49,416 nucleotides of DNA, from contig JAFLKM010000099.1 of assembly GCA_019163335.1 (NCBI GenBank), forward strand, positions 1-49,416, read 5' to 3'. The notes under the pieces are model-generated. The model had not been told where the DNA came from and did no database searches. It saw only the letters and a program-made list of their open reading frames with translations. The stretch's first letter is position 1; each line of letters begins with the position of its first letter. Made by a program: the position numbers and the translations under genes. This document shows, one piece after another, positions 1 to 49,416 of this stretch. Source of the DNA: Desulfobulbaceae bacterium (GTDB lineage Bacteria > Desulfobacterota > Desulfobulbia > Desulfobulbales > Desulfocapsaceae).

Positions 1-45
1 TGGTACACTTTTCAATTGCCGAAACTGGTACACTTTTACATTGCC
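1..45. repeat. Two direct repeats resembling IS21-family end repeats
   Basis: Two near-identical 20-base units occupy 1-20 and 26-45, separated by GAAAC. Both begin TGGTACACTTTT and end ATTGCC, differing at about two positions. Repeated subterminal units beginning with TG are typical of the ends of IS21-family elements. No istA/istB-like reading frame follows on the right, so this is either a solo end left by a decayed element or the edge of a structure that continues left of the window. The family assignment rests on recalled similarity only. Confidence 0.5.
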
Positions 46-169
46 ATTAACAACAGATGGTATCTGAAGATCGAACTATTTTTTTATCTTGAGAAAAGTT
101 AAACATTTTGTTATTAATATTAGGTTGAATTATATGCTTACGTTTCGTCTATGCGTTGATTTTATTTTT

Positions 170-198
170 TTGTACTAAGAATTATGAAATGATATAAA
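170..198 (+). promoter_or_regulatory. Sigma70-like promoter of the PxxKW gene
   Basis: A -35 box TTGTAC (170-175) and a -10 box TATAAA (193-198) are separated by 17 bases, in an AT-rich stretch just upstream of the gene starting at 222. An AAGGAG ribosome binding site lies at about 210-215. The call is by consensus match only. Confidence 0.5.
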
Positions 199-221
199 GT
201 TGTTGAAATAAGGAGAGTAAA

Positions 222-473
222 ATGCAAAAACAGGTTTCAAAAAGTTATAATGAAAGAAATTTTAAACAAGTAATTGAAAAATGTTCAGGGTGTGAACGAA
301 TAGTTGATGAAGATGGTGTTCAGTTCTGTAAGACTTTTATGCAGCCAGAAGCTAAGTGGAACCTTGGGATTTGTAATTTTGCAACTCATGCCAAGCCTGA
401 AATTACTGTAGTCACCATCCGTGTTAATCCTTTGAAAGCTGCCAAGCGAGCCTCCGCCAAAGGAAAGAAATAA
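222..473 (+). CDS. PxxKW family small cysteine-rich protein
   Basis: This 83-residue basic protein has four cysteines (C21, C24, C36, C51) and the motif PEAKW at residues 42-46. That matches the PxxKW cysteine-rich family, which I recall as largely confined to deltaproteobacterial lineages. The CxxC pair plus two more cysteines suggests a small zinc or iron-sulfur binding fold, but its function is unknown. There is no signal peptide or membrane segment, so it is probably cytoplasmic. The Lys/Arg-rich tail (about residues 70-83) could bind nucleic acid. The ATG is supported by AAGGAG about 7 bases upstream and by its own promoter. It is convergent with the complex I operon and shares the terminator at 491-530. 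Confidence 0.8.
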   Translation: MQKQVSKSYNERNFKQVIEKCSGCERIVDEDGVQFCKTFMQPEAKWNLGICNFATHAKPEITVVTIRVNPLKAAKRASAKGKK

Positions 474-490
474 TAATTCTCTTTCTAAAA

Positions 491-531
491 AAAAAAGCTC
501 TTGTTCATTTATGAACAAGAGCTTTTTTTTT
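491..531. terminator. Bidirectional intrinsic terminator between the PxxKW gene and nuoN
   Basis: A perfect 13-bp stem (496-508 with 511-523) has a two-base loop. It is flanked by an A-run on the left and a T-run of about ten on the right, so it can end transcription in both directions. It lies between two convergent transcription units. Confidence 0.9.
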
Positions 532-607
532 TGTCAATTTTAAAGATTGGCAAACAGTTCTCTCTCTAAAAATATTTTATCGACCTGTTTAGTGCACAAT
601 TGAATCG

Positions 608-2020
608 TTACTTAATGGATTGAACAGCTAATGTGGCAAAGTCAATAAACCTTTGAGGTATTACGCCCATGATTACAATAATAAATACTAATAATATTGA
701 TGTCGCATTGGTGAAAAAACCATTAGTAATTGAATTATTATTATCAGGGTCACTGCAAAAAGTAATCCGAACCACTGAGAGATAGTAAAAAATAGCAATT
801 GCTGTATTGATGGCAGCGAGAATAACCAAAAGGAGATAGCCCTGTTTGAGGGCTCCTGCTAGCAGCATAAATTTACCCATAAAGCCAACAAAAGGTGGTA
901 TTCCGGCAAGCGCAAAAAGAGCTACAGCCATCGTTACAGCTAATATTGGAGCACGTTTATGCAATCCACTTAAATCACTAATTTGTACGTTTTCACCGTT
1001 TTTGGAAATAGAACAGATAACTAGAAAGCAGGCTAAGTTCATTACGACATAGCCTATGATGTAGTAAATGGAATTAGCATAACCGCTGAGCTGAAACGTT
1101 AGGAGGCCCAAGAGAACAAAGCCAGCATGGGCAATGCCTGAGAACCCCAGCATACGTTTGATGTCAGTTTGAACAAGGGCCGATAGATTGCCATAAAACA
1201 TAGAGAGGACAGCGCATACCATTAATATAGTAACAATAGTTTGTCCTTCACCATTCACCATGCTAACAATCCTGATGAGTAAAGCCACAGCTGCAAGTTT
1301 AGGGACAGAGGCAATAAAAGCAGTGGTTTCATTGGAGGCTCCTTCGTAGACATCAGGCACCCAAAAATGAAATGGAAAGAGGGCCAGCTTGTAGAAAAAG
1401 CCTGCAAGTACCATCATGATAGCAATAATTGCAGCAGGTTGAGTGTACATCTGCGAAAGTTGTACCATTACCACGCTTAGTTGGGTGGATCCTGTTAAGC
1501 CAAACATATAGCTCATGCCAAAGAGCATGAATCCCGTAGCGGTAACACCGAAAAGTAGATATTTTATTCCTGCTTCCATTTGAAAACGATAATTTCCACT
1601 TTCGTCACGCATGGGTACCATAATGTAGACGGCAAATGAGGAGAGTTCCAGGGCTATGAAGATGGCTAGAAGTTCAACGCTCGAAACCAGCATCATGAGT
1701 CCGAGAACGCTGACGAACATGAAAAGATAATATTCGGGATGAACGGAATTTTTTATACTCTTTAGCTTTTGGCCAAGGATAAGTACGATAAGAAAGGATG
1801 TAGCAATTAAAGCTTTAAAAACTTGGGAATATAAATCAACCTTGTATGAATTAAAAAAAAGAACTCCCTTTTCATTAAAGCTTACAAGAGTTGCTGCAAA
1901 GACTGCTGATCCGAGACAAATCGCAATCGTTTTCATTTTGTTGGAGTCAGGTTTACCAAGACTGACCATGAAAATGATCAAACTCGCTCCAAGCAGTGTT
2001 AACTCAGGTAGAAATTGCAT
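608..2020 (-). CDS. nuoN: NADH-quinone oxidoreductase subunit N
   Basis: This 470-residue polytopic membrane protein has the length and about 14 membrane helices of NuoN, the innermost antiporter-like subunit of complex I. The family's ion-channel residues are visible: a Glu in the IALELSSFAVYIM segment (about residue 123) and a Lys in SVPKLAAVALLIR, preceded by FPFHFWVPDVYEGA. It is the last gene of the minus-strand operon, 33 bases after nuoM, and transcription should stop at the hairpin at 491-530. It contributes one ion-translocation half-channel pair in the membrane arm. The assignment is secure from motif order and position. Confidence 0.95.
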   Translation of the reverse strand: MQFLPELTLLGASLIIFMVSLGKPDSNKMKTIAICLGSAVFAATLVSFNEKGVLFFNSYKVDLYSQVFKALIATSFLIVLILGQKLKSIKNSVHPEYYLFMFVSVLGLMMLVSSVELLAIFIALELSSFAVYIMVPMRDESGNYRFQMEAGIKYLLFGVTATGFMLFGMSYMFGLTGSTQLSVVMVQLSQMYTQPAAIIAIMMVLAGFFYKLALFPFHFWVPDVYEGASNETTAFIASVPKLAAVALLIRIVSMVNGEGQTIVTILMVCAVLSMFYGNLSALVQTDIKRMLGFSGIAHAGFVLLGLLTFQLSGYANSIYYIIGYVVMNLACFLVICSISKNGENVQISDLSGLHKRAPILAVTMAVALFALAGIPPFVGFMGKFMLLAGALKQGYLLLVILAAINTAIAIFYYLSVVRITFCSDPDNNNSITNGFFTNATSILLVFIIVIMGVIPQRFIDFATLAVQSIK

Positions 2021-2053
2021 ATCTATTACCTTTAGTTATTGATAAGAATTCGA

Positions 2054-3580
2054 TTAATGAAAAATTAATTCTGCAGCAGCTACAGCTTGACCTTGATGTG
2101 CATGGAACTGATCAAGAAGATTGACTACACTGGTATGCATGAGGTTAATAAATGGCTGAGGACCCAGTCCAATCCAGAAAACAAAAAAGAGAAAGGGAGT
2201 CAAGGTTACTATCTCACGTGCATTCAAATCGGTTAGCCAAGACTGGTCAGGATTATCCGTCCCCCCCCAGACAATTTTTTGAAGCATTCGCAACATGTAG
2301 GCTGCAGCTAACACTGCCCCCGGGATTGCAGCTAAAGCTAAGGGGGTACTATATTTAAATGCCCCGGCTAGAATTAAAAATTCACCAACGAAGCTGTTTG
2401 TTCCAGGAAAACCGAAAGATGAAAGGGAGAAAAAAGTAAGAAAGGTAACATAGATCGGCATGTATTTGCCAACACCAGTGGCTGAACGAAGTTCTCGGCT
2501 GTGTGTTCTCTCATAAATCATTCCTACGCAAAGAAACAGGGCGCCAGTGGTAACGCCATGATTGATCATTTGGAGGATGGCACCTTCAACGCCCTCAACG
2601 TTCAGCACAAATATCCCAAGGGTAACAAAGCCCATGTGGCCTACTGAAGAATAGGCAATGAGTTTTTTCATGTCATGTTGAGCTAGTGCGGTAAATCCTC
2701 CGTAAATAATCCCGGCAATAGATAACCAGAGAACATATGGCATGAAAATGGTTGCGGCTTCGGGAGTAATGGGCAAGGCGAAGCGAAGAAATCCGTAGGT
2801 TCCCATTTTTAATAATACGGATGCCAGAATGACAGAACCAGCAGTGGGGGCTTCGACATGAGCTGCAGGTAGCCAGGTGTGAAACGGAAACATTGGAACT
2901 TTGATGGCAAAAGCGAGAAAAAAAGCTAGAAAAATATATACTTGGGCAGATATGGAGTAGCTTTTCCACATCATATCCGGAATAAAAAACGAGTAATTAT
3001 TTGTTTTATAAAGCCAAATAATTCCTACGAGTAGCATGATGGAGCCAGCCAGGGTGTAAAGAAAAAACTTGATTGAAGCATAAATTTTCCTTGGGCCACC
3101 CCATATACCGATGAGCAGGTACATTGGTATGAGCATGGCCTCCCAAAGGATATAAAATAAGACAAAATCAAGGGCTACAAAGACACCCAGCATTGATGTT
3201 TCCATGATCAGTAGGCAAATCATGAATGTTTGAACCCGTGTTTTAATATAACTCCATGACGCCAGCACACAAAGAGGCATGATCAGGGTAGTCAGCATCA
3301 CAAGCAGGATAGAGATTCCGTCGACTCCAATTACATATTGGATGTTAAGGGATTTGACCCAGCTGCTCTGTTGTACGAATTGGAATTTAGCAGAGTTCGT
3401 GTCAAAGTTAGTGAGGAGAGGAATCGATATGATTGCAGTAAGTGTCGTCACCCCTAGTGCCCAGTACCTGGCAAAGGATGCATTCTGCACAAAGAGTAAT
3501 AATAGTGCTCCTGCTAAGGGCAAGAAAATCAGAGTACTCAGAATGTAAGGATAATCTGAATTAAAGAGTAGTTGATCCAT
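2054..3580 (-). CDS. nuoM: NADH-quinone oxidoreductase subunit M
   Basis: This 508-residue protein is a typical NuoM antiporter-like subunit. The membrane Glu lies in LFYILWEAMLIPMYLLIG, the Lys in SVILASVLLKMGTYGFLR after FPFHTWLPAAHVEAPTAG, and a second conserved Lys/His region in AQHDMKKLIAYSSVGHMG. About 14 membrane helices are expected. It follows the 589-residue MrpD/NuoL-like gene by 26 bases and precedes nuoN. It forms a proton (or sodium) channel of complex I. The coding strand contains a run of eight G (plus-strand 2261-2268). The frame stays intact through it. Confidence 0.96.
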   Translation of the reverse strand: MDQLLFNSDYPYILSTLIFLPLAGALLLLFVQNASFARYWALGVTTLTAIISIPLLTNFDTNSAKFQFVQQSSWVKSLNIQYVIGVDGISILLVMLTTLIMPLCVLASWSYIKTRVQTFMICLLIMETSMLGVFVALDFVLFYILWEAMLIPMYLLIGIWGGPRKIYASIKFFLYTLAGSIMLLVGIIWLYKTNNYSFFIPDMMWKSYSISAQVYIFLAFFLAFAIKVPMFPFHTWLPAAHVEAPTAGSVILASVLLKMGTYGFLRFALPITPEAATIFMPYVLWLSIAGIIYGGFTALAQHDMKKLIAYSSVGHMGFVTLGIFVLNVEGVEGAILQMINHGVTTGALFLCVGMIYERTHSRELRSATGVGKYMPIYVTFLTFFSLSSFGFPGTNSFVGEFLILAGAFKYSTPLALAAIPGAVLAAAYMLRMLQKIVWGGTDNPDQSWLTDLNAREIVTLTPFLFFVFWIGLGPQPFINLMHTSVVNLLDQFHAHQGQAVAAAELIFH

Positions 3581-3606
3581 TCCTGGTGGTCCTCAAAATC
3601 AGGGGT

Positions 3607-5376
3607 TTATAGCCAGACGAAAGCTACAAGAATAACAGCTACAAAGGTAACCGTATAATATATTGTCTGCTGAATCTGACCGCGCTGGAGAACCAGGCTG
3701 ACACGTCGACCAATGGAACGAACACAATGGGCCGATCCATCAACAAGGCCATCAATTCCATTCCAGTCAAACCATGACAAGAAGCGAGCTAGAGCCATAA
3801 GCAGTACAAGACCAACGGCACGGTAAATGTGACTGATTGCCGAGTCGATTGGCGCGATAATTTTTTTCACAATCAAGAAAAAGAACTGCGCCCCGCGCCG
3901 CCAAATAATATCACAATCAACATTGATACCGCGCAATTCCGGAGGATAAATTCCAGTGACCATGAGAATCGTAAATGCCAACGCTGAAAAGAATAGCAGT
4001 TGTAACATCAATACAACATGGCTAGCTGTATATGGAACATAGGCCGCTGCTGCTTCAGGATAGGGTAGAATTGAATAAAGAGTCTGTGGAAATACCCCTA
4101 GAAAAATACACAAAAAAGCTGCAATACCCATTGCTATGAGCATATTGAGAGGGGCTTCTTTTGTTCTTATTCCAGAGTCATGAGCAAAAAAAGCAAAGTA
4201 AGGAATTTTTATCCCGGAATGATGAAAGACGCCAGCTGAGGCAAAGATTAAAATTAACCAGACAATGGCGAGATGTTGAGCTCCACAGGCTGAAATAATC
4301 ATCGCTTTACTGATGAAGCCACTTGTTAAAGGAAAACCGGATATTGATGCGGCTCCAATGATACAAAAAATAGTGGTGAGTGGCATTGACTTGTGCAACC
4401 CGCCAAGATCCGTACCGTTAATCTTGCCGGTCCGATATAATACCGCGCCCATACTCATAAATAAAAGAGCTTTGTATAGAATATGAGCAAATGCATGAGC
4501 TGCTGTGCCGTTAATCGAAAGTTCTGTACCTATGCCAACACCAACCATCATAAAGCCTACTTGATTGATGAGGCTGTAAGAAAGAACTTTACGAAGATCG
4601 TTTTCAATGACCGCATAAAAAATTGGAAAGGCAGCCATAATTGCTCCTAAAATAACCAGTTCAGGAGTGCCAGGGAATGATCTTGCAAGGACATAGACTG
4701 CTGTTTTCGTGGTGAAGGCACTGAGAACCACAGTACCGGTAACAGACGCTTCAGGGTAAGCATCAGGCAACCATGCATGGAAGAAAGGCCACGCACAATT
4801 GACCCCAAACCCGAGAAAGATGAGGGTATGAGCTAGGCCATGTAAACCCAGAAAACCAAATTCGATGGAACCTGTATTGTGATATTTTAGAACAATGCCG
4901 GCAAGAAGCAAAAGTCCGCCAGCTATATGAACCAATGCGTATCGGTAAGCAGCTTTCCTGGCAGAATCAGTATTTCTTGCAAGAATCAGGCAAGTAGAAC
5001 CGATGGTCATGACTTCCCAGAATATAAAAAGGCTCACAAGATCCCCGGCAAAGACAACACCAAGGGCTGCGCCTGCATACACAAAGGCTGCCCAGTACTC
5101 CATTGCGCGTTTTATATGCAAGGCATATATGACGGTGAGAAAGGTGATAATGTGAAAAATATATCCCCACACTTTACTCAGTCGATCTATATGGCCAAAA
5201 ATTAAATCAAACTGGAGAAAAGGAACAACCCAGTAGGTGCCCTCAGGCATCGTCATTACATTGAAAAAACCGACTACTGGCAAGAGCAGCATAAAGGCAG
5301 CTCTTAGGCGAGTGGGAAGCAGAGGGATGCAGAATGCTCCACCAATAAAGAGTAGAGCGGGTGGGAAATTACTCAT
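3607..5376 (-). CDS. MrpD/NuoL-like antiporter subunit of complex I (589 aa)
   Basis: A polytopic antiporter-like subunit of the ND2/4/5 (Proton_antipo_M) family. The membrane Glu lies in LFIFWEVMTIGSTCLI and the Lys in SAFTTKTAVYVLAR after FFHAWLPDAYPEAS. Residues from about 465 add a hydrophilic stretch (ELRGINVDCDIIWRRGAQ), a long amphipathic segment around VDGSAHCVRSIGRR and a final membrane helix. That tail resembles the C-terminal lateral helix plus anchor of NuoL, so this is the best candidate for the distal subunit holding the membrane arm together. Such proteins are often annotated as Na+/H+ antiporter subunit D. The start overlaps the end of the 79-residue gene upstream by 8 bases, suggesting coupled translation. 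The family is certain. Equivalence to NuoL is inferred. Confidence 0.85.
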   Translation of the reverse strand: MSNFPPALLFIGGAFCIPLLPTRLRAAFMLLLPVVGFFNVMTMPEGTYWVVPFLQFDLIFGHIDRLSKVWGYIFHIITFLTVIYALHIKRAMEYWAAFVYAGAALGVVFAGDLVSLFIFWEVMTIGSTCLILARNTDSARKAAYRYALVHIAGGLLLLAGIVLKYHNTGSIEFGFLGLHGLAHTLIFLGFGVNCAWPFFHAWLPDAYPEASVTGTVVLSAFTTKTAVYVLARSFPGTPELVILGAIMAAFPIFYAVIENDLRKVLSYSLINQVGFMMVGVGIGTELSINGTAAHAFAHILYKALLFMSMGAVLYRTGKINGTDLGGLHKSMPLTTIFCIIGAASISGFPLTSGFISKAMIISACGAQHLAIVWLILIFASAGVFHHSGIKIPYFAFFAHDSGIRTKEAPLNMLIAMGIAAFLCIFLGVFPQTLYSILPYPEAAAAYVPYTASHVVLMLQLLFFSALAFTILMVTGIYPPELRGINVDCDIIWRRGAQFFFLIVKKIIAPIDSAISHIYRAVGLVLLMALARFLSWFDWNGIDGLVDGSAHCVRSIGRRVSLVLQRGQIQQTIYYTVTFVAVILVAFVWL

Positions 5377-5608
5377 AATAATTCTCCTCTCTTTTGAGTA
5401 AGGGCCTCAGAATGTATTTAGCTCCGAGGACTAATCCAACACAGCCGACAAATCCAAAAATGGAAAAGAAGCCAAACCAGTTCTCCCATGGAAAATCAGC
5501 GTGATGATGAATCTTCCCGTCAGCAAGAAAAAGGAGGAAGCATATTGAGTATAAAGTAATACGAATGCATTTTATGTTTCTCGGTTTCTCAAAGAATGAT
5601 TTTTCCAT
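5369..5608 (-). CDS. Small two-helix membrane protein within the complex I operon
   Basis: This 79-residue protein has two predicted membrane helices (about residues 14-30 and 44-66), a short loop with HHH and WENW, and a charged C-terminus. I do not recognise a family. It lies between the two MrpD/NuoL-like genes, 27 bases after the first and overlapping the second by 8 bases, so it is almost surely co-translated with them. By position it could be an accessory subunit or assembly factor for the extra antiporter module. Mrp antiporters also include small membrane subunits, but no specific similarity to MrpC, MrpF or MrpG is evident. Its function is unknown. Confidence 0.75.
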   Translation of the reverse strand: MEKSFFEKPRNIKCIRITLYSICFLLFLADGKIHHHADFPWENWFGFFSIFGFVGCVGLVLGAKYILRPLLKREENYYE

Positions 5609-5635
5609 TAATTACACCTAATCTTTCTGTATTCT

Positions 5636-7114
5636 TTATGGCAGCATTGCCTGTGCCAAACTGATAAACAAGGAGGGATTGAAGAATAAATACATAGTAA
5701 GACTTGCAGTGAGCATAATAGGAATGACCATTGCCCATGGTGCTTCTGCTCTTTCACACGTTTCTCCTGCGGGCAATTTTTTGAAAAAGGCAGCATAAAT
5801 AGGTGGAATAAAATATCCGGCGTTCAGAATAGTACTAAAGAGTAAAAAGCCTACTATGAGCATTTGGTTAGCATCTAGGGCACCTTGTAAGAGGTACCAT
5901 TTAGAGATAAATCCGGCAAACAGAGGCATCCCAATCATGCTGAAAGCGCCAATGGTAAAGGCGCCCATGGTAAAGGGCATTTTTTTAGCGAGCCCATCCA
6001 ATTGACTGATATCAGTTTTGTGACTGGCTATAAAAATAGCACCAGCACACCAGAATAATGTGATTTTAGCGAAGGCGTGATTAGCAATGTGAATGACGCC
6101 ACCAGTTATGCCATTATTGCTCAGCAGAAATACACCCACCAAAATATAAGAGAGTTGACTTATTGTTGAGTAGGCTAGTCGTTCTTTAAGATTATCTTTG
6201 GTTAAGGCAATGATTGAGGCAAGCGTTATCGTTGTTATAACGATGGATACCCCTACAACATCAAGATGGAATTTGTGAAGCATATCTGTACCAAACACAT
6301 AAAGCATCACCCGGCTTGTGCAAAATACACCAACTTTAACCACTGCTACTGCATGAAGCAGAGCCGATACAGGGGTCGGAGCGACCATGGCGCCTGGAAG
6401 CCAATGGTGAAAGGGCATAACTCCATTTTTGGCCAAGCCGAAGAGGCAAAAGAGAAAAAGAAGCAAGACAAGGTTTTTATCAATATTGGCCGGCAAAATG
6501 CCACTGCTAGTGTTGTTTGCGAAGTCTAAATTCCCTACCAACACAAAGATTAGAATCATCGCTGGCAAAAAAAGTAATTTTGCAGTTGTCGTTAAATAGA
6601 TGATATATTTTCGAGCACCACTGTATCCTTTTTCGTCTTGATTATGAGCAACAAGGGGATAGGTACAAATTGAAACAATTTCGTAAAACAGATACATGGT
6701 AAAAATGTTGTCGGAGAACGCAACCCCGATGGCTCCAAAGATGGCCAAAGCAAAGCATGCATTAAAGCGCGTTTGGGCGTGCTCATTGTGGGCTCTCATG
6801 TAGCCCATGGAGTAAAAGACAGCGATGGTCCAGAGGGAGGATGCCACCAGAGCAAAAATCATTGACATCGCATCAGCCCGGAGGGTGACAGATAAACCGG
6901 GCAGGATGTCGAACATTTGAAAGACCAAGGTCTTCCCTGAGAGTACTGTCGGAAGCATAGATGCGACCAGTAAAAACAGGACGATAGAGGTCACCGAGGA
7001 GACCCCTTCCCGGAAATTTTCATCTTTCCCGTAGAGCAGGACACCGATAGTGCCCATGAGAGGGACGAGAAGGGTGATAAGGAGTTTAGCGGAACTGATC
7101 GTTGTTGTATCCAT
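5636..7114 (-). CDS. MrpD-like antiporter subunit of complex I (492 aa)
   Basis: An antiporter-like membrane subunit of the Proton_antipo_M family, about 14 helices, with the channel Glu in MYLFYEIVSICTYPLVAH and the Lys in LLHAVAVVKVGVFCTSR after FHHWLPGAMVAPTPVSA. The second-half signature LKERLAYSTISQLSYILVG is also present. It occupies the position of nuoL, directly after nuoK (17 bases), but at 492 residues it is shorter than usual NuoL (about 610) and lacks the C-terminal lateral helix. It is therefore closer to MrpD or NuoM. With the 589-residue subunit, NuoM and NuoN, it brings the antiporter-like count to four. Confidence 0.87.
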   Translation of the reverse strand: MDTTTISSAKLLITLLVPLMGTIGVLLYGKDENFREGVSSVTSIVLFLLVASMLPTVLSGKTLVFQMFDILPGLSVTLRADAMSMIFALVASSLWTIAVFYSMGYMRAHNEHAQTRFNACFALAIFGAIGVAFSDNIFTMYLFYEIVSICTYPLVAHNQDEKGYSGARKYIIYLTTTAKLLFLPAMILIFVLVGNLDFANNTSSGILPANIDKNLVLLLFLFCLFGLAKNGVMPFHHWLPGAMVAPTPVSALLHAVAVVKVGVFCTSRVMLYVFGTDMLHKFHLDVVGVSIVITTITLASIIALTKDNLKERLAYSTISQLSYILVGVFLLSNNGITGGVIHIANHAFAKITLFWCAGAIFIASHKTDISQLDGLAKKMPFTMGAFTIGAFSMIGMPLFAGFISKWYLLQGALDANQMLIVGFLLFSTILNAGYFIPPIYAAFFKKLPAGETCERAEAPWAMVIPIMLTASLTMYLFFNPSLFISLAQAMLP

Positions 7115-7131
7115 GACAGATATTCCTTTTC

Positions 7132-7458
7132 CTATCCTTGAAGTTCGACCAGATCTTCAGTGTCGATTGATTTGTAGTTGCGATACACAGCGAGAACAAT
7201 GCTCAGTCCAATGGCTGCCTCAGCGGCTGCAATAGCCATGATGAAAAGGGTAAATATCTGTCCTACTGTGGGGTCCGGGGCAGTAAACCGGTTAAAAGCC
7301 ATAAAATTAATGGAGGCCGCCGCCAGGATCAACTCTGCGGAAATCAGCATCCCGATGAGTGTTCGCCTGGTTACGAGGCCATACACACCCATGCCGAATA
7401 ACAACGCTGCCAGATATAAAAAGGTGTTGAGATTATTGTACAGAGCAAGAATGGACAT
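7132..7458 (-). CDS. nuoK: NADH-quinone oxidoreductase subunit K
   Basis: This 108-residue protein has three membrane helices. Both conserved intramembrane glutamates of NuoK are present: Glu in LISAELILAA (about residue 42) and Glu in AAAEAAIGLSIVL (about residue 79). The start overlaps the stop of nuoJ by one base, typical of coupled translation. NuoK forms part of the E-channel linking quinone reduction to ion pumping. The charged tail (SIDTEDLVELQG) is unremarkable. Confidence 0.96.
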   Translation of the reverse strand: MSILALYNNLNTFLYLAALLFGMGVYGLVTRRTLIGMLISAELILAAASINFMAFNRFTAPDPTVGQIFTLFIMAIAAAEAAIGLSIVLAVYRNYKSIDTEDLVELQG

Positions 7459-8006
7459 TATTTGCTTCTCCCGGCGCGGGCCAGCACCAGCGCTCCAATG
7501 ATGGCGATTAGAAGGACAATGGAAATGAGCTCAAACACCATTGAGTATTGAGTCAGAAGTTGGATGCCAATTTCTTTAGTTGTTCCCTTGTTTACCTTGG
7601 GAAGGATTGGGAATTGGGTCCTCAAGGCCATAACGATCAAACCGAAGGTGATGATACCAGCAGTAATGAAGCCTAATGGACCGGAAAGAGGTCCGGCAGG
7701 GCCATTTTTTTTACTCTCTTCAGGTGCGGCTAGCATGATGGCAAAGGCGATGGTAATGCATACAGCCCCTACGTAGATCAACATTTGCATCATTGCCACA
7801 AAGGGGGAATTGAGGAAGTAATACAGGGCCGCCACACCGACAAAGCAGACCATCAACCCAGCGACCGCTCGTACCAGTCTTTCAGCACAGCAGGCGATGA
7901 TTCCGCCTATGAGAGTTGCTGCCATAATGATGAGAAATATCAGACCGGTAAGGCCATCGGCGGTGAACAGTCCTGGAGCCTCTGTTATGGCCATGGAAGG
8001 GTTCAT
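7458..8006 (-). CDS. nuoJ: NADH-quinone oxidoreductase subunit J
   Basis: This 182-residue protein has five membrane helices. The diagnostic segment MMQMLIYVGAVCITIAFAIML corresponds to the third helix with its pi-bulge region. The stop overlaps nuoK by one base and the start overlaps the end of nuoI by four bases, so H-I-J-K are tightly coupled. It is part of the membrane arm of complex I next to the quinone site. Confidence 0.95.
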   Translation of the reverse strand: MNPSMAITEAPGLFTADGLTGLIFLIIMAATLIGGIIACCAERLVRAVAGLMVCFVGVAALYYFLNSPFVAMMQMLIYVGAVCITIAFAIMLAAPEESKKNGPAGPLSGPLGFITAGIITFGLIVMALRTQFPILPKVNKGTTKEIGIQLLTQYSMVFELISIVLLIAIIGALVLARAGRSK

Positions 8007-8461
8007 ACGTTTCTCTCCTCCAAGCGCTTAAGAAGATTAAAGTGAAAATCTTCCTTATTAGATGATGCAAGATTATATTCTTTAGAAAATTCAATGGCTC
8101 CAAAATTGCAATTTTCAACACACTGGCCACACAGGGAGCATTTGGTGAAATCCAGATCGTATTTGCTTAAAACCTTTTTCTTTTTCACTTTGCCGTCAAC
8201 TTCAGTTTCAACCGAGATTGAGTTCAGGGAGATACAACCGGAAGGACAGGCCCGTTCACACATCCCGCAGGCAACACATTTTGGCTTCCCTTCCTCATCT
8301 GCGATAAGCTCGATGTGTCCCCGAAATCTATCAGACATCTTGATGGTCTGATACGGATATTGGACAGTCACGACTGGTTTGAAAAATTCGCGAAAGGTGA
8401 TACCCATGCCAATCAGCAGACTTTTACTGCCATTGAATATATCGCTGAAATAACCACCCAT
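8003..8461 (-). CDS. nuoI: NADH-quinone oxidoreductase subunit I (two [4Fe-4S] clusters)
   Basis: This 152-residue ferredoxin-like subunit has two complete cluster motifs: CVACGMCERACPSGC and CSLCGQCVENCNFGAI. These bind clusters N6a and N6b, which relay electrons towards NuoB. The N-terminus (about residues 1-35) carries the amphipathic helix that contacts the membrane arm. Because no NuoE/F/G is encoded here, NuoI is a plausible entry point for electrons from ferredoxin, as proposed for other complexes without the NADH module. That last point is inference. The gene starts one base after the nuoH stop codon. Confidence 0.96.
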   Translation of the reverse strand: MGGYFSDIFNGSKSLLIGMGITFREFFKPVVTVQYPYQTIKMSDRFRGHIELIADEEGKPKCVACGMCERACPSGCISLNSISVETEVDGKVKKKKVLSKYDLDFTKCSLCGQCVENCNFGAIEFSKEYNLASSNKEDFHFNLLKRLEERNV

Positions 8462-8462
8462 G

Positions 8463-9449
8463 TTAGAATACCTTCAGTAATCCGGCTGTTAACAGCAGGT
8501 TGAACAGGGAAAGAGGAATTAGAATTTTCCAGGAAAGATTGAGCAATCCATAAATGGTTGTTCGAGGAAAGGTCCAACGAATCCAAATGAATGTTGCAAT
8601 CAGAAGATAAATCTTCAGCAAGAACCACCAGACACCTGGAAATAGGCCGAAGGGGCAATCCCAGCCACCAAGGAAAAGAATGGTTGTCAGGCTGGCGCCA
8701 ATGACGATATTGGCGTATTCTCCCATAAAAAAAAGACCAAACCCCATACTGCCATACTCTGTATGAAATCCGGCCACCAGTTCACTCTCTGCCTCGCCAA
8801 GATCAAAGGGGGCGCGATTGGTTTCTGCCAGTGAACAGATAAAAAACAAGATAAAGGAGAGGGGCATTAACGGACTGTGGAGGGAGGGGAAGATGTTCCA
8901 GTGCCAGAAGCCACCGGCCTGAGCGCTTGTGATTGTTTTGAGATCCATGGACCCTGTGATCATGACCACAGTAATGGCGGTGATCAGCATCGGGATTTCA
9001 TAGGAGATATTCTGAGAAACTGCCCTGACCGAGGCCATGACCGCGTATTTATTCCGGGAGCCCCATCCGGCAAAGAGGACGGCCAAGGCGCCCATGGAGG
9101 CAAAGGCGAATATCATAAGGACGCCGATGTCCATATTATGAGCAACGATGTTTTCACTGAAAGGGATGGTCACAAAACTCATAATTGCAGGGGCCATGGC
9201 CAGAACCGGGGCAACCATGAAGAGGATTTTGTCAGCACCTCCTGGGATCATGATCTGCTTTGTCATCAGCTTGATCCCATCGAGGGGTGGCTGCAGGAGT
9301 CCAAAAGGCCCGTTGATATTTGGTCCTGGACGCCGCTGTATGCGGGCTGCTCCTCTCCGCTCGGCCCAGACCAGATACGCGGCATTGAGTGCGGCAAAGC
9401 CAATGGCGATCACCACAGCAACTATGACATTTAAGACTGTTAAACTCAT
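8463..9449 (-). CDS. nuoH: NADH-quinone oxidoreductase subunit H
   Basis: This 328-residue protein has eight or more membrane helices and unmistakable NuoH motifs: WAERRGAARIQRRPGPN near the N-terminus, GPFGLLQPPLDGIKL, the loop FFICSLAETNRAPFDLGEAE with its conserved acidic residues, and LVAGFHTEYGSM. NuoH forms the quinone-access tunnel and the first proton path. The gene follows nuoD after a 73-base gap and abuts nuoI. Confidence 0.97.
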   Translation of the reverse strand: MSLTVLNVIVAVVIAIGFAALNAAYLVWAERRGAARIQRRPGPNINGPFGLLQPPLDGIKLMTKQIMIPGGADKILFMVAPVLAMAPAIMSFVTIPFSENIVAHNMDIGVLMIFAFASMGALAVLFAGWGSRNKYAVMASVRAVSQNISYEIPMLITAITVVMITGSMDLKTITSAQAGGFWHWNIFPSLHSPLMPLSFILFFICSLAETNRAPFDLGEAESELVAGFHTEYGSMGFGLFFMGEYANIVIGASLTTILFLGGWDCPFGLFPGVWWFLLKIYLLIATFIWIRWTFPRTTIYGLLNLSWKILIPLSLFNLLLTAGLLKVF

Positions 9450-9522
9450 TACACTTCTCCCCTTACTTCATTTTTCCATTCAAATGAAACTCATGCTGGT
9501 TGCATTTTTGTAAAAAATGAAA

Positions 9523-10641
9523 TTACCTGTCAATTTCTGGTATAACAAGATCAAGACTTCCCATGAATGCAAGGGCATCCATGATCATCATTCCTTCACA
9601 TGCCTCATCAAAGAGGTGCATATTGGAATATGTTGGCGAGCGAAGTTTCAACCGGTAGGCATTTTTGTCGCCATCGCTGACAATCCTGATTCCAAAACTG
9701 CCGCGTGCTGTTTCGACGGCCTGGTAAAAATCTCCAACCGGTAACTTAATATTTTTTGGCTTCTTTTCGGCCATGATTGGTCCACCTGGTAATTTTGCCA
9801 GTCCTTGTTCGATGATTCTCAGAGATTGTTCCATCTCATCCATCCTGACTTTGAAACGCGCCATGGAATCGCATTCATGATAGACTGGAATGTCAAAGTC
9901 AAATTCAGGATACACGGAATAAGGCTCATTTTTGCGGACATCAAAATTGATGCCGGATCCTCGAGCAACTGCACCGGTAGCCCCATATTTACGGCACATT
10001 TCCGCAGAAATAGGACCAATCCCTTCCAATCGTTTTTGAAAGATGATATTTCCGGTTACTAATGCGGCATATTTTTTCAGGGATTTGCGCATGCGGGGAA
10101 TGAAACGTTTAGCGGCTTCAATAAAATCGTCATCAACATCGTTGTAGAGCCCGCCAAAGCGGTAGTAGCAATAAGTAAGCCTTGCTCCGGTTACAGCCTC
10201 CAGCATATCTAAAATATACTCACGATCCTCAAGTGCGTACATGAGAGGGCTGAAGCCCCCAAGATCCATGACATAGCACCCAAACCAGAAGAGATGTGAA
10301 GCCAGGCGATTGAGCTCAACGGTGATGGCCCGGATATATTCAGCACGTTCTGGTACTTCAATCCCAGCCGCCCGTTCAATGACCAGGACATGACCATGGG
10401 TATAACCGAGAGCGCCAAGATAATCCAAACGACTGAGGTTGGGAAGATACTGGGCATAGGTTCTGTTTTCACCCATCTTCTCGTGCATACGGTGAACATA
10501 GCCCAGGACGGTTTCGGCCTTGACGATATATTCCCCATCCATTTCCATTTTTACCCGGAGGACACCGTGGGTTGCTGGATGTTGGGGGCCTACATTAAGG
10601 ATGAATGTTTCACCCGGTTGGAGTTGAATTGGAGCGCTCAT
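9523..10641 (-). CDS. nuoD: NADH-quinone oxidoreductase subunit D
   Basis: This 372-residue 49-kDa-type subunit carries the quinone-site signature GPQHPATHGVLR near the N-terminus, the HRMHEKMGENRTYAQYLPN segment and the SPTYSNMHLFDEA region near the C-terminus. Like other NuoD proteins it lacks the Ni-binding cysteines of the homologous hydrogenase large subunits, so it is a complex I subunit and not a hydrogenase. The start overlaps the nuoC stop by four bases. NuoC and NuoD are separate genes here, unlike the fused gene of enterobacteria. Confidence 0.97.
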   Translation of the reverse strand: MSAPIQLQPGETFILNVGPQHPATHGVLRVKMEMDGEYIVKAETVLGYVHRMHEKMGENRTYAQYLPNLSRLDYLGALGYTHGHVLVIERAAGIEVPERAEYIRAITVELNRLASHLFWFGCYVMDLGGFSPLMYALEDREYILDMLEAVTGARLTYCYYRFGGLYNDVDDDFIEAAKRFIPRMRKSLKKYAALVTGNIIFQKRLEGIGPISAEMCRKYGATGAVARGSGINFDVRKNEPYSVYPEFDFDIPVYHECDSMARFKVRMDEMEQSLRIIEQGLAKLPGGPIMAEKKPKNIKLPVGDFYQAVETARGSFGIRIVSDGDKNAYRLKLRSPTYSNMHLFDEACEGMMIMDALAFMGSLDLVIPEIDR

Positions 10642-11126
10642 GCCTTGAAATCCTTTAAGAGTGGATGAAAATCTGCATCTTCAGGAAGGAGCAGGGGGAT
10701 GAGATGAGGATGTCCCGCGAATTTAATACCGAAAAAATCGTGGGTTTCCCGTTCATGCCAGTTTGCTCCGGCGTATATTGATGTAATTGTGGGAACTACA
10801 GGTTGATCACGAGGGACTCTGGTACGGATTACAACGCGGCAAGCGTCAAAGTCAAAGCGGGCAAAGTCATAAATGACCTCCAGCTGTTTTTCTTTAATCC
10901 AATCAACTCCAGTGATGCTTTCAATGAAAAATCCCGCCTGATCAATGATTTCAACAGCAGCCAGGAGTTGATCTGCTTCTACCTTGGCATCAAGATGGTA
11001 TCCATGGGCGTTGTAGTCACAAGTGATAACGCCGTTGCCTCTGGGAGCACCTGCTTCAACTTCAACTGCTGGTGCAGATTCAGCAAACAGGGATTGCAGT
11101 GCCTCTCTGGTAGTGTTTAGTATCAT
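10638..11126 (-). CDS. nuoC: NADH-quinone oxidoreductase subunit C
   Basis: This is the 30-kDa-type subunit, about 162 residues from the ATG at 11126. The family motif WHERETHDFFGIKFAGHP and the following LIPLLLPED are clear. I chose ATG 11126 because GGAG lies about nine bases upstream. The frame can be extended five codons to a TTG, which is less likely. Its job is structural: it joins NuoB, NuoD and NuoI in the peripheral arm. It ends overlapping nuoD. Confidence 0.94.
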   Translation of the reverse strand: MILNTTREALQSLFAESAPAVEVEAGAPRGNGVITCDYNAHGYHLDAKVEADQLLAAVEIIDQAGFFIESITGVDWIKEKQLEVIYDFARFDFDACRVVIRTRVPRDQPVVPTITSIYAGANWHERETHDFFGIKFAGHPHLIPLLLPEDADFHPLLKDFKA

Positions 11127-11203
11127 GTCCTGTGGCTCCAAAGGAGAAAAAAACTAAATTTCGAGATAAGGTATCTGATCCGTATTGGTCAGGATAAAAA
11201 AAA

Positions 11204-11743
11204 TTATACCGTCTCGGGATTCTTCCATCGTTTCCAGCCCGAGACCTTGTGCTCAAGCTCAATAATTCCCTGGAGCAAGGCCTCAGGTCGTGGAGGACAT
11301 CCGGGGACATAAATATCAACTGGTAAAAACTTGTCTGCCCCCAGAACAATGCCATATTGTCCTTCAAAGGCAAAAGGGCCACCCGAAATTGCGCAGTTCC
11401 CAAGGGCCATAACCCATTTTGGTTCAGACATCTGATCGTAGAGGGTTTTGATCCCAGGCTGCATTTTTTTGGAAATGGTACCAGCGACAATCATCAGATC
11501 AGCCTGTCGGGCTGAAGGACGGAAAACTTCCGCTCCAAAGCGTGACATGTCAAATCTGGCGCATCCTGTTGCCATCATTTCAATGGCACAGCACGCCAAG
11601 CCGAAGGTAAGGGGCCATAAGGAGTTGGACCTGCCGATATTAATCAGTTTGTCGGCAATGGCAAAGTGAACTAATGATGAAGGTACCGGTTCTAACGGTG
11701 AAGGTATGTTCTGCGTTCCCACTTGAATACTCCCTTGATCCAT
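11204..11743 (-). CDS. nuoB: NADH-quinone oxidoreductase subunit B (cluster N2)
   Basis: This 179-residue subunit binds the terminal [4Fe-4S] cluster N2 through [17 protein letters not shown] (the tandem cysteines), the Cys in [12 protein letters not shown] and the Cys in [15 protein letters not shown]. All four ligands are present. The predicted ATG at 11743 would overlap nuoA by 52 bases without an obvious ribosome binding site, so translation is either coupled or starts a few codons later. It passes electrons to quinone at the NuoB-NuoD interface. Confidence 0.95.
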
Positions 11744-12111
11744 GCATAGACGATTGCGAGTGATAAAATTCCAACAAAGATAACAATTTCAACAAAATCT
11801 CTATAGGCAAACATCTCATTGTTATAGGCAAGGGCGACGGGAAACAGGAAGAGGACATCTACGTCAAAGGCAAGAAAGATGAGGGCATACAGAAAAAAGA
11901 CGACGCCATAACGGACCCAGCTATCACCAATGGGAACCATGCCGCATTCAATGAATTGCTTGTTCTTGTTTTCGAACTGACGGGTGCCGCGAGGCATTAG
12001 GAGATAAACGATGGCGATAGGGCCAAAAGCGAAGGCGAGACCACCTAATGTAAAGACTGTGATCCAAAGAACATTGTCACGATAAAGAAAATCTGAAAAT
12101 TGAAGTTCCAT
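11692..12111 (-). CDS. nuoA: NADH-quinone oxidoreductase subunit A
   Basis: This 139-residue protein has three membrane helices and the NuoA loop motif [33 protein letters not shown], in which the conserved Cys sits in the loop beside the quinone site. It is the first gene of the operon. Unusually, the ATG is preceded by a run of ten G (12113-12122 as C on the plus strand) only two bases away, overlapping where the ribosome binding site should be. The promoter lies about 55 bases further upstream. Confidence 0.95.
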
Positions 12112-12112
12112 A

Positions 12113-12122
12113 CCCCCCCCCC
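12113..12122 (-). promoter_or_regulatory. G10 tract at the nuoA translation start
   Basis: Ten consecutive G on the coding strand end two bases before the nuoA ATG and stand in for a normal Shine-Dalgarno sequence. Tracts of this length can vary by slipped-strand replication, which would change spacing and translation of the first complex I gene. No variation can be seen in a single sequence. Confidence 0.5.
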
Positions 12123-12164
12123 GAAGTTGATTGGACTACCAGCCCTTCATCATTGTTGGAAAAG

Positions 12165-12193
12165 TTTATAATGAACGGTTGAAAGCTTGTCAA
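12165..12193 (-). promoter_or_regulatory. Sigma70 promoter of the nuo operon
   Basis: Read on the minus strand, TTGACA (12188-12193) is followed after exactly 17 bases by TATAAA (12165-12170). This is an almost perfect housekeeping promoter pointing at nuoA, leaving an untranslated leader of roughly 45-50 bases. Confidence 0.75.
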
Positions 12194-12199
12194 CTGAAT

Positions 12200-12217
12200 A
12201 GTGAACGATGGTTCACT
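12200..12217. promoter_or_regulatory. Dyad operator candidate AGTGAAC-GATG-GTTCACT
   Basis: A perfect 7-bp inverted repeat with a 4-base spacer lies six bases upstream of the nuo -35 box, in the divergent region shared with the LysR gene. The position suits an activator site for nuo or an autoregulatory site for the regulator. The spacing does not fit the T-N11-A LysR box exactly, so the cognate protein is uncertain. Confidence 0.45.
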
Positions 12218-12377
12218 GTTTATAAAGTTTAATTGCTCAATTTTATAAGAATAATTATTGGTGGAACGTAATGATTATGAAAATAGTTGAGATAAAATAT
12301 TTACGTGATAGAGTGGCGAATGGCTAATATAAAAAAACGATATTTTTTATAAGTAATATTGAAGAAAGGGATGTGAA

Positions 12378-13370
12378 ATGTCTATCACCTTGAGACAATT
12401 AGAAATATTTATAGCTGTAGCTGAGACTGCCCAGGTTACCAAGGCGAGTAAGAAATTGTTTGTGACCCAGTCTGCGGTGAGCATGGCCTTGGCTGAGTTA
12501 GAAAATCAGCTTGTTGGTCCCTTATTTGATCGGCATGGCCGCAGCCTGATTTTAAATGAGCGAGGTCGTTATCTGTTGCCCCTCGCCAAGGATATTGTTT
12601 GTCAGGTCAGCAATGTCGAGAGTATCATGTCTGAAAAGGATGATGAGCTTACCGGTCATATTAATATTGTGGCAAGTACCACTATCGGCGATTACCTTCT
12701 CCCGTATCTGATAGGTGCTTTTAAGCGGATGCATGCCAAGGTCGGAATAAATATGCTGGTACACCATACCCGCTATGCTGAAACCCTTGTCCAGAAAGGA
12801 GAGGCCGACATCGGTTTTGTAGAGGGCCCGGTCACCCATCCCGACACTATCGTCCGCCCTTGGTTTAAGGATGAGCTGGTTATTCTCGTTGGTCCCGGAG
12901 ATCCACTGAATGGAAATGATGTATTTAACGTGAAGACTGATTTCAGAGGTACCGGGTGGATCATGCGGGAAGAGGGGTCGGGAACCGTTGCGATCTTTCG
13001 TGAAAAAATGAAAGCGTATCTTGATCAGATTCATGTGATTATGGAGATGGGACATCCAGAGGCAATTAAGCGGGCGGTTGAGTCTGGAGTGGGGATTGCA
13101 TGTCTGTCAGAGTTATCAGTGTGTCGGGAAGTGGAGCATGGCTGGTTGAAAAGTCTCAAGGTGGAAGGCGTTGACATGCATCGACAACTTCAGATTATTA
13201 CGCGCAAGGGAAACGTCTTGAGTGATGCCCTGGCCGAATTTCTTGCCTTCTGTGATGTCATGTCTACTTGCAGTGCCAGCAGGGCCTGTTTGTCTTCTCC
13301 CTGGAAGTTGCAGTCCTTGCTGGCCAAGCAGTCTTTGCTGGCCAAACAGCTGTTGACGTTGAAGAAATAG
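12378..13370 (+). CDS. LysR family transcriptional regulator
   Basis: The N-terminal winged helix-turn-helix (residues 1-60; SITLRQLEIFIAVAETAQVT, KLFVTQSAVSMALAELE) is typical of LysR proteins. A type 2 periplasmic-binding fold (about 90-295) senses a small-molecule effector that I cannot identify. It resembles the CysB/YeiE-like branch by eye. The gene is divergent from the nuo operon with 266 bases between them, which contain the operator candidate at 12200-12217, so it may control nuo. That is inference from position. The C-terminus is odd: residues about 305-330 include a repeated SLLAKQ unit and look like an extension beyond the usual domain end. Confidence 0.92.
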   Translation: MSITLRQLEIFIAVAETAQVTKASKKLFVTQSAVSMALAELENQLVGPLFDRHGRSLILNERGRYLLPLAKDIVCQVSNVESIMSEKDDELTGHINIVASTTIGDYLLPYLIGAFKRMHAKVGINMLVHHTRYAETLVQKGEADIGFVEGPVTHPDTIVRPWFKDELVILVGPGDPLNGNDVFNVKTDFRGTGWIMREEGSGTVAIFREKMKAYLDQIHVIMEMGHPEAIKRAVESGVGIACLSELSVCREVEHGWLKSLKVEGVDMHRQLQIITRKGNVLSDALAEFLAFCDVMSTCSASRACLSSPWKLQSLLAKQSLLAKQLLTLKK

Positions 13371-13415
13371 TTTTTGTGTGAAGGGATTGCCTGCAGGAAA
13401 CGAGGAACGTTGGTT

Positions 13416-13469
13416 CAGAAAATGAAATGCCGGTTACGGAATGATTCGTAACCGGCATTTCATTTTCTG
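13416..13469. terminator. Bidirectional terminator, 23-bp perfect stem
   Basis: Arms 13416-13438 and 13447-13469 are perfect inverted repeats of 23 bp with an 8-base loop. The outer part of each arm is A/T-rich (AAAATGAAAT), giving T-rich tails both ways. It separates the convergent LysR and aminotransferase genes. Confidence 0.85.
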
Positions 13470-13473
13470 TGGC

Positions 13474-14685
13474 TTAGTTTTTGAGATTTTTAAGGGCTGT
13501 TTTTATTCGGGCCATCCCATCTTTAATGATATCCATGGAAGTGGCAAAGGAGAAGCGAACAAAGTCGTCGGCCCCGAACGCTGCCCCGGGTACTGAAGCT
13601 ACTTTGGCTTCGTCAAGGAAATAATCGGCGAGGTCCACGGAGTTGTTGATGATTTTTCCGTTAAAATTTTTACCAAAATATTCGGAAAAATTAGGGAAAA
13701 CATAAAAAGCCCCATCGGGATTGACGCAGCTTACTCCCTCGATTGAACGGAGATCGGCAACAAAAAAGTCACGTCTGGGAAGAAAGGCCTTGAGCATGGT
13801 TTTAGGAAAATCCTGGGGGCCGGTTACAGCAGCAAGTGCAGCTTTCTGGGAAATCGATGCTGCGTTTGAGGTTGACTGGCCTTGAATTTTGTTCATTGCG
13901 GCGATGATATGTTTTGGGCCGGCCGTCCATCCAATCCGCCAGCCGGTCATGGCAAAAGATTTGGAAACCCCGTTCAGCATCAGGGTCTGCTCCTTTAATC
14001 CTTCGTCAATGGCGAGGATATGTGGAAGGTCTGTATCCATGTAACTGATGGTGTCATAGATGTCATCAGTGATGATCAGCCAGCCGTTTTCTCGGGCCAT
14101 CTTGGCGATGGCCTGCAGGGCTTCGACCGAAAAAACTGAGCCGGTGGGATTGGAAGGAGAGTTGATAATAATGGCCCTGGTTTTACTGCTCGCATACTGG
14201 GGGAGGATGTCAGGGTTGAGATCAAAATTGTCTTTTTCGAGAAGGGGTACGAGTACTGGAGTGCCACCTGCCAATTGAACCATGGGTGGATAAGAGACCC
14301 AGTAAGGAGTGGGGATAAGGACTTCATCGCCGGGATTAATAACCGCCTGAAACATATTGTAGAGGCCATGTTTTCCGCCGCACGCGATCTGGATTTCATC
14401 CATGGTGTAGGAAAGACCTTTTTCTCGCAGAAGATTCTGGCTGACGGCTTCACGTAATTCTGGCATACCCGGGACAGCGGTATAGCGGGTAAAACCTTCA
14501 TCAATGGCTTTTTTCCCTGCTGCACAGACATGGGGCGGAGTATCAAAGTCCGGTTCACCGACGCTGAAGTTAAGTATATCGGCGCCTGCTGCTTTCAGGG
14601 CCTTGGCCTTGGCATTAACCGCCAGGGTTGGAGAAGGTTTGATATTGGTGACTCTGTCAGCCAGTGTGATGATTGGAGAACTCAT
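13474..14685 (-). CDS. Class I pyridoxal-phosphate aminotransferase, aspartate aminotransferase-like
   Basis: This 403-residue fold-type I aminotransferase of the Ib subgroup carries the N-terminal motif ADILNFSVGEPDFDTP, the substrate-binding NSPSNPTGSVF, the Asp/Tyr pair in ITDDIYDTISY and the PLP lysine in NGVSKSFAMTGWRIGW. The most likely reaction is aspartate:2-oxoglutarate transamination, but aromatic amino acids or prephenate are accepted by close relatives. It is encoded alone on the minus strand, 164 bases downstream of truA, and ends at the strong hairpin at 13416-13469. Confidence 0.92.
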   Translation of the reverse strand: MSSPIITLADRVTNIKPSPTLAVNAKAKALKAAGADILNFSVGEPDFDTPPHVCAAGKKAIDEGFTRYTAVPGMPELREAVSQNLLREKGLSYTMDEIQIACGGKHGLYNMFQAVINPGDEVLIPTPYWVSYPPMVQLAGGTPVLVPLLEKDNFDLNPDILPQYASSKTRAIIINSPSNPTGSVFSVEALQAIAKMARENGWLIITDDIYDTISYMDTDLPHILAIDEGLKEQTLMLNGVSKSFAMTGWRIGWTAGPKHIIAAMNKIQGQSTSNAASISQKAALAAVTGPQDFPKTMLKAFLPRRDFFVADLRSIEGVSCVNPDGAFYVFPNFSEYFGKNFNGKIINNSVDLADYFLDEAKVASVPGAAFGADDFVRFSFATSMDIIKDGMARIKTALKNLKN

Positions 14686-14849
14686 GGTTGTGATCCTGTT
14701 ATAAAAAGTTTGAGGACAAGTTACTCAATGATGAGATGATTTTTCAGGGTAAAAGACAGTTGCAACACTAAATTTTATTCCTGTAACTGTTTCGTTTCTT
14801 TTTGGCAATAAGAAACATCTGAATGGTGAGCTGCTAATCATGGGTAGAT

Positions 14850-15605
14850 TCAATAGGCTATTTTTTCAAGAACAAGGCCATGGGCGGGAGCGGTAGGGCC
14901 AGCCGAAGATCGATTTTTGGCTAGGACTGTGCGCTCAAATTCCATGATTGAGCGTTTCTCTTTCCCCACTTCAAGCAAGGTCCCCACAAGGTTCCGAACC
15001 ATATGGCGGAGAAAGCCGTCCCCGGTGAATTGAAACCTGTATGTTGTGGGATCAATTTGAATGAAAGTCGCTTCATGCAGGGTGCGGATTGACCCGCGCG
15101 CACTGGGGGCATTAAGATCTCGTGAACCTGATGCCTCAAAACTTGCGAAGTCATGGGTTCCTGTAATTATCTCTAGACAGGAGAGGATATTTTGCGGGCA
15201 CCGAAGGTCGGGGAAATGCATTGTGTAAAGGCGTTCCAAAGGGGATTGAACCGGGCCGGTAAATAGAGAATAGGTGTATGTTTTGGCCTTGGCGGAGAAA
15301 CGGGCATGGAAGCCCAGGTCTTCGTCGGTGGCATCAATAATACGGATGGCATGGGGAAGTAATGAGTTGAGTCCCTTGATAAGGGCAGGGCAGCCAATGG
15401 TGCTTGTGGTTTGGAAGCTGGCCACCATAGCTTTGGCGTGGACACCGGCATCGGTTCTGCCGGCTCCATGGAGAGATGCAGGATGATTGCATATCAGCTG
15501 GATCCGCTGCTCAAGCTCTCCCTGAATGGTGGCGGCGTTTGTTTGTCTCTGCCAGCCGCTATAGTTGCTTCCATCATAGGCGATGGTGAGTTTAATGTTG
15601 CGCAT
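14850..15605 (-). CDS. truA: tRNA pseudouridine(38-40) synthase TruA
   Basis: This 251-residue protein opens with NIKLTIAYDGSNYSGWQRQ and carries the catalytic aspartate in GAGRTDAGVHAKAM, the hallmark of TruA. Further conserved segments are FHARFSAKAKTYTY and FTGDGFLRHMVRNLVGTLLEVG. It converts uridines 38-40 of many tRNA anticodon arms to pseudouridine. It lies 63 bases downstream of argC in the same direction and may be co-transcribed with it. The length is normal for the family. Confidence 0.96.
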   Translation of the reverse strand: MRNIKLTIAYDGSNYSGWQRQTNAATIQGELEQRIQLICNHPASLHGAGRTDAGVHAKAMVASFQTTSTIGCPALIKGLNSLLPHAIRIIDATDEDLGFHARFSAKAKTYTYSLFTGPVQSPLERLYTMHFPDLRCPQNILSCLEIITGTHDFASFEASGSRDLNAPSARGSIRTLHEATFIQIDPTTYRFQFTGDGFLRHMVRNLVGTLLEVGKEKRSIMEFERTVLAKNRSSAGPTAPAHGLVLEKIAY

Positions 15606-15668
15606 GGCAGGAGTTGTGCCAGAAAGATGTCTGGAACAGAATTAATCGACGGGCAGGGTTTGCAAGGT

Positions 15669-16709
15669 TCAAGGAAAAAAGGGAGCGGATTCCAGTCCGG
15701 CAGTCTCGTCAAAACCACACATCAGGTTCATGTTATGCACTGCCTGGCCGGCAGCCCCTTTGACTATATTGTCGATGGCAGACAGGATGATGACCCGATT
15801 GGTACGGGTGTCAACCTTGAAGCCGATATCACAGAAGTTGGATCCCCGCACATACTGGGTGGCGGGAAAGGTGTCTTCGGGAAGGATGCGGATAAAGGGC
15901 TCCAGGGTATACATCTGATCAACCCAGTGTTTGATGTCAGCGTGCTTGATGCCGGGTTTGAGGTTGGCGTAAACGGTGCTTAAAATTCCTCGGGAGATTG
16001 GCAGCAGATGCGGGGTAAAAGAAATTTGCACCGGCTCCTGGAGAAAGGTGTTGATCTCCTGTTCTATTTCAGGGGTATGGCGATGGGTTCCGCCTACCTT
16101 GTAGGCCCGGAATCCATCAGCGACTTCACAGAAAAGTGAACCCACCTGGGCTGAGCGCCCAGCCCCGGAAGTCCCTGATTTAGAGTCGGCGATGATCGAT
16201 TGTGGCTCAATGCAGCCGGCCTTGAGGAGCGGGGCCAGTCCCAGAATAATGGATGTGGGGTAACAGCCGGGGTTAGCGATGAGTCTCGCTTTGCGGATCT
16301 CTTCCCGATACAGTTCGGGTAAGCCGTAGACAGCTTCTTTGAGGAGATCGGCAGCGTTATGCGGTTGATACCACTGTTCGTATACAGAGACGTCTCGCAG
16401 TCGGAAATCTGCTGATAGGTCCACCACTTTTTTCCCCGCGGCAAGAAGATCCGGGACGATATTCATCGCTGTTTTATGGGGAACTGCGGTGAAGAAGAAA
16501 TCGGCTCTGGCACACAGCTCATCTGTCGTAAGATTTTCGCAGATGAGATTGGTTTTTTTACGTAAATTGGGGAAAACCTGGCCCAAGGGTTGGTTCGCGT
16601 ATTGTCTTGATGTGGCGGCGGTGAGATTTACCTGCGGGTGGTTGCAAAGAATTCTGACCAGTTCAACACCGGTGTAGCCGGAGGCACCAATAATTGCGAC
16701 GTTTATCAT
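15669..16709 (-). CDS. argC: N-acetyl-gamma-glutamyl-phosphate reductase
   Basis: This protein is 346 residues from the ATG at 16709, which begins INVAIIGASGYTGVELVRIL, the NADP-binding Rossmann start of ArgC. The catalytic Cys lies in ANPGCYPTSIILGLAPLL, and the C-terminal half carries the SGAGR and GTHRHTPEIEQE motifs. It catalyses the NADPH-dependent third step of arginine biosynthesis. The frame extends seven codons further upstream (16730), but that would precede the dinucleotide fold without benefit. It follows a terminator at 16740-16777 and so is transcribed separately from the ribosomal protein genes. Confidence 0.96.
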   Translation of the reverse strand: MINVAIIGASGYTGVELVRILCNHPQVNLTAATSRQYANQPLGQVFPNLRKKTNLICENLTTDELCARADFFFTAVPHKTAMNIVPDLLAAGKKVVDLSADFRLRDVSVYEQWYQPHNAADLLKEAVYGLPELYREEIRKARLIANPGCYPTSIILGLAPLLKAGCIEPQSIIADSKSGTSGAGRSAQVGSLFCEVADGFRAYKVGGTHRHTPEIEQEINTFLQEPVQISFTPHLLPISRGILSTVYANLKPGIKHADIKHWVDQMYTLEPFIRILPEDTFPATQYVRGSNFCDIGFKVDTRTNRVIILSAIDNIVKGAAGQAVHNMNLMCGFDETAGLESAPFFP

Positions 16710-16739
16710 GATAAATACCCGATGAAGCATCTGGTAGAA

Positions 16740-16777
16740 TAAAAAGAGGGAATAACAGCAACACTGTTATTCCCTCT
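16740..16777 (-). terminator. Intrinsic terminator after rpsI
   Basis: A perfect 14-bp stem (16745-16758 with 16764-16777) has a 5-base loop, followed on the minus strand by a T-rich tail (16740-16744). It separates rpsI from argC. Confidence 0.88.
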
Positions 16778-16856
16778 GGGAAATCAATTATCCTTTCTGT
16801 CAGAAGCTATTCATATTTGATCAAATAAATAAGAATAGCTTAAGGAGAGAAGGAGA

Positions 16857-17261
16857 TTAACGTTTTGAGAACTGGAATTTAGCGCGTGCACCCTTCTGAC
16901 CATATTTTTTCCGCTCTTTCATACGGGGATCACGGGTCAAAAGGCCTGATTTTTTCAGAGGAAGCCTGTTGTCTGGGTTTACATGCAGCAGAGCTCTTGA
17001 GATACCATGGGTCAGGGCATCAACCTGGGCAGATTTTCCGCCGCCTTTCAGGGTGGCAATGACATCATAGCCTTCGGCGTTTTCTGTAACCTTAAAGGGT
17101 TTTGCTATTTTATAGGTCTTAAAGGTGCCGCCAAAATAGTCCTCGGCGCTCAATGAGTTTACTGTAACTTTTCCGGTGCCGGGAGTAATCCATACTCTGG
17201 CAACGGCTGTTTTTCTTTTTCCTGTGGCGTAAAAACGATTATCAGCCATATTATGAGCCAT
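16857..17261 (-). CDS. rpsI: 30S ribosomal protein S9
   Basis: This 134-residue protein has the signature FYATGKRKTAVARVWITPG, the central GGGKSAQVDALTHGISRALL and the basic C-terminal tail KKYGQKGARAKFQFSKR that reaches the P-site tRNA. It follows rplM after 21 bases, the standard rplM-rpsI pair. GGAGA lies about nine bases before the ATG at 17261. Confidence 0.98.
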   Translation of the reverse strand: MAHNMADNRFYATGKRKTAVARVWITPGTGKVTVNSLSAEDYFGGTFKTYKIAKPFKVTENAEGYDVIATLKGGGKSAQVDALTHGISRALLHVNPDNRLPLKKSGLLTRDPRMKERKKYGQKGARAKFQFSKR

Positions 17262-17282
17262 TATTTCTTTCTCCGCGAAAGG

Positions 17283-17711
17283 TTAAATATCTAATTCAGC
17301 TGGCATCTGAGCGGCATGGGGATGCTCGTTGCCAACATAAACTTTGAGTTTCTTGAGTTGCTGCGCACCAAGTTTGTTTTTGGGAAGCATCCCCTTGACG
17401 GCTTTCATGATCAAATGCGTGGGGTGAACTTCCATCAGCTTCTTGGCGCTTTGCTCTTTAATTCCACCTATATATCCAGTATGACGGTAGTATTTCTTGT
17501 CATCCCATTTGTTGCCGGTCAGTTGGATCTTTTCGGCATTGGTGATAACAATGAAATCTCCGTTATCAATAAAGGTGGAAAAGGTTGGCTTATGTTTGCC
17601 GCGTAACCGTGATGCAACTTCTGTTGCCAGCCTTCCGAGAATCTTATCTTGGGCATTAACGACGTACCATTTTTTTTCAATCTCGTTGACCGGGGTCAGA
17701 TAGGTTTTCAT
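17283..17711 (-). CDS. rplM: 50S ribosomal protein L13
   Basis: This protein is 142 residues from the ATG at 17711 (MKTYLTPVNEIEKKWYVVNA), chosen because GAGG lies about eight bases upstream; a TTG four codons earlier overlaps that site. The conserved LGRLATEVASRLRGKHKP and MVHPTHLI-type segments are present, as is the MLPKNKLG motif. It forms an operon with rpsI. Only about 45 bases separate it from the tRNA-Gly terminator, so its promoter must lie within or upstream of the tRNA unit. Confidence 0.97.
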   Translation of the reverse strand: MKTYLTPVNEIEKKWYVVNAQDKILGRLATEVASRLRGKHKPTFSTFIDNGDFIVITNAEKIQLTGNKWDDKKYYRHTGYIGGIKEQSAKKLMEVHPTHLIMKAVKGMLPKNKLGAQQLKKLKVYVGNEHPHAAQMPAELDI

Positions 17712-17754
17712 GGCGTTCCTCAAGTTACTAATGATACTGATTAGGTGTAATGAA

Positions 17755-17783
17755 TAAAAAAAGGCTCGAACTATCTCGAACCT
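17755..17783 (-). terminator. Terminator or attenuator between tRNA-Gly and rplM
   Basis: An 8-bp stem with G-U pairs (17775-17782 with 17763-17770) and a 4-base loop is followed on the minus strand by seven T. It lies just downstream of tRNA-Gly and immediately upstream of rplM, so partial read-through would make it an attenuator for the ribosomal protein genes. Confidence 0.6.
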
Positions 17784-17796
17784 TTCGAATCTTTAG

Positions 17797-17871
<75 letters not shown>

Positions 17872-17899
17872 TTAATGTCTGTAAAGCAAAAACGAAATT

Positions 17900-17929
17900 A
17901 TAATAACAAACAGGAAAGTCGGTTGTCAA
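17900..17929 (-). promoter_or_regulatory. Promoter of tRNA-Gly
   Basis: On the minus strand TTGACA (17924-17929) is followed after 18 bases by TATTAT (17900-17905). Transcription would begin about 20 bases before the mature tRNA 5' end. Confidence 0.6.
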
Positions 17930-18133
17930 TATAAAAATAGTCTTTTGGCTGGCGTTGTTAAAAAAAAGAAGATGAAAAAAAGAGATGGCCTTCTTTCAAG
18001 GAACTGTGATATAAATATCCTGTAAGTTTGGTCTGTGTATTGAAACGACTGGCTTTGCGGACAATCGTTAACGGGGCTTTTGAGAAAAAGATTTACCGGA
18101 TTGGCAGATGATCTGTGTGTTTGAGGAAAATGT

Positions 18134-18733
18134 ATGGAAGCGATTGAACAGCGGAGTGGGCGTGTTACCCGTGTTACCCGTGAGACGGATATCCAGTTGT
18201 CCTTGTTGTTAGATGGCTCCGGGATTGCCACCATTGATACGTCGGTGCCCTTTCTAGACCATATGCTGACTCTTTTTGCGGTGCATGGTTTTTTTGATCT
18301 TGAGATCAAGGCAACCGGAGATATTGAGGTAGATGATCACCATACGGTGGAGGATGTGGGGATTTGTCTGGGAAAAGCCTTTGCCATGGCCCTGGGAGAT
18401 AAATGCGGAATCAATCGTTACGGGATGAGCTATCTTCCCATGGATGAAACGTTGGCGCGAGTGGTGGTTGACGTCTCCAATCGTCCATTCCTCCACTATG
18501 GAGTGAAGGTGAATGATGAGAAGATCGGGAGTTTTGATACCGCTCTGGCGCTGGAGTTTATGCGCGCATTTTCGCAGCATGCAGGGGTGACCCTGCATAT
18601 CGACCTGCTGCATGGTGAAAATAGTCATCATGTTTTAGAGGCGATTTTTAAAGGGATGGCCCGGGCCATGCATCAGGCTGTGCGGGTGAATACGATGCTG
18701 ACTGGCGCGTTGTCTTCCAAAGGCGTCCTTTAA
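18134..18733 (+). CDS. hisB: Imidazoleglycerol-phosphate dehydratase
   Basis: This 199-residue monofunctional HisB of the bacterial hexaglycine-free type has the metal-binding motifs VPFLDHMLTLFAVHGFFD, EVDDHHTVEDVGICLG and HGENSHHVLEAIFKGMARA. It dehydrates imidazole glycerol phosphate to imidazole acetol phosphate in histidine synthesis and uses a dinuclear Mn site formed by these His/Glu residues. There is no fused phosphatase domain as in enterobacteria. It stands alone, with hisD encoded 5 kb away, so the his pathway is dispersed in this genome. Confidence 0.97.
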   Translation: MEAIEQRSGRVTRVTRETDIQLSLLLDGSGIATIDTSVPFLDHMLTLFAVHGFFDLEIKATGDIEVDDHHTVEDVGICLGKAFAMALGDKCGINRYGMSYLPMDETLARVVVDVSNRPFLHYGVKVNDEKIGSFDTALALEFMRAFSQHAGVTLHIDLLHGENSHHVLEAIFKGMARAMHQAVRVNTMLTGALSSKGVL

Positions 18734-18873
18734 TGACTTACAGAAAAATTTCTTCTTTTTCACAAAGAAAATTTTCCGATAAGGTACTTATCCCCGTTCA
18801 TCGGGGTTAGGATATATTTTTTGGGATTGTTGGGCAATTATGAATTCCGTTCACATTACTAATGAGGTCATCT

Positions 18874-19503
18874 GTGAAAACTAATACCAGTATCTTGATA
18901 GTGGCGCTTTTTTGTTCTCTGTTTCTCTCTGCCTGCCTGGGAAAAAACATTGATACCAAAGAAGAAAAAACAAAAAATATCCAGAACCTCAAAGGTATTG
19001 TGGTGATGCCGACCGTGGTTGCAACATCGGCTCTAGGAAGTAAGGGCAACTTCACCTCTGCCAGCGTGGCGGGCTTTGTGAACGGCCTGGTAGCTGCTGA
19101 GTTAGGGACAAAGGCCAAGGTGCATCTCATCTCAGAGGGGCAACTGGATGGCCTGTTGACCAATGCCTCCGGAAGTCGTCTGGGGCAGATGAAGGCTCTG
19201 GCGGCAAAGCAGGATTCCGATGCGGTTCTTGAGGTAACGGTGACACGTTTTCGTGAGCGGGATGGAAGTGATATCTCCGTAAACTCCCCTGCTTCTGCTG
19301 CTTTTGAAATGGTTCTTATCCATGTGGACACCGGGATGGTGCTTTGGGCGGGCTCCTTTGATGAGACCCAGGAGGCCTTGTCAAGCAATCTCTTTACCTT
19401 GGGGCAGGCGAAAAGCCGGGGCTTTAAATGGATTACTGTGGAAGAATTGGTGCGTCAGGGGATGAAGGAACGCCTGGCGGAGTGTCCCTACCTGCAAAAA
19501 TAG
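18874..19503 (+). CDS. Putative exported lipoprotein
   Basis: This is a protein of about 209 residues with a lipoprotein signal peptide: a Lys near the start, a hydrophobic core (ILIVALFCSLF) and the lipobox LSAC. I prefer the GTG at 18874 because GAGG lies six bases upstream; an ATG at 18862 is in frame but has no ribosome binding site. The mature part contains GIVVMPTVVATSALGS and SDAVLEVTVTRFRERDG, then VDTGMVLWAGSFDETQEALS. That pattern is seen in deltaproteobacterial lipoproteins with a CsgG/LpoB-like alpha/beta fold, but the match is only suggestive. Its function is unknown and it is probably periplasmic or on the outer membrane. Confidence 0.75.
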   Translation: MKTNTSILIVALFCSLFLSACLGKNIDTKEEKTKNIQNLKGIVVMPTVVATSALGSKGNFTSASVAGFVNGLVAAELGTKAKVHLISEGQLDGLLTNASGSRLGQMKALAAKQDSDAVLEVTVTRFRERDGSDISVNSPASAAFEMVLIHVDTGMVLWAGSFDETQEALSSNLFTLGQAKSRGFKWITVEELVRQGMKERLAECPYLQK

Positions 19504-19540
19504 CTCCCTTGGTGGATTGCAGGGCTTCTGTTTTCAGATT

Positions 19541-19583
19541 GCCTGCTGGTTTGCGTCAAGCAAATTCAGCAGGCATTTTTTAT
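19541..19583 (+). terminator. Intrinsic terminator after the lipoprotein gene
   Basis: Stem GCCTGCTG (19541-19548) pairs with CAGCAGGC (19567-19574). Inner pairing GTTTGC/GCAAAT extends it, and it is followed by ATTTTTTATT. It ends only five bases before the next gene (19588). Confidence 0.82.
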
Positions 19584-19587
19584 TGTC

Positions 19588-20334
19588 ATGACTAAAGAGA
19601 TAATTCTGCCCAGGCAGGTTAACCGACGTATTGGGCAGGCTATGCATGCCCATTCCATGCTCAGTCAGGGAGATTCTGTGCTGGTTGCTGTATCCGGCGG
19701 AGTGGATAGTCTGGTACTGGCCTGGTTGCTGCACATGTGGCTGCATAAGGCTCCCATTTGTTATGAATTACAGGTCGTCCATATTGATATGGGATTCTTG
19801 GGTCAGGACTCCGCTGGCAGAGACATTGATGGCGTAACGCCGGTCGAGAAGATTGGTGTTCAATTACAGCGGTTCAATATTCCTTTGCTGGTACATCCGG
19901 CAAAGCCACCTGAAATGGGCGCCGACCGGACTTGTTTTCATTGTGCCCGGCAGCGTCGGCATCAGCTTTTTGACCTGGCTCGAGATTATGGATGCAACAA
20001 GATCGCCTTTGGGCATCACAAGGATGATCTCATCGAGACCCTTTTTTTGAATATGCTTTATGGCGGGAATCTCTCAACCATGGTGCCGAGGCAGGATCTC
20101 TTTTCCGGAAAACTGTCCCTGATCCGGCCCCTTGCCTATATTGAAAAGCATGAGATCCAGAAGATTGCTGATAAGCTTAACTTTACCCCGGTTGCCAATG
20201 GTTGTCCTCTGGCCGGGGATACCCGGCGTGAGTCTGTACGGACTATGCTGCTGGCAATGTATGAAAAAGACCCTGGAATGAAAGCGTCGATCTTTGCGGC
20301 GATGTCGAATGTCCGAGAAGGATACCTGTTATGA
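19588..20334 (+). CDS. TtcA-like tRNA 2-thiolation ATPase
   Basis: This 248-residue PP-loop ATPase has the P-loop SGGVDS (residues 36-41), a CFHC pair (C116, C119) and a third Cys (C206, NGCPLAG). These three cysteines are the pattern that binds the [4Fe-4S] cluster in TtcA. The GHHKDDLIETLFLNMLYGG segment is also diagnostic. The expected reaction is 2-thiolation of cytidine 32 in tRNA using ATP and a sulfur donor. Paralogues thiolating other positions (TtuA-like) cannot be excluded. The stop overlaps the next start by four bases (ATGA). Confidence 0.87.
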   Translation: MTKEIILPRQVNRRIGQAMHAHSMLSQGDSVLVAVSGGVDSLVLAWLLHMWLHKAPICYELQVVHIDMGFLGQDSAGRDIDGVTPVEKIGVQLQRFNIPLLVHPAKPPEMGADRTCFHCARQRRHQLFDLARDYGCNKIAFGHHKDDLIETLFLNMLYGGNLSTMVPRQDLFSGKLSLIRPLAYIEKHEIQKIADKLNFTPVANGCPLAGDTRRESVRTMLLAMYEKDPGMKASIFAAMSNVREGYLL

Positions 20335-21248
20335 AAACCTCTGTTGATTGTCTCGCCTGTTTTATGGATCAAGCCTTGCGGGTGGCCCGGATCAGTTCAT
20401 CTGATGAGGCCGTTCAGCTGGCCGTGGTTCGGGAAGTGGCATCCCTGCTGCCGAAGATGGAGATGGCATTGACTCCGCCGGAAAACTCGATGGCCGTTTA
20501 TGCGGCCATTGCCGGGATTACCGCTTGTCCTGATCCTTACCTTGCCATCAAGAAAATGTCCAATGATCAGGCCCTTGCCACCTTCCCGGAACTAATCCGG
20601 GAAGTTATGGAGAGTGACACTCCCCTGATTACGGCCCTTCGTCTGGCCATTGCCGGCAATATCATTGATTATGGGGCAATGCACAGTTTTGACGTTGAGG
20701 CCGCTCTGACCCGGGCTAGAACCATTCCCTTTGCAATTGATGCCGGCAATCAATTGCTTGAACTGGCTGGTCAGCTGCCGGATAAAGCAAAGGTTCTTTA
20801 TCTTACCGATAACTGCGGCGAGATTGTCTATGATAGTCTGGTTATTCGCTGTCTGGTTAATCTGGGGTTGGAGGTGACGGTGGCGGTGAAGGCCGGGCCT
20901 ATTATCAATGATGCCCTGGTTGCTGACGCCCTGAGCTGTGGGCTTGATCAATTCGCCCGTATTATTACCAACGGCACCGCCTGTCCTGGAACTCCCCTGG
21001 CCATGTGTTCGGCAGAGTTCCTGCACGCTTTTAAGGGCGCTGATCTGGTGATATCCAAGGGGCAGGGAAATTTTGAAACCCTGTCGGAGGCAGGTTCCGA
21101 GACGAATGCTCCGATCTTTTTTCTTCTGACCATCAAGTGTCCGGTGGTGGGGGCACACCTGGCAGAGCTGATCGGTCGGCGTCGAGAGGAGTTTCCTGGT
21201 TGTGGCGAAATGGCGCTGTTTTCCAGGGAATATCCCGTCGTCAGCTAA
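20331..21248 (+). CDS. DUF89 / ARMT1-like metal-dependent phosphatase
   Basis: This 305-residue protein has the DUF89 N-terminal motif [15 protein letters not shown] with its CxxC pair and the central [16 protein letters not shown], which carries the Asp/Asn/Glu metal ligands. [13 protein letters not shown] and [14 protein letters not shown] follow. The family comprises metal-dependent phosphatases thought to remove damaged or excess phosphometabolites such as sugar phosphates. The particular substrate is unknown. It is translationally coupled to the TtcA-like gene by an ATGA overlap. Its ORF shares no bases with asnS when asnS starts at 21287. Confidence 0.88.
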
Positions 21249-21286
21249 ACGAGGTTTATGGAGCCTTATCTGAGAAGGGGTCTTTT

Positions 21287-22648
21287 ATGAGAAAACGGAT
21301 TGCAGAAATTCTTGCTGCTCCGGAGGTTGGAGAACAGTTGCAGATTGCCGGCTGGGTACGAACCAGGCGTGATGCCGCCGGCTTTTCCTTTCTGGAGGTG
21401 GGGGATGGGTCAAGTCTTGCCAATCTTCAGGTCATTGCAGAACAGACCCTTGCCAATTATCGGGACGAGGTCAAAAAACTCAGCACCGGTTGCACCGTAC
21501 TGGTGACCGGGGTCCTCCAGGAGTCACCGGCCAAAGGGCAGTCAGTGGAGTTGCGGGCAGATGCAATAGAGGTTCTGGGCTGGGCCGATCCTGAATCCTA
21601 TCCCCTGCAGAAAAAACATCATTCCTTTGAGTTCCTCCGTGAAATCTGTCATCTTCGGCCACGTACCAATGCCTTGGGTGCGGTGGCACGGGTTCGTTCC
21701 AGGCTGTCTTACGGGGTACACACCTTTTTTCAGGAGCGTGGCTTTATCCAGGTGCATACGCCGATCATTACCACCAGTGACTGTGAGGGGGCAGGTGAGA
21801 TGTTTCAGGTCACCACGCCCTCGGCATCTTCCGTTGACAGCGGTGAATTCTTTGGTCGTCCTGCCGGTCTGACCGTAAGTGGCCAACTGCAGGCTGAGGT
21901 CTATGCCCAGGCCCTGGGCAATGTCTATACCTTTGGCCCGACCTTTCGGGCGGAAAACTCCAATACCAGCCGCCACTTAGCCGAGTTCTGGATGGTGGAG
22001 CCGGAGATGGCCTTTTGTGATCTTGCGAGGAACAGGCAGCTCGCAGAAGCAATGCTGAAATTTCTGCTGCGCCTGGTGCTGACTGAGTGTGCCGCTGATC
22101 TCGCCCTTTTCGATCGCTTTATCGCCAAGGGACTTGTGGCGAAGCTTGAAGCTGTGGTGGATCAGGACTTCTCCCATATCACCTATACCCAGGCGGTTGA
22201 ACAGCTCCAGCAGTCCGGGCAGTCCTTTGTCTATCCGGTGAAGTGGGGGATTGATCTGCAATCGGAACATGAACGGTATCTCACCGAAACGATCTATCAG
22301 CGGCCGCTGATCGTCACCGATTACCCGGCGGTGATCAAACCTTTTTACATGCGTCTCAGTGATGACGGGTTAACGGTTGCAGCCATGGATATTCTGGTGC
22401 CGGGAATTGGCGAGATCATCGGCGGCAGTCAGCGCGAGGAGCGGTACGATGTCCTGCTTGCCCGGATGCAGCAGGCAGGTGTTGATCCGCTCAGCTATGA
22501 CTGGTATCTTGATTTGCGACGGTATGGAACGGTACCTCATTCCGGTTTTGGTCTTGGTTTTGAACGGCTGGTGCAGTTTGTTACCGGCATGGCCAATATC
22601 CGCGAGGTGATTCCCTTTCCACGAACGCCTGGGTTTGCTCCCTGTTGA
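21287..22648 (+). CDS. asnS: Asparaginyl-tRNA synthetase
   Basis: This protein is 453 residues from the ATG at 21287, which is preceded by a GAGAAGGGG ribosome binding site. The frame stays open for 50 more codons upstream, but these overlap the DUF89 gene and have no family match. The N-terminal OB-fold anticodon domain (about 15-120) contains [11 protein letters not shown]. The class II core has motif 2 [19 protein letters not shown] and motif 3 [15 protein letters not shown]. The AsnRS-type motif order, including [15 protein letters not shown], separates it from AspRS. It charges tRNA-Asn. Confidence 0.95.
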
Positions 22649-22691
22649 TTATTTTTAATGTCATTGAAAAAAGAGGAGATAGGGGGTCAGG

Positions 22692-23429
22692 GTGGAGAAT
22701 GAGCAAATGAGTAAGGGGCCTGGTGTCCAAAAGATGTTTGATGCCATCGCCGGATCGTATGATCTGATGAACCGGGTGATGACCCTAGGGCAGGATCAGC
22801 GGTGGCGGCGCTTTGTCGTGCAAAGGGCGCAGGATCCGGGAACGGGCTGGGCCTTGGATCTGGCCACTGGTACCGGGGATATTGCGGCGTTGATGTGCGA
22901 GACGTACCCGCAGTGCCGGGTGATTGGAGCGGATTTTTCCCAAAATATGCTGAAAGAGGCCGGTCACAGATTTTCGGCCAGGAATATCTGCTGGCAGGCC
23001 TGTGACGCCAATCACCTGCCCTATGCGGATAACAGCTTTGAATCGGTGAGCTTTGGTTATCTCTTGCGAAACGTTGATGATGCCCTGGCCGTGCTCAAAG
23101 AAGTGCGCCGGGTTCTGAAGCCTGGAGGCCGGGTGGTTTGCCTTGATACCACGCCGCCGCGGAAAAACCTGTTGTATCCCTTTGTCCGGTTTTATTTTCG
23201 CTTCGGGATTCCTTTTCTGGGGCGGTTCGTTGCCCGGGATGAGGCCGCTTATGCCTATTTGACCGGATCGACGATGAATTTTTATAGTGCCGAGGCACTG
23301 GCAGCCGTCTTTGCCGAAGCGGGGTTTGAGGATGTCAGCTATCAACGGTTGATGTTTGGAACCATCGGGATTCACTGGGGACGGAAGAAGAAAAATGCAG
23401 CTGGCGATCATCCTGAAATCCGCAGGTAG
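22692..23429 (+). CDS. ubiE: Demethylmenaquinone methyltransferase
   Basis: This 245-residue class I SAM methyltransferase of the UbiE/MenG family has the SAM loop ALDLATGTGDIA (about residues 53-64) and the family signatures MFDAIAGSYDLMNRVMTLGQDQRWRR, YADNSFESVSFGYLLRNV and VRRVLKPGGRVVCLD. It methylates demethylmenaquinone in the last step of menaquinone synthesis. Because sulfate reducers use menaquinone, the MenG role is more likely than a ubiquinone role. The start codon is GTG. It lies 43 bases after asnS in the same direction. Confidence 0.93.
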   Translation: MENEQMSKGPGVQKMFDAIAGSYDLMNRVMTLGQDQRWRRFVVQRAQDPGTGWALDLATGTGDIAALMCETYPQCRVIGADFSQNMLKEAGHRFSARNICWQACDANHLPYADNSFESVSFGYLLRNVDDALAVLKEVRRVLKPGGRVVCLDTTPPRKNLLYPFVRFYFRFGIPFLGRFVARDEAAYAYLTGSTMNFYSAEALAAVFAEAGFEDVSYQRLMFGTIGIHWGRKKKNAAGDHPEIRR

Positions 23430-23511
23430 TTGCGCTGGTCTTGCAAGGGAATTGTTGTGAGTTGTTCAAACAAAATTTGATGTCGAAGATCAAATGAATG
23501 GAAGGAAGAAT

Positions 23512-24837
23512 ATGCTTATAAAGCCTGTAAAAACCAACTCTTTGGAGGGAGAACGCCTTATCGCTTCTCTGCTCCAGCGTTTTCAGCCTGCTGATGATTC
23601 CTGTCGGGAGACGGTGGCCGGAATCATTGCGGCGGTTCGGCAGCGCGGGGATGCGGCGGTGCTTGAATATACTCGTAAGTTTGATGCCCCGGATCTGATG
23701 CTCGCCGACATGCAGGTCTCCATGGCGGAGATGCTCGCAGCCTATGAGCTGGTGGATGAGGACTTTCTCGAGACACTGGCCGTGGCCATTGAACGAGTGC
23801 AGAGTTTTCATGAGCGCGAGATGGAAGATTCCTGGATGCAGACCAGAGAAAACGGCACCATTGTTGGTCGTCTTGTGCGGCCTGTGGATGCGGCTGGTCT
23901 TTATGTGCCTGGCGGTCGGGGTGGGTCCACGCCTTTGGTTTCTTCGGTACTGATGAACGGGATTCCGGCAGGGATTGCCGGGGTGGGCCGTCGGGTTATG
24001 CTGACCCCGCCCAACCGTGAAGGAAGGATTAGTCCGCATCTGCTGGTGGCGGCGCAGGAGATCGGAATCACCGAGATCTTCAAGGCCGGATCGGCTTGGG
24101 GCATTGCGGCCCTGGCCTATGGCACGGAATCCATTCCACCAGTGGATGTTATCGTCGGCCCGGGAAATCAGTTTGTGACCGAGGCAAAGGCCCAGGTCTC
24201 CCACCGGGTGCGCATTGATATGATTGCAGGTCCATCAGAGGTACTGATTGTGGCTGATGGCAGCGCCAAGGCCAGTCATGTGGCTGCTGACATGCTTGCC
24301 CAGGCCGAACATGATCCACTGGCCCTGGCCATGGTGGTGACCACGGACACGATGCTTGCTGAAGAAATTCCTGTTGAGCTGGAGCGCCAGCTTTCCACGT
24401 TGTCACGGCATGAGATTGCCCGGCAATCGCTGTCCGATCGGGGCGTGATCCTTGTTGCCGACTCCCTGGAGGAGGCCATCGATCTAGCCAATGATATCGC
24501 CGTTGAACATCTGGAGCTGATGATCAGCGACCCTTGGGCGATGCTGCCGCATATTCGTCACGCCGGGGCCATCTTTTTGGGGCATCATACCCCGGAGGCA
24601 GCTGGTGACTATCTGGCCGGCCCCAATCATGTTCTGCCCACCATGGGCACCGCCCGTTTTTCTTCAGCCCTGGGAGTTGAAACCTTTTTGAAGAAGAGCT
24701 CCATTATCAGTTATTCCCGGGAGGCCCTGTTGGAAGACGCTGATCATATTCGGCGTTTGGCGACACTCGAAGGGCTGACTGCCCATGCAGCGTCAGTGAC
24801 CGCGCGTTTGCTGGACAATGGGTTGACGAAAAAATGA
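23512..24837 (+). CDS. hisD: Histidinol dehydrogenase
   Basis: This protein is 441 residues from the ATG at 23512, chosen for the GGAAGG site six bases upstream; an in-frame ATG lies six codons earlier. Motifs include GLYVPGGRGGSTPLVSS, DVIVGPGNQFVTEAK, IAGPSEVLIVAD, AQAEHDPLALA and the catalytic Glu-His pair in DIAVEHLELMI, with further zinc-site residues in GDYLAGPNHVLPT. It oxidises L-histidinol to histidine in two NAD-dependent steps. It overlaps rsmG by four bases (ATGA). Confidence 0.97.
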   Translation: MLIKPVKTNSLEGERLIASLLQRFQPADDSCRETVAGIIAAVRQRGDAAVLEYTRKFDAPDLMLADMQVSMAEMLAAYELVDEDFLETLAVAIERVQSFHEREMEDSWMQTRENGTIVGRLVRPVDAAGLYVPGGRGGSTPLVSSVLMNGIPAGIAGVGRRVMLTPPNREGRISPHLLVAAQEIGITEIFKAGSAWGIAALAYGTESIPPVDVIVGPGNQFVTEAKAQVSHRVRIDMIAGPSEVLIVADGSAKASHVAADMLAQAEHDPLALAMVVTTDTMLAEEIPVELERQLSTLSRHEIARQSLSDRGVILVADSLEEAIDLANDIAVEHLELMISDPWAMLPHIRHAGAIFLGHHTPEAAGDYLAGPNHVLPTMGTARFSSALGVETFLKKSSIISYSREALLEDADHIRRLATLEGLTAHAASVTARLLDNGLTKK

Positions 24838-25511
24838 TGGGAAGCGTCTTTGATTTTCGTGCGCAACTGCGGGAAGGATGCCGGATTCTTGAAATTGCTT
24901 TGGAAGAGGAAGCGGTGGAGAGGCTGTTTGTCTATTTTTCTGAACTAGCCCGCTGGAGCAGGAAAATCAATCTGATTGCCAAAGGAGCGGGGGAGGCGGA
25001 GATTCTGGAAAATCATTTTCTTGATTCTCTGACCCTGCTTCCTTTGCTTTCAAACCCTGAACATTCCCATCTGCTGGATGTCGGCACCGGCGCAGGGTTT
25101 CCGGGACTGGCCTGCAAGGCAGCCCTGCCAAAGTTGCGGGTCACCCTGCTGGAACCCCGCCTGAAACGGGTCTCTTTTCTCCGGCATGTGATCAGAACTC
25201 TGGGACTTGATGGCGTCGAGGTGCTGGCGGGTCGGGTGGAAGATGAAGAGCTTTTGCCGTCCAGCTCAGTTTTTACCCATATCACCAGTCGAGCCGTCAC
25301 CGACAGCAGTGAATTCCTGAGGATGGTCAGCCGGTTGTGCAGCACGGAGACAAGGGTGATCTGTATGAAAGGGCCAAAGTGGCGGGCAGAGGTGCAGGAG
25401 TTGGGCACAATCTCGCCTGCCGTTTCTTTTCAGCACATCAATACCATGAAGCGGGAACTTCCTTTTTCCGGTGCCAAGCGGGCCCTGTTGACATTCACCC
25501 GCGATCATTAA
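24834..25511 (+). CDS. rsmG: 16S rRNA (guanine527-N7)-methyltransferase
   Basis: This 225-residue GidB/RsmG protein has the N-terminal WSRKINLIAKG segment, HFLDSLTLLPLL, the SAM loop LLDVGTGAGFPGLACKAALP and VTLLEPRLKRVSFLRHVI. It methylates N7 of G527 in 16S rRNA. Translation is coupled to hisD through the ATGA overlap. This is the last gene of the plus-strand run that begins at ttcA-like. No clear terminator is visible in the 62 bases before the convergent gene. Confidence 0.94.
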   Translation: MMGSVFDFRAQLREGCRILEIALEEEAVERLFVYFSELARWSRKINLIAKGAGEAEILENHFLDSLTLLPLLSNPEHSHLLDVGTGAGFPGLACKAALPKLRVTLLEPRLKRVSFLRHVIRTLGLDGVEVLAGRVEDEELLPSSSVFTHITSRAVTDSSEFLRMVSRLCSTETRVICMKGPKWRAEVQELGTISPAVSFQHINTMKRELPFSGAKRALLTFTRDH

Positions 25512-25573
25512 TCCTTTTTTTGCAGTCCTTTCTCCGTCCTGGTGGTCAAGGGTTGTTTTCAGCGACTTAACGC

Positions 25574-26101
25574 TTATCGATGACCTCTGTCGTGGCGGTC
25601 ATTCCAGTCATTCCGGTCATTCCTATGATCCCGTTGGTCATGATATTCTCGTCGATCATCCCTGCGGTCATGTCGATGTCTCCGGTATTCGACGTCACGA
25701 TATCTTCTGATCTGCTCTATTTTGTGTCTGCGAAAACCATATGGTAGATTCCTGTAATCTACTCTATGCCATGGTCCATTGATGCGGGGTGATCTGTGCC
25801 AGTAGCCCTGATGAAAGATATAGTAGGAATTGCTGTGACGGAAAAGATCGTAGGGCGAGCCCATTGCCACATCAAATCCAAGGGAATCCATATAGATAAA
25901 ATCAGGAGTGGCATCAAAATAGAAGACTGGCCCGGGTGAGCGATATCGTGGTTGGGGGGTAATGATCACTGGTGGGCGGGCATATCCCCCAAGGTGAAAG
26001 TTGATGTCAACGTCTCCGGCTTGGCTTGATGATGCGAAAAAGGTAATGGGGGTTGCCAGAAGCAAGACCATGAGATGTCGTAAAGGATGTGTTTTTAACA
26101 T
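25574..26101 (-). CDS. Exported protein with an Arg/His/Asp-rich tail
   Basis: This 175-residue protein has a signal peptide (residues 1-28, cleavage near SSQA-GD). The middle part, about 60-125, has the pattern YMDSLGFDVAMGSPYDLF, YYIFHQGYWHRSP and NGPWHRVDYRNLPYGFR. This resembles a family of small exported proteins seen in Geobacter-like and related bacteria, whose function is unknown. From about residue 125 the chain becomes a low-complexity tail of Arg, His and Asp (repeated RRDDRR, DQRDHRND and similar), which could bind metal or polyanions. It is convergent with rsmG. Confidence 0.78.
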   Translation of the reverse strand: MLKTHPLRHLMVLLLATPITFFASSSQAGDVDINFHLGGYARPPVIITPQPRYRSPGPVFYFDATPDFIYMDSLGFDVAMGSPYDLFRHSNSYYIFHQGYWHRSPRINGPWHRVDYRNLPYGFRRHKIEQIRRYRDVEYRRHRHDRRDDRREYHDQRDHRNDRNDWNDRHDRGHR

Positions 26102-26255
26102 GTTAGTAGCTCGTAATAAAAATGTTGAAGAGAAAAATGGCCATCAAGCCTCATTGGAAAAAAATGACAAGGAGCCGACTTCTTCCTGATTTACCATTCT
26201 GAGAACGCATTATAGTCTGCAATCCACAGGCAAAACAATTGTTATTTTTGTCGGT

Positions 26256-26921
26256 TTACATCAGGTTGAGGTTGGTTTGAATGAAATGCCCTAAGCCAAT
26301 GGTATAGATCAGACAACCATAGAGGGCGTGTTCGAGGGAAGTAACAAGAATGGAGCGGGAATGGTGATAGGTGACGGCAAATATATAGCCGCCGATAACG
26401 GTCAAAAGGACTGCCGGGATGTTTCCATAGATGATATGGGCGAAGCCAAAGGATAGCGCACTGGCATAAATCATTGATCGTTCACTTGGGAAAAGTACGC
26501 GGTAGCGCCGGAACAGGAAGCCCCGATAAAACAGCTCCTGGGGATAGACCGCCAGCAGGGGATAGAAGACCATGATCAAGAGCCAGATGCCCGTTTTGTG
26601 ACGGGGGTAATCAAAAAGGTATTCAGGTCTGAACAGCGCAAGGGTCAATAGAGCGATCAAGGCGAGAGGAAAGAACGTTATGGCAATCCGTCTTCCGTGT
26701 TTCTTCAAGCTGATGAGGTTGCCGAATGAGGAACGGGAAAAATTCTTGTCGCGTAGGAGATACCACGCTGCAAAGATGCCTCCTGCCACAATAAACGGAA
26801 AAGGATGCGTTCCCTGAATGCTGAGGGTAAAAAGGATGGGCAGGACGAAGAAAACACAGGCAAACTCTGCGGCCAGTATTGTCTTGGATGGATGATGGAT
26901 AGCGATGGGTTCAGGGTGCAT
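26256..26921 (-). CDS. CPBP family intramembrane protease
   Basis: About 221 residues and six to eight membrane helices. I chose the ATG at 26921 because GAGG lies six bases upstream. The CPBP (Abi) domain covers roughly residues 105-215, with motif 1 YPQELFYRGFLFRRYR, motif 2 FGFAHIIYGN and motif 3 SLEHALYG. The usual EExxxR of motif 1 is QELFYR here, so the first Glu is replaced by Gln while the second Glu, the Arg and the two motif His remain. Related proteins with this variant are common, and proteolytic activity is uncertain. The substrate is unknown. Confidence 0.8.
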   Translation of the reverse strand: MHPEPIAIHHPSKTILAAEFACVFFVLPILFTLSIQGTHPFPFIVAGGIFAAWYLLRDKNFSRSSFGNLISLKKHGRRIAITFFPLALIALLTLALFRPEYLFDYPRHKTGIWLLIMVFYPLLAVYPQELFYRGFLFRRYRVLFPSERSMIYASALSFGFAHIIYGNIPAVLLTVIGGYIFAVTYHHSRSILVTSLEHALYGCLIYTIGLGHFIQTNLNLM

Positions 26922-27032
26922 ATGTTGCCTCAAAATTTAAGATCAGTATCATTCCTGTGTCGGGTTTTGTCAATTCAATTGTCAGGAATTCGCTAGTTTT
27001 CTGTTGGGAAATCATTAAGAGAGAGGGCTTAT

Positions 27033-28001
27033 TTGCAGAAGAAATTTTTTCTTCCTGGGTTGTTAATGGCGCTGGTGATGGTTTTTTTTCTGATCGGTCC
27101 TCGGGTTGATCTTGATTCCACCGTTCATCTTGTTGCTCTGCCGCAGGACCTTGACTCCTATCTTGCACAGAAAGAGTCTGCCTTTGATGATATTGTGCCG
27201 GGAACGGAGAAAAAGATTGTCTGGGCCCATGGGCCGGGGGAGCAAATGCCCCTTTCGTTGGTGTATGTGCATGGATTTTCGGCCAGCCGTCAGGACACGG
27301 CGCCCCTTGCGGAGATGATTGCCAGTCGGCTGGAGGCGAATCTCTTCTCTGTCCGTTTGACGGGTCATGGTCGTGGAGGGAAGGCCATGCTGGACGGCAG
27401 CGTCAATGCGTGGGTCAATGATATGCAGGAGGCGATGGCGATCGGCAAACGATTGGGGCGGCGGGTGGTGCTCATGGGGATATCCACGGGCGGGACGCTT
27501 GCGGTCTGGCAGGCAGCCCAGGAAGATCAGGCGAAGATTGCAGGGCTGATACTGTTGTCGCCGAATTTCGGCCCTGCTGATCGGCGGACCACAATTCTGA
27601 ACTGGCCCTGGGGGGGGCAGCTGGCTGAATTACTGGTGGGGAAAAACCGGAGCTGGCAGCCGGTAAATGAACGGCATGGACGTTACTGGACCAGTTCGTA
27701 CCCGGTGCGTGCTTTACTGCCGATGATGGGAATGGTGAAGCTGGTCAATACCCTTGACTTGCAGAGGGTCAAGGCGCCAACTCTTCTGCTCTATTCTCCC
27801 AAGGATAAGACGGTGGATGTGGCGGCGGTTGTTACCGCGTTTCAAGGGTTTGGCGCCGAACAAAAAAAACTGGTTGCCTGGACTCGGGGAGAAGACCCCG
27901 ATCAGCATGTGCTGGCAGGCGATATCCTGTCGCCAGGATCCACCGTGCCGCTTGCAGATATCGCCGTCGAATTTCTGCAAACTTTGCCGGCCGCTTTGTG
28001 A
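27033..28001 (+). CDS. Membrane-anchored or exported alpha/beta hydrolase
   Basis: This 322-residue protein has an N-terminal hydrophobic segment (about 5-22) and an alpha/beta hydrolase fold. The oxyanion region is LVYVHGFSASRQDTAPLA and the nucleophile elbow is GISTGG (Ser151). The acid is in YSPKDKTVD and the catalytic His in DPDQHVLAG. It looks like a carboxylesterase or monoacylglycerol-lipase type enzyme acting on acyl esters outside the cytoplasm or at the membrane. The start is TTG, supported by GAGAGAGG upstream. A run of eight G inside the gene (27611-27618) leaves the frame intact. Confidence 0.85.
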   Translation: MQKKFFLPGLLMALVMVFFLIGPRVDLDSTVHLVALPQDLDSYLAQKESAFDDIVPGTEKKIVWAHGPGEQMPLSLVYVHGFSASRQDTAPLAEMIASRLEANLFSVRLTGHGRGGKAMLDGSVNAWVNDMQEAMAIGKRLGRRVVLMGISTGGTLAVWQAAQEDQAKIAGLILLSPNFGPADRRTTILNWPWGGQLAELLVGKNRSWQPVNERHGRYWTSSYPVRALLPMMGMVKLVNTLDLQRVKAPTLLLYSPKDKTVDVAAVVTAFQGFGAEQKKLVAWTRGEDPDQHVLAGDILSPGSTVPLADIAVEFLQTLPAAL

Positions 28002-28032
28002 GCGCCAGTGAGTGTGATTTTCTGTTTTGTCC

Positions 28033-29262
28033 TTACGCCGCAGGGATGGACGGGATATCGGAATAGGATTCCACCCGGTTTCGTCCTTTTCTTTTTGCTT
28101 CGTAAAGGGCGGTGTCGGCATTTTTGAGAAGGTCTTCGTAGGAATTAAGGGGCTGATCTCCAGTCGTTGCTATCCCCAGGCTCAGGGTGACGAGTTGCAA
28201 GGGGAGGGACTTCTCGTGGTCAATCTGGAGTTTGATGATATTGAACCGGATGCGCTCGGCCACATGGATGGCTCCCTTATAGGTGGTATCGGCGAGGATC
28301 ACGACAAACTCTTCACCTCCGTAGCGGGCACAGAAGTCTCCTGGACGGACCAGAGAATTCTTGATGGTCTGGGCCACCTTTTGCAGACATTTGTCCCCAC
28401 TGTTATGGCCATAAGTATCGTTAAATGCCTTGAAATGATCGATGTCGCACATGATGACCGCCAGTGACTCCTTGGTTCTGCTGCTTCGACTGTACTCTTT
28501 GACAATATGCTCAGCGAAGTTGAGACGATTGGGGATTCCGGTCAAGGCATCAAAGATGGCCTGTCGCTGGATGATTGCATAGGCCCGGCTCAACCTGATC
28601 CCGGCCACCAGGATGCCCAGCAGTCCCATGAGGGTGATACCGATATGGGCAAAGAGAAGAGGGTCGAAAAAGGAGTGACGGGCATAGGGCATAACTATCC
28701 GGATCCCTCCCATAATATCGCCTTCCTTGTATTTCTGTTTGTTGTGGCACTGCACACATGATGGTTTTACCTTGAGCGGGGCTATGTAGGAAAATGAGGT
28801 GTTCTCGGCAGTTGTGATAAACTTCCCTTCCTCCTCGAGCCCTGTTTCAAATTTATGCAATACTATCTCTTCTTCTTCCGTAGCTTTGGTCATTGAGTTG
28901 ATAGGCCGGCTGCTGATGATATCGTACCGGATGTTTTTTTCCTGGGCAATTTCCGCGATCTGTTTGGTCATGAGAGCGGGGTCAATTTTGGTGAGCGAGA
29001 GGGAGGCATTGACCCTGATTGTTTCCTTGGGCAGCGGCAGAGATGTTTCTCCGGCCGGAGTCTTCGACACCGGAACATAGACGCCCCCATAGCGGGCATT
29101 CCAGTGGCAGGTGAAGATGATATGGTTAAAGAGGTTCCTCGCCGTATGCAGGGCAAGCCTTTCCTGTTCTCTTTTTGCCTGGGTATAATTCCAGGCAAAG
29201 GAGGAGGCAATGAGCAGAGTCCACAGGAGACTGACAAGAAAGGTATTTTGTCTTATTTTCAT
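28033..29262 (-). CDS. Diguanylate cyclase with N-terminal Tll0287-like heme-binding sensor
   Basis: This 409-residue inner-membrane protein has a first helix at 7-25, a periplasmic domain of about 170 residues carrying a c-type heme motif CVQCH (C169, C172, H173), a second helix at about 201-224 and a C-terminal GGDEF domain (235-400). The active site is GGEEF (315-319), and an intact inhibitory I-site RxxD (RPGD, 306-309) lies five residues before it. The sensor matches the Tll0287-like domain (formerly DUF3365). The likely role is to make cyclic di-GMP in response to redox state or a gas sensed by heme. It is convergent with the hydrolase gene. Confidence 0.9.
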   Translation of the reverse strand: MKIRQNTFLVSLLWTLLIASSFAWNYTQAKREQERLALHTARNLFNHIIFTCHWNARYGGVYVPVSKTPAGETSLPLPKETIRVNASLSLTKIDPALMTKQIAEIAQEKNIRYDIISSRPINSMTKATEEEEIVLHKFETGLEEEGKFITTAENTSFSYIAPLKVKPSCVQCHNKQKYKEGDIMGGIRIVMPYARHSFFDPLLFAHIGITLMGLLGILVAGIRLSRAYAIIQRQAIFDALTGIPNRLNFAEHIVKEYSRSSRTKESLAVIMCDIDHFKAFNDTYGHNSGDKCLQKVAQTIKNSLVRPGDFCARYGGEEFVVILADTTYKGAIHVAERIRFNIIKLQIDHEKSLPLQLVTLSLGIATTGDQPLNSYEDLLKNADTALYEAKRKGRNRVESYSDIPSIPAA

Positions 29263-29535
29263 AAAATAGAGTTCATTGAACAGAGAACGCTTTGCTTGTA
29301 GAGGACAAAATTATCTATTAATTGTTGCATTTTAATGCTGACCGAGTCAACTCATTTGTGCACAAAATCAATTTTGTTGGTACGCAAAACCAGGAGAGGG
29401 GTTTTGCAGTTGATCAAATCGCGGGCCATTTCTCTTAAGTCTGGCTTTAAGTGGCTAAATTTGCTAAAGGTGAAATCTCCTGTTGCGTGGATCAGTGAGC
29501 ATTTTTTTGGAGAATATCGTAGGAAAATTGGATAA

Positions 29536-30636
<1,101 letters not shown>

Positions 30637-30649
30637 AGGTGAAGGCTTG

Positions 30650-31588
30650 ATGCAGAAATGTCCCCAGGAATGTATGGTAGTGGCCAATGAGGCCTCTACG
30701 GTGCTGGGTCGGAAGGTGGCTGACGCCCTTGGGCGGCCCTTTTCAGAGATGATCCGCAAACATTTTGCCGACGGTGAAACCTATCATGCCTTTCCTGCCG
30801 ATGTGGCGGGAAAGGATTTGATCATCATTGCTTCCACCCATACCGACGCTTCCCATCAGGAGTTGCTCGATCTGATTCAGGGAGGCAGATACTGGAACGC
30901 AGCCACTATCAATGTGGCTATTCCCTATCTGGGCTATTCCACCATGGAACGCGCCAAGCCCAATTCATGTGAGATTCCCAAAGGGGTCACCAGAACCCGC
31001 CAGATCTTCCGGGCCATGCCGAACTTTGTCGCCTTTGTTGATCTGCACTCGGAGGCGGTGCTGCACGCCCATGCCGGTGAGATCCGCACAGAACATGTGT
31101 GGACCGATGAGCTGGTGATGAAGAAAATCAAGGCCAGCGGCCTGAATGATTATGTCCTGGTCTCCCCGGATTATGGTTTTTCAAAACGGATAGCCCGCCT
31201 GGCCAGTCTGCTGGAGTGCCCTCATACAGCTGCCGACAAGGATCGCTATGATACCGACAAGACCATCGTTGGCCAGATCTCCAGTGTGGTCAAGGGCAAG
31301 ACTGCCATTGTCTGTGATGACATGATCCGTACCGGCGGTTCCATCATTCAGACGGCGAAACGCTGTCTTGAGGCAGGGGCAGTGGAGGTGGCGGTCATGG
31401 CCACGCATCTGGTCATGGCAGGAAATGCCAGGGAGCGTTTCCTGAACAGTCCCATTGCCCGGGTGATAGGCTCTGATACCGTTCCCGGGGTTCAGAGTGA
31501 TGATTTGCTCGATGTGTATTCCGTGGCGCCGCTCCTGGCTGATATCTTTAAGCGGCATCTGAAGATGGGTGCAGGACTGCCCATCTGA
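30650..31588 (+). CDS. Divergent ribose-phosphate pyrophosphokinase-like protein
   Basis: This 312-residue protein has the two-domain phosphoribosyltransferase architecture of PRPP synthetase: an N-terminal HFADGETYHAF (FxDGE), the FVDLHSEAVLH segment and the PRPP loop CDDMIRTGGSI. Several catalytic landmarks differ from the usual enzyme. The ATP-binding YARQDRK is replaced by YSTMERAK, SPDAGG by SPDYGF and the KRR loop by KDRYDTDKT. It may be an atypical class of PRPP synthetase or a protein with changed activity. The frame also allows a TTG one codon earlier. It lies directly after leuB in the same operon. Confidence 0.8.
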   Translation: MQKCPQECMVVANEASTVLGRKVADALGRPFSEMIRKHFADGETYHAFPADVAGKDLIIIASTHTDASHQELLDLIQGGRYWNAATINVAIPYLGYSTMERAKPNSCEIPKGVTRTRQIFRAMPNFVAFVDLHSEAVLHAHAGEIRTEHVWTDELVMKKIKASGLNDYVLVSPDYGFSKRIARLASLLECPHTAADKDRYDTDKTIVGQISSVVKGKTAIVCDDMIRTGGSIIQTAKRCLEAGAVEVAVMATHLVMAGNARERFLNSPIARVIGSDTVPGVQSDDLLDVYSVAPLLADIFKRHLKMGAGLPI

Positions 31589-31645
31589 AGATCTTCGGCA
31601 AGATTCCCTGGTTTAGATTCCGGTTCTGATGAGGGGGGAAAGAGA

Positions 31646-31978
31646 ATGAACAACAGAGAGTATCGAGAGCAGGCGCTGAAGATTCTCCCGTGGGTCTGTG
31701 GAAAATGCGGTCGTGATTTTTCCGGAAAAAAACTGCGGGAGCTGACCGTTCATCACAAAGATCATAATTACAGAAACAATCCACCCGACGGCAGCAACTG
31801 GGAGTTGTTGTGTCTCTACTGCCATGACAATGAGCACTCCCGCTCCATGGACGCCGAATGGCTGCCCACGGAGAATTCAGATAAAGAGAAAAAGCCAACG
31901 GCCACCTTCACGCCCTTTGCAGATATCCTGAACCAGTTGCATCCCCCTGCCCGTGAAAAGAAGGATGAAAAAGAATGA
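31646..31978 (+). CDS. yajD: YajD family HNH nuclease
   Basis: This 110-residue protein closely follows E. coli YajD: YREQALKILPWVCGKCGRDF, then LRELTVHHKDHNYRNNPPDG and SNWELLCLYCHDNEHS. The two CxxC pairs bind structural zinc, and the HH...N...H residues form the HNH metal site. The C-terminus FTPFADILNQL is also conserved. It is presumably a DNA endonuclease, but no specific role is established for the family. It lies 57 bases after the PRPP-synthetase-like gene and may belong to that unit. Confidence 0.92.
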   Translation: MNNREYREQALKILPWVCGKCGRDFSGKKLRELTVHHKDHNYRNNPPDGSNWELLCLYCHDNEHSRSMDAEWLPTENSDKEKKPTATFTPFADILNQLHPPAREKKDEKE

Positions 31979-32010
31979 TGGACATAAAGATAAACGCATA
32001 GCGTCACTTG

Positions 32011-32799
32011 CTACTGCTCAGTTGTAAATGTATAGGCATCCGTCATGACTGTTCCGTACATTGTGGCGGTGTGTATTCGCTGCCCTTTTGCTTCTCCTCC
32101 GGCGCCCATCGCAATAAAGAGGGGCAGAAGATGTTCTTCGGTGGGATGATTTTCCTGCGCATAGAGGCACCTTTCACGATATCCCAGTGTTGTTTCTTTT
32201 TCTCCTGTTTCCAGTTGTTTCTTCATCCACTCAGCAAAACTGCTAACCCATTGCGGTGTCGGCGCATTGTAATCGTTGAACGACGCCTTTCTGAGATTAT
32301 GGGTCATCCCCCCTGATCCAATGATCAAAATGTTTTTTTGCTTCAGGGTGCTCAGAGCAGCACCAAGATCGTAATGATAACGAGGAGACAGTCCAGGCTG
32401 GATGGAAACCTCAACCACCGGGATAGTGGCTTCCGGGTACATCAGCATCAGCGGGATCCAGGCGCCATGATCCAGTCCGCGATCGTGGACAAGGGTGGTC
32501 TGCTTGTCCACCTTGCTGAGAAGCAAGGCAATCTCCCGGGCAAGATCCGGCTGTCCAGGGGGAGTATATTCCATAGCATAGAGTCGTGGATCAAATCCCC
32601 TGAAGTCGTGGATGGTTGTTTGTGGATTAGCAGCTGAGATTAAAATGTGATCGCTGCACCAGTGTGCGGAGAAAAGAACTACCGCATCCGGTAGAGGAAA
32701 AGAACGTGCCAGGTGACCGAGAAACCTGTGCGTTGGATCTTCGGGCATCAAGGCGATGCCTGGTGATCCATGGGATATAAAAAGTGCGGGCGGAATCAT
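32011..32799 (-). CDS. Class III extradiol dioxygenase, 4,5-DOPA-dioxygenase-like (YgiD/LigB family)
   Basis: About 262 residues from the ATG at 32799, which has GGAGGTGA immediately upstream; the frame continues 11 codons further without support. Metal-ligand regions are FISHGSPGIALM, VVLFSAHWC, the DRGLDHGAWIPLML segment and GSGGMTHNLRKA. Members open catechol rings such as DOPA or a related diol using Fe or Zn and oxygen. In an anaerobe the physiological substrate is unclear. It is convergent with yajD. Confidence 0.9.
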   Translation of the reverse strand: MIPPALFISHGSPGIALMPEDPTHRFLGHLARSFPLPDAVVLFSAHWCSDHILISAANPQTTIHDFRGFDPRLYAMEYTPPGQPDLAREIALLLSKVDKQTTLVHDRGLDHGAWIPLMLMYPEATIPVVEVSIQPGLSPRYHYDLGAALSTLKQKNILIIGSGGMTHNLRKASFNDYNAPTPQWVSSFAEWMKKQLETGEKETTLGYRERCLYAQENHPTEEHLLPLFIAMGAGGEAKGQRIHTATMYGTVMTDAYTFTTEQ

Positions 32800-32847
32800 T
32801 TTCACCTCCATCAAACGCATATCATGGAGCAACCTTTAGAAATACCG

Positions 32848-34488
32848 TTACCCTCTGTTCTGGTCTTGCAGATCCATAATCTGTTCAAGACAGTGATTTT
32901 TGTAGGTGTAGTCCAGGCCGTTGATCCCTTGAAGATGGGTGTCAGCTAGAAAGGATGAGGTTGGATAATCACAGATAATCCGGCTCTGGTGCATCACCAG
33001 AGTGCGGCGGCTCAGTTCCCGGATGAAAAACATATCATGGGTAATAAGAATCCTGGTCATGGCCAGATGGTTGAGGATATCCAGAAGCAGCTCCTGGCTC
33101 TGCGGATCAAGGCTTGCGGTGGGTTCATCCAGAATCAGTACCTCGGGCTGCATGCTGAGGGCCGCAGCGATGGCCAGTCGTTTCCGCTCTCCGCCACTCA
33201 TGTTCAGCGGCACCCTTTTTTCATATCCGGTAAGTCGGACATTGTGCAAGGCCTCGGCAACCCGCAATTCAACCTCATTTGTTGATAACCCCATCTGCTG
33301 GGGACCAAAGGCAACTTCTTCCCAGCAGGATGGGCAGAACAGCTGGTCGGCAGAATTCTGAAACACCATGCCTATCTGCTTCCACAATGACCGGCGCAAT
33401 CCCTGATCCAGTTGCCGGCCTCGGGAGAAAAAGAAGCCTTCGCCACGATGAAGCCCCAGCAGGCATGCGGCCAGAGTCGACTTGCCTGCCCCGTTCTCAC
33501 CGACCAGGGCGATGGCTTCCCCTGGCCTTACGATAAGGTTTACATCAATGATCCCGGCTGTTTTGTCAGGATACTGATAGCTGAAGTGCTGCAGCTCGAG
33601 GATGGGTGTTGTTTTATCTGCAGCCGTGGCATGGCTGTCATTCGTGCCATGGTCATGGGTGGGGTGATGATGGTGATGGCTGGAGGCCGACAGATGATGG
33701 TGGTCCTTGCCGCAACAGCTGAACCGGAAGGTGAAATCCAGGCCGTGCTCACGCAGAGCATGCTGCTGAGAGACCAGCTCCTGGAAACTGTAGTCGTGAT
33801 GAATGCGACCTTCGGCCAGGACGACCGCCCTGTCGCAGATGTCATAGAGAAACAGGAGGTCGTGATCAATAATGATGAGGGTTCCCTGGAATGCGCTCAG
33901 CAGTTTCTTGAAAATCTGTTCCTGTTTGGGGTCGAGATTGGCAGTGGGTTCATCAAGGATCAGGACTTCCGGCTGCATGGCCAGGATGGCGGCCAGGGCG
34001 GCCCTTTTTTTTTGGCCGTAGCTCAACTGATGGGCGGGTTTGTACATCAAGTGGAGGAGGCCGACGTCATCGAGGCAGCTCTTCACAAGCTGATCGACCT
34101 GATCTCGGTTCAATCCCTTGTTCATGGGGCCAAAGGCCACGTCTTCATAGAGACTGTTACAGAACAGATGATTGTCGGGATCCTGAAACAGGATGCCGAT
34201 ATTGAGTCGCATCGCGGCAAGAATTCCGGGGGTTAGGGCCTTTCCTTGATAGTGGAGAGAGCCGCTCTGCAGAGGCAGGATCCCGTTGAGATGTCTGACC
34301 AGGGTGGATTTTCCGGAACCGTTTTTGCCGACCAGGGCGATGCGGTCACCCCGGCGGATCGCAAGGCTGATCTCCCGGAGGGCCGTCTTTCCATCGGGAT
34401 AGGTGAAGGAGAGGCCATCGAGTTTAAAAAGCAACTCTTGGACTTTCTGCCCGCTGTCATCTCGGTAATTGCTGTTGATTTGATGCAT
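32848..34488 (-). CDS. Fused ECF transporter ATPase (NikO/CbiO-CbiO) with His-rich linker
   Basis: This 546-residue protein holds two complete ABC domains. Domain 1 (about 15-230) has Walker A GKNGSGKST, signature LSYGQKKR and Walker B VLILDEPTANLD. Domain 2 (about 290-510) has GENGAGKST, MSGGERKR and VLILDEPTASLD. Between them, about residues 258-290, lies CCGKDHHHLSASSHHHHH followed by more His residues, eleven His in all plus two Cys. It energises the ECF nickel/cobalt transporter encoded upstream; the usual NikO is a single domain that dimerises. The linker is a likely metal-binding or storage segment. It is the last gene of the operon. Confidence 0.93.
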   Translation of the reverse strand: MHQINSNYRDDSGQKVQELLFKLDGLSFTYPDGKTALREISLAIRRGDRIALVGKNGSGKSTLVRHLNGILPLQSGSLHYQGKALTPGILAAMRLNIGILFQDPDNHLFCNSLYEDVAFGPMNKGLNRDQVDQLVKSCLDDVGLLHLMYKPAHQLSYGQKKRAALAAILAMQPEVLILDEPTANLDPKQEQIFKKLLSAFQGTLIIIDHDLLFLYDICDRAVVLAEGRIHHDYSFQELVSQQHALREHGLDFTFRFSCCGKDHHHLSASSHHHHHPTHDHGTNDSHATAADKTTPILELQHFSYQYPDKTAGIIDVNLIVRPGEAIALVGENGAGKSTLAACLLGLHRGEGFFFSRGRQLDQGLRRSLWKQIGMVFQNSADQLFCPSCWEEVAFGPQQMGLSTNEVELRVAEALHNVRLTGYEKRVPLNMSGGERKRLAIAAALSMQPEVLILDEPTASLDPQSQELLLDILNHLAMTRILITHDMFFIRELSRRTLVMHQSRIICDYPTSSFLADTHLQGINGLDYTYKNHCLEQIMDLQDQNRG

Positions 34489-34534
34489 AAGAAATGATCG
34501 GGTCAGGAGAATGTTCTTCGGGTTGGCAAATCAC

Positions 34535-35473
34535 TCAGGGTGCCAGGACAGGAAGAGTCCGGTCGAAAACCAGGAGCAGGATTCCGATCATAATCCATAG
34601 CCCGCCTTTTGCCAAATCTTCTCTCCTGGTTTGGGGCAGGGAAAAGGTTGGGAAGCTGCCCTGGTAGCCACGGCAAAGCATGGCCTCATAGACTTTTTGG
34701 GTGCGATCAAAGGAGCTGATAAAGAGCATTCCGAAGAAATTTCCCATGGTCTTCATGGTGGTAAAATCTGTCCGGGCGGTGAACCCTCGTACCCGCATGC
34801 TTCGGTACATGCGGATGATTTCCTGCTGAAAAACAAAGATATAGCGATGGGTCAGCAGGATCATCTGGATGATGGCCGATGGTACTCCAAGTCGGACAAG
34901 ACCCTGCAGGGTGATGGGCAGGGAGGAGGTGCCGAGCATCGGTTCCATCATCAGGGCTATGGCAAACGCCTTGATGACTATGGTGAGAGCCAGATAAAAT
35001 CCGTTCAGGTGAAATGGCAGAGAATCGAGCATCGGCAGAAGAATGAGTGTCTCGCCTGGTTTTGCCGGACTGGTGAAGGGGACGATGAGGAGAAACATCA
35101 AAAGAAATCCCGACATGGCAGTAAGACGGCGCAGCCCTCGTTGCCAGGGAATATTGCTGAAAAAGAGGGCGAGAAGGGAAACGATGAGGGCAACAGCACA
35201 CCAGAAAAGGCTTTTCAGCGAAACAACCAGAAAACAGTAAGGAAAGAGAGAACCGATTTTTACCGCCGGGTCCCAGTTATGAAAAAAAGATGGGGTGTCT
35301 GCGTAAGCGTCAATGGTGGGGATTGACCAGTCAGGGGCTGCCCCTCTGTCCGGCTCCCTGTGCCATTTTCTGACAAGAAGGACGATGCTCAGTCCAGACA
35401 GGAAAATCGCAAGGAAAAGAAGGCCTGCTGCGAATGTGCTGGAAACATGAATTATTGTGCCGGATCTGTCCAT
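34535..35473 (-). CDS. ECF transporter T component (NikQ/CbiQ)
   Basis: This 312-residue membrane protein has about seven helices and both coupling-helix motifs of EcfT: MYRSMRVRGFTAR and VYEAMLCRGYQG (the two ARG-type motifs that dock on the ATPases). It is longer than common CbiQ (about 225-270) because of an extra N-terminal membrane helix (about 12-35) and a hydrophilic stretch before the usual DPAVKI start. That extension might stand in for the small NikN/CbiN subunit, which is not otherwise encoded. This is inference. It lies 46 bases before the ATPase gene. Confidence 0.9.
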   Translation of the reverse strand: MDRSGTIIHVSSTFAAGLLFLAIFLSGLSIVLLVRKWHREPDRGAAPDWSIPTIDAYADTPSFFHNWDPAVKIGSLFPYCFLVVSLKSLFWCAVALIVSLLALFFSNIPWQRGLRRLTAMSGFLLMFLLIVPFTSPAKPGETLILLPMLDSLPFHLNGFYLALTIVIKAFAIALMMEPMLGTSSLPITLQGLVRLGVPSAIIQMILLTHRYIFVFQQEIIRMYRSMRVRGFTARTDFTTMKTMGNFFGMLFISSFDRTQKVYEAMLCRGYQGSFPTFSLPQTRREDLAKGGLWIMIGILLLVFDRTLPVLAP

Positions 35474-35538
35474 TATTTTGTCGAATAACTCCAGTTTGGT
35501 AAACTCAGGGTTTTATGGATTCCCGCCTGCGCAAACGC

Positions 35539-36144
35539 CTATCGTTGTTTCCACATCAGCAGCTCTGGTTTAACCCGGTAGATAAAGGAGATGGTGAAGG
35601 CAGAGATCGCGGTCTCGATGATAATCACCGGGATATGAGCCGCCAGGGCAAGTTTGGCTACCCCGAGAAAATTTTCTCCGCTGGTGAACAGGAATCCGGC
35701 CAGCAAGGAGGCCGAAAAAAATGTGCCGAGACCACCGGCCAGGGCTCCGGCAATGGTGTTGCTCAGCAAGCTTGAGCCGCGAATCAATTGGAAGAGCAGG
35801 CCGCACACAAGGGCGGGTACTCCCATCATAAGGGCATTTGCCCCAAGAGCCGTGAGGCCTCCGAATTGAAAGAGGAGGCTCTGCAGAAAAAGACCGATAA
35901 AGATGCTGAGAAAGGCTGCCGGCCCAAGGAGGGCTCCGACTATTCCCGGCAGCAGCAGATGGACACTGGTCGGCCCTAAAGGCAGGTGAATCAGAGACGC
36001 GACAAAGAAAGCGGATGTGACCACTGCAATTTTAGGCAGCTCTTCCGGTCTGACGAATTTCAGGCTCAGGGCGGTCCCGGCGAGGGTCAGGGCATAGGTG
36101 GCCAGGGAGATCGTGGTGGGGAGCACCCCGTCAGATATGTGCAT
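35539..36144 (-). CDS. Nickel/cobalt ECF transporter substrate-binding subunit (NikM/CbiM)
   Basis: This 201-residue protein with about six or seven helices starts MHISDGVLP. His2 and the N-terminal amine are the metal ligands in CbiM/NikM, so the start is firm. Other conserved segments include HLPLGPTSVHLLLPG, GGLTALGANALMMGVPA and a C-terminal IETAISAF. It captures Ni2+ or Co2+ from the periplasm. Association with NikK/NikL homologues rather than CbiN favours nickel. It begins five bases after the end of the preceding gene. Confidence 0.95.
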   Translation of the reverse strand: MHISDGVLPTTISLATYALTLAGTALSLKFVRPEELPKIAVVTSAFFVASLIHLPLGPTSVHLLLPGIVGALLGPAAFLSIFIGLFLQSLLFQFGGLTALGANALMMGVPALVCGLLFQLIRGSSLLSNTIAGALAGGLGTFFSASLLAGFLFTSGENFLGVAKLALAAHIPVIIIETAISAFTISFIYRVKPELLMWKQR

Positions 36145-36148
36145 GGTC

Positions 36149-36511
36149 TTAATTCCTTGAGCTTGGATTCTTTCGTCGCGATGCCATGTAGGCCGCTACC
36201 CCGAACAGTCCAAAAATATAGCCAATTCCAGCCATTGCGGCCGGGATTCCCGGCTCCGCTATACTCTGGTTGAGAGCTGCGATATCACGTTTTATTCCCC
36301 GTAAGTCTTCGGAGAGTCTTTTGTTCTGTGCCTCAAGCGTTGTTAGGACAGTCTGGCAGCAGCATTCTTCGCAGGTTATGGTGGTCGGCTTGCTTGCTTC
36401 CCGGGCCGGAAATTGTTCCTCGGCCTTACCTGGAGATGGCTGAGCAAAATAGAGCACAGCAATAAAAATTGGGACGATTGATCGTAGGGGAAATTTCATA
36501 GCGCTCTTCAC
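36149..36511 (-). CDS. NikL-like C-terminal part: coiled coil plus membrane anchor
   Basis: This 120-residue protein has a signal peptide or first helix (about 8-28), a Cys cluster CEECCCQT (about 47-54), a coiled-coil region (LEAQNKRLSEDLRGIKRDIAALNQ) and a C-terminal membrane helix AAMAGIGYIFGLFGVAAYMA followed by a positive tail. The coil plus GIGYI.G..G membrane end is what I expect at the C-terminus of NikL, the one-anchor partner of NikKLMQO transporters. The start is GTG, overlapping the preceding gene by four bases. Together the two genes seem to supply a split NikL. The extra Cys cluster may bind metal. Confidence 0.7.
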   Translation of the reverse strand: MKSAMKFPLRSIVPIFIAVLYFAQPSPGKAEEQFPAREASKPTTITCEECCCQTVLTTLEAQNKRLSEDLRGIKRDIAALNQSIAEPGIPAAMAGIGYIFGLFGVAAYMASRRKNPSSRN

Positions 36512-36834
36512 ATCTCCGATGCCTTTAGGAGAAAGCTGTTTTTATGGCCCATGCTGGCGTTGATGACGATGGTCAGGTCTTCTTTTCTGGGAAGTTGGAA
36601 ATGAAACAGCCCCTTGGCGTCGGTCTTTCCTTCGAGCAGCTTGGTATTGTTTTTGTCAAAGACTTCAACGACTCCATCTTCCACGAATTTTCCATCAGGG
36701 AAGTAGCTTTCCGTGAAGACTGTTTCGCCTTCGACGTAGGCAAAAAGGTTGACCTTGTGGGCCAGAGCCAGACCCGTTGTACTCAGAAAGACGAGAACTG
36801 ACAGCAAAAATGTTGCAACAGGTTGTTTTCGCAT
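36508..36834 (-). CDS. NikL-like N-terminal part: exported beta-sandwich domain
   Basis: This 108-residue exported protein has a signal peptide (1-25, LALA-HK), so the mature chain begins HKVNLFAYVEGETVFTES. It continues as a CarboxypepD_reg-like beta-sandwich with EVFDKNNTKLLEGKTDAKGLFHFQLP and INASMGHKNSF. The mature N-terminal His and the MGH segment are candidate metal ligands. This matches the periplasmic part of NikL in nickel ECF operons. It stops before the coil and anchor, which are encoded by the next, overlapping gene. Confidence 0.75.
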   Translation of the reverse strand: MRKQPVATFLLSVLVFLSTTGLALAHKVNLFAYVEGETVFTESYFPDGKFVEDGVVEVFDKNNTKLLEGKTDAKGLFHFQLPRKEDLTIVINASMGHKNSFLLKASEM

Positions 36835-36845
36835 GTGGGCTCCTT

Positions 36846-36884
36846 TTGAAAAAATGACCGGCCCGAACTATTCGTGCCGGTCAT
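36846..36884 (-). terminator. Intrinsic terminator between the nikK-like and nikL-like genes
   Basis: A 9-bp stem ATGACCGGC (36854-36862 with 36876-36884) is followed on the minus strand by a short T-run. Lying inside the operon, it would lower expression of the transporter relative to the upstream nikK-like gene. Confidence 0.6.
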
Positions 36885-36905
36885 AGGTATCTGGGGGAAT
36901 TGGAA

Positions 36906-37790
36906 TTACTTCATATCAACGGTATGTACCCAGTAGACAGCACCAATTTCAACTCCTTTTTCAACTCCATCATGCTTGAGCTTCCAATCCGCTTCACTGA
37001 GGGCGGCGAATCCCCACCAGCCGGCTCTGGGCATGGCATACGAGAAAATACCATTGGCATCCGTTTTAACCACCTGGGTGGAGTAGGGGTCGCTTGGGGC
37101 CTTGATTATTGCGGGATTTCCCGGCGATTCATTCAGGTATTCAATCTCAACCTCAGCTCCGGCTGCCGGTTTGCCTTTGACCAGTACCTGGCCGGTAAAG
37201 ATGTTGTTGGTCCATAATCCGTAGGGCCTGGTCAGTGGGATAATTTCGGTTTCAAGGCCAACCGGTTCGTCCCAGCCTTTCTCCAAACCAAGGGCATTCA
37301 CACAGACCTTGGTGTAGTGAACGATAAAAGAATCTTCGGCCGGCTCCCAGTAGGGGGTAGGCTCCACATAAAAAGTATAATCGCCCGGCCTCTTTATCTG
37401 ATACTCTGTCTTCCACATAGCGAAGTTTTTGTCTTGCCCGGGGGCTTTGCCCTTGGCTTCGGCGAGTGTGCTCAGCAGATCAATTTTCTTGCCACCGGTG
37501 AGAACCCCGAACTGCTTGGGTTTTTCCATGTCCATATAATGCATTTCAAAGGGATGGATGAACTTCACCTCAAGCTGCAGTTTTTTGCTGTCATCCTGGC
37601 TGATGATATCGTCAGATGGAACAATTACACCAAAATGGGCTTGTCCTGTGGACGACAGACCCAGGATGGAGGCAAGGACAGCAGTGCTGGTGAGTGCCTT
37701 GCCGATTATTTTCTTGTTTTTTTTACAAGAAAATAATCCGCGAAAGGCACTTGTCTCGTTTATCAGGGTAAGAATGTGTTTCAGGCGCAT
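36906..37790 (-). CDS. NikK-like periplasmic nickel-uptake protein (DUF4198)
   Basis: About 294 residues from the ATG at 37790 (GGAG upstream). An unusually long basic N-region precedes the hydrophobic signal segment (about 34-50), with cleavage near [12 protein letters not shown], so the mature protein again begins with His. The DUF4198 domain includes [38 protein letters not shown] and a C-terminal carboxypeptidase-regulatory-like beta-sandwich ([41 protein letters not shown]). This family is NikK of nickel ECF operons and is thought to bind or deliver nickel outside the membrane. It is the first gene of the operon. Confidence 0.85.
37704..37738. repeat. Perfect 14-bp inverted repeat inside the nikK-like signal region
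   Basis: Arms 37704-37717 and 37725-37738 are perfect inverted repeats with a seven-T loop (A in the transcript). They encode the [11 protein letters not shown] part of the basic N-region. A stable hairpin here could influence translation. Confidence 0.6.
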
Positions 37791-37951
37791 GGCAGTCTCC
37801 ATTTTTTGTTTTTTAGTTGTTGATTCCCATTCGTGATGAGCCTATCAAACCGAAAATCATACTTTTGCAAGAGATACTCCGTTGAAATATTTAGTCTTTT
37901 CAGCTTGTTGATGGCGTGTGTTTGAAAGCGTGGCCCATATTCTGAGGGCTT

Positions 37952-39178
37952 CTAAAATCCATACGCAAGTTTTGCCGTTACAACGCTGGCGTTTTCGCCG
38001 GTGCCGGAGTCTTCGAGGTCGTAGTCCTTGTCATAATAGTATTCCAGGGTCAGGACGGTATCCGGCAGGATCTCCATGCCCGCCGAACCGAGATAGCGTG
38101 ACTCCGGCAGGCCGAGGGCCACGGCCTCATCGGTCTGCTGCCAGCCGATGGCAAAGACCGTCTCCCGGCTGATAAGCTCTGTGGTGTAGGCAAGTTCGGC
38201 ATTCCAGGCGCTGGGCTCGGCTCCTTCACCGAGGAAATCGATCTCTGTCTGGGCAAAATTATCCAGCGCGGTGACATATTCTCCGATAAAAGACACCGCC
38301 CCAAATCCCGCGCCGACATGGACACCGAAACCATTCACCGAGTCTTCGATGGAATCCAGCCCGGCATCGGCAATGGCGCCATCGGAATCGGCCATATTGC
38401 TGGTCCAGCTTACGCCGCCGGTGAAGGTAAGATCGTCCTTCTCATAGCCATAGCCAGCCATGACGCCATAGCCAAGCTCGGTATAACTGTCATCGGGATC
38501 ATTGATATCGGTCTCCCTCATGCCCTTATATCCATAGAGGGCGGCGGTAAAACCATTGGCCTCAAATCCAATGGCAGCGCCGCTATCGTTAATTTCACCG
38601 ATTTCAAGGGTGAGCGGATCCTGGATCATGTTGGTCGCAAAGTTGCCGAAGGGCATATAGAACTTCCCGGCAGTAAGCGTCAGCGGAAATTTTTCGGTAT
38701 TCCCCAGGGTAATGGTCGCCTCATCGACAAAGAAATCCTCATCATTTCCATCTTCTTCATATTTCAGCAGAATATGACCGGCAACCCAGTCGGTGGCCTT
38801 GATATCCAGGCCAAGCTCCATGGTCGAGGCATCAAAGGAGTTATAGTTCTCGCCCGCAAAGTCATCGCCTGTGGCAAACTCCACCTCAATCAGGCCGGAG
38901 AGGGTGACGAAGTCGCTGATCTTTTTGGGATCAGTTTTTGCCTCAACTTTGTCCAGGGCCTGAAGCTTTTCAGCAGTCCTGGCGTTTGTTTCCACCATCT
39001 TTCCTTCCAACTCTCCCACCCGCTGGGTCAGCTGCCTGTTCTCCTTCATCAACTCCTGCATCTGCCGCTGTAAATCTTCCATGGATACCGGCCCGCCTCC
39101 GGCCATGGCCTGGCTTCCGAAGACAGCCCCGAACAGGGCCGTCGTAATAAGTGTTTTGCTGAGTTGTCCTTGCTTCAT
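37952..39178 (-). CDS. LbtU-family outer-membrane porin
   Basis: This protein is 408 residues from the ATG at 39178 (GGAGAGAA upstream). It has a signal peptide (1-25, GSQAMA), then a coiled-coil segment with heptads (MEDLQRQMQELMKENRQL, RVGELEGKM) that probably trimerises at the peptidoglycan side. A beta-barrel of about 300 residues starts with FVTLSGLIEVEFATGDDF and ends VTAKLAYGF with the terminal Phe. The pattern matches proteins named LbtU family siderophore porin. Transport of a metal chelate is possible given the adjacent nickel system, but is not shown. The open frame extends 73 codons upstream through non-coding leader. Confidence 0.85.
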   Translation of the reverse strand: MKQGQLSKTLITTALFGAVFGSQAMAGGGPVSMEDLQRQMQELMKENRQLTQRVGELEGKMVETNARTAEKLQALDKVEAKTDPKKISDFVTLSGLIEVEFATGDDFAGENYNSFDASTMELGLDIKATDWVAGHILLKYEEDGNDEDFFVDEATITLGNTEKFPLTLTAGKFYMPFGNFATNMIQDPLTLEIGEINDSGAAIGFEANGFTAALYGYKGMRETDINDPDDSYTELGYGVMAGYGYEKDDLTFTGGVSWTSNMADSDGAIADAGLDSIEDSVNGFGVHVGAGFGAVSFIGEYVTALDNFAQTEIDFLGEGAEPSAWNAELAYTTELISRETVFAIGWQQTDEAVALGLPESRYLGSAGMEILPDTVLTLEYYYDKDYDLEDSGTGENASVVTAKLAYGF

Positions 39179-39208
39179 TTTTCTCTCCTTTATTGGGTCG
39201 TTCGTGTT

Positions 39209-39241
39209 CATTTGCTGCCGGACGTGTCCCGGCAGCAAATG
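39209..39241 (-). promoter_or_regulatory. Hairpin in the porin leader
   Basis: A perfect 13-bp inverted repeat (39209-39221 with 39229-39241) with a 7-base loop lies about 30 bases upstream of the porin start. There is no T-run, so it is not a terminator. It may stabilise or regulate the porin message. No known riboswitch consensus was recognised. Confidence 0.45.
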
Positions 39242-39322
39242 ATTGTCTTTCACCAAGCTTTCCCCTTTGGGAGGGGATTCTTCGGCACACTTCGGGGTTC
39301 CCCCCTGCTCTGTAAAAAAAGC

Positions 39323-39379
39323 AAAAAAAAGCCACGAAGGCTTTTGTTCTGTTGGACAGAAACAAGGCCTTCGTGGCTT
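39323..39379 (-). terminator. Intrinsic terminator after the methyltransferase gene
   Basis: A 12-bp perfect outer stem (39330-39341 with 39367-39378) is extended by inner pairing and followed on the minus strand by eight T. It ends the unit that contains the CMD and methyltransferase genes and isolates the porin gene. Confidence 0.85.
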
Positions 39380-39567
39380 GAATGATCGTACGCCCAAGGG
39401 ATAATTCCTGGGTTGTTCTATTGATGTATAGCTTTGATGAGCATGATTTACTTCAGTAAATCTATAAATTAAGATTTTTTAATACCGGGTCACAGGTGGG
39501 AAGTCAAGCTTTTTAAGGTCACAGGCAAGTGCTGCCTCTCTGGACGAAAAAGCCTCTCGCCACTTTC

Positions 39568-40665
39568 TTAATTTACCTTCTCCGTCCGCAATGTCGCCCT
39601 GCACAAGTAATGGAGGTTGAAGGGGTCGTGTTCCATTTCGGTGGTCTCGATCTGTTCAAAGCCGGCTTCTCTGAGCAGGGCTTCTGCTTTTTCCTGCCCC
39701 CACATCATTCCCAGTCCGGTTCCATTTTCATTCAGTCCCACCGGCAAACAGTGCATCAGGCTGACCGTATATAAAAAAGGGCCCATGGGGTGAGCCATAT
39801 TGTCGGCCTGATTTGACCTGGCTTTAATCTCGATCATCGAGAAAATTCCGCCTGGAGCCAGCATGTGCCTGATTCCCTTGAGAACTTTCAGGGGATGGCT
39901 TTGGTCATGGATGGCATCAAAGGCGCAGATATAATCAAAACGGCTGAAAAATTCACTTTTTCCGTCGATGTCTGCCGCATCTTGAAGCTGATACACTGCG
40001 TTGCCGATGCCGGCTTCCTTCGCCATCGCGGCCGCTTGCGTTATGGCCTCTCGGTGATTGTCGATGCCGACAAAGCTGCTCTTCGGGAAGGCCTTGGCCA
40101 TGAGATGCAGGGCTATACCATGTCCGCAACCGAGATCACAAACACGGATCCCTTGGGTGAGGCGGTCCCGCAGTTTCCCCTTGTCAACGGTGGGGAGAAA
40201 TTGGTCAATCAGCACGGTTTGGTGCTTTGCATCGGAGAGCTCGGCCATGAATTCCTGGAAGTCAGGGTATCTGGAAAAGGGAATGCCGGCCCCGGTTTGA
40301 AAGGCATGGTTGACGGATTCCATGGCGCATGCGGTGAGCAGAGGGATTTCCTGGGTATAGACTCCCATATTCATGCTTCCTCCCTTGCGGGTCAGGAAGG
40401 AAGCATGCTCGGGAGGCAGGAAATAGGTCTCTTCCCCCTTCTGATCCTTGAGCAATGCAATGATCTGCCCCGTTACCATGATTCCAAGCCATTCTTTGAG
40501 ATACCGGGGATGGAGTTTTGACGCGGAGGCGATTTCTGATACGGTGGCCGGTTTGTTCAGTTCATCAAGGATATCGAAGATCTGATGTATGTATCCTATG
40601 GCCATGGCAAGATTAAGGGCGCCATGGTTGAGGATCTCGGTCATTTTTTTTGCAAATTGACTCAT
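39568..40665 (-). CDS. SAM-dependent methyltransferase with N-terminal winged helix
   Basis: This 365-residue protein has an N-terminal winged-helix/dimerisation region (about 1-90; PATVSEIASASKLHPRYLKEWL) and a class I SAM domain. The SAM loop is VCDLGCGHGIALHLMA, followed by FVGIDNHREAI, the acidic FDYICAFDAIHDQSHP and LAPGGIFSMIEIKA. This arrangement is found in Rv2258c-like methyltransferases, whose substrates are unknown. The start overlaps the stop of the CMD gene by four bases, so the two proteins are made together and may act in one pathway. Confidence 0.87.
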   Translation of the reverse strand: MSQFAKKMTEILNHGALNLAMAIGYIHQIFDILDELNKPATVSEIASASKLHPRYLKEWLGIMVTGQIIALLKDQKGEETYFLPPEHASFLTRKGGSMNMGVYTQEIPLLTACAMESVNHAFQTGAGIPFSRYPDFQEFMAELSDAKHQTVLIDQFLPTVDKGKLRDRLTQGIRVCDLGCGHGIALHLMAKAFPKSSFVGIDNHREAITQAAAMAKEAGIGNAVYQLQDAADIDGKSEFFSRFDYICAFDAIHDQSHPLKVLKGIRHMLAPGGIFSMIEIKARSNQADNMAHPMGPFLYTVSLMHCLPVGLNENGTGLGMMWGQEKAEALLREAGFEQIETTEMEHDPFNLHYLCRATLRTEKVN

Positions 40666-41003
40666 TTACATTTTTTTGTTTTTGATGGTGCTCCAAGGAC
40701 TTCCTGGGCCCAGTACATGGCGGCCATGGTCTGGGGAAAGCCTATTGTGGAAACCAGGAGGAGCAGGGTGTGGGTGATCTCCTCGGGAGTTGCCCCTGCT
40801 TGCACTGCCCTGCGGGTATGGGAACTGACCGAGCCTTCTGACTGGCCGGCTGCGGCCGCCGCCAACTGGATCAGCTGGGAGGTTTTTTCATCGAGAGGTC
40901 CGGCCGTGCGCACGGTTGTTCCGAGATTTTCAACGGCGGTGAAGACCTCGGGAAATTGTTTCCTGACTTCCTTGTAAAATGATGGTTTGCTTTTTTCAGC
41001 CAT
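40662..41003 (-). CDS. Carboxymuconolactone decarboxylase (CMD) family protein without the CxxC pair
   Basis: This 113-residue all-helical protein has the CMD core LDEKTSQLIQLAAAAAGQSEG, then SVSSHTRRAVQAGATPEEITHTLLLL. In the peroxidase-type members (AhpD) the segment before the His holds a CxxC, but here it reads SVSSH, and the only Cys is near the C-terminus. It is therefore not an AhpD-like disulfide reductase. The His-containing subset has unknown roles. It is translationally coupled to the methyltransferase gene. Confidence 0.85.
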   Translation of the reverse strand: MAEKSKPSFYKEVRKQFPEVFTAVENLGTTVRTAGPLDEKTSQLIQLAAAAAGQSEGSVSSHTRRAVQAGATPEEITHTLLLLVSTIGFPQTMAAMYWAQEVLGAPSKTKKCK

Positions 41004-41877
41004 GGTGATCTCCTTGGAATATTTTTTAAGATAAGGAAAACATGAAGAAATTTTCAGTTTTCCATGATGGATACTAACGATCTTTCACTTGTATCCTCAT
41101 CAGTAACTATACTCAAATGGAAGATAAGCGGCAACGATTGTCATGTAAAGAGCAGATTCTGGGACATACTACTTGGAAAAGTCTCACTCTTGGTAATGAG
41201 TGCAAGGTGCTTTTAAGTGGCTGATGATAGCGGAAAACTTCTTTTATAAGTTCTTCAAGCGAGGATCGATATAGTCACTGACAAAATCCTTCGCTTTTGC
41301 GAAGAAGTGGTGTGTCAGGAATGGTGGCAGCCCATGGTTTTTATCTCGACCAGGAAAAGGAAGTCAATCTGCTTTGAAATATTTGAACGGAAAATGAATT
41401 GCATGCCCGATTTTGAACAGTCATGCAGTCGCCATCCAACACCTTGAATTTACATGTTTTGTCGTCTGTAATATTTGTGAGTCTGCCCGAGTGGTGTCCG
41501 ATTTTGAACAAATGGCTTTCCAGAAATAACGCCGGAATAGTGTGGCTCTTCTGGGTATGCTGGATAAATAGTTGAAATTAGATAGAAAATTTTTGTTTTA
41601 TCGATGGCACAAACATTGCTGATGTAAGATGAATCTTCTGCGCAATAATATGATTTGTTGCTAGGTAGGCTCAGCAAAATAAAATTGGAGAGGCTACTGG
41701 GTCATTTTGCAGGCAAAACCTCAAGAATTCAGCGGATCTTTTTCTCAAGTGGAACATTTTTCAACAGGCTCAAGTCTAACAATTATGCTTTGTATCTGAA
41801 CCCCTTTGGGTGGTAGGGGTGCTATGAGAATTAGAAGAAGCGATTACTTAGCACCTCAACCGTAACCAGGACAAAAA
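41004..41877. other. Long intergenic region without a convincing gene
   Basis: 874 bases hold no reading frame with recognisable features. A 75-codon minus-strand frame (41450-41677) has no clear ribosome binding site or family signal. Visible structure includes a two-part hairpin at 41278-41318 (CTGACA/TGTCAG outer, CTTCGC/GCGAAG inner) and a direct repeat CCGATTTTGAACA at 41407-41419 and 41498-41510. It probably marks the junction between core chromosome and the accessory stretch to the right. Confidence 0.5.
41407..41510. repeat. Pair of 13-base direct repeats CCGATTTTGAACA
   Basis: Identical copies at 41407-41419 and 41498-41510 are preceded by TGC or TGT and lie 91 bases apart. They could be subterminal repeats of a lost insertion sequence. 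There is no transposase nearby. Confidence 0.4.
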
Positions 41878-43593
41878 ATGAAAAAAAAACTTACAGGTCT
41901 TTTAGTTGTGGCACTTTGTGGGGTTCAAACACCGGCTTCTAGTAGTTTTTGCGAACACGGTTGCTCTAATTTGGTGGGACTGGTCTTTATCGATCACGGA
42001 ACGTTGAACCTTTCAACGACCACTGGGCAAACATTAGGTGCGTCATTAAGTGGGATTGGTACGGTAAATAAAACAGGAGCAGGCGAATACACCGTTTTGG
42101 CTGGCTCCAACGGAACGTTTGATTACACATTAAACGTCAATCAAGGTACATGGTCCGTTGTTACTGATACCGGGACCACGGCTGACTTTAATGCCCTGGT
42201 AATGGTAGATTCTTCTGCTCTCAACGTCTCAGCCGACAGCACAAATTTTAATAATGGCTTAACGTTATCACATGGGTATTTGGGTATATTACGCGGTGGC
42301 TTTGGTGTTACAGGGGTTTTGTCGGTGGGTTCCACGGTAAATACAATGAATGGAGTTGTGGCAACCAATACTATTACAGGGGATTTGAATATTGGGCCAT
42401 CAGGTACAGCAGAGTTCTTGATAGACTTTTCTCCAAGTACCGGCACATCTGATGACTATAAAATCGGCGGAGCCATAACTTCATCTGGTGCAACCGGAAT
42501 CGTACGTGTTTCTGATTTTAGAGTTGTCGGAGCCCCTACTGACATACAAACGATTGATTTCAAAGTTTTTGATGCCACTCCAGATGTTAATCCCGGGATA
42601 GCCTTCACTTCAACGGATAGCATAGTAAAATCAACGGCAAGCATGTACAGCCTGTCTGCATCGCCGTTGCAAGACGGCAGTTATACGCTTGACTGGCAGG
42701 GATATAACCCGGAAGCATTCAGGGGACAGGTCGCAACAGAAGCGGCATACGTGAATCAATTGACGACCAATAATATTTTGTTTGACCATGTTGGATTAGT
42801 TTCCCAGCAGCTACCTTCTGCGGAAAAAACCAGCGTTTGGGTTAAAGGCTATGGAAACATCGAGAAGCTTGAACTTTCACAAGGCATAAATACCCAGAAT
42901 AATTCGTGGGGTTCATTGCTTGGAGTGGACTTCCCCTTAGCTCAACTCGAGAATGGCTGGAACTTTCTGCCAACGGCTTATCTCGGTTATGCCGGCGGTT
43001 ACCAAGACTATAGCGGTGTGAATATGCGTCAAAACGGCGGCCAGGGCGGTATAATGGGAACCCTTTATAATGGTCATTTCACCACGTCCTTATTGGCCAA
43101 TGTTGGTGGATATGGAAATAATATGACCGTGGAAGGAGCAAAAGATAGTACAGACAACTGGTTTGCGGGCGGTGCCTCAAAGAGTAGTTATGATATTGAA
43201 TTGCCGAATGATTTCATTTTGCAACCCAATATGTTGGTCAGCTACAATGCCTTTGGAAGTCAAACCTGGGATTCCAGTTACGGCAGCACAAGTATGACGA
43301 CAGAGGCGCTTAATGGTCTGACTTTGGCACCTGGATTGAATCTGATTCTTAATCAAAAAACCTGGAGCGTCTATGCAACCACTCAGCTGATGTATAACAC
43401 AGTGAAAGGTATAGACGGAACTGTTGGAGATGTTAATTTGCCGACGGTCGAGATGGGTTCCACCACTTTCCACTGCGGATTGGGTGGTACAAATCAACTT
43501 AACGACAGACTGTCTTTGTACGGACAAATAGGCTTCAGCGACGGGGTAGAAAACGGAGTTGACTTCCAAGGTGGAATACGATGGGAATTCTAG
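41878..43593 (+). CDS. Autotransporter with short PATR-type passenger
   Basis: This 571-residue type V secreted protein has a signal peptide (1-22). The passenger (about 23-290) includes the passenger-associated repeat LSGIGTVNKTGAGEYTV followed by TLNVNQGTWSV, typical of beta-helix autotransporters. A linker with DHVGLVSQQLPSA precedes a C-terminal barrel (about 310-571, starting KTSVWVKGYGNIEKLEL) that ends GGIRWEF with an aromatic residue. No enzymatic domain is visible, so an adhesin-like role is possible. The gene is separated from its neighbours by long non-coding stretches, consistent with acquisition. Confidence 0.85.
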   Translation: MKKKLTGLLVVALCGVQTPASSSFCEHGCSNLVGLVFIDHGTLNLSTTTGQTLGASLSGIGTVNKTGAGEYTVLAGSNGTFDYTLNVNQGTWSVVTDTGTTADFNALVMVDSSALNVSADSTNFNNGLTLSHGYLGILRGGFGVTGVLSVGSTVNTMNGVVATNTITGDLNIGPSGTAEFLIDFSPSTGTSDDYKIGGAITSSGATGIVRVSDFRVVGAPTDIQTIDFKVFDATPDVNPGIAFTSTDSIVKSTASMYSLSASPLQDGSYTLDWQGYNPEAFRGQVATEAAYVNQLTTNNILFDHVGLVSQQLPSAEKTSVWVKGYGNIEKLELSQGINTQNNSWGSLLGVDFPLAQLENGWNFLPTAYLGYAGGYQDYSGVNMRQNGGQGGIMGTLYNGHFTTSLLANVGGYGNNMTVEGAKDSTDNWFAGGASKSSYDIELPNDFILQPNMLVSYNAFGSQTWDSSYGSTSMTTEALNGLTLAPGLNLILNQKTWSVYATTQLMYNTVKGIDGTVGDVNLPTVEMGSTTFHCGLGGTNQLNDRLSLYGQIGFSDGVENGVDFQGGIRWEF

Positions 43594-43894
43594 GAGTCTG
43601 TCGGACTTTCATGTTTTTTCTCATTATTCCGGCAGGCAGAATAGAGTAAGTGAATATCTCAAAAAAGTTAAGAGAGTTCAATAACGCGTTGTGTTAGTGA
43701 TTGTGTATAAAATGTTGATATAATATCAATCAGTTATGCATGCGGTGGCCATATGGGTGTAAAGTTTATCGCAGCTGACCAAGGTTTACAAGATGTGTTT
43801 CTAAGTTGTTTCCGAGCACTTACTTGGATCAGATCGTTTTCTGATCATTAGGGGTGCAATCTGCACTATAAAAAATCAACAAAGGAGAAGGGCT
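43594..43894. other. Intergenic region, 301 bases
   Basis: AT-rich spacer without a convincing reading frame. A small dyad GATCAG-N8-CTGATC lies near 43833-43852, upstream of the next gene. The region ends in a good AAAGGAG ribosome binding site. Confidence 0.4.
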
Positions 43895-44368
43895 ATGCGT
43901 TCTAAATTTTTCGTATTTGCAACCGTTATGACATTCTTATTGTCAGCATCGACGTTTGTTGTCGCACAAACGCAAGGAAAGAGTACCGATGCAGAACTGC
44001 AAAAATTCCAAGGTAGCTGGGTAATGGTCTCTGCTGAGATGGACGGGAAAAAGGTATCTGAAGAACACATTAAACAGAACAAAATCACCTTCGTCGGGAA
44101 CAAGGTCGAACTCTTCAGTCCTCATCAACATAAAGAGGTGATCGTTGCATCTATCACGAAACTGGATGTGACCAAGAACCCCAAGGAAATACACTGGGTC
44201 CGTGCTAATGGCCCCAGCGCAGGGAAAACCATAATTTCGATCTATGAATTTGAGGGTCCAGATCAATACAAGGCTAGCTTCGATCCTACGGCACTGAATG
44301 TGCCCAAAAAGTTTGGCACAGAAACGGGATCGGGACATATTTTGCACAATTGGACGCGATTAAAATAA
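43895..44368 (+). CDS. Exported TIGR03067-domain protein
   Basis: This 157-residue protein has a signal peptide (1-24, VVAQ). The mature part begins ELQKFQGSWVMVSAEMDGKKV and continues with KITFVGNKVELF, ending GSGHILHNWTRLK. The opening QGSW..VS.E.DGK pattern is that of TIGR03067, a small beta-barrel domain best known from planctomycetes. Its function is unknown. An unusual taxonomic association fits horizontal transfer, but this needs a search. AAAGGAG precedes the ATG. It lies 89 bases before the next gene and may share its transcript. Confidence 0.75.
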   Translation: MRSKFFVFATVMTFLLSASTFVVAQTQGKSTDAELQKFQGSWVMVSAEMDGKKVSEEHIKQNKITFVGNKVELFSPHQHKEVIVASITKLDVTKNPKEIHWVRANGPSAGKTIISIYEFEGPDQYKASFDPTALNVPKKFGTETGSGHILHNWTRLK

Positions 44369-44457
44369 CAGCCACGAACCAATGGGCTGTGCCTGTCAAC
44401 GACAACCAGGCGGAAAGTGTGATCGGCCCTTATGCCGCTTTCACAAGGAGTCAAACC

Positions 44458-45417
44458 ATGAATGCTCGCGACATTAAAATTCGTGGCCAGAATTTTTCTT
44501 TCGTTACACTCGCGCTGAGTGCAGCGATACTTTTTGGTTGCGCGACGACAATTCTTGCTAATCCTCCTGGTTTTGTTCGAGCATCAACATTGCCCGATCT
44601 GAGCGGATTGGCCTGGGTTAAGGATGACCTCTTTATCACCGTCCATGATGCCAAGCGCAATTCGGAGAAAAAATACTGGCCCCGGGTCAGCCTTGTGCAT
44701 CTTCCTGAATCGGAGCTCGAGGGAGTCACCTGGCAGTCTCTGGATTTAGAGTTTCCTGGACCTGATGGGCCCAGTAGCGATTTGGAAAGCGTTAGCCGTA
44801 TCCCGGGCGGAAGGGGATTTTTGTTTGCTGAAAGCGGGCAGGAAGGTGAAGGGGCTCGACGGATCTTCTTCGCTGTGTACGGTAACGATACGCTGAAGAT
44901 CGAGTCTCAAGTTCCTTGGCCTGTGCCCGTCGAGAACGTCGAGGCCACCGAGGTTTGCCAAGTTGGCCAGCAATTGGTGTATCTGTACGCGGAACGTGCG
45001 GAGGCCCTTGCAGCAACGAAAATCAAATGGGCCACGCTTTCATTGCATCCGTTGGAATTCGGACCATTCAAGGAAGTTACCTATGAAGGAGTCGATCCTG
45101 TCGGGAAGGGTGCTCGACCCATTGTAGCTTTGGCGGTTGATACCGATGGTTTTCTCTACAGCGCATCTGCCTATGATCCGGGAAACGATGATGGTCCGTT
45201 CCGAAGTGTGGCTTGGCGGATTGGAAAAATGATTGCTGATAAAAATGGCAATCCACTGGTTCAATTGGGTGAGAGTAAAAGGCTGGCGACCTTGGATGGA
45301 TTGAAAGTTGAGAGCATCACTGTGCGCGAATCAGAGAAGAGTGGCAAGCAAGTATTCGTAGGAACAGACGATGAGCACTACGGCGGCATAATTCGTCTGC
45401 TTCCAAGTGTGCCTTGA
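44458..45417 (+). CDS. Exported beta-propeller-like protein of unknown function
   Basis: This protein is 319 residues from the ATG at 44458 (AAGGAG upstream); the frame opens 36 codons earlier inside the previous gene's end. The N-terminus has a signal peptide with a possible lipobox LFGC (Cys28), or cleavage after ILA. Repeating segments LPDLSGLAWVKDDLFITVHD, LESVSRIPGGRGFLFAES, VENVEATEVCQVGQQLVY and AVDTDGFLYSASAYDPG resemble blades of SdiA-regulated or phytase-like esterase propellers. I do not recognise catalytic residues. It follows the TIGR03067 gene and precedes the phosphatase autotransporter. Confidence 0.7.
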   Translation: MNARDIKIRGQNFSFVTLALSAAILFGCATTILANPPGFVRASTLPDLSGLAWVKDDLFITVHDAKRNSEKKYWPRVSLVHLPESELEGVTWQSLDLEFPGPDGPSSDLESVSRIPGGRGFLFAESGQEGEGARRIFFAVYGNDTLKIESQVPWPVPVENVEATEVCQVGQQLVYLYAERAEALAATKIKWATLSLHPLEFGPFKEVTYEGVDPVGKGARPIVALAVDTDGFLYSASAYDPGNDDGPFRSVAWRIGKMIADKNGNPLVQLGESKRLATLDGLKVESITVRESEKSGKQVFVGTDDEHYGGIIRLLPSVP

Positions 45418-45546
45418 AGCAGCTAGACTTCGATGGATGCCCCTAACTCCACTAATGTAATTGTTCATTTAGGGCTCATATTGTAAAGAACTCAATCGAC
45501 AGAGTCTTTGAAAGATAGGTGGTTTGCGCCATAAAAAGAAGCATGC

Positions 45547-47529
45547 ATGTTTGACCTTAAGGTAGTTTTGACGAGAAACGTTTTGCTCGGTTCCATTGCT
45601 ATGGCAGCCTGTTTATCTAGCACAGCTGCATCGGCGCAGGAGGCGATTTTAACGCCCCTCCTTTCAACAGCTCTCAATTTCAGGGACCTTGCGGGAATAT
45701 CGGTAAGCAATGGCGGAACCGGCTTCGTCAACCCGACGAGCAACGACGGGGTGATGCGGACTGGGGTTTTTTATCGCAGCAATTCACTGAATAGTCTCAA
45801 CAACGCGGATTGGACCACACTTTCGGCGCTTCATATCTACCGCGACATCGACCTGCGAACACCTGACGAAATCGATGGCCCCCCAACGGCGCAAGATGTG
45901 GTGCCGGAAGGGGCTATATGGACCAATATCAATATTTATGGCACGCAAGAGCCGATACCCTCACCGTTTTGGGGCACTCCAGCGAATGCGGTTTCCTTCG
46001 TGCAGTCAGGATACCAGGCGTTCGTCACCGCTTCGGTTCAACGGGACGCGTTTCGCACGGTATTACTGACCTTGGCCGATGACACCGGGCCTGACCTATG
46101 GCACTGTGCTGGCGGCAAAGACCGTACCGGCTGGACGGCGGCCCTCCTGCAGAGCATAGCTGGTGTGCCGGATGCGACAATCATGCAGGACTGTCTGGCC
46201 ACCAACAGTTATATATCGGCCTTAGTAAACGCCACCAGAGAGTATCTTTTATCGGTGTATCCAGCATGGGACCCAGCGACCATTGATGCCCTTCTGGGCG
46301 TTCAGTCCGGCTATCTCCAGGCTGGTCTTGACCAGGTGATCGCCTCCTACGGGTCGATGTCTGCTTATTTGACGCAAGGATTGGGCCTCACACAGGCAGA
46401 TATCTACGTCTTACGCGCCAAAATGGTCTTCTACTCGGAGTTGCCCGGTCAGAGAGGGCTGACCGGCAATGCCGCCTCTGGTGCCGAGTTTTTGAACGCT
46501 TTGCAGAACTCACCCCTGTCGGGGCATTACACCGACTACAATTACTATCTCCAGTCAGCGATTGATCAGGGCACACTCGGGGGCGTCGAGACGCGGGTTG
46601 GCGGCCAAGTGCACGCCGATGCCGCCTCGTTTCTCCTGCGCCAGTCTCAACGGCTCGACGAGGCGATCGCCCCCTATACAAGCGGCCGTGATCTACCCCA
46701 AGGTCAGACCCGGATCTGGATAGCGGGAAATGGGGACAATTTTTCCACCAGTGGCCACGATGGCATAGCTCGCAGCACCGAGAACAGCGGCGGCTCGATC
46801 ATAGGTGGTACCTACCGGATCGGCAGTCAAGCTTTAACTAATATGGGGCTCGGCTATGACTGGGGTTCGGTCGAAAGCGCCGATGCCACCGCCACGGTCA
46901 ACACCGTTCTGGCTACCCTTGGTGGACGGTACGGATTTTCAGCTCTTGATGCCGGGCCTTTCATCGAGGGACGTGCGGATGCCGGCTGGGTGGACTATGA
47001 AAGTGAGCGCGTCTTTGGTGGGGGACTGGGTACCGCAACCGGTTCCACTACCGGTGCCGTGTATAGCGGTCAAGTTCGGGTTGGGAACGCTATTCGCCTG
47101 ATACCGTTGACTATTACTCCCCAGGTAGGAGTCCGGGTGACCGGGGTATCCATCGACGACTTCAATGAAGGCGGCAGTGACCTTGCTCTGAATGTCCATG
47201 GTGTTGACGAAACGATTTTTAGCCTTTTAGCCGATCTTGATTTTATTTTTAATCCAAAACCATTAGGGGAATGGACCATAGCGCCTGTCCTCACCCTCGG
47301 TTACGAGCGGATGCTAGACGACCCCCAGGTCGAAGGCGTTGCGACTCTGTACGGTTTCACCGTGCGTCAAAAATCAGCCTATGATAACCAGGATCTGATG
47401 AGGGCCAGTGTGGGGTTCTCGGCCGTTCAAGGCACTTTTACTGTAAGAGGCACAGTGAGCGGGGTGATTTCAGAGGAGACGAATAGCACCGGCGTTAGCG
47501 GACTTCTGTCACTTGCCTACAGTTTCTAG
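45547..47529 (+). CDS. Autotransporter with a tyrosine/lipid phosphatase passenger
   Basis: This 660-residue protein has a signal peptide (1-30, ASA-QE) and a passenger of the Y_phosphatase3 family (about 40-290). The family marks are LNFRDLAGI, GVMRTGVFYRSNSLNSL, YRDIDLRTPDEID and the P-loop HCAGGKDRTGW with Cys187 and Arg193. CX5R with Lys-Asp inside is the loop of MptpB/LipA-type phosphatases, which act on phosphotyrosine and phosphoinositides. A helical linker (about 300-385) leads to a C-terminal barrel (about 388-660) ending LLSLAYSF. The phosphatase is thus expected on the cell surface or released. All visible catalytic residues are intact. No ribosome binding site is obvious at the ATG. 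Confidence 0.88.
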   Translation: MFDLKVVLTRNVLLGSIAMAACLSSTAASAQEAILTPLLSTALNFRDLAGISVSNGGTGFVNPTSNDGVMRTGVFYRSNSLNSLNNADWTTLSALHIYRDIDLRTPDEIDGPPTAQDVVPEGAIWTNINIYGTQEPIPSPFWGTPANAVSFVQSGYQAFVTASVQRDAFRTVLLTLADDTGPDLWHCAGGKDRTGWTAALLQSIAGVPDATIMQDCLATNSYISALVNATREYLLSVYPAWDPATIDALLGVQSGYLQAGLDQVIASYGSMSAYLTQGLGLTQADIYVLRAKMVFYSELPGQRGLTGNAASGAEFLNALQNSPLSGHYTDYNYYLQSAIDQGTLGGVETRVGGQVHADAASFLLRQSQRLDEAIAPYTSGRDLPQGQTRIWIAGNGDNFSTSGHDGIARSTENSGGSIIGGTYRIGSQALTNMGLGYDWGSVESADATATVNTVLATLGGRYGFSALDAGPFIEGRADAGWVDYESERVFGGGLGTATGSTTGAVYSGQVRVGNAIRLIPLTITPQVGVRVTGVSIDDFNEGGSDLALNVHGVDETIFSLLADLDFIFNPKPLGEWTIAPVLTLGYERMLDDPQVEGVATLYGFTVRQKSAYDNQDLMRASVGFSAVQGTFTVRGTVSGVISEETNSTGVSGLLSLAYSF

Positions 47530-47781
47530 GGGCTCTACATTGCAACGGAGACGAAACCATCAATGTCTAACCCGCTTAGACTGAAGGGGCAAGCCCATTC
47601 CCGCCACCAAACTTGGCTACCTCTAGTGGCTCCATTAGGGCGATCATTGACAGGTGGTTTTGCAATCGCTTCTCATCCTGGTTGATTATGTCAATGAAAA
47701 TAGATTGTAAAAGAGCGTTCAGAAAAGCTCTGTGTGTTTTTTGAGCTACAGATGCACAGCAGTAGTTTTACTCATCCCCAG

Positions 47782-48846
47782 CTACAATGAGTTTTCGGTG
47801 GGAGTGGATACCGCCAATTCCAGAATAGAACGGCCACAGGCTGTTGGGATTATCTGAGTAATGGCAAAGCCGGTTCGATGGGCCAGCCCGCGATACCCCT
47901 CCAAATCCCGCTCAGCGCCATTGACCAAAATCATGAAATTTACATCCAGCCAGGGAGCGATAGAGAATGCGTCGCCTTCAGAAAGCATATGCTCGATAAG
48001 CAGCAATCGCTTATGTTTGTAAGGTGTTGATGTCATGGCAGTTCTGACGGTACGCAATATCTGCAAGGCCTGTGCTTCAGGCCAGTTGTGAATCACATTC
48101 TTCAAAACATAAAGGTCTCCATGAGCTGGGACTGCCGTGAAGAAATCTCCGTCAATGCGCTGTAATCGATCACGAATATCGTTTTCCGGAAAAGAATCAG
48201 CGTCTGCGGGAGATTCCAAATCAAACAGAGTTCCGTTGAGATGCAGATTTATCTTTAGCACTGCGTGAAGAAATGTTCCTCGTCCGCAACCGATGTCAAT
48301 GACGTGCTGAAATTGGGAAAATTCGTATGCCTGAGCAATGACACTATTCTCGTCAAAAGAAAGATTCGTCATGGCTTGATGGAACACGCGGAGCTGCTCG
48401 GGCTTATCTGCCAGATACTGCAAAGAGCCTTGTTCAAAGGCAGGAGAGAAACGTTCTCCATTCCCTTCTTGCAGGAATTCGACCAAATGCCCCCAGGGCC
48501 GATAGCGGTAGGGCGCGCCGTTGAGTCTGGCCGCAGCCCGTTGACTATATGGATGGTCGGAACAAAGCAATTGACCAAAATCAGTCAAGGTATAGGTACC
48601 AGCATGACTTACTCGGACAAACCCCAACTGAGCGGCACAACGCAGAAAACGTTTCAAGGCTGATGGCTGGATCCTGGCCTGTTGCGCCAATTGAACCGCC
48701 GTTTGAGGCGCTTCCTGAAGTTGATCGGCAATGCCCAATTCAGCAAAGGCATAGGTGATGCTGGTCTGCCAGTTACCGTAAATAAAGCCGCGCAACCGCT
48801 GAATGGCGGGGGTTATGTTATTTTCTTCTTGTGACGACTCGTTCAT
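47782..48846 (-). CDS. O-methyltransferase, acetylserotonin-OMT-like family
   Basis: This 354-residue protein has an N-terminal dimerisation winged helix (about 15-100; TSITYAFAELGIADQLQ, SALKRFLRCAAQLGFV) and a class I SAM domain with VIDIGCGRGTFLHAVL, FDLESPADADSF and IDGDFFTAVPAHGDLYVLKNVIHNW. The conserved catalytic-type His of this family sits in the KNVIHNW segment. Members methylate hydroxyls of aromatic or polyketide-like small molecules. The substrate is unknown. It stands alone, facing the accessory region. Confidence 0.87.
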   Translation of the reverse strand: MNESSQEENNITPAIQRLRGFIYGNWQTSITYAFAELGIADQLQEAPQTAVQLAQQARIQPSALKRFLRCAAQLGFVRVSHAGTYTLTDFGQLLCSDHPYSQRAAARLNGAPYRYRPWGHLVEFLQEGNGERFSPAFEQGSLQYLADKPEQLRVFHQAMTNLSFDENSVIAQAYEFSQFQHVIDIGCGRGTFLHAVLKINLHLNGTLFDLESPADADSFPENDIRDRLQRIDGDFFTAVPAHGDLYVLKNVIHNWPEAQALQILRTVRTAMTSTPYKHKRLLLIEHMLSEGDAFSIAPWLDVNFMILVNGAERDLEGYRGLAHRTGFAITQIIPTACGRSILELAVSTPTENSL

Positions 48847-49416
48847 ATCTGTTTACTTCTGGTTCCACACCAATGACAGGCTCTGATTGATTAAAAGGTG
48901 CCTTGACAAATGAGGTTCTTTGGTCAAAATCAGGGCATACGAAAATTCTTACTACTGGTATATAGTTGATATTCTCATGATAAAATTTTGAGAATAACGA
49001 AGAGTTTGGGCAATAAGATCATTTTGAAAAAGGCTCCAAAAAGAGCATTTTATACCTTGACAATGAACTAAAATTTTTTTCGCGATTTTTCTTGAAAGAT
49101 CATTTAATTTCAATGAGATACTGTATGGGTCGCGTTGAATTTTACTCGTACCGGCAGATGGTTCCAGAGCAAAAACAACTCATGGCTCCATTAAAGAATA
49201 TACTTCCACTCACACCACCACTCCGATCCAGGTGCAATAAACCATTGGCAAGGAATACCGAAGAGCTGCTCAATATTTTAACCTATTACCACCTGCATGG
49301 GTTTTCCTCTGGACGTCTCTTGCTCGCTTCTGGCTTTTGACACAGTGCTTCAACACCCCATCGTTTCATTACTGTGCTCAATGCGCGTCCCCGCCCCCAA
49401 GCACCTTATAGAGCGT
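48847..49416. other. Window-edge region, mostly non-coding
   Basis: 570 bases of AT-rich sequence contain only the uncertain frame at 49092-49340. No terminator, tRNA or repeat is evident. A second frame is open from about 49320 to the window end, so a gene disrupted by a frameshift is possible. Confidence 0.4.
49092..49340 (+). pseudogene. Possible N-terminal fragment of an IS4-like transposase
   Basis: This 82-codon frame contains TPPLRSRCNKPLARNTEELL and NILTYYHLHGFSSGRLLL. The run of a CN.PL motif followed by a (F/Y)HL..(S)SGR.LL motif recalls the N-terminal region of some IS4-family transposases. The frame then stops, while another frame stays open to the window edge, as if a frameshift had broken the gene. 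The match is from memory and weak; it could also be a chance frame. Confidence 0.3.

Follow-up and report, generated by a model that had tools for sequence, protein, structure and literature searches.

Tyrosine-phosphatase autotransporters are, as a kind, already catalogued. The available part of a 2018 survey lists tyrosine phosphatases (IPR029021) among the phosphatase/hydrolase autotransporters (PHATs) and describes these as alpha-helical passengers without an autochaperone (PMC5767081). In the same part, EstA is given as the only alpha-helical passenger with a solved structure, and an alpha-type autochaperone is speculated upon (PMC5767081). Among the characterised autotransporters in the available part of another paper, the acid-phosphatase autotransporter MapA is the lone phosphatase (PMC9289746). 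The literature covered, mostly without subscription papers and in part as excerpts, contained no characterised tyrosine-phosphatase autotransporter and none in relatives of Desulfobulbus.

The gene described here adds one such protein in an informative evolutionary setting. It is located in a stretch of 49,416 bases (the window) of a Desulfobulbaceae genome, and we consider it likely that it encodes an EstA-like class Va autotransporter, i.e. one with a globular passenger and no beta-helix, which would display an intact CX5R phosphatase of the MptpB/LipA type and which is accessory and horizontally transferred. With EstA (3kvn) it shares the order of globular passenger, linker and barrel, the barrel match being weak, but the passenger of EstA is a GDSL esterase and that of the window protein a CX5R phosphatase. 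MptpB (1ywf) and Listeria LipA share the Y_phosphatase3-type sequence and the GKDRTG loop; however, MptpB has no autotransporter barrel (the chain 1ywf comprises 296 residues) and, to our knowledge, neither has LipA, which was encountered only as a match in the plasmid collection. PF13350, the phosphatase family concerned, presumably falls under IPR029021. Like the tyrosine-phosphatase subgroup of the PHATs, the window protein combines a passenger of the tyrosine-phosphatase superfamily with an autotransporter barrel, the passenger being presumably alpha-helical and without autochaperone, a likeness that would hold at the level of IPR029021, the one entry given in the available part of the survey (PMC5767081). 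Regarding the autochaperone, PF13350 fills residues 39-294, and Pfam alone lists no other passenger family. MapA, as far as described in the available part of its source, is comparable as a phosphatase exported as an autotransporter (PMC9289746). The first-pass annotation had called the export of a phosphatase by a type V mechanism unexpected; the type V route is a natural inference from the sequence, but the surprise is smaller than claimed, because the available parts of both papers list phosphatase autotransporters (PMC5767081; PMC9289746). Its label of an apparently free-living anaerobe fits the position of the window genome in the same order as a Desulfobulbus sp. record. The gene and its parts are as follows.

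45547..47529, plus strand: phosphatase autotransporter gene, an uninterrupted open reading frame with ATG start and TAG stop, 660 aa
45547..45639, plus strand: predicted Sec signal peptide, residues 1-31, from by-eye reading and hydropathy, with a putative cut near ASA-Q
45661..46428, plus strand: Y_phosphatase3 domain (PF13350), the passenger, residues 39-294, from Pfam
46102..46131, plus strand: CX5R active-site loop HCAGGKDRTG, residues 186-195, with C187, K191, D192 and R193 invariant in the four fused proteins
46456..46713, plus strand: linker, residues 304-389, lowest dN/dS in the protein (0.079), containing a motif similar to the LSGEVYA-type pre-barrel linker
46714..47526, plus strand: autotransporter beta-barrel domain, residues 390-660, with C-terminal Phe, from Pfam, hhalign and a weak match of the family profile to EstA 3kvn

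By its sequence, the 660-aa frame is one gene that encodes a predicted signal peptide, an intact Y_phosphatase3 domain, a linker and an autotransporter barrel. This is the arrangement that the first-pass annotation had read from the letters, and it was borne out by profiles, recurrence and purifying selection, the signal peptide again by eye. An hmmscan of the protein against Pfam at E<=0.001 returned exactly two families, PF13350 at 39-294 (E=1e-54) and PF03797 at 390-628 (E=7.9e-27), and both of these domains, for which the annotation had proposed a Pfam check, scored far above the curated cut-offs (186.5 against 22.2 bits and 95 against 26 bits, respectively); the barrel family thus stands at the C-terminus, as in class Va autotransporters. 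NCBIfam gave no match for the protein at E<=0.001. In the window genome, a profile search found five PF03797 matches and a single PF13350 match, which is the 660-aa protein itself. The putative leader shows a basic start, a hydrophobic stretch and ASA-Q, judged by eye and hydropathy without a dedicated predictor, and similar leaders occur in the related proteins of six other genomes (G482, G483, G487, G002, G527 and G226). A C-terminal aromatic residue is the usual outer-membrane signal; here Phe660 is the last residue, and it is invariant in all four fused proteins known from the search described below. AlphaFold2 was run on only two sequences, those of the window and of its nearest copy (L014), with a mean pLDDT of 28.0, and statements on the fold are taken from sequence profiles.

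The passenger carries the active-site motif with the catalytic cysteine at position 187, and both the loop and the terminal Phe are as first annotated. Asp102 is invariant in the four fused proteins as well. The proposed relatedness to MptpB holds at the sequence level, since the family profile matched 1ywf with E=6.3e-21; it also matched 8dhi, a TYR_PHOSPHATASE_2 domain protein, at 1e-19. Past the leader, the catalytic cysteine is the only one in the protein of G483, and the remaining fused proteins have one or two more; there is therefore no conserved cysteine pair that would hinder passage.

The linker is the most conserved piece of the protein. In G482, G483 and G487 its identity to the window sequence amounts to 92, 90 and 62%, while the passenger reaches 88, 80 and 53% and the barrel 88, 80 and 37%. 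The proteins of the window and of G482 are 88% identical over the full length with an overall dN/dS of 0.21, which divides into 0.36 for the passenger, 0.08 for the linker and 0.20 for the barrel. The pair of barrel-less relatives in G002 and G527 has dN 0.114 and dS 0.259, a ratio of about 0.44. These sequence comparisons indicate that the constraint on the enzyme is moderate only, because linker and barrel have lower values than the passenger, and the pair without barrel lies higher still. The linker motif VGGQVHADAASFLLRQ is situated about 309 residues from the C-terminus and has a counterpart, LSGEVYASTQSMLLDD, at 319 in the autotransporter L076, the one protein matched by the motif pattern among 11 other autotransporters scanned. 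Furthermore, in an hhalign comparison with 10 other autotransporters from the window and related genomes, linker plus barrel aligned (98.9%, E=1.1e-17) over 307 columns, from linker position 31 to the last residue. The family profile also matched the barrel of EstA (3kvn) weakly at 386-548 (E=0.0025). Barrels of class Va autotransporters have 12 strands; peaks of alternating hydropathy, 21 raw and some of them overlapping in the barrel versus 9 in the phosphatase, are too crude for a strand count.

From this architecture we infer the export route, the surface exposure and the enzymatic activity. The protein would be exported by Sec, its barrel inserted in the outer membrane by the BAM machinery and the linker threaded through the barrel pore, so that the phosphatase would fold outside, anchored to the outer membrane, and could remove phosphate from extracellular or envelope phospho-compounds, while some relatives appear to keep only an exported, barrel-less phosphatase. 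A surface-exposed phosphatase function is likely. As to the substrates, our guess would be small phospho-esters including inositol phosphates in the first place, followed by envelope phospholipid or LPS phosphates and finally by phosphoproteins.

Close relatives with leader and phosphatase but without barrel are present in G002, a member of the same genus, in G527 of the same family and in G226 from another part of the phylum (rpoB figure 60.6%). They are 56.9-62.4% identical over the aligned part, have a similar active site and end within about 15 residues past the phosphatase domain. Downstream of the G002 gene there is no linker or barrel remnant, and for G527 and G226 the search for such remnants gave only chance-level matches (E 0.19-0.66). 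Because these close relatives do without a barrel, surface display is apparently not essential to the phosphatase everywhere. They also lend some substance to another reading, in which the barrel is an anchor only and the phosphatase remains in the periplasm, or faces it, and works on the envelope of its own cell, a role also conceivable for the exported barrel-less relatives; the marginal family-profile match of TpbA (4r0s, E=0.044), which is a periplasmic protein, points in the same direction. However, a similar linker is found in another autotransporter, and no part of the protein is more constrained, which would be expected for a role in translocation; we regard a mere anchor as rather improbable.

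In a phylogenetic tree the four fused and three barrel-less proteins form one clade (100/100) in which both types are intermixed. The tree, whose root is unsure, took a subset of the fetched PF13350 loci and comprised 35 of 37 chosen sequences (L035 and L037 were left out since they did not match the motif pattern; L008 and L060 are the same gene). Both the best tree and the bootstrap range require two changes of the fused or barrel-less label, with 0% of 200 bootstrap trees needing just one; the starred branches force only one. The barrel was thus probably gained or lost more than once. Linker plus barrel of G487 score 283 bits against those of the window, with 18 bits for the next-best other frame among the loci compared, and because the two are clearly homologous, an ancestral fusion with later losses appears to be favoured over two gains, the root being unsure.

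The survey of architectures pairing both domains, which the first-pass annotation had proposed, covered 257 genomes drawn for the class, and all kin it listed belong to the same order. With a profile of the four fused proteins, the full architecture was found in four genomes, i.e. the window genome (G000), G482, G483 and G487, the last being a single contig of 5,081,812 bases. Two further genomes, G002 and G527, match in the passenger only (6-305 and 6-301), three more show weak passenger matches, and 248 of the 257 gave no match at E<=1e-15. A contig scan detected a copy that is 88% identical over its full length in L014, whose record bears the title MAG: Desulfobulbus sp. isolate GS12 483, and G482 has the same gene sequence. 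Within the genus the fusion occurs in only one of 17 genomes, that of the window, 11 of the 17 being at least 90% complete. In the phylum sample, good-match frames longer than 500 aa were found besides the window frame only in G409 (755 and 543 aa), and these are extended at the N-terminus, not by a barrel. The Proteobacteria were surveyed through plasmids, where none of 162 records matched 80% of the protein at a single place and linker plus barrel had no match at all in the collection, which is weak evidence of absence outside the phylum. The phosphatase alone matched 119 plasmid records. Among five plasmid matches with little or no annotation, four have open reading frames of 187-316 aa that end 98-111 residues past the motif, and the fifth (L105) has no frame with the active-site motif pattern; H6 has an open reading frame of 403 aa. 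A scan of viral contigs for relatives of the phosphatase autotransporter found none. The combination of PF13350 and PF03797 is genuine and uncommon, and it has been transferred from one bacterial family to another.

The nearest copy of the gene, in G482, belongs to another family. It differs by a dS of 0.30, whereas RpoB of the two genomes (about 1,140 residues compared) is 74% identical with saturated synonymous sites; hence, the gene was transferred horizontally between families. The DNA comparison delimits the following shared stretch.

45457..47568, plus strand: stretch common to the window and G482, 89% DNA identity

In the 16 kb around the G482 copy, nothing else of window positions 40001-49416 has a match. 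The similarity to G483, which is given by a contig of 4.7 kb, amounts to 82% and extends over 45510-47613. At the 3' end, G482 departs at TCAATGTCT and G483 continues to about 47613, so the ends of similarity are not identical in all copies.

Within the gene, the synonymous divergence between the window and G482 is uneven, with 0.16 for the passenger, 0.55 for the linker and 0.36 for the barrel (p=3e-5 for passenger versus rest, from a single test on a single pair). Counted per 60 codons, third-position differences number 4-8 over codons 61-300 and 11-22 over codons 301-660, with 13 in codons 1-60. Window positions 45727-46446 (codons 61-300) are thus closer to G482 at third positions than linker and barrel, which is a sign of mosaic descent. 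Against G483 there is no such step (0.68, 0.65 and 0.67). The pattern suggests that the passenger part was recently exchanged. A more far-reaching version, which we put forward tentatively and consider unlikely as a whole, holds that the modules of this mobile autotransporter are separable: the passenger would have been swapped recently between families, with the break close to where passenger and linker meet, barrels would have been lost in sister lineages, and the unusually conserved linker would be the alpha-type autochaperone hypothesised in the available part of the survey (PMC5767081).

The gene is part of a larger segment that two members of the genus do not have.

41153..49380, no strand: insertion carrying the gene, 8,228 bases, absent in the same-genus genomes G003 and G005, edges accurate to within a few tens of bases

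Colinearity of the window with G003 and G005 extends to approximately 41,152; these two genomes stay colinear for over 8 kb past that point, and the window rejoins them only in its last 37 bases (94.6% to G003 and 87% to G005). The similarity of G003 ends at position 2331 of L107 and restarts at 2391, leaving about 60 bases in place of the insertion. On the right, the evidence is a contig overlap of 55 bases: the first 55 bases of contig C62 of the window genome are the last 55 of the window, and then 5.9 kb are colinear with G003 at 90%. Because both flanks, C62 included, are colinear with G003 and G005, the segment from about 41,153 to 49,380 is an insertion absent from these genomes. It has a G+C content of 0.479 (window, 0.488), and when its ends were compared by short words, no terminal repeats were revealed. 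Besides the phosphatase autotransporter, it encodes a second autotransporter, a TIGR03067 protein, an unassigned protein and an O-methyltransferase. The second autotransporter (41878-43593, plus strand, 571 aa with WEF at the C-terminus) is encoded 2 kb upstream; its barrel obtained 44 bits in the whole-genome profile search, and hmmscan lists no family for it even at E<=1. An integron cassette was considered and dropped after a by-eye look for attC-like sites, and the idea of a shared operon was given up because the neighbours of the gene in G482 differ from those in the window. Scans for promoters and terminators stayed at chance level. The gene is accessory.

This accessory, horizontally spread distribution, together with the sequence kinship to MptpB, would also suit an extracellular effector directed against eukaryotic neighbours, predators or other bacteria, which is compatible with the surface-displayed phosphatase preferred here. 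Nevertheless, PF13350 matches were obtained in 36 of the 257 genomes of the order and in 69 of 395 genomes of the phylum, many of them short and partial, and in 6 genomes of a varied control set of 14, with Caulobacter, Synechococcus, Lactococcus and Methanosarcina among them, so that archaea are represented as well. Because it is so widespread in order, phylum and controls, PF13350 is no marker of host interaction, and family membership is no argument for a host-directed role. Moreover, the gene neighbours are not common to the window and G482. An effector function has a small probability in our view, and a host-directed role is not favoured.

The transfer itself would be an artefact if the contig or its last 8 kb had been misbinned or misjoined from a Desulfobulbus-like genome, as could be imagined from the closest gene copy being in another family and from 8.2 kb around the gene having no counterpart in the nearest genus members. 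However, the core genes on the window contig (lysS-, hisD- and leuB-like, names from Pfam) match G003 of the same genus over 11.2 of 12 kb at 87% DNA identity, because of which the contig is assigned to its genus, and on either side of the insertion the sequence is colinear with G003 and G005 if the last 37 bases of the window and the C62 overlap are included; such an error is very improbable. That a sequencing or assembly artefact joined two genes, a danger named in the first-pass annotation and conceivable for a window assembly of 103 contigs and a G482 record titled MAG, is practically dismissed, as it is contradicted by the same junction recurring in G482, G483 and G487 besides the window, thus in four genomes including a single-contig one, and by purifying selection on both halves.

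One phosphatase in four fused and three barrel-less forms makes up a compact natural set, which allows testing what surface display adds to the enzyme and how a globular, beta-helix-free enzyme crosses the outer membrane without the known autochaperone. The outer-membrane passage of such passengers is a gap named in the available part of the survey (PMC5767081). The phosphatase autotransporter spreads as an accessory gene among environmental bacteria and is not a fixed virulence trait.

Several smaller observations were made at these loci. In G487 (L083, 10509-12519), two adjoining, overlapping genes of the phage-integrase family are located 1.3-3.3 kb upstream of the fused gene. The barrel-less version in L016 (7578-8562) and L085 (6914-7895) is 88% identical at the DNA level between two genera, with the similarity ending near the gene's edges, and this version may be mobile too. 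Near the right edge of the insertion, window positions 48908-49036 hold a dispersed repeat of about 130 bp with many copies in the genus, mostly 76-83% identical; it has no match in Rfam, which otherwise gave one meaningless sub-threshold match. Finally, a palindromic repeat of about 80 bp (37693-37772) near the 5' end of the reverse-strand open reading frame 36906-37802 occurs in many copies, 84-92% identical, both in genomes of the genus and at other places in the window genome, and looks like a small dispersed element.
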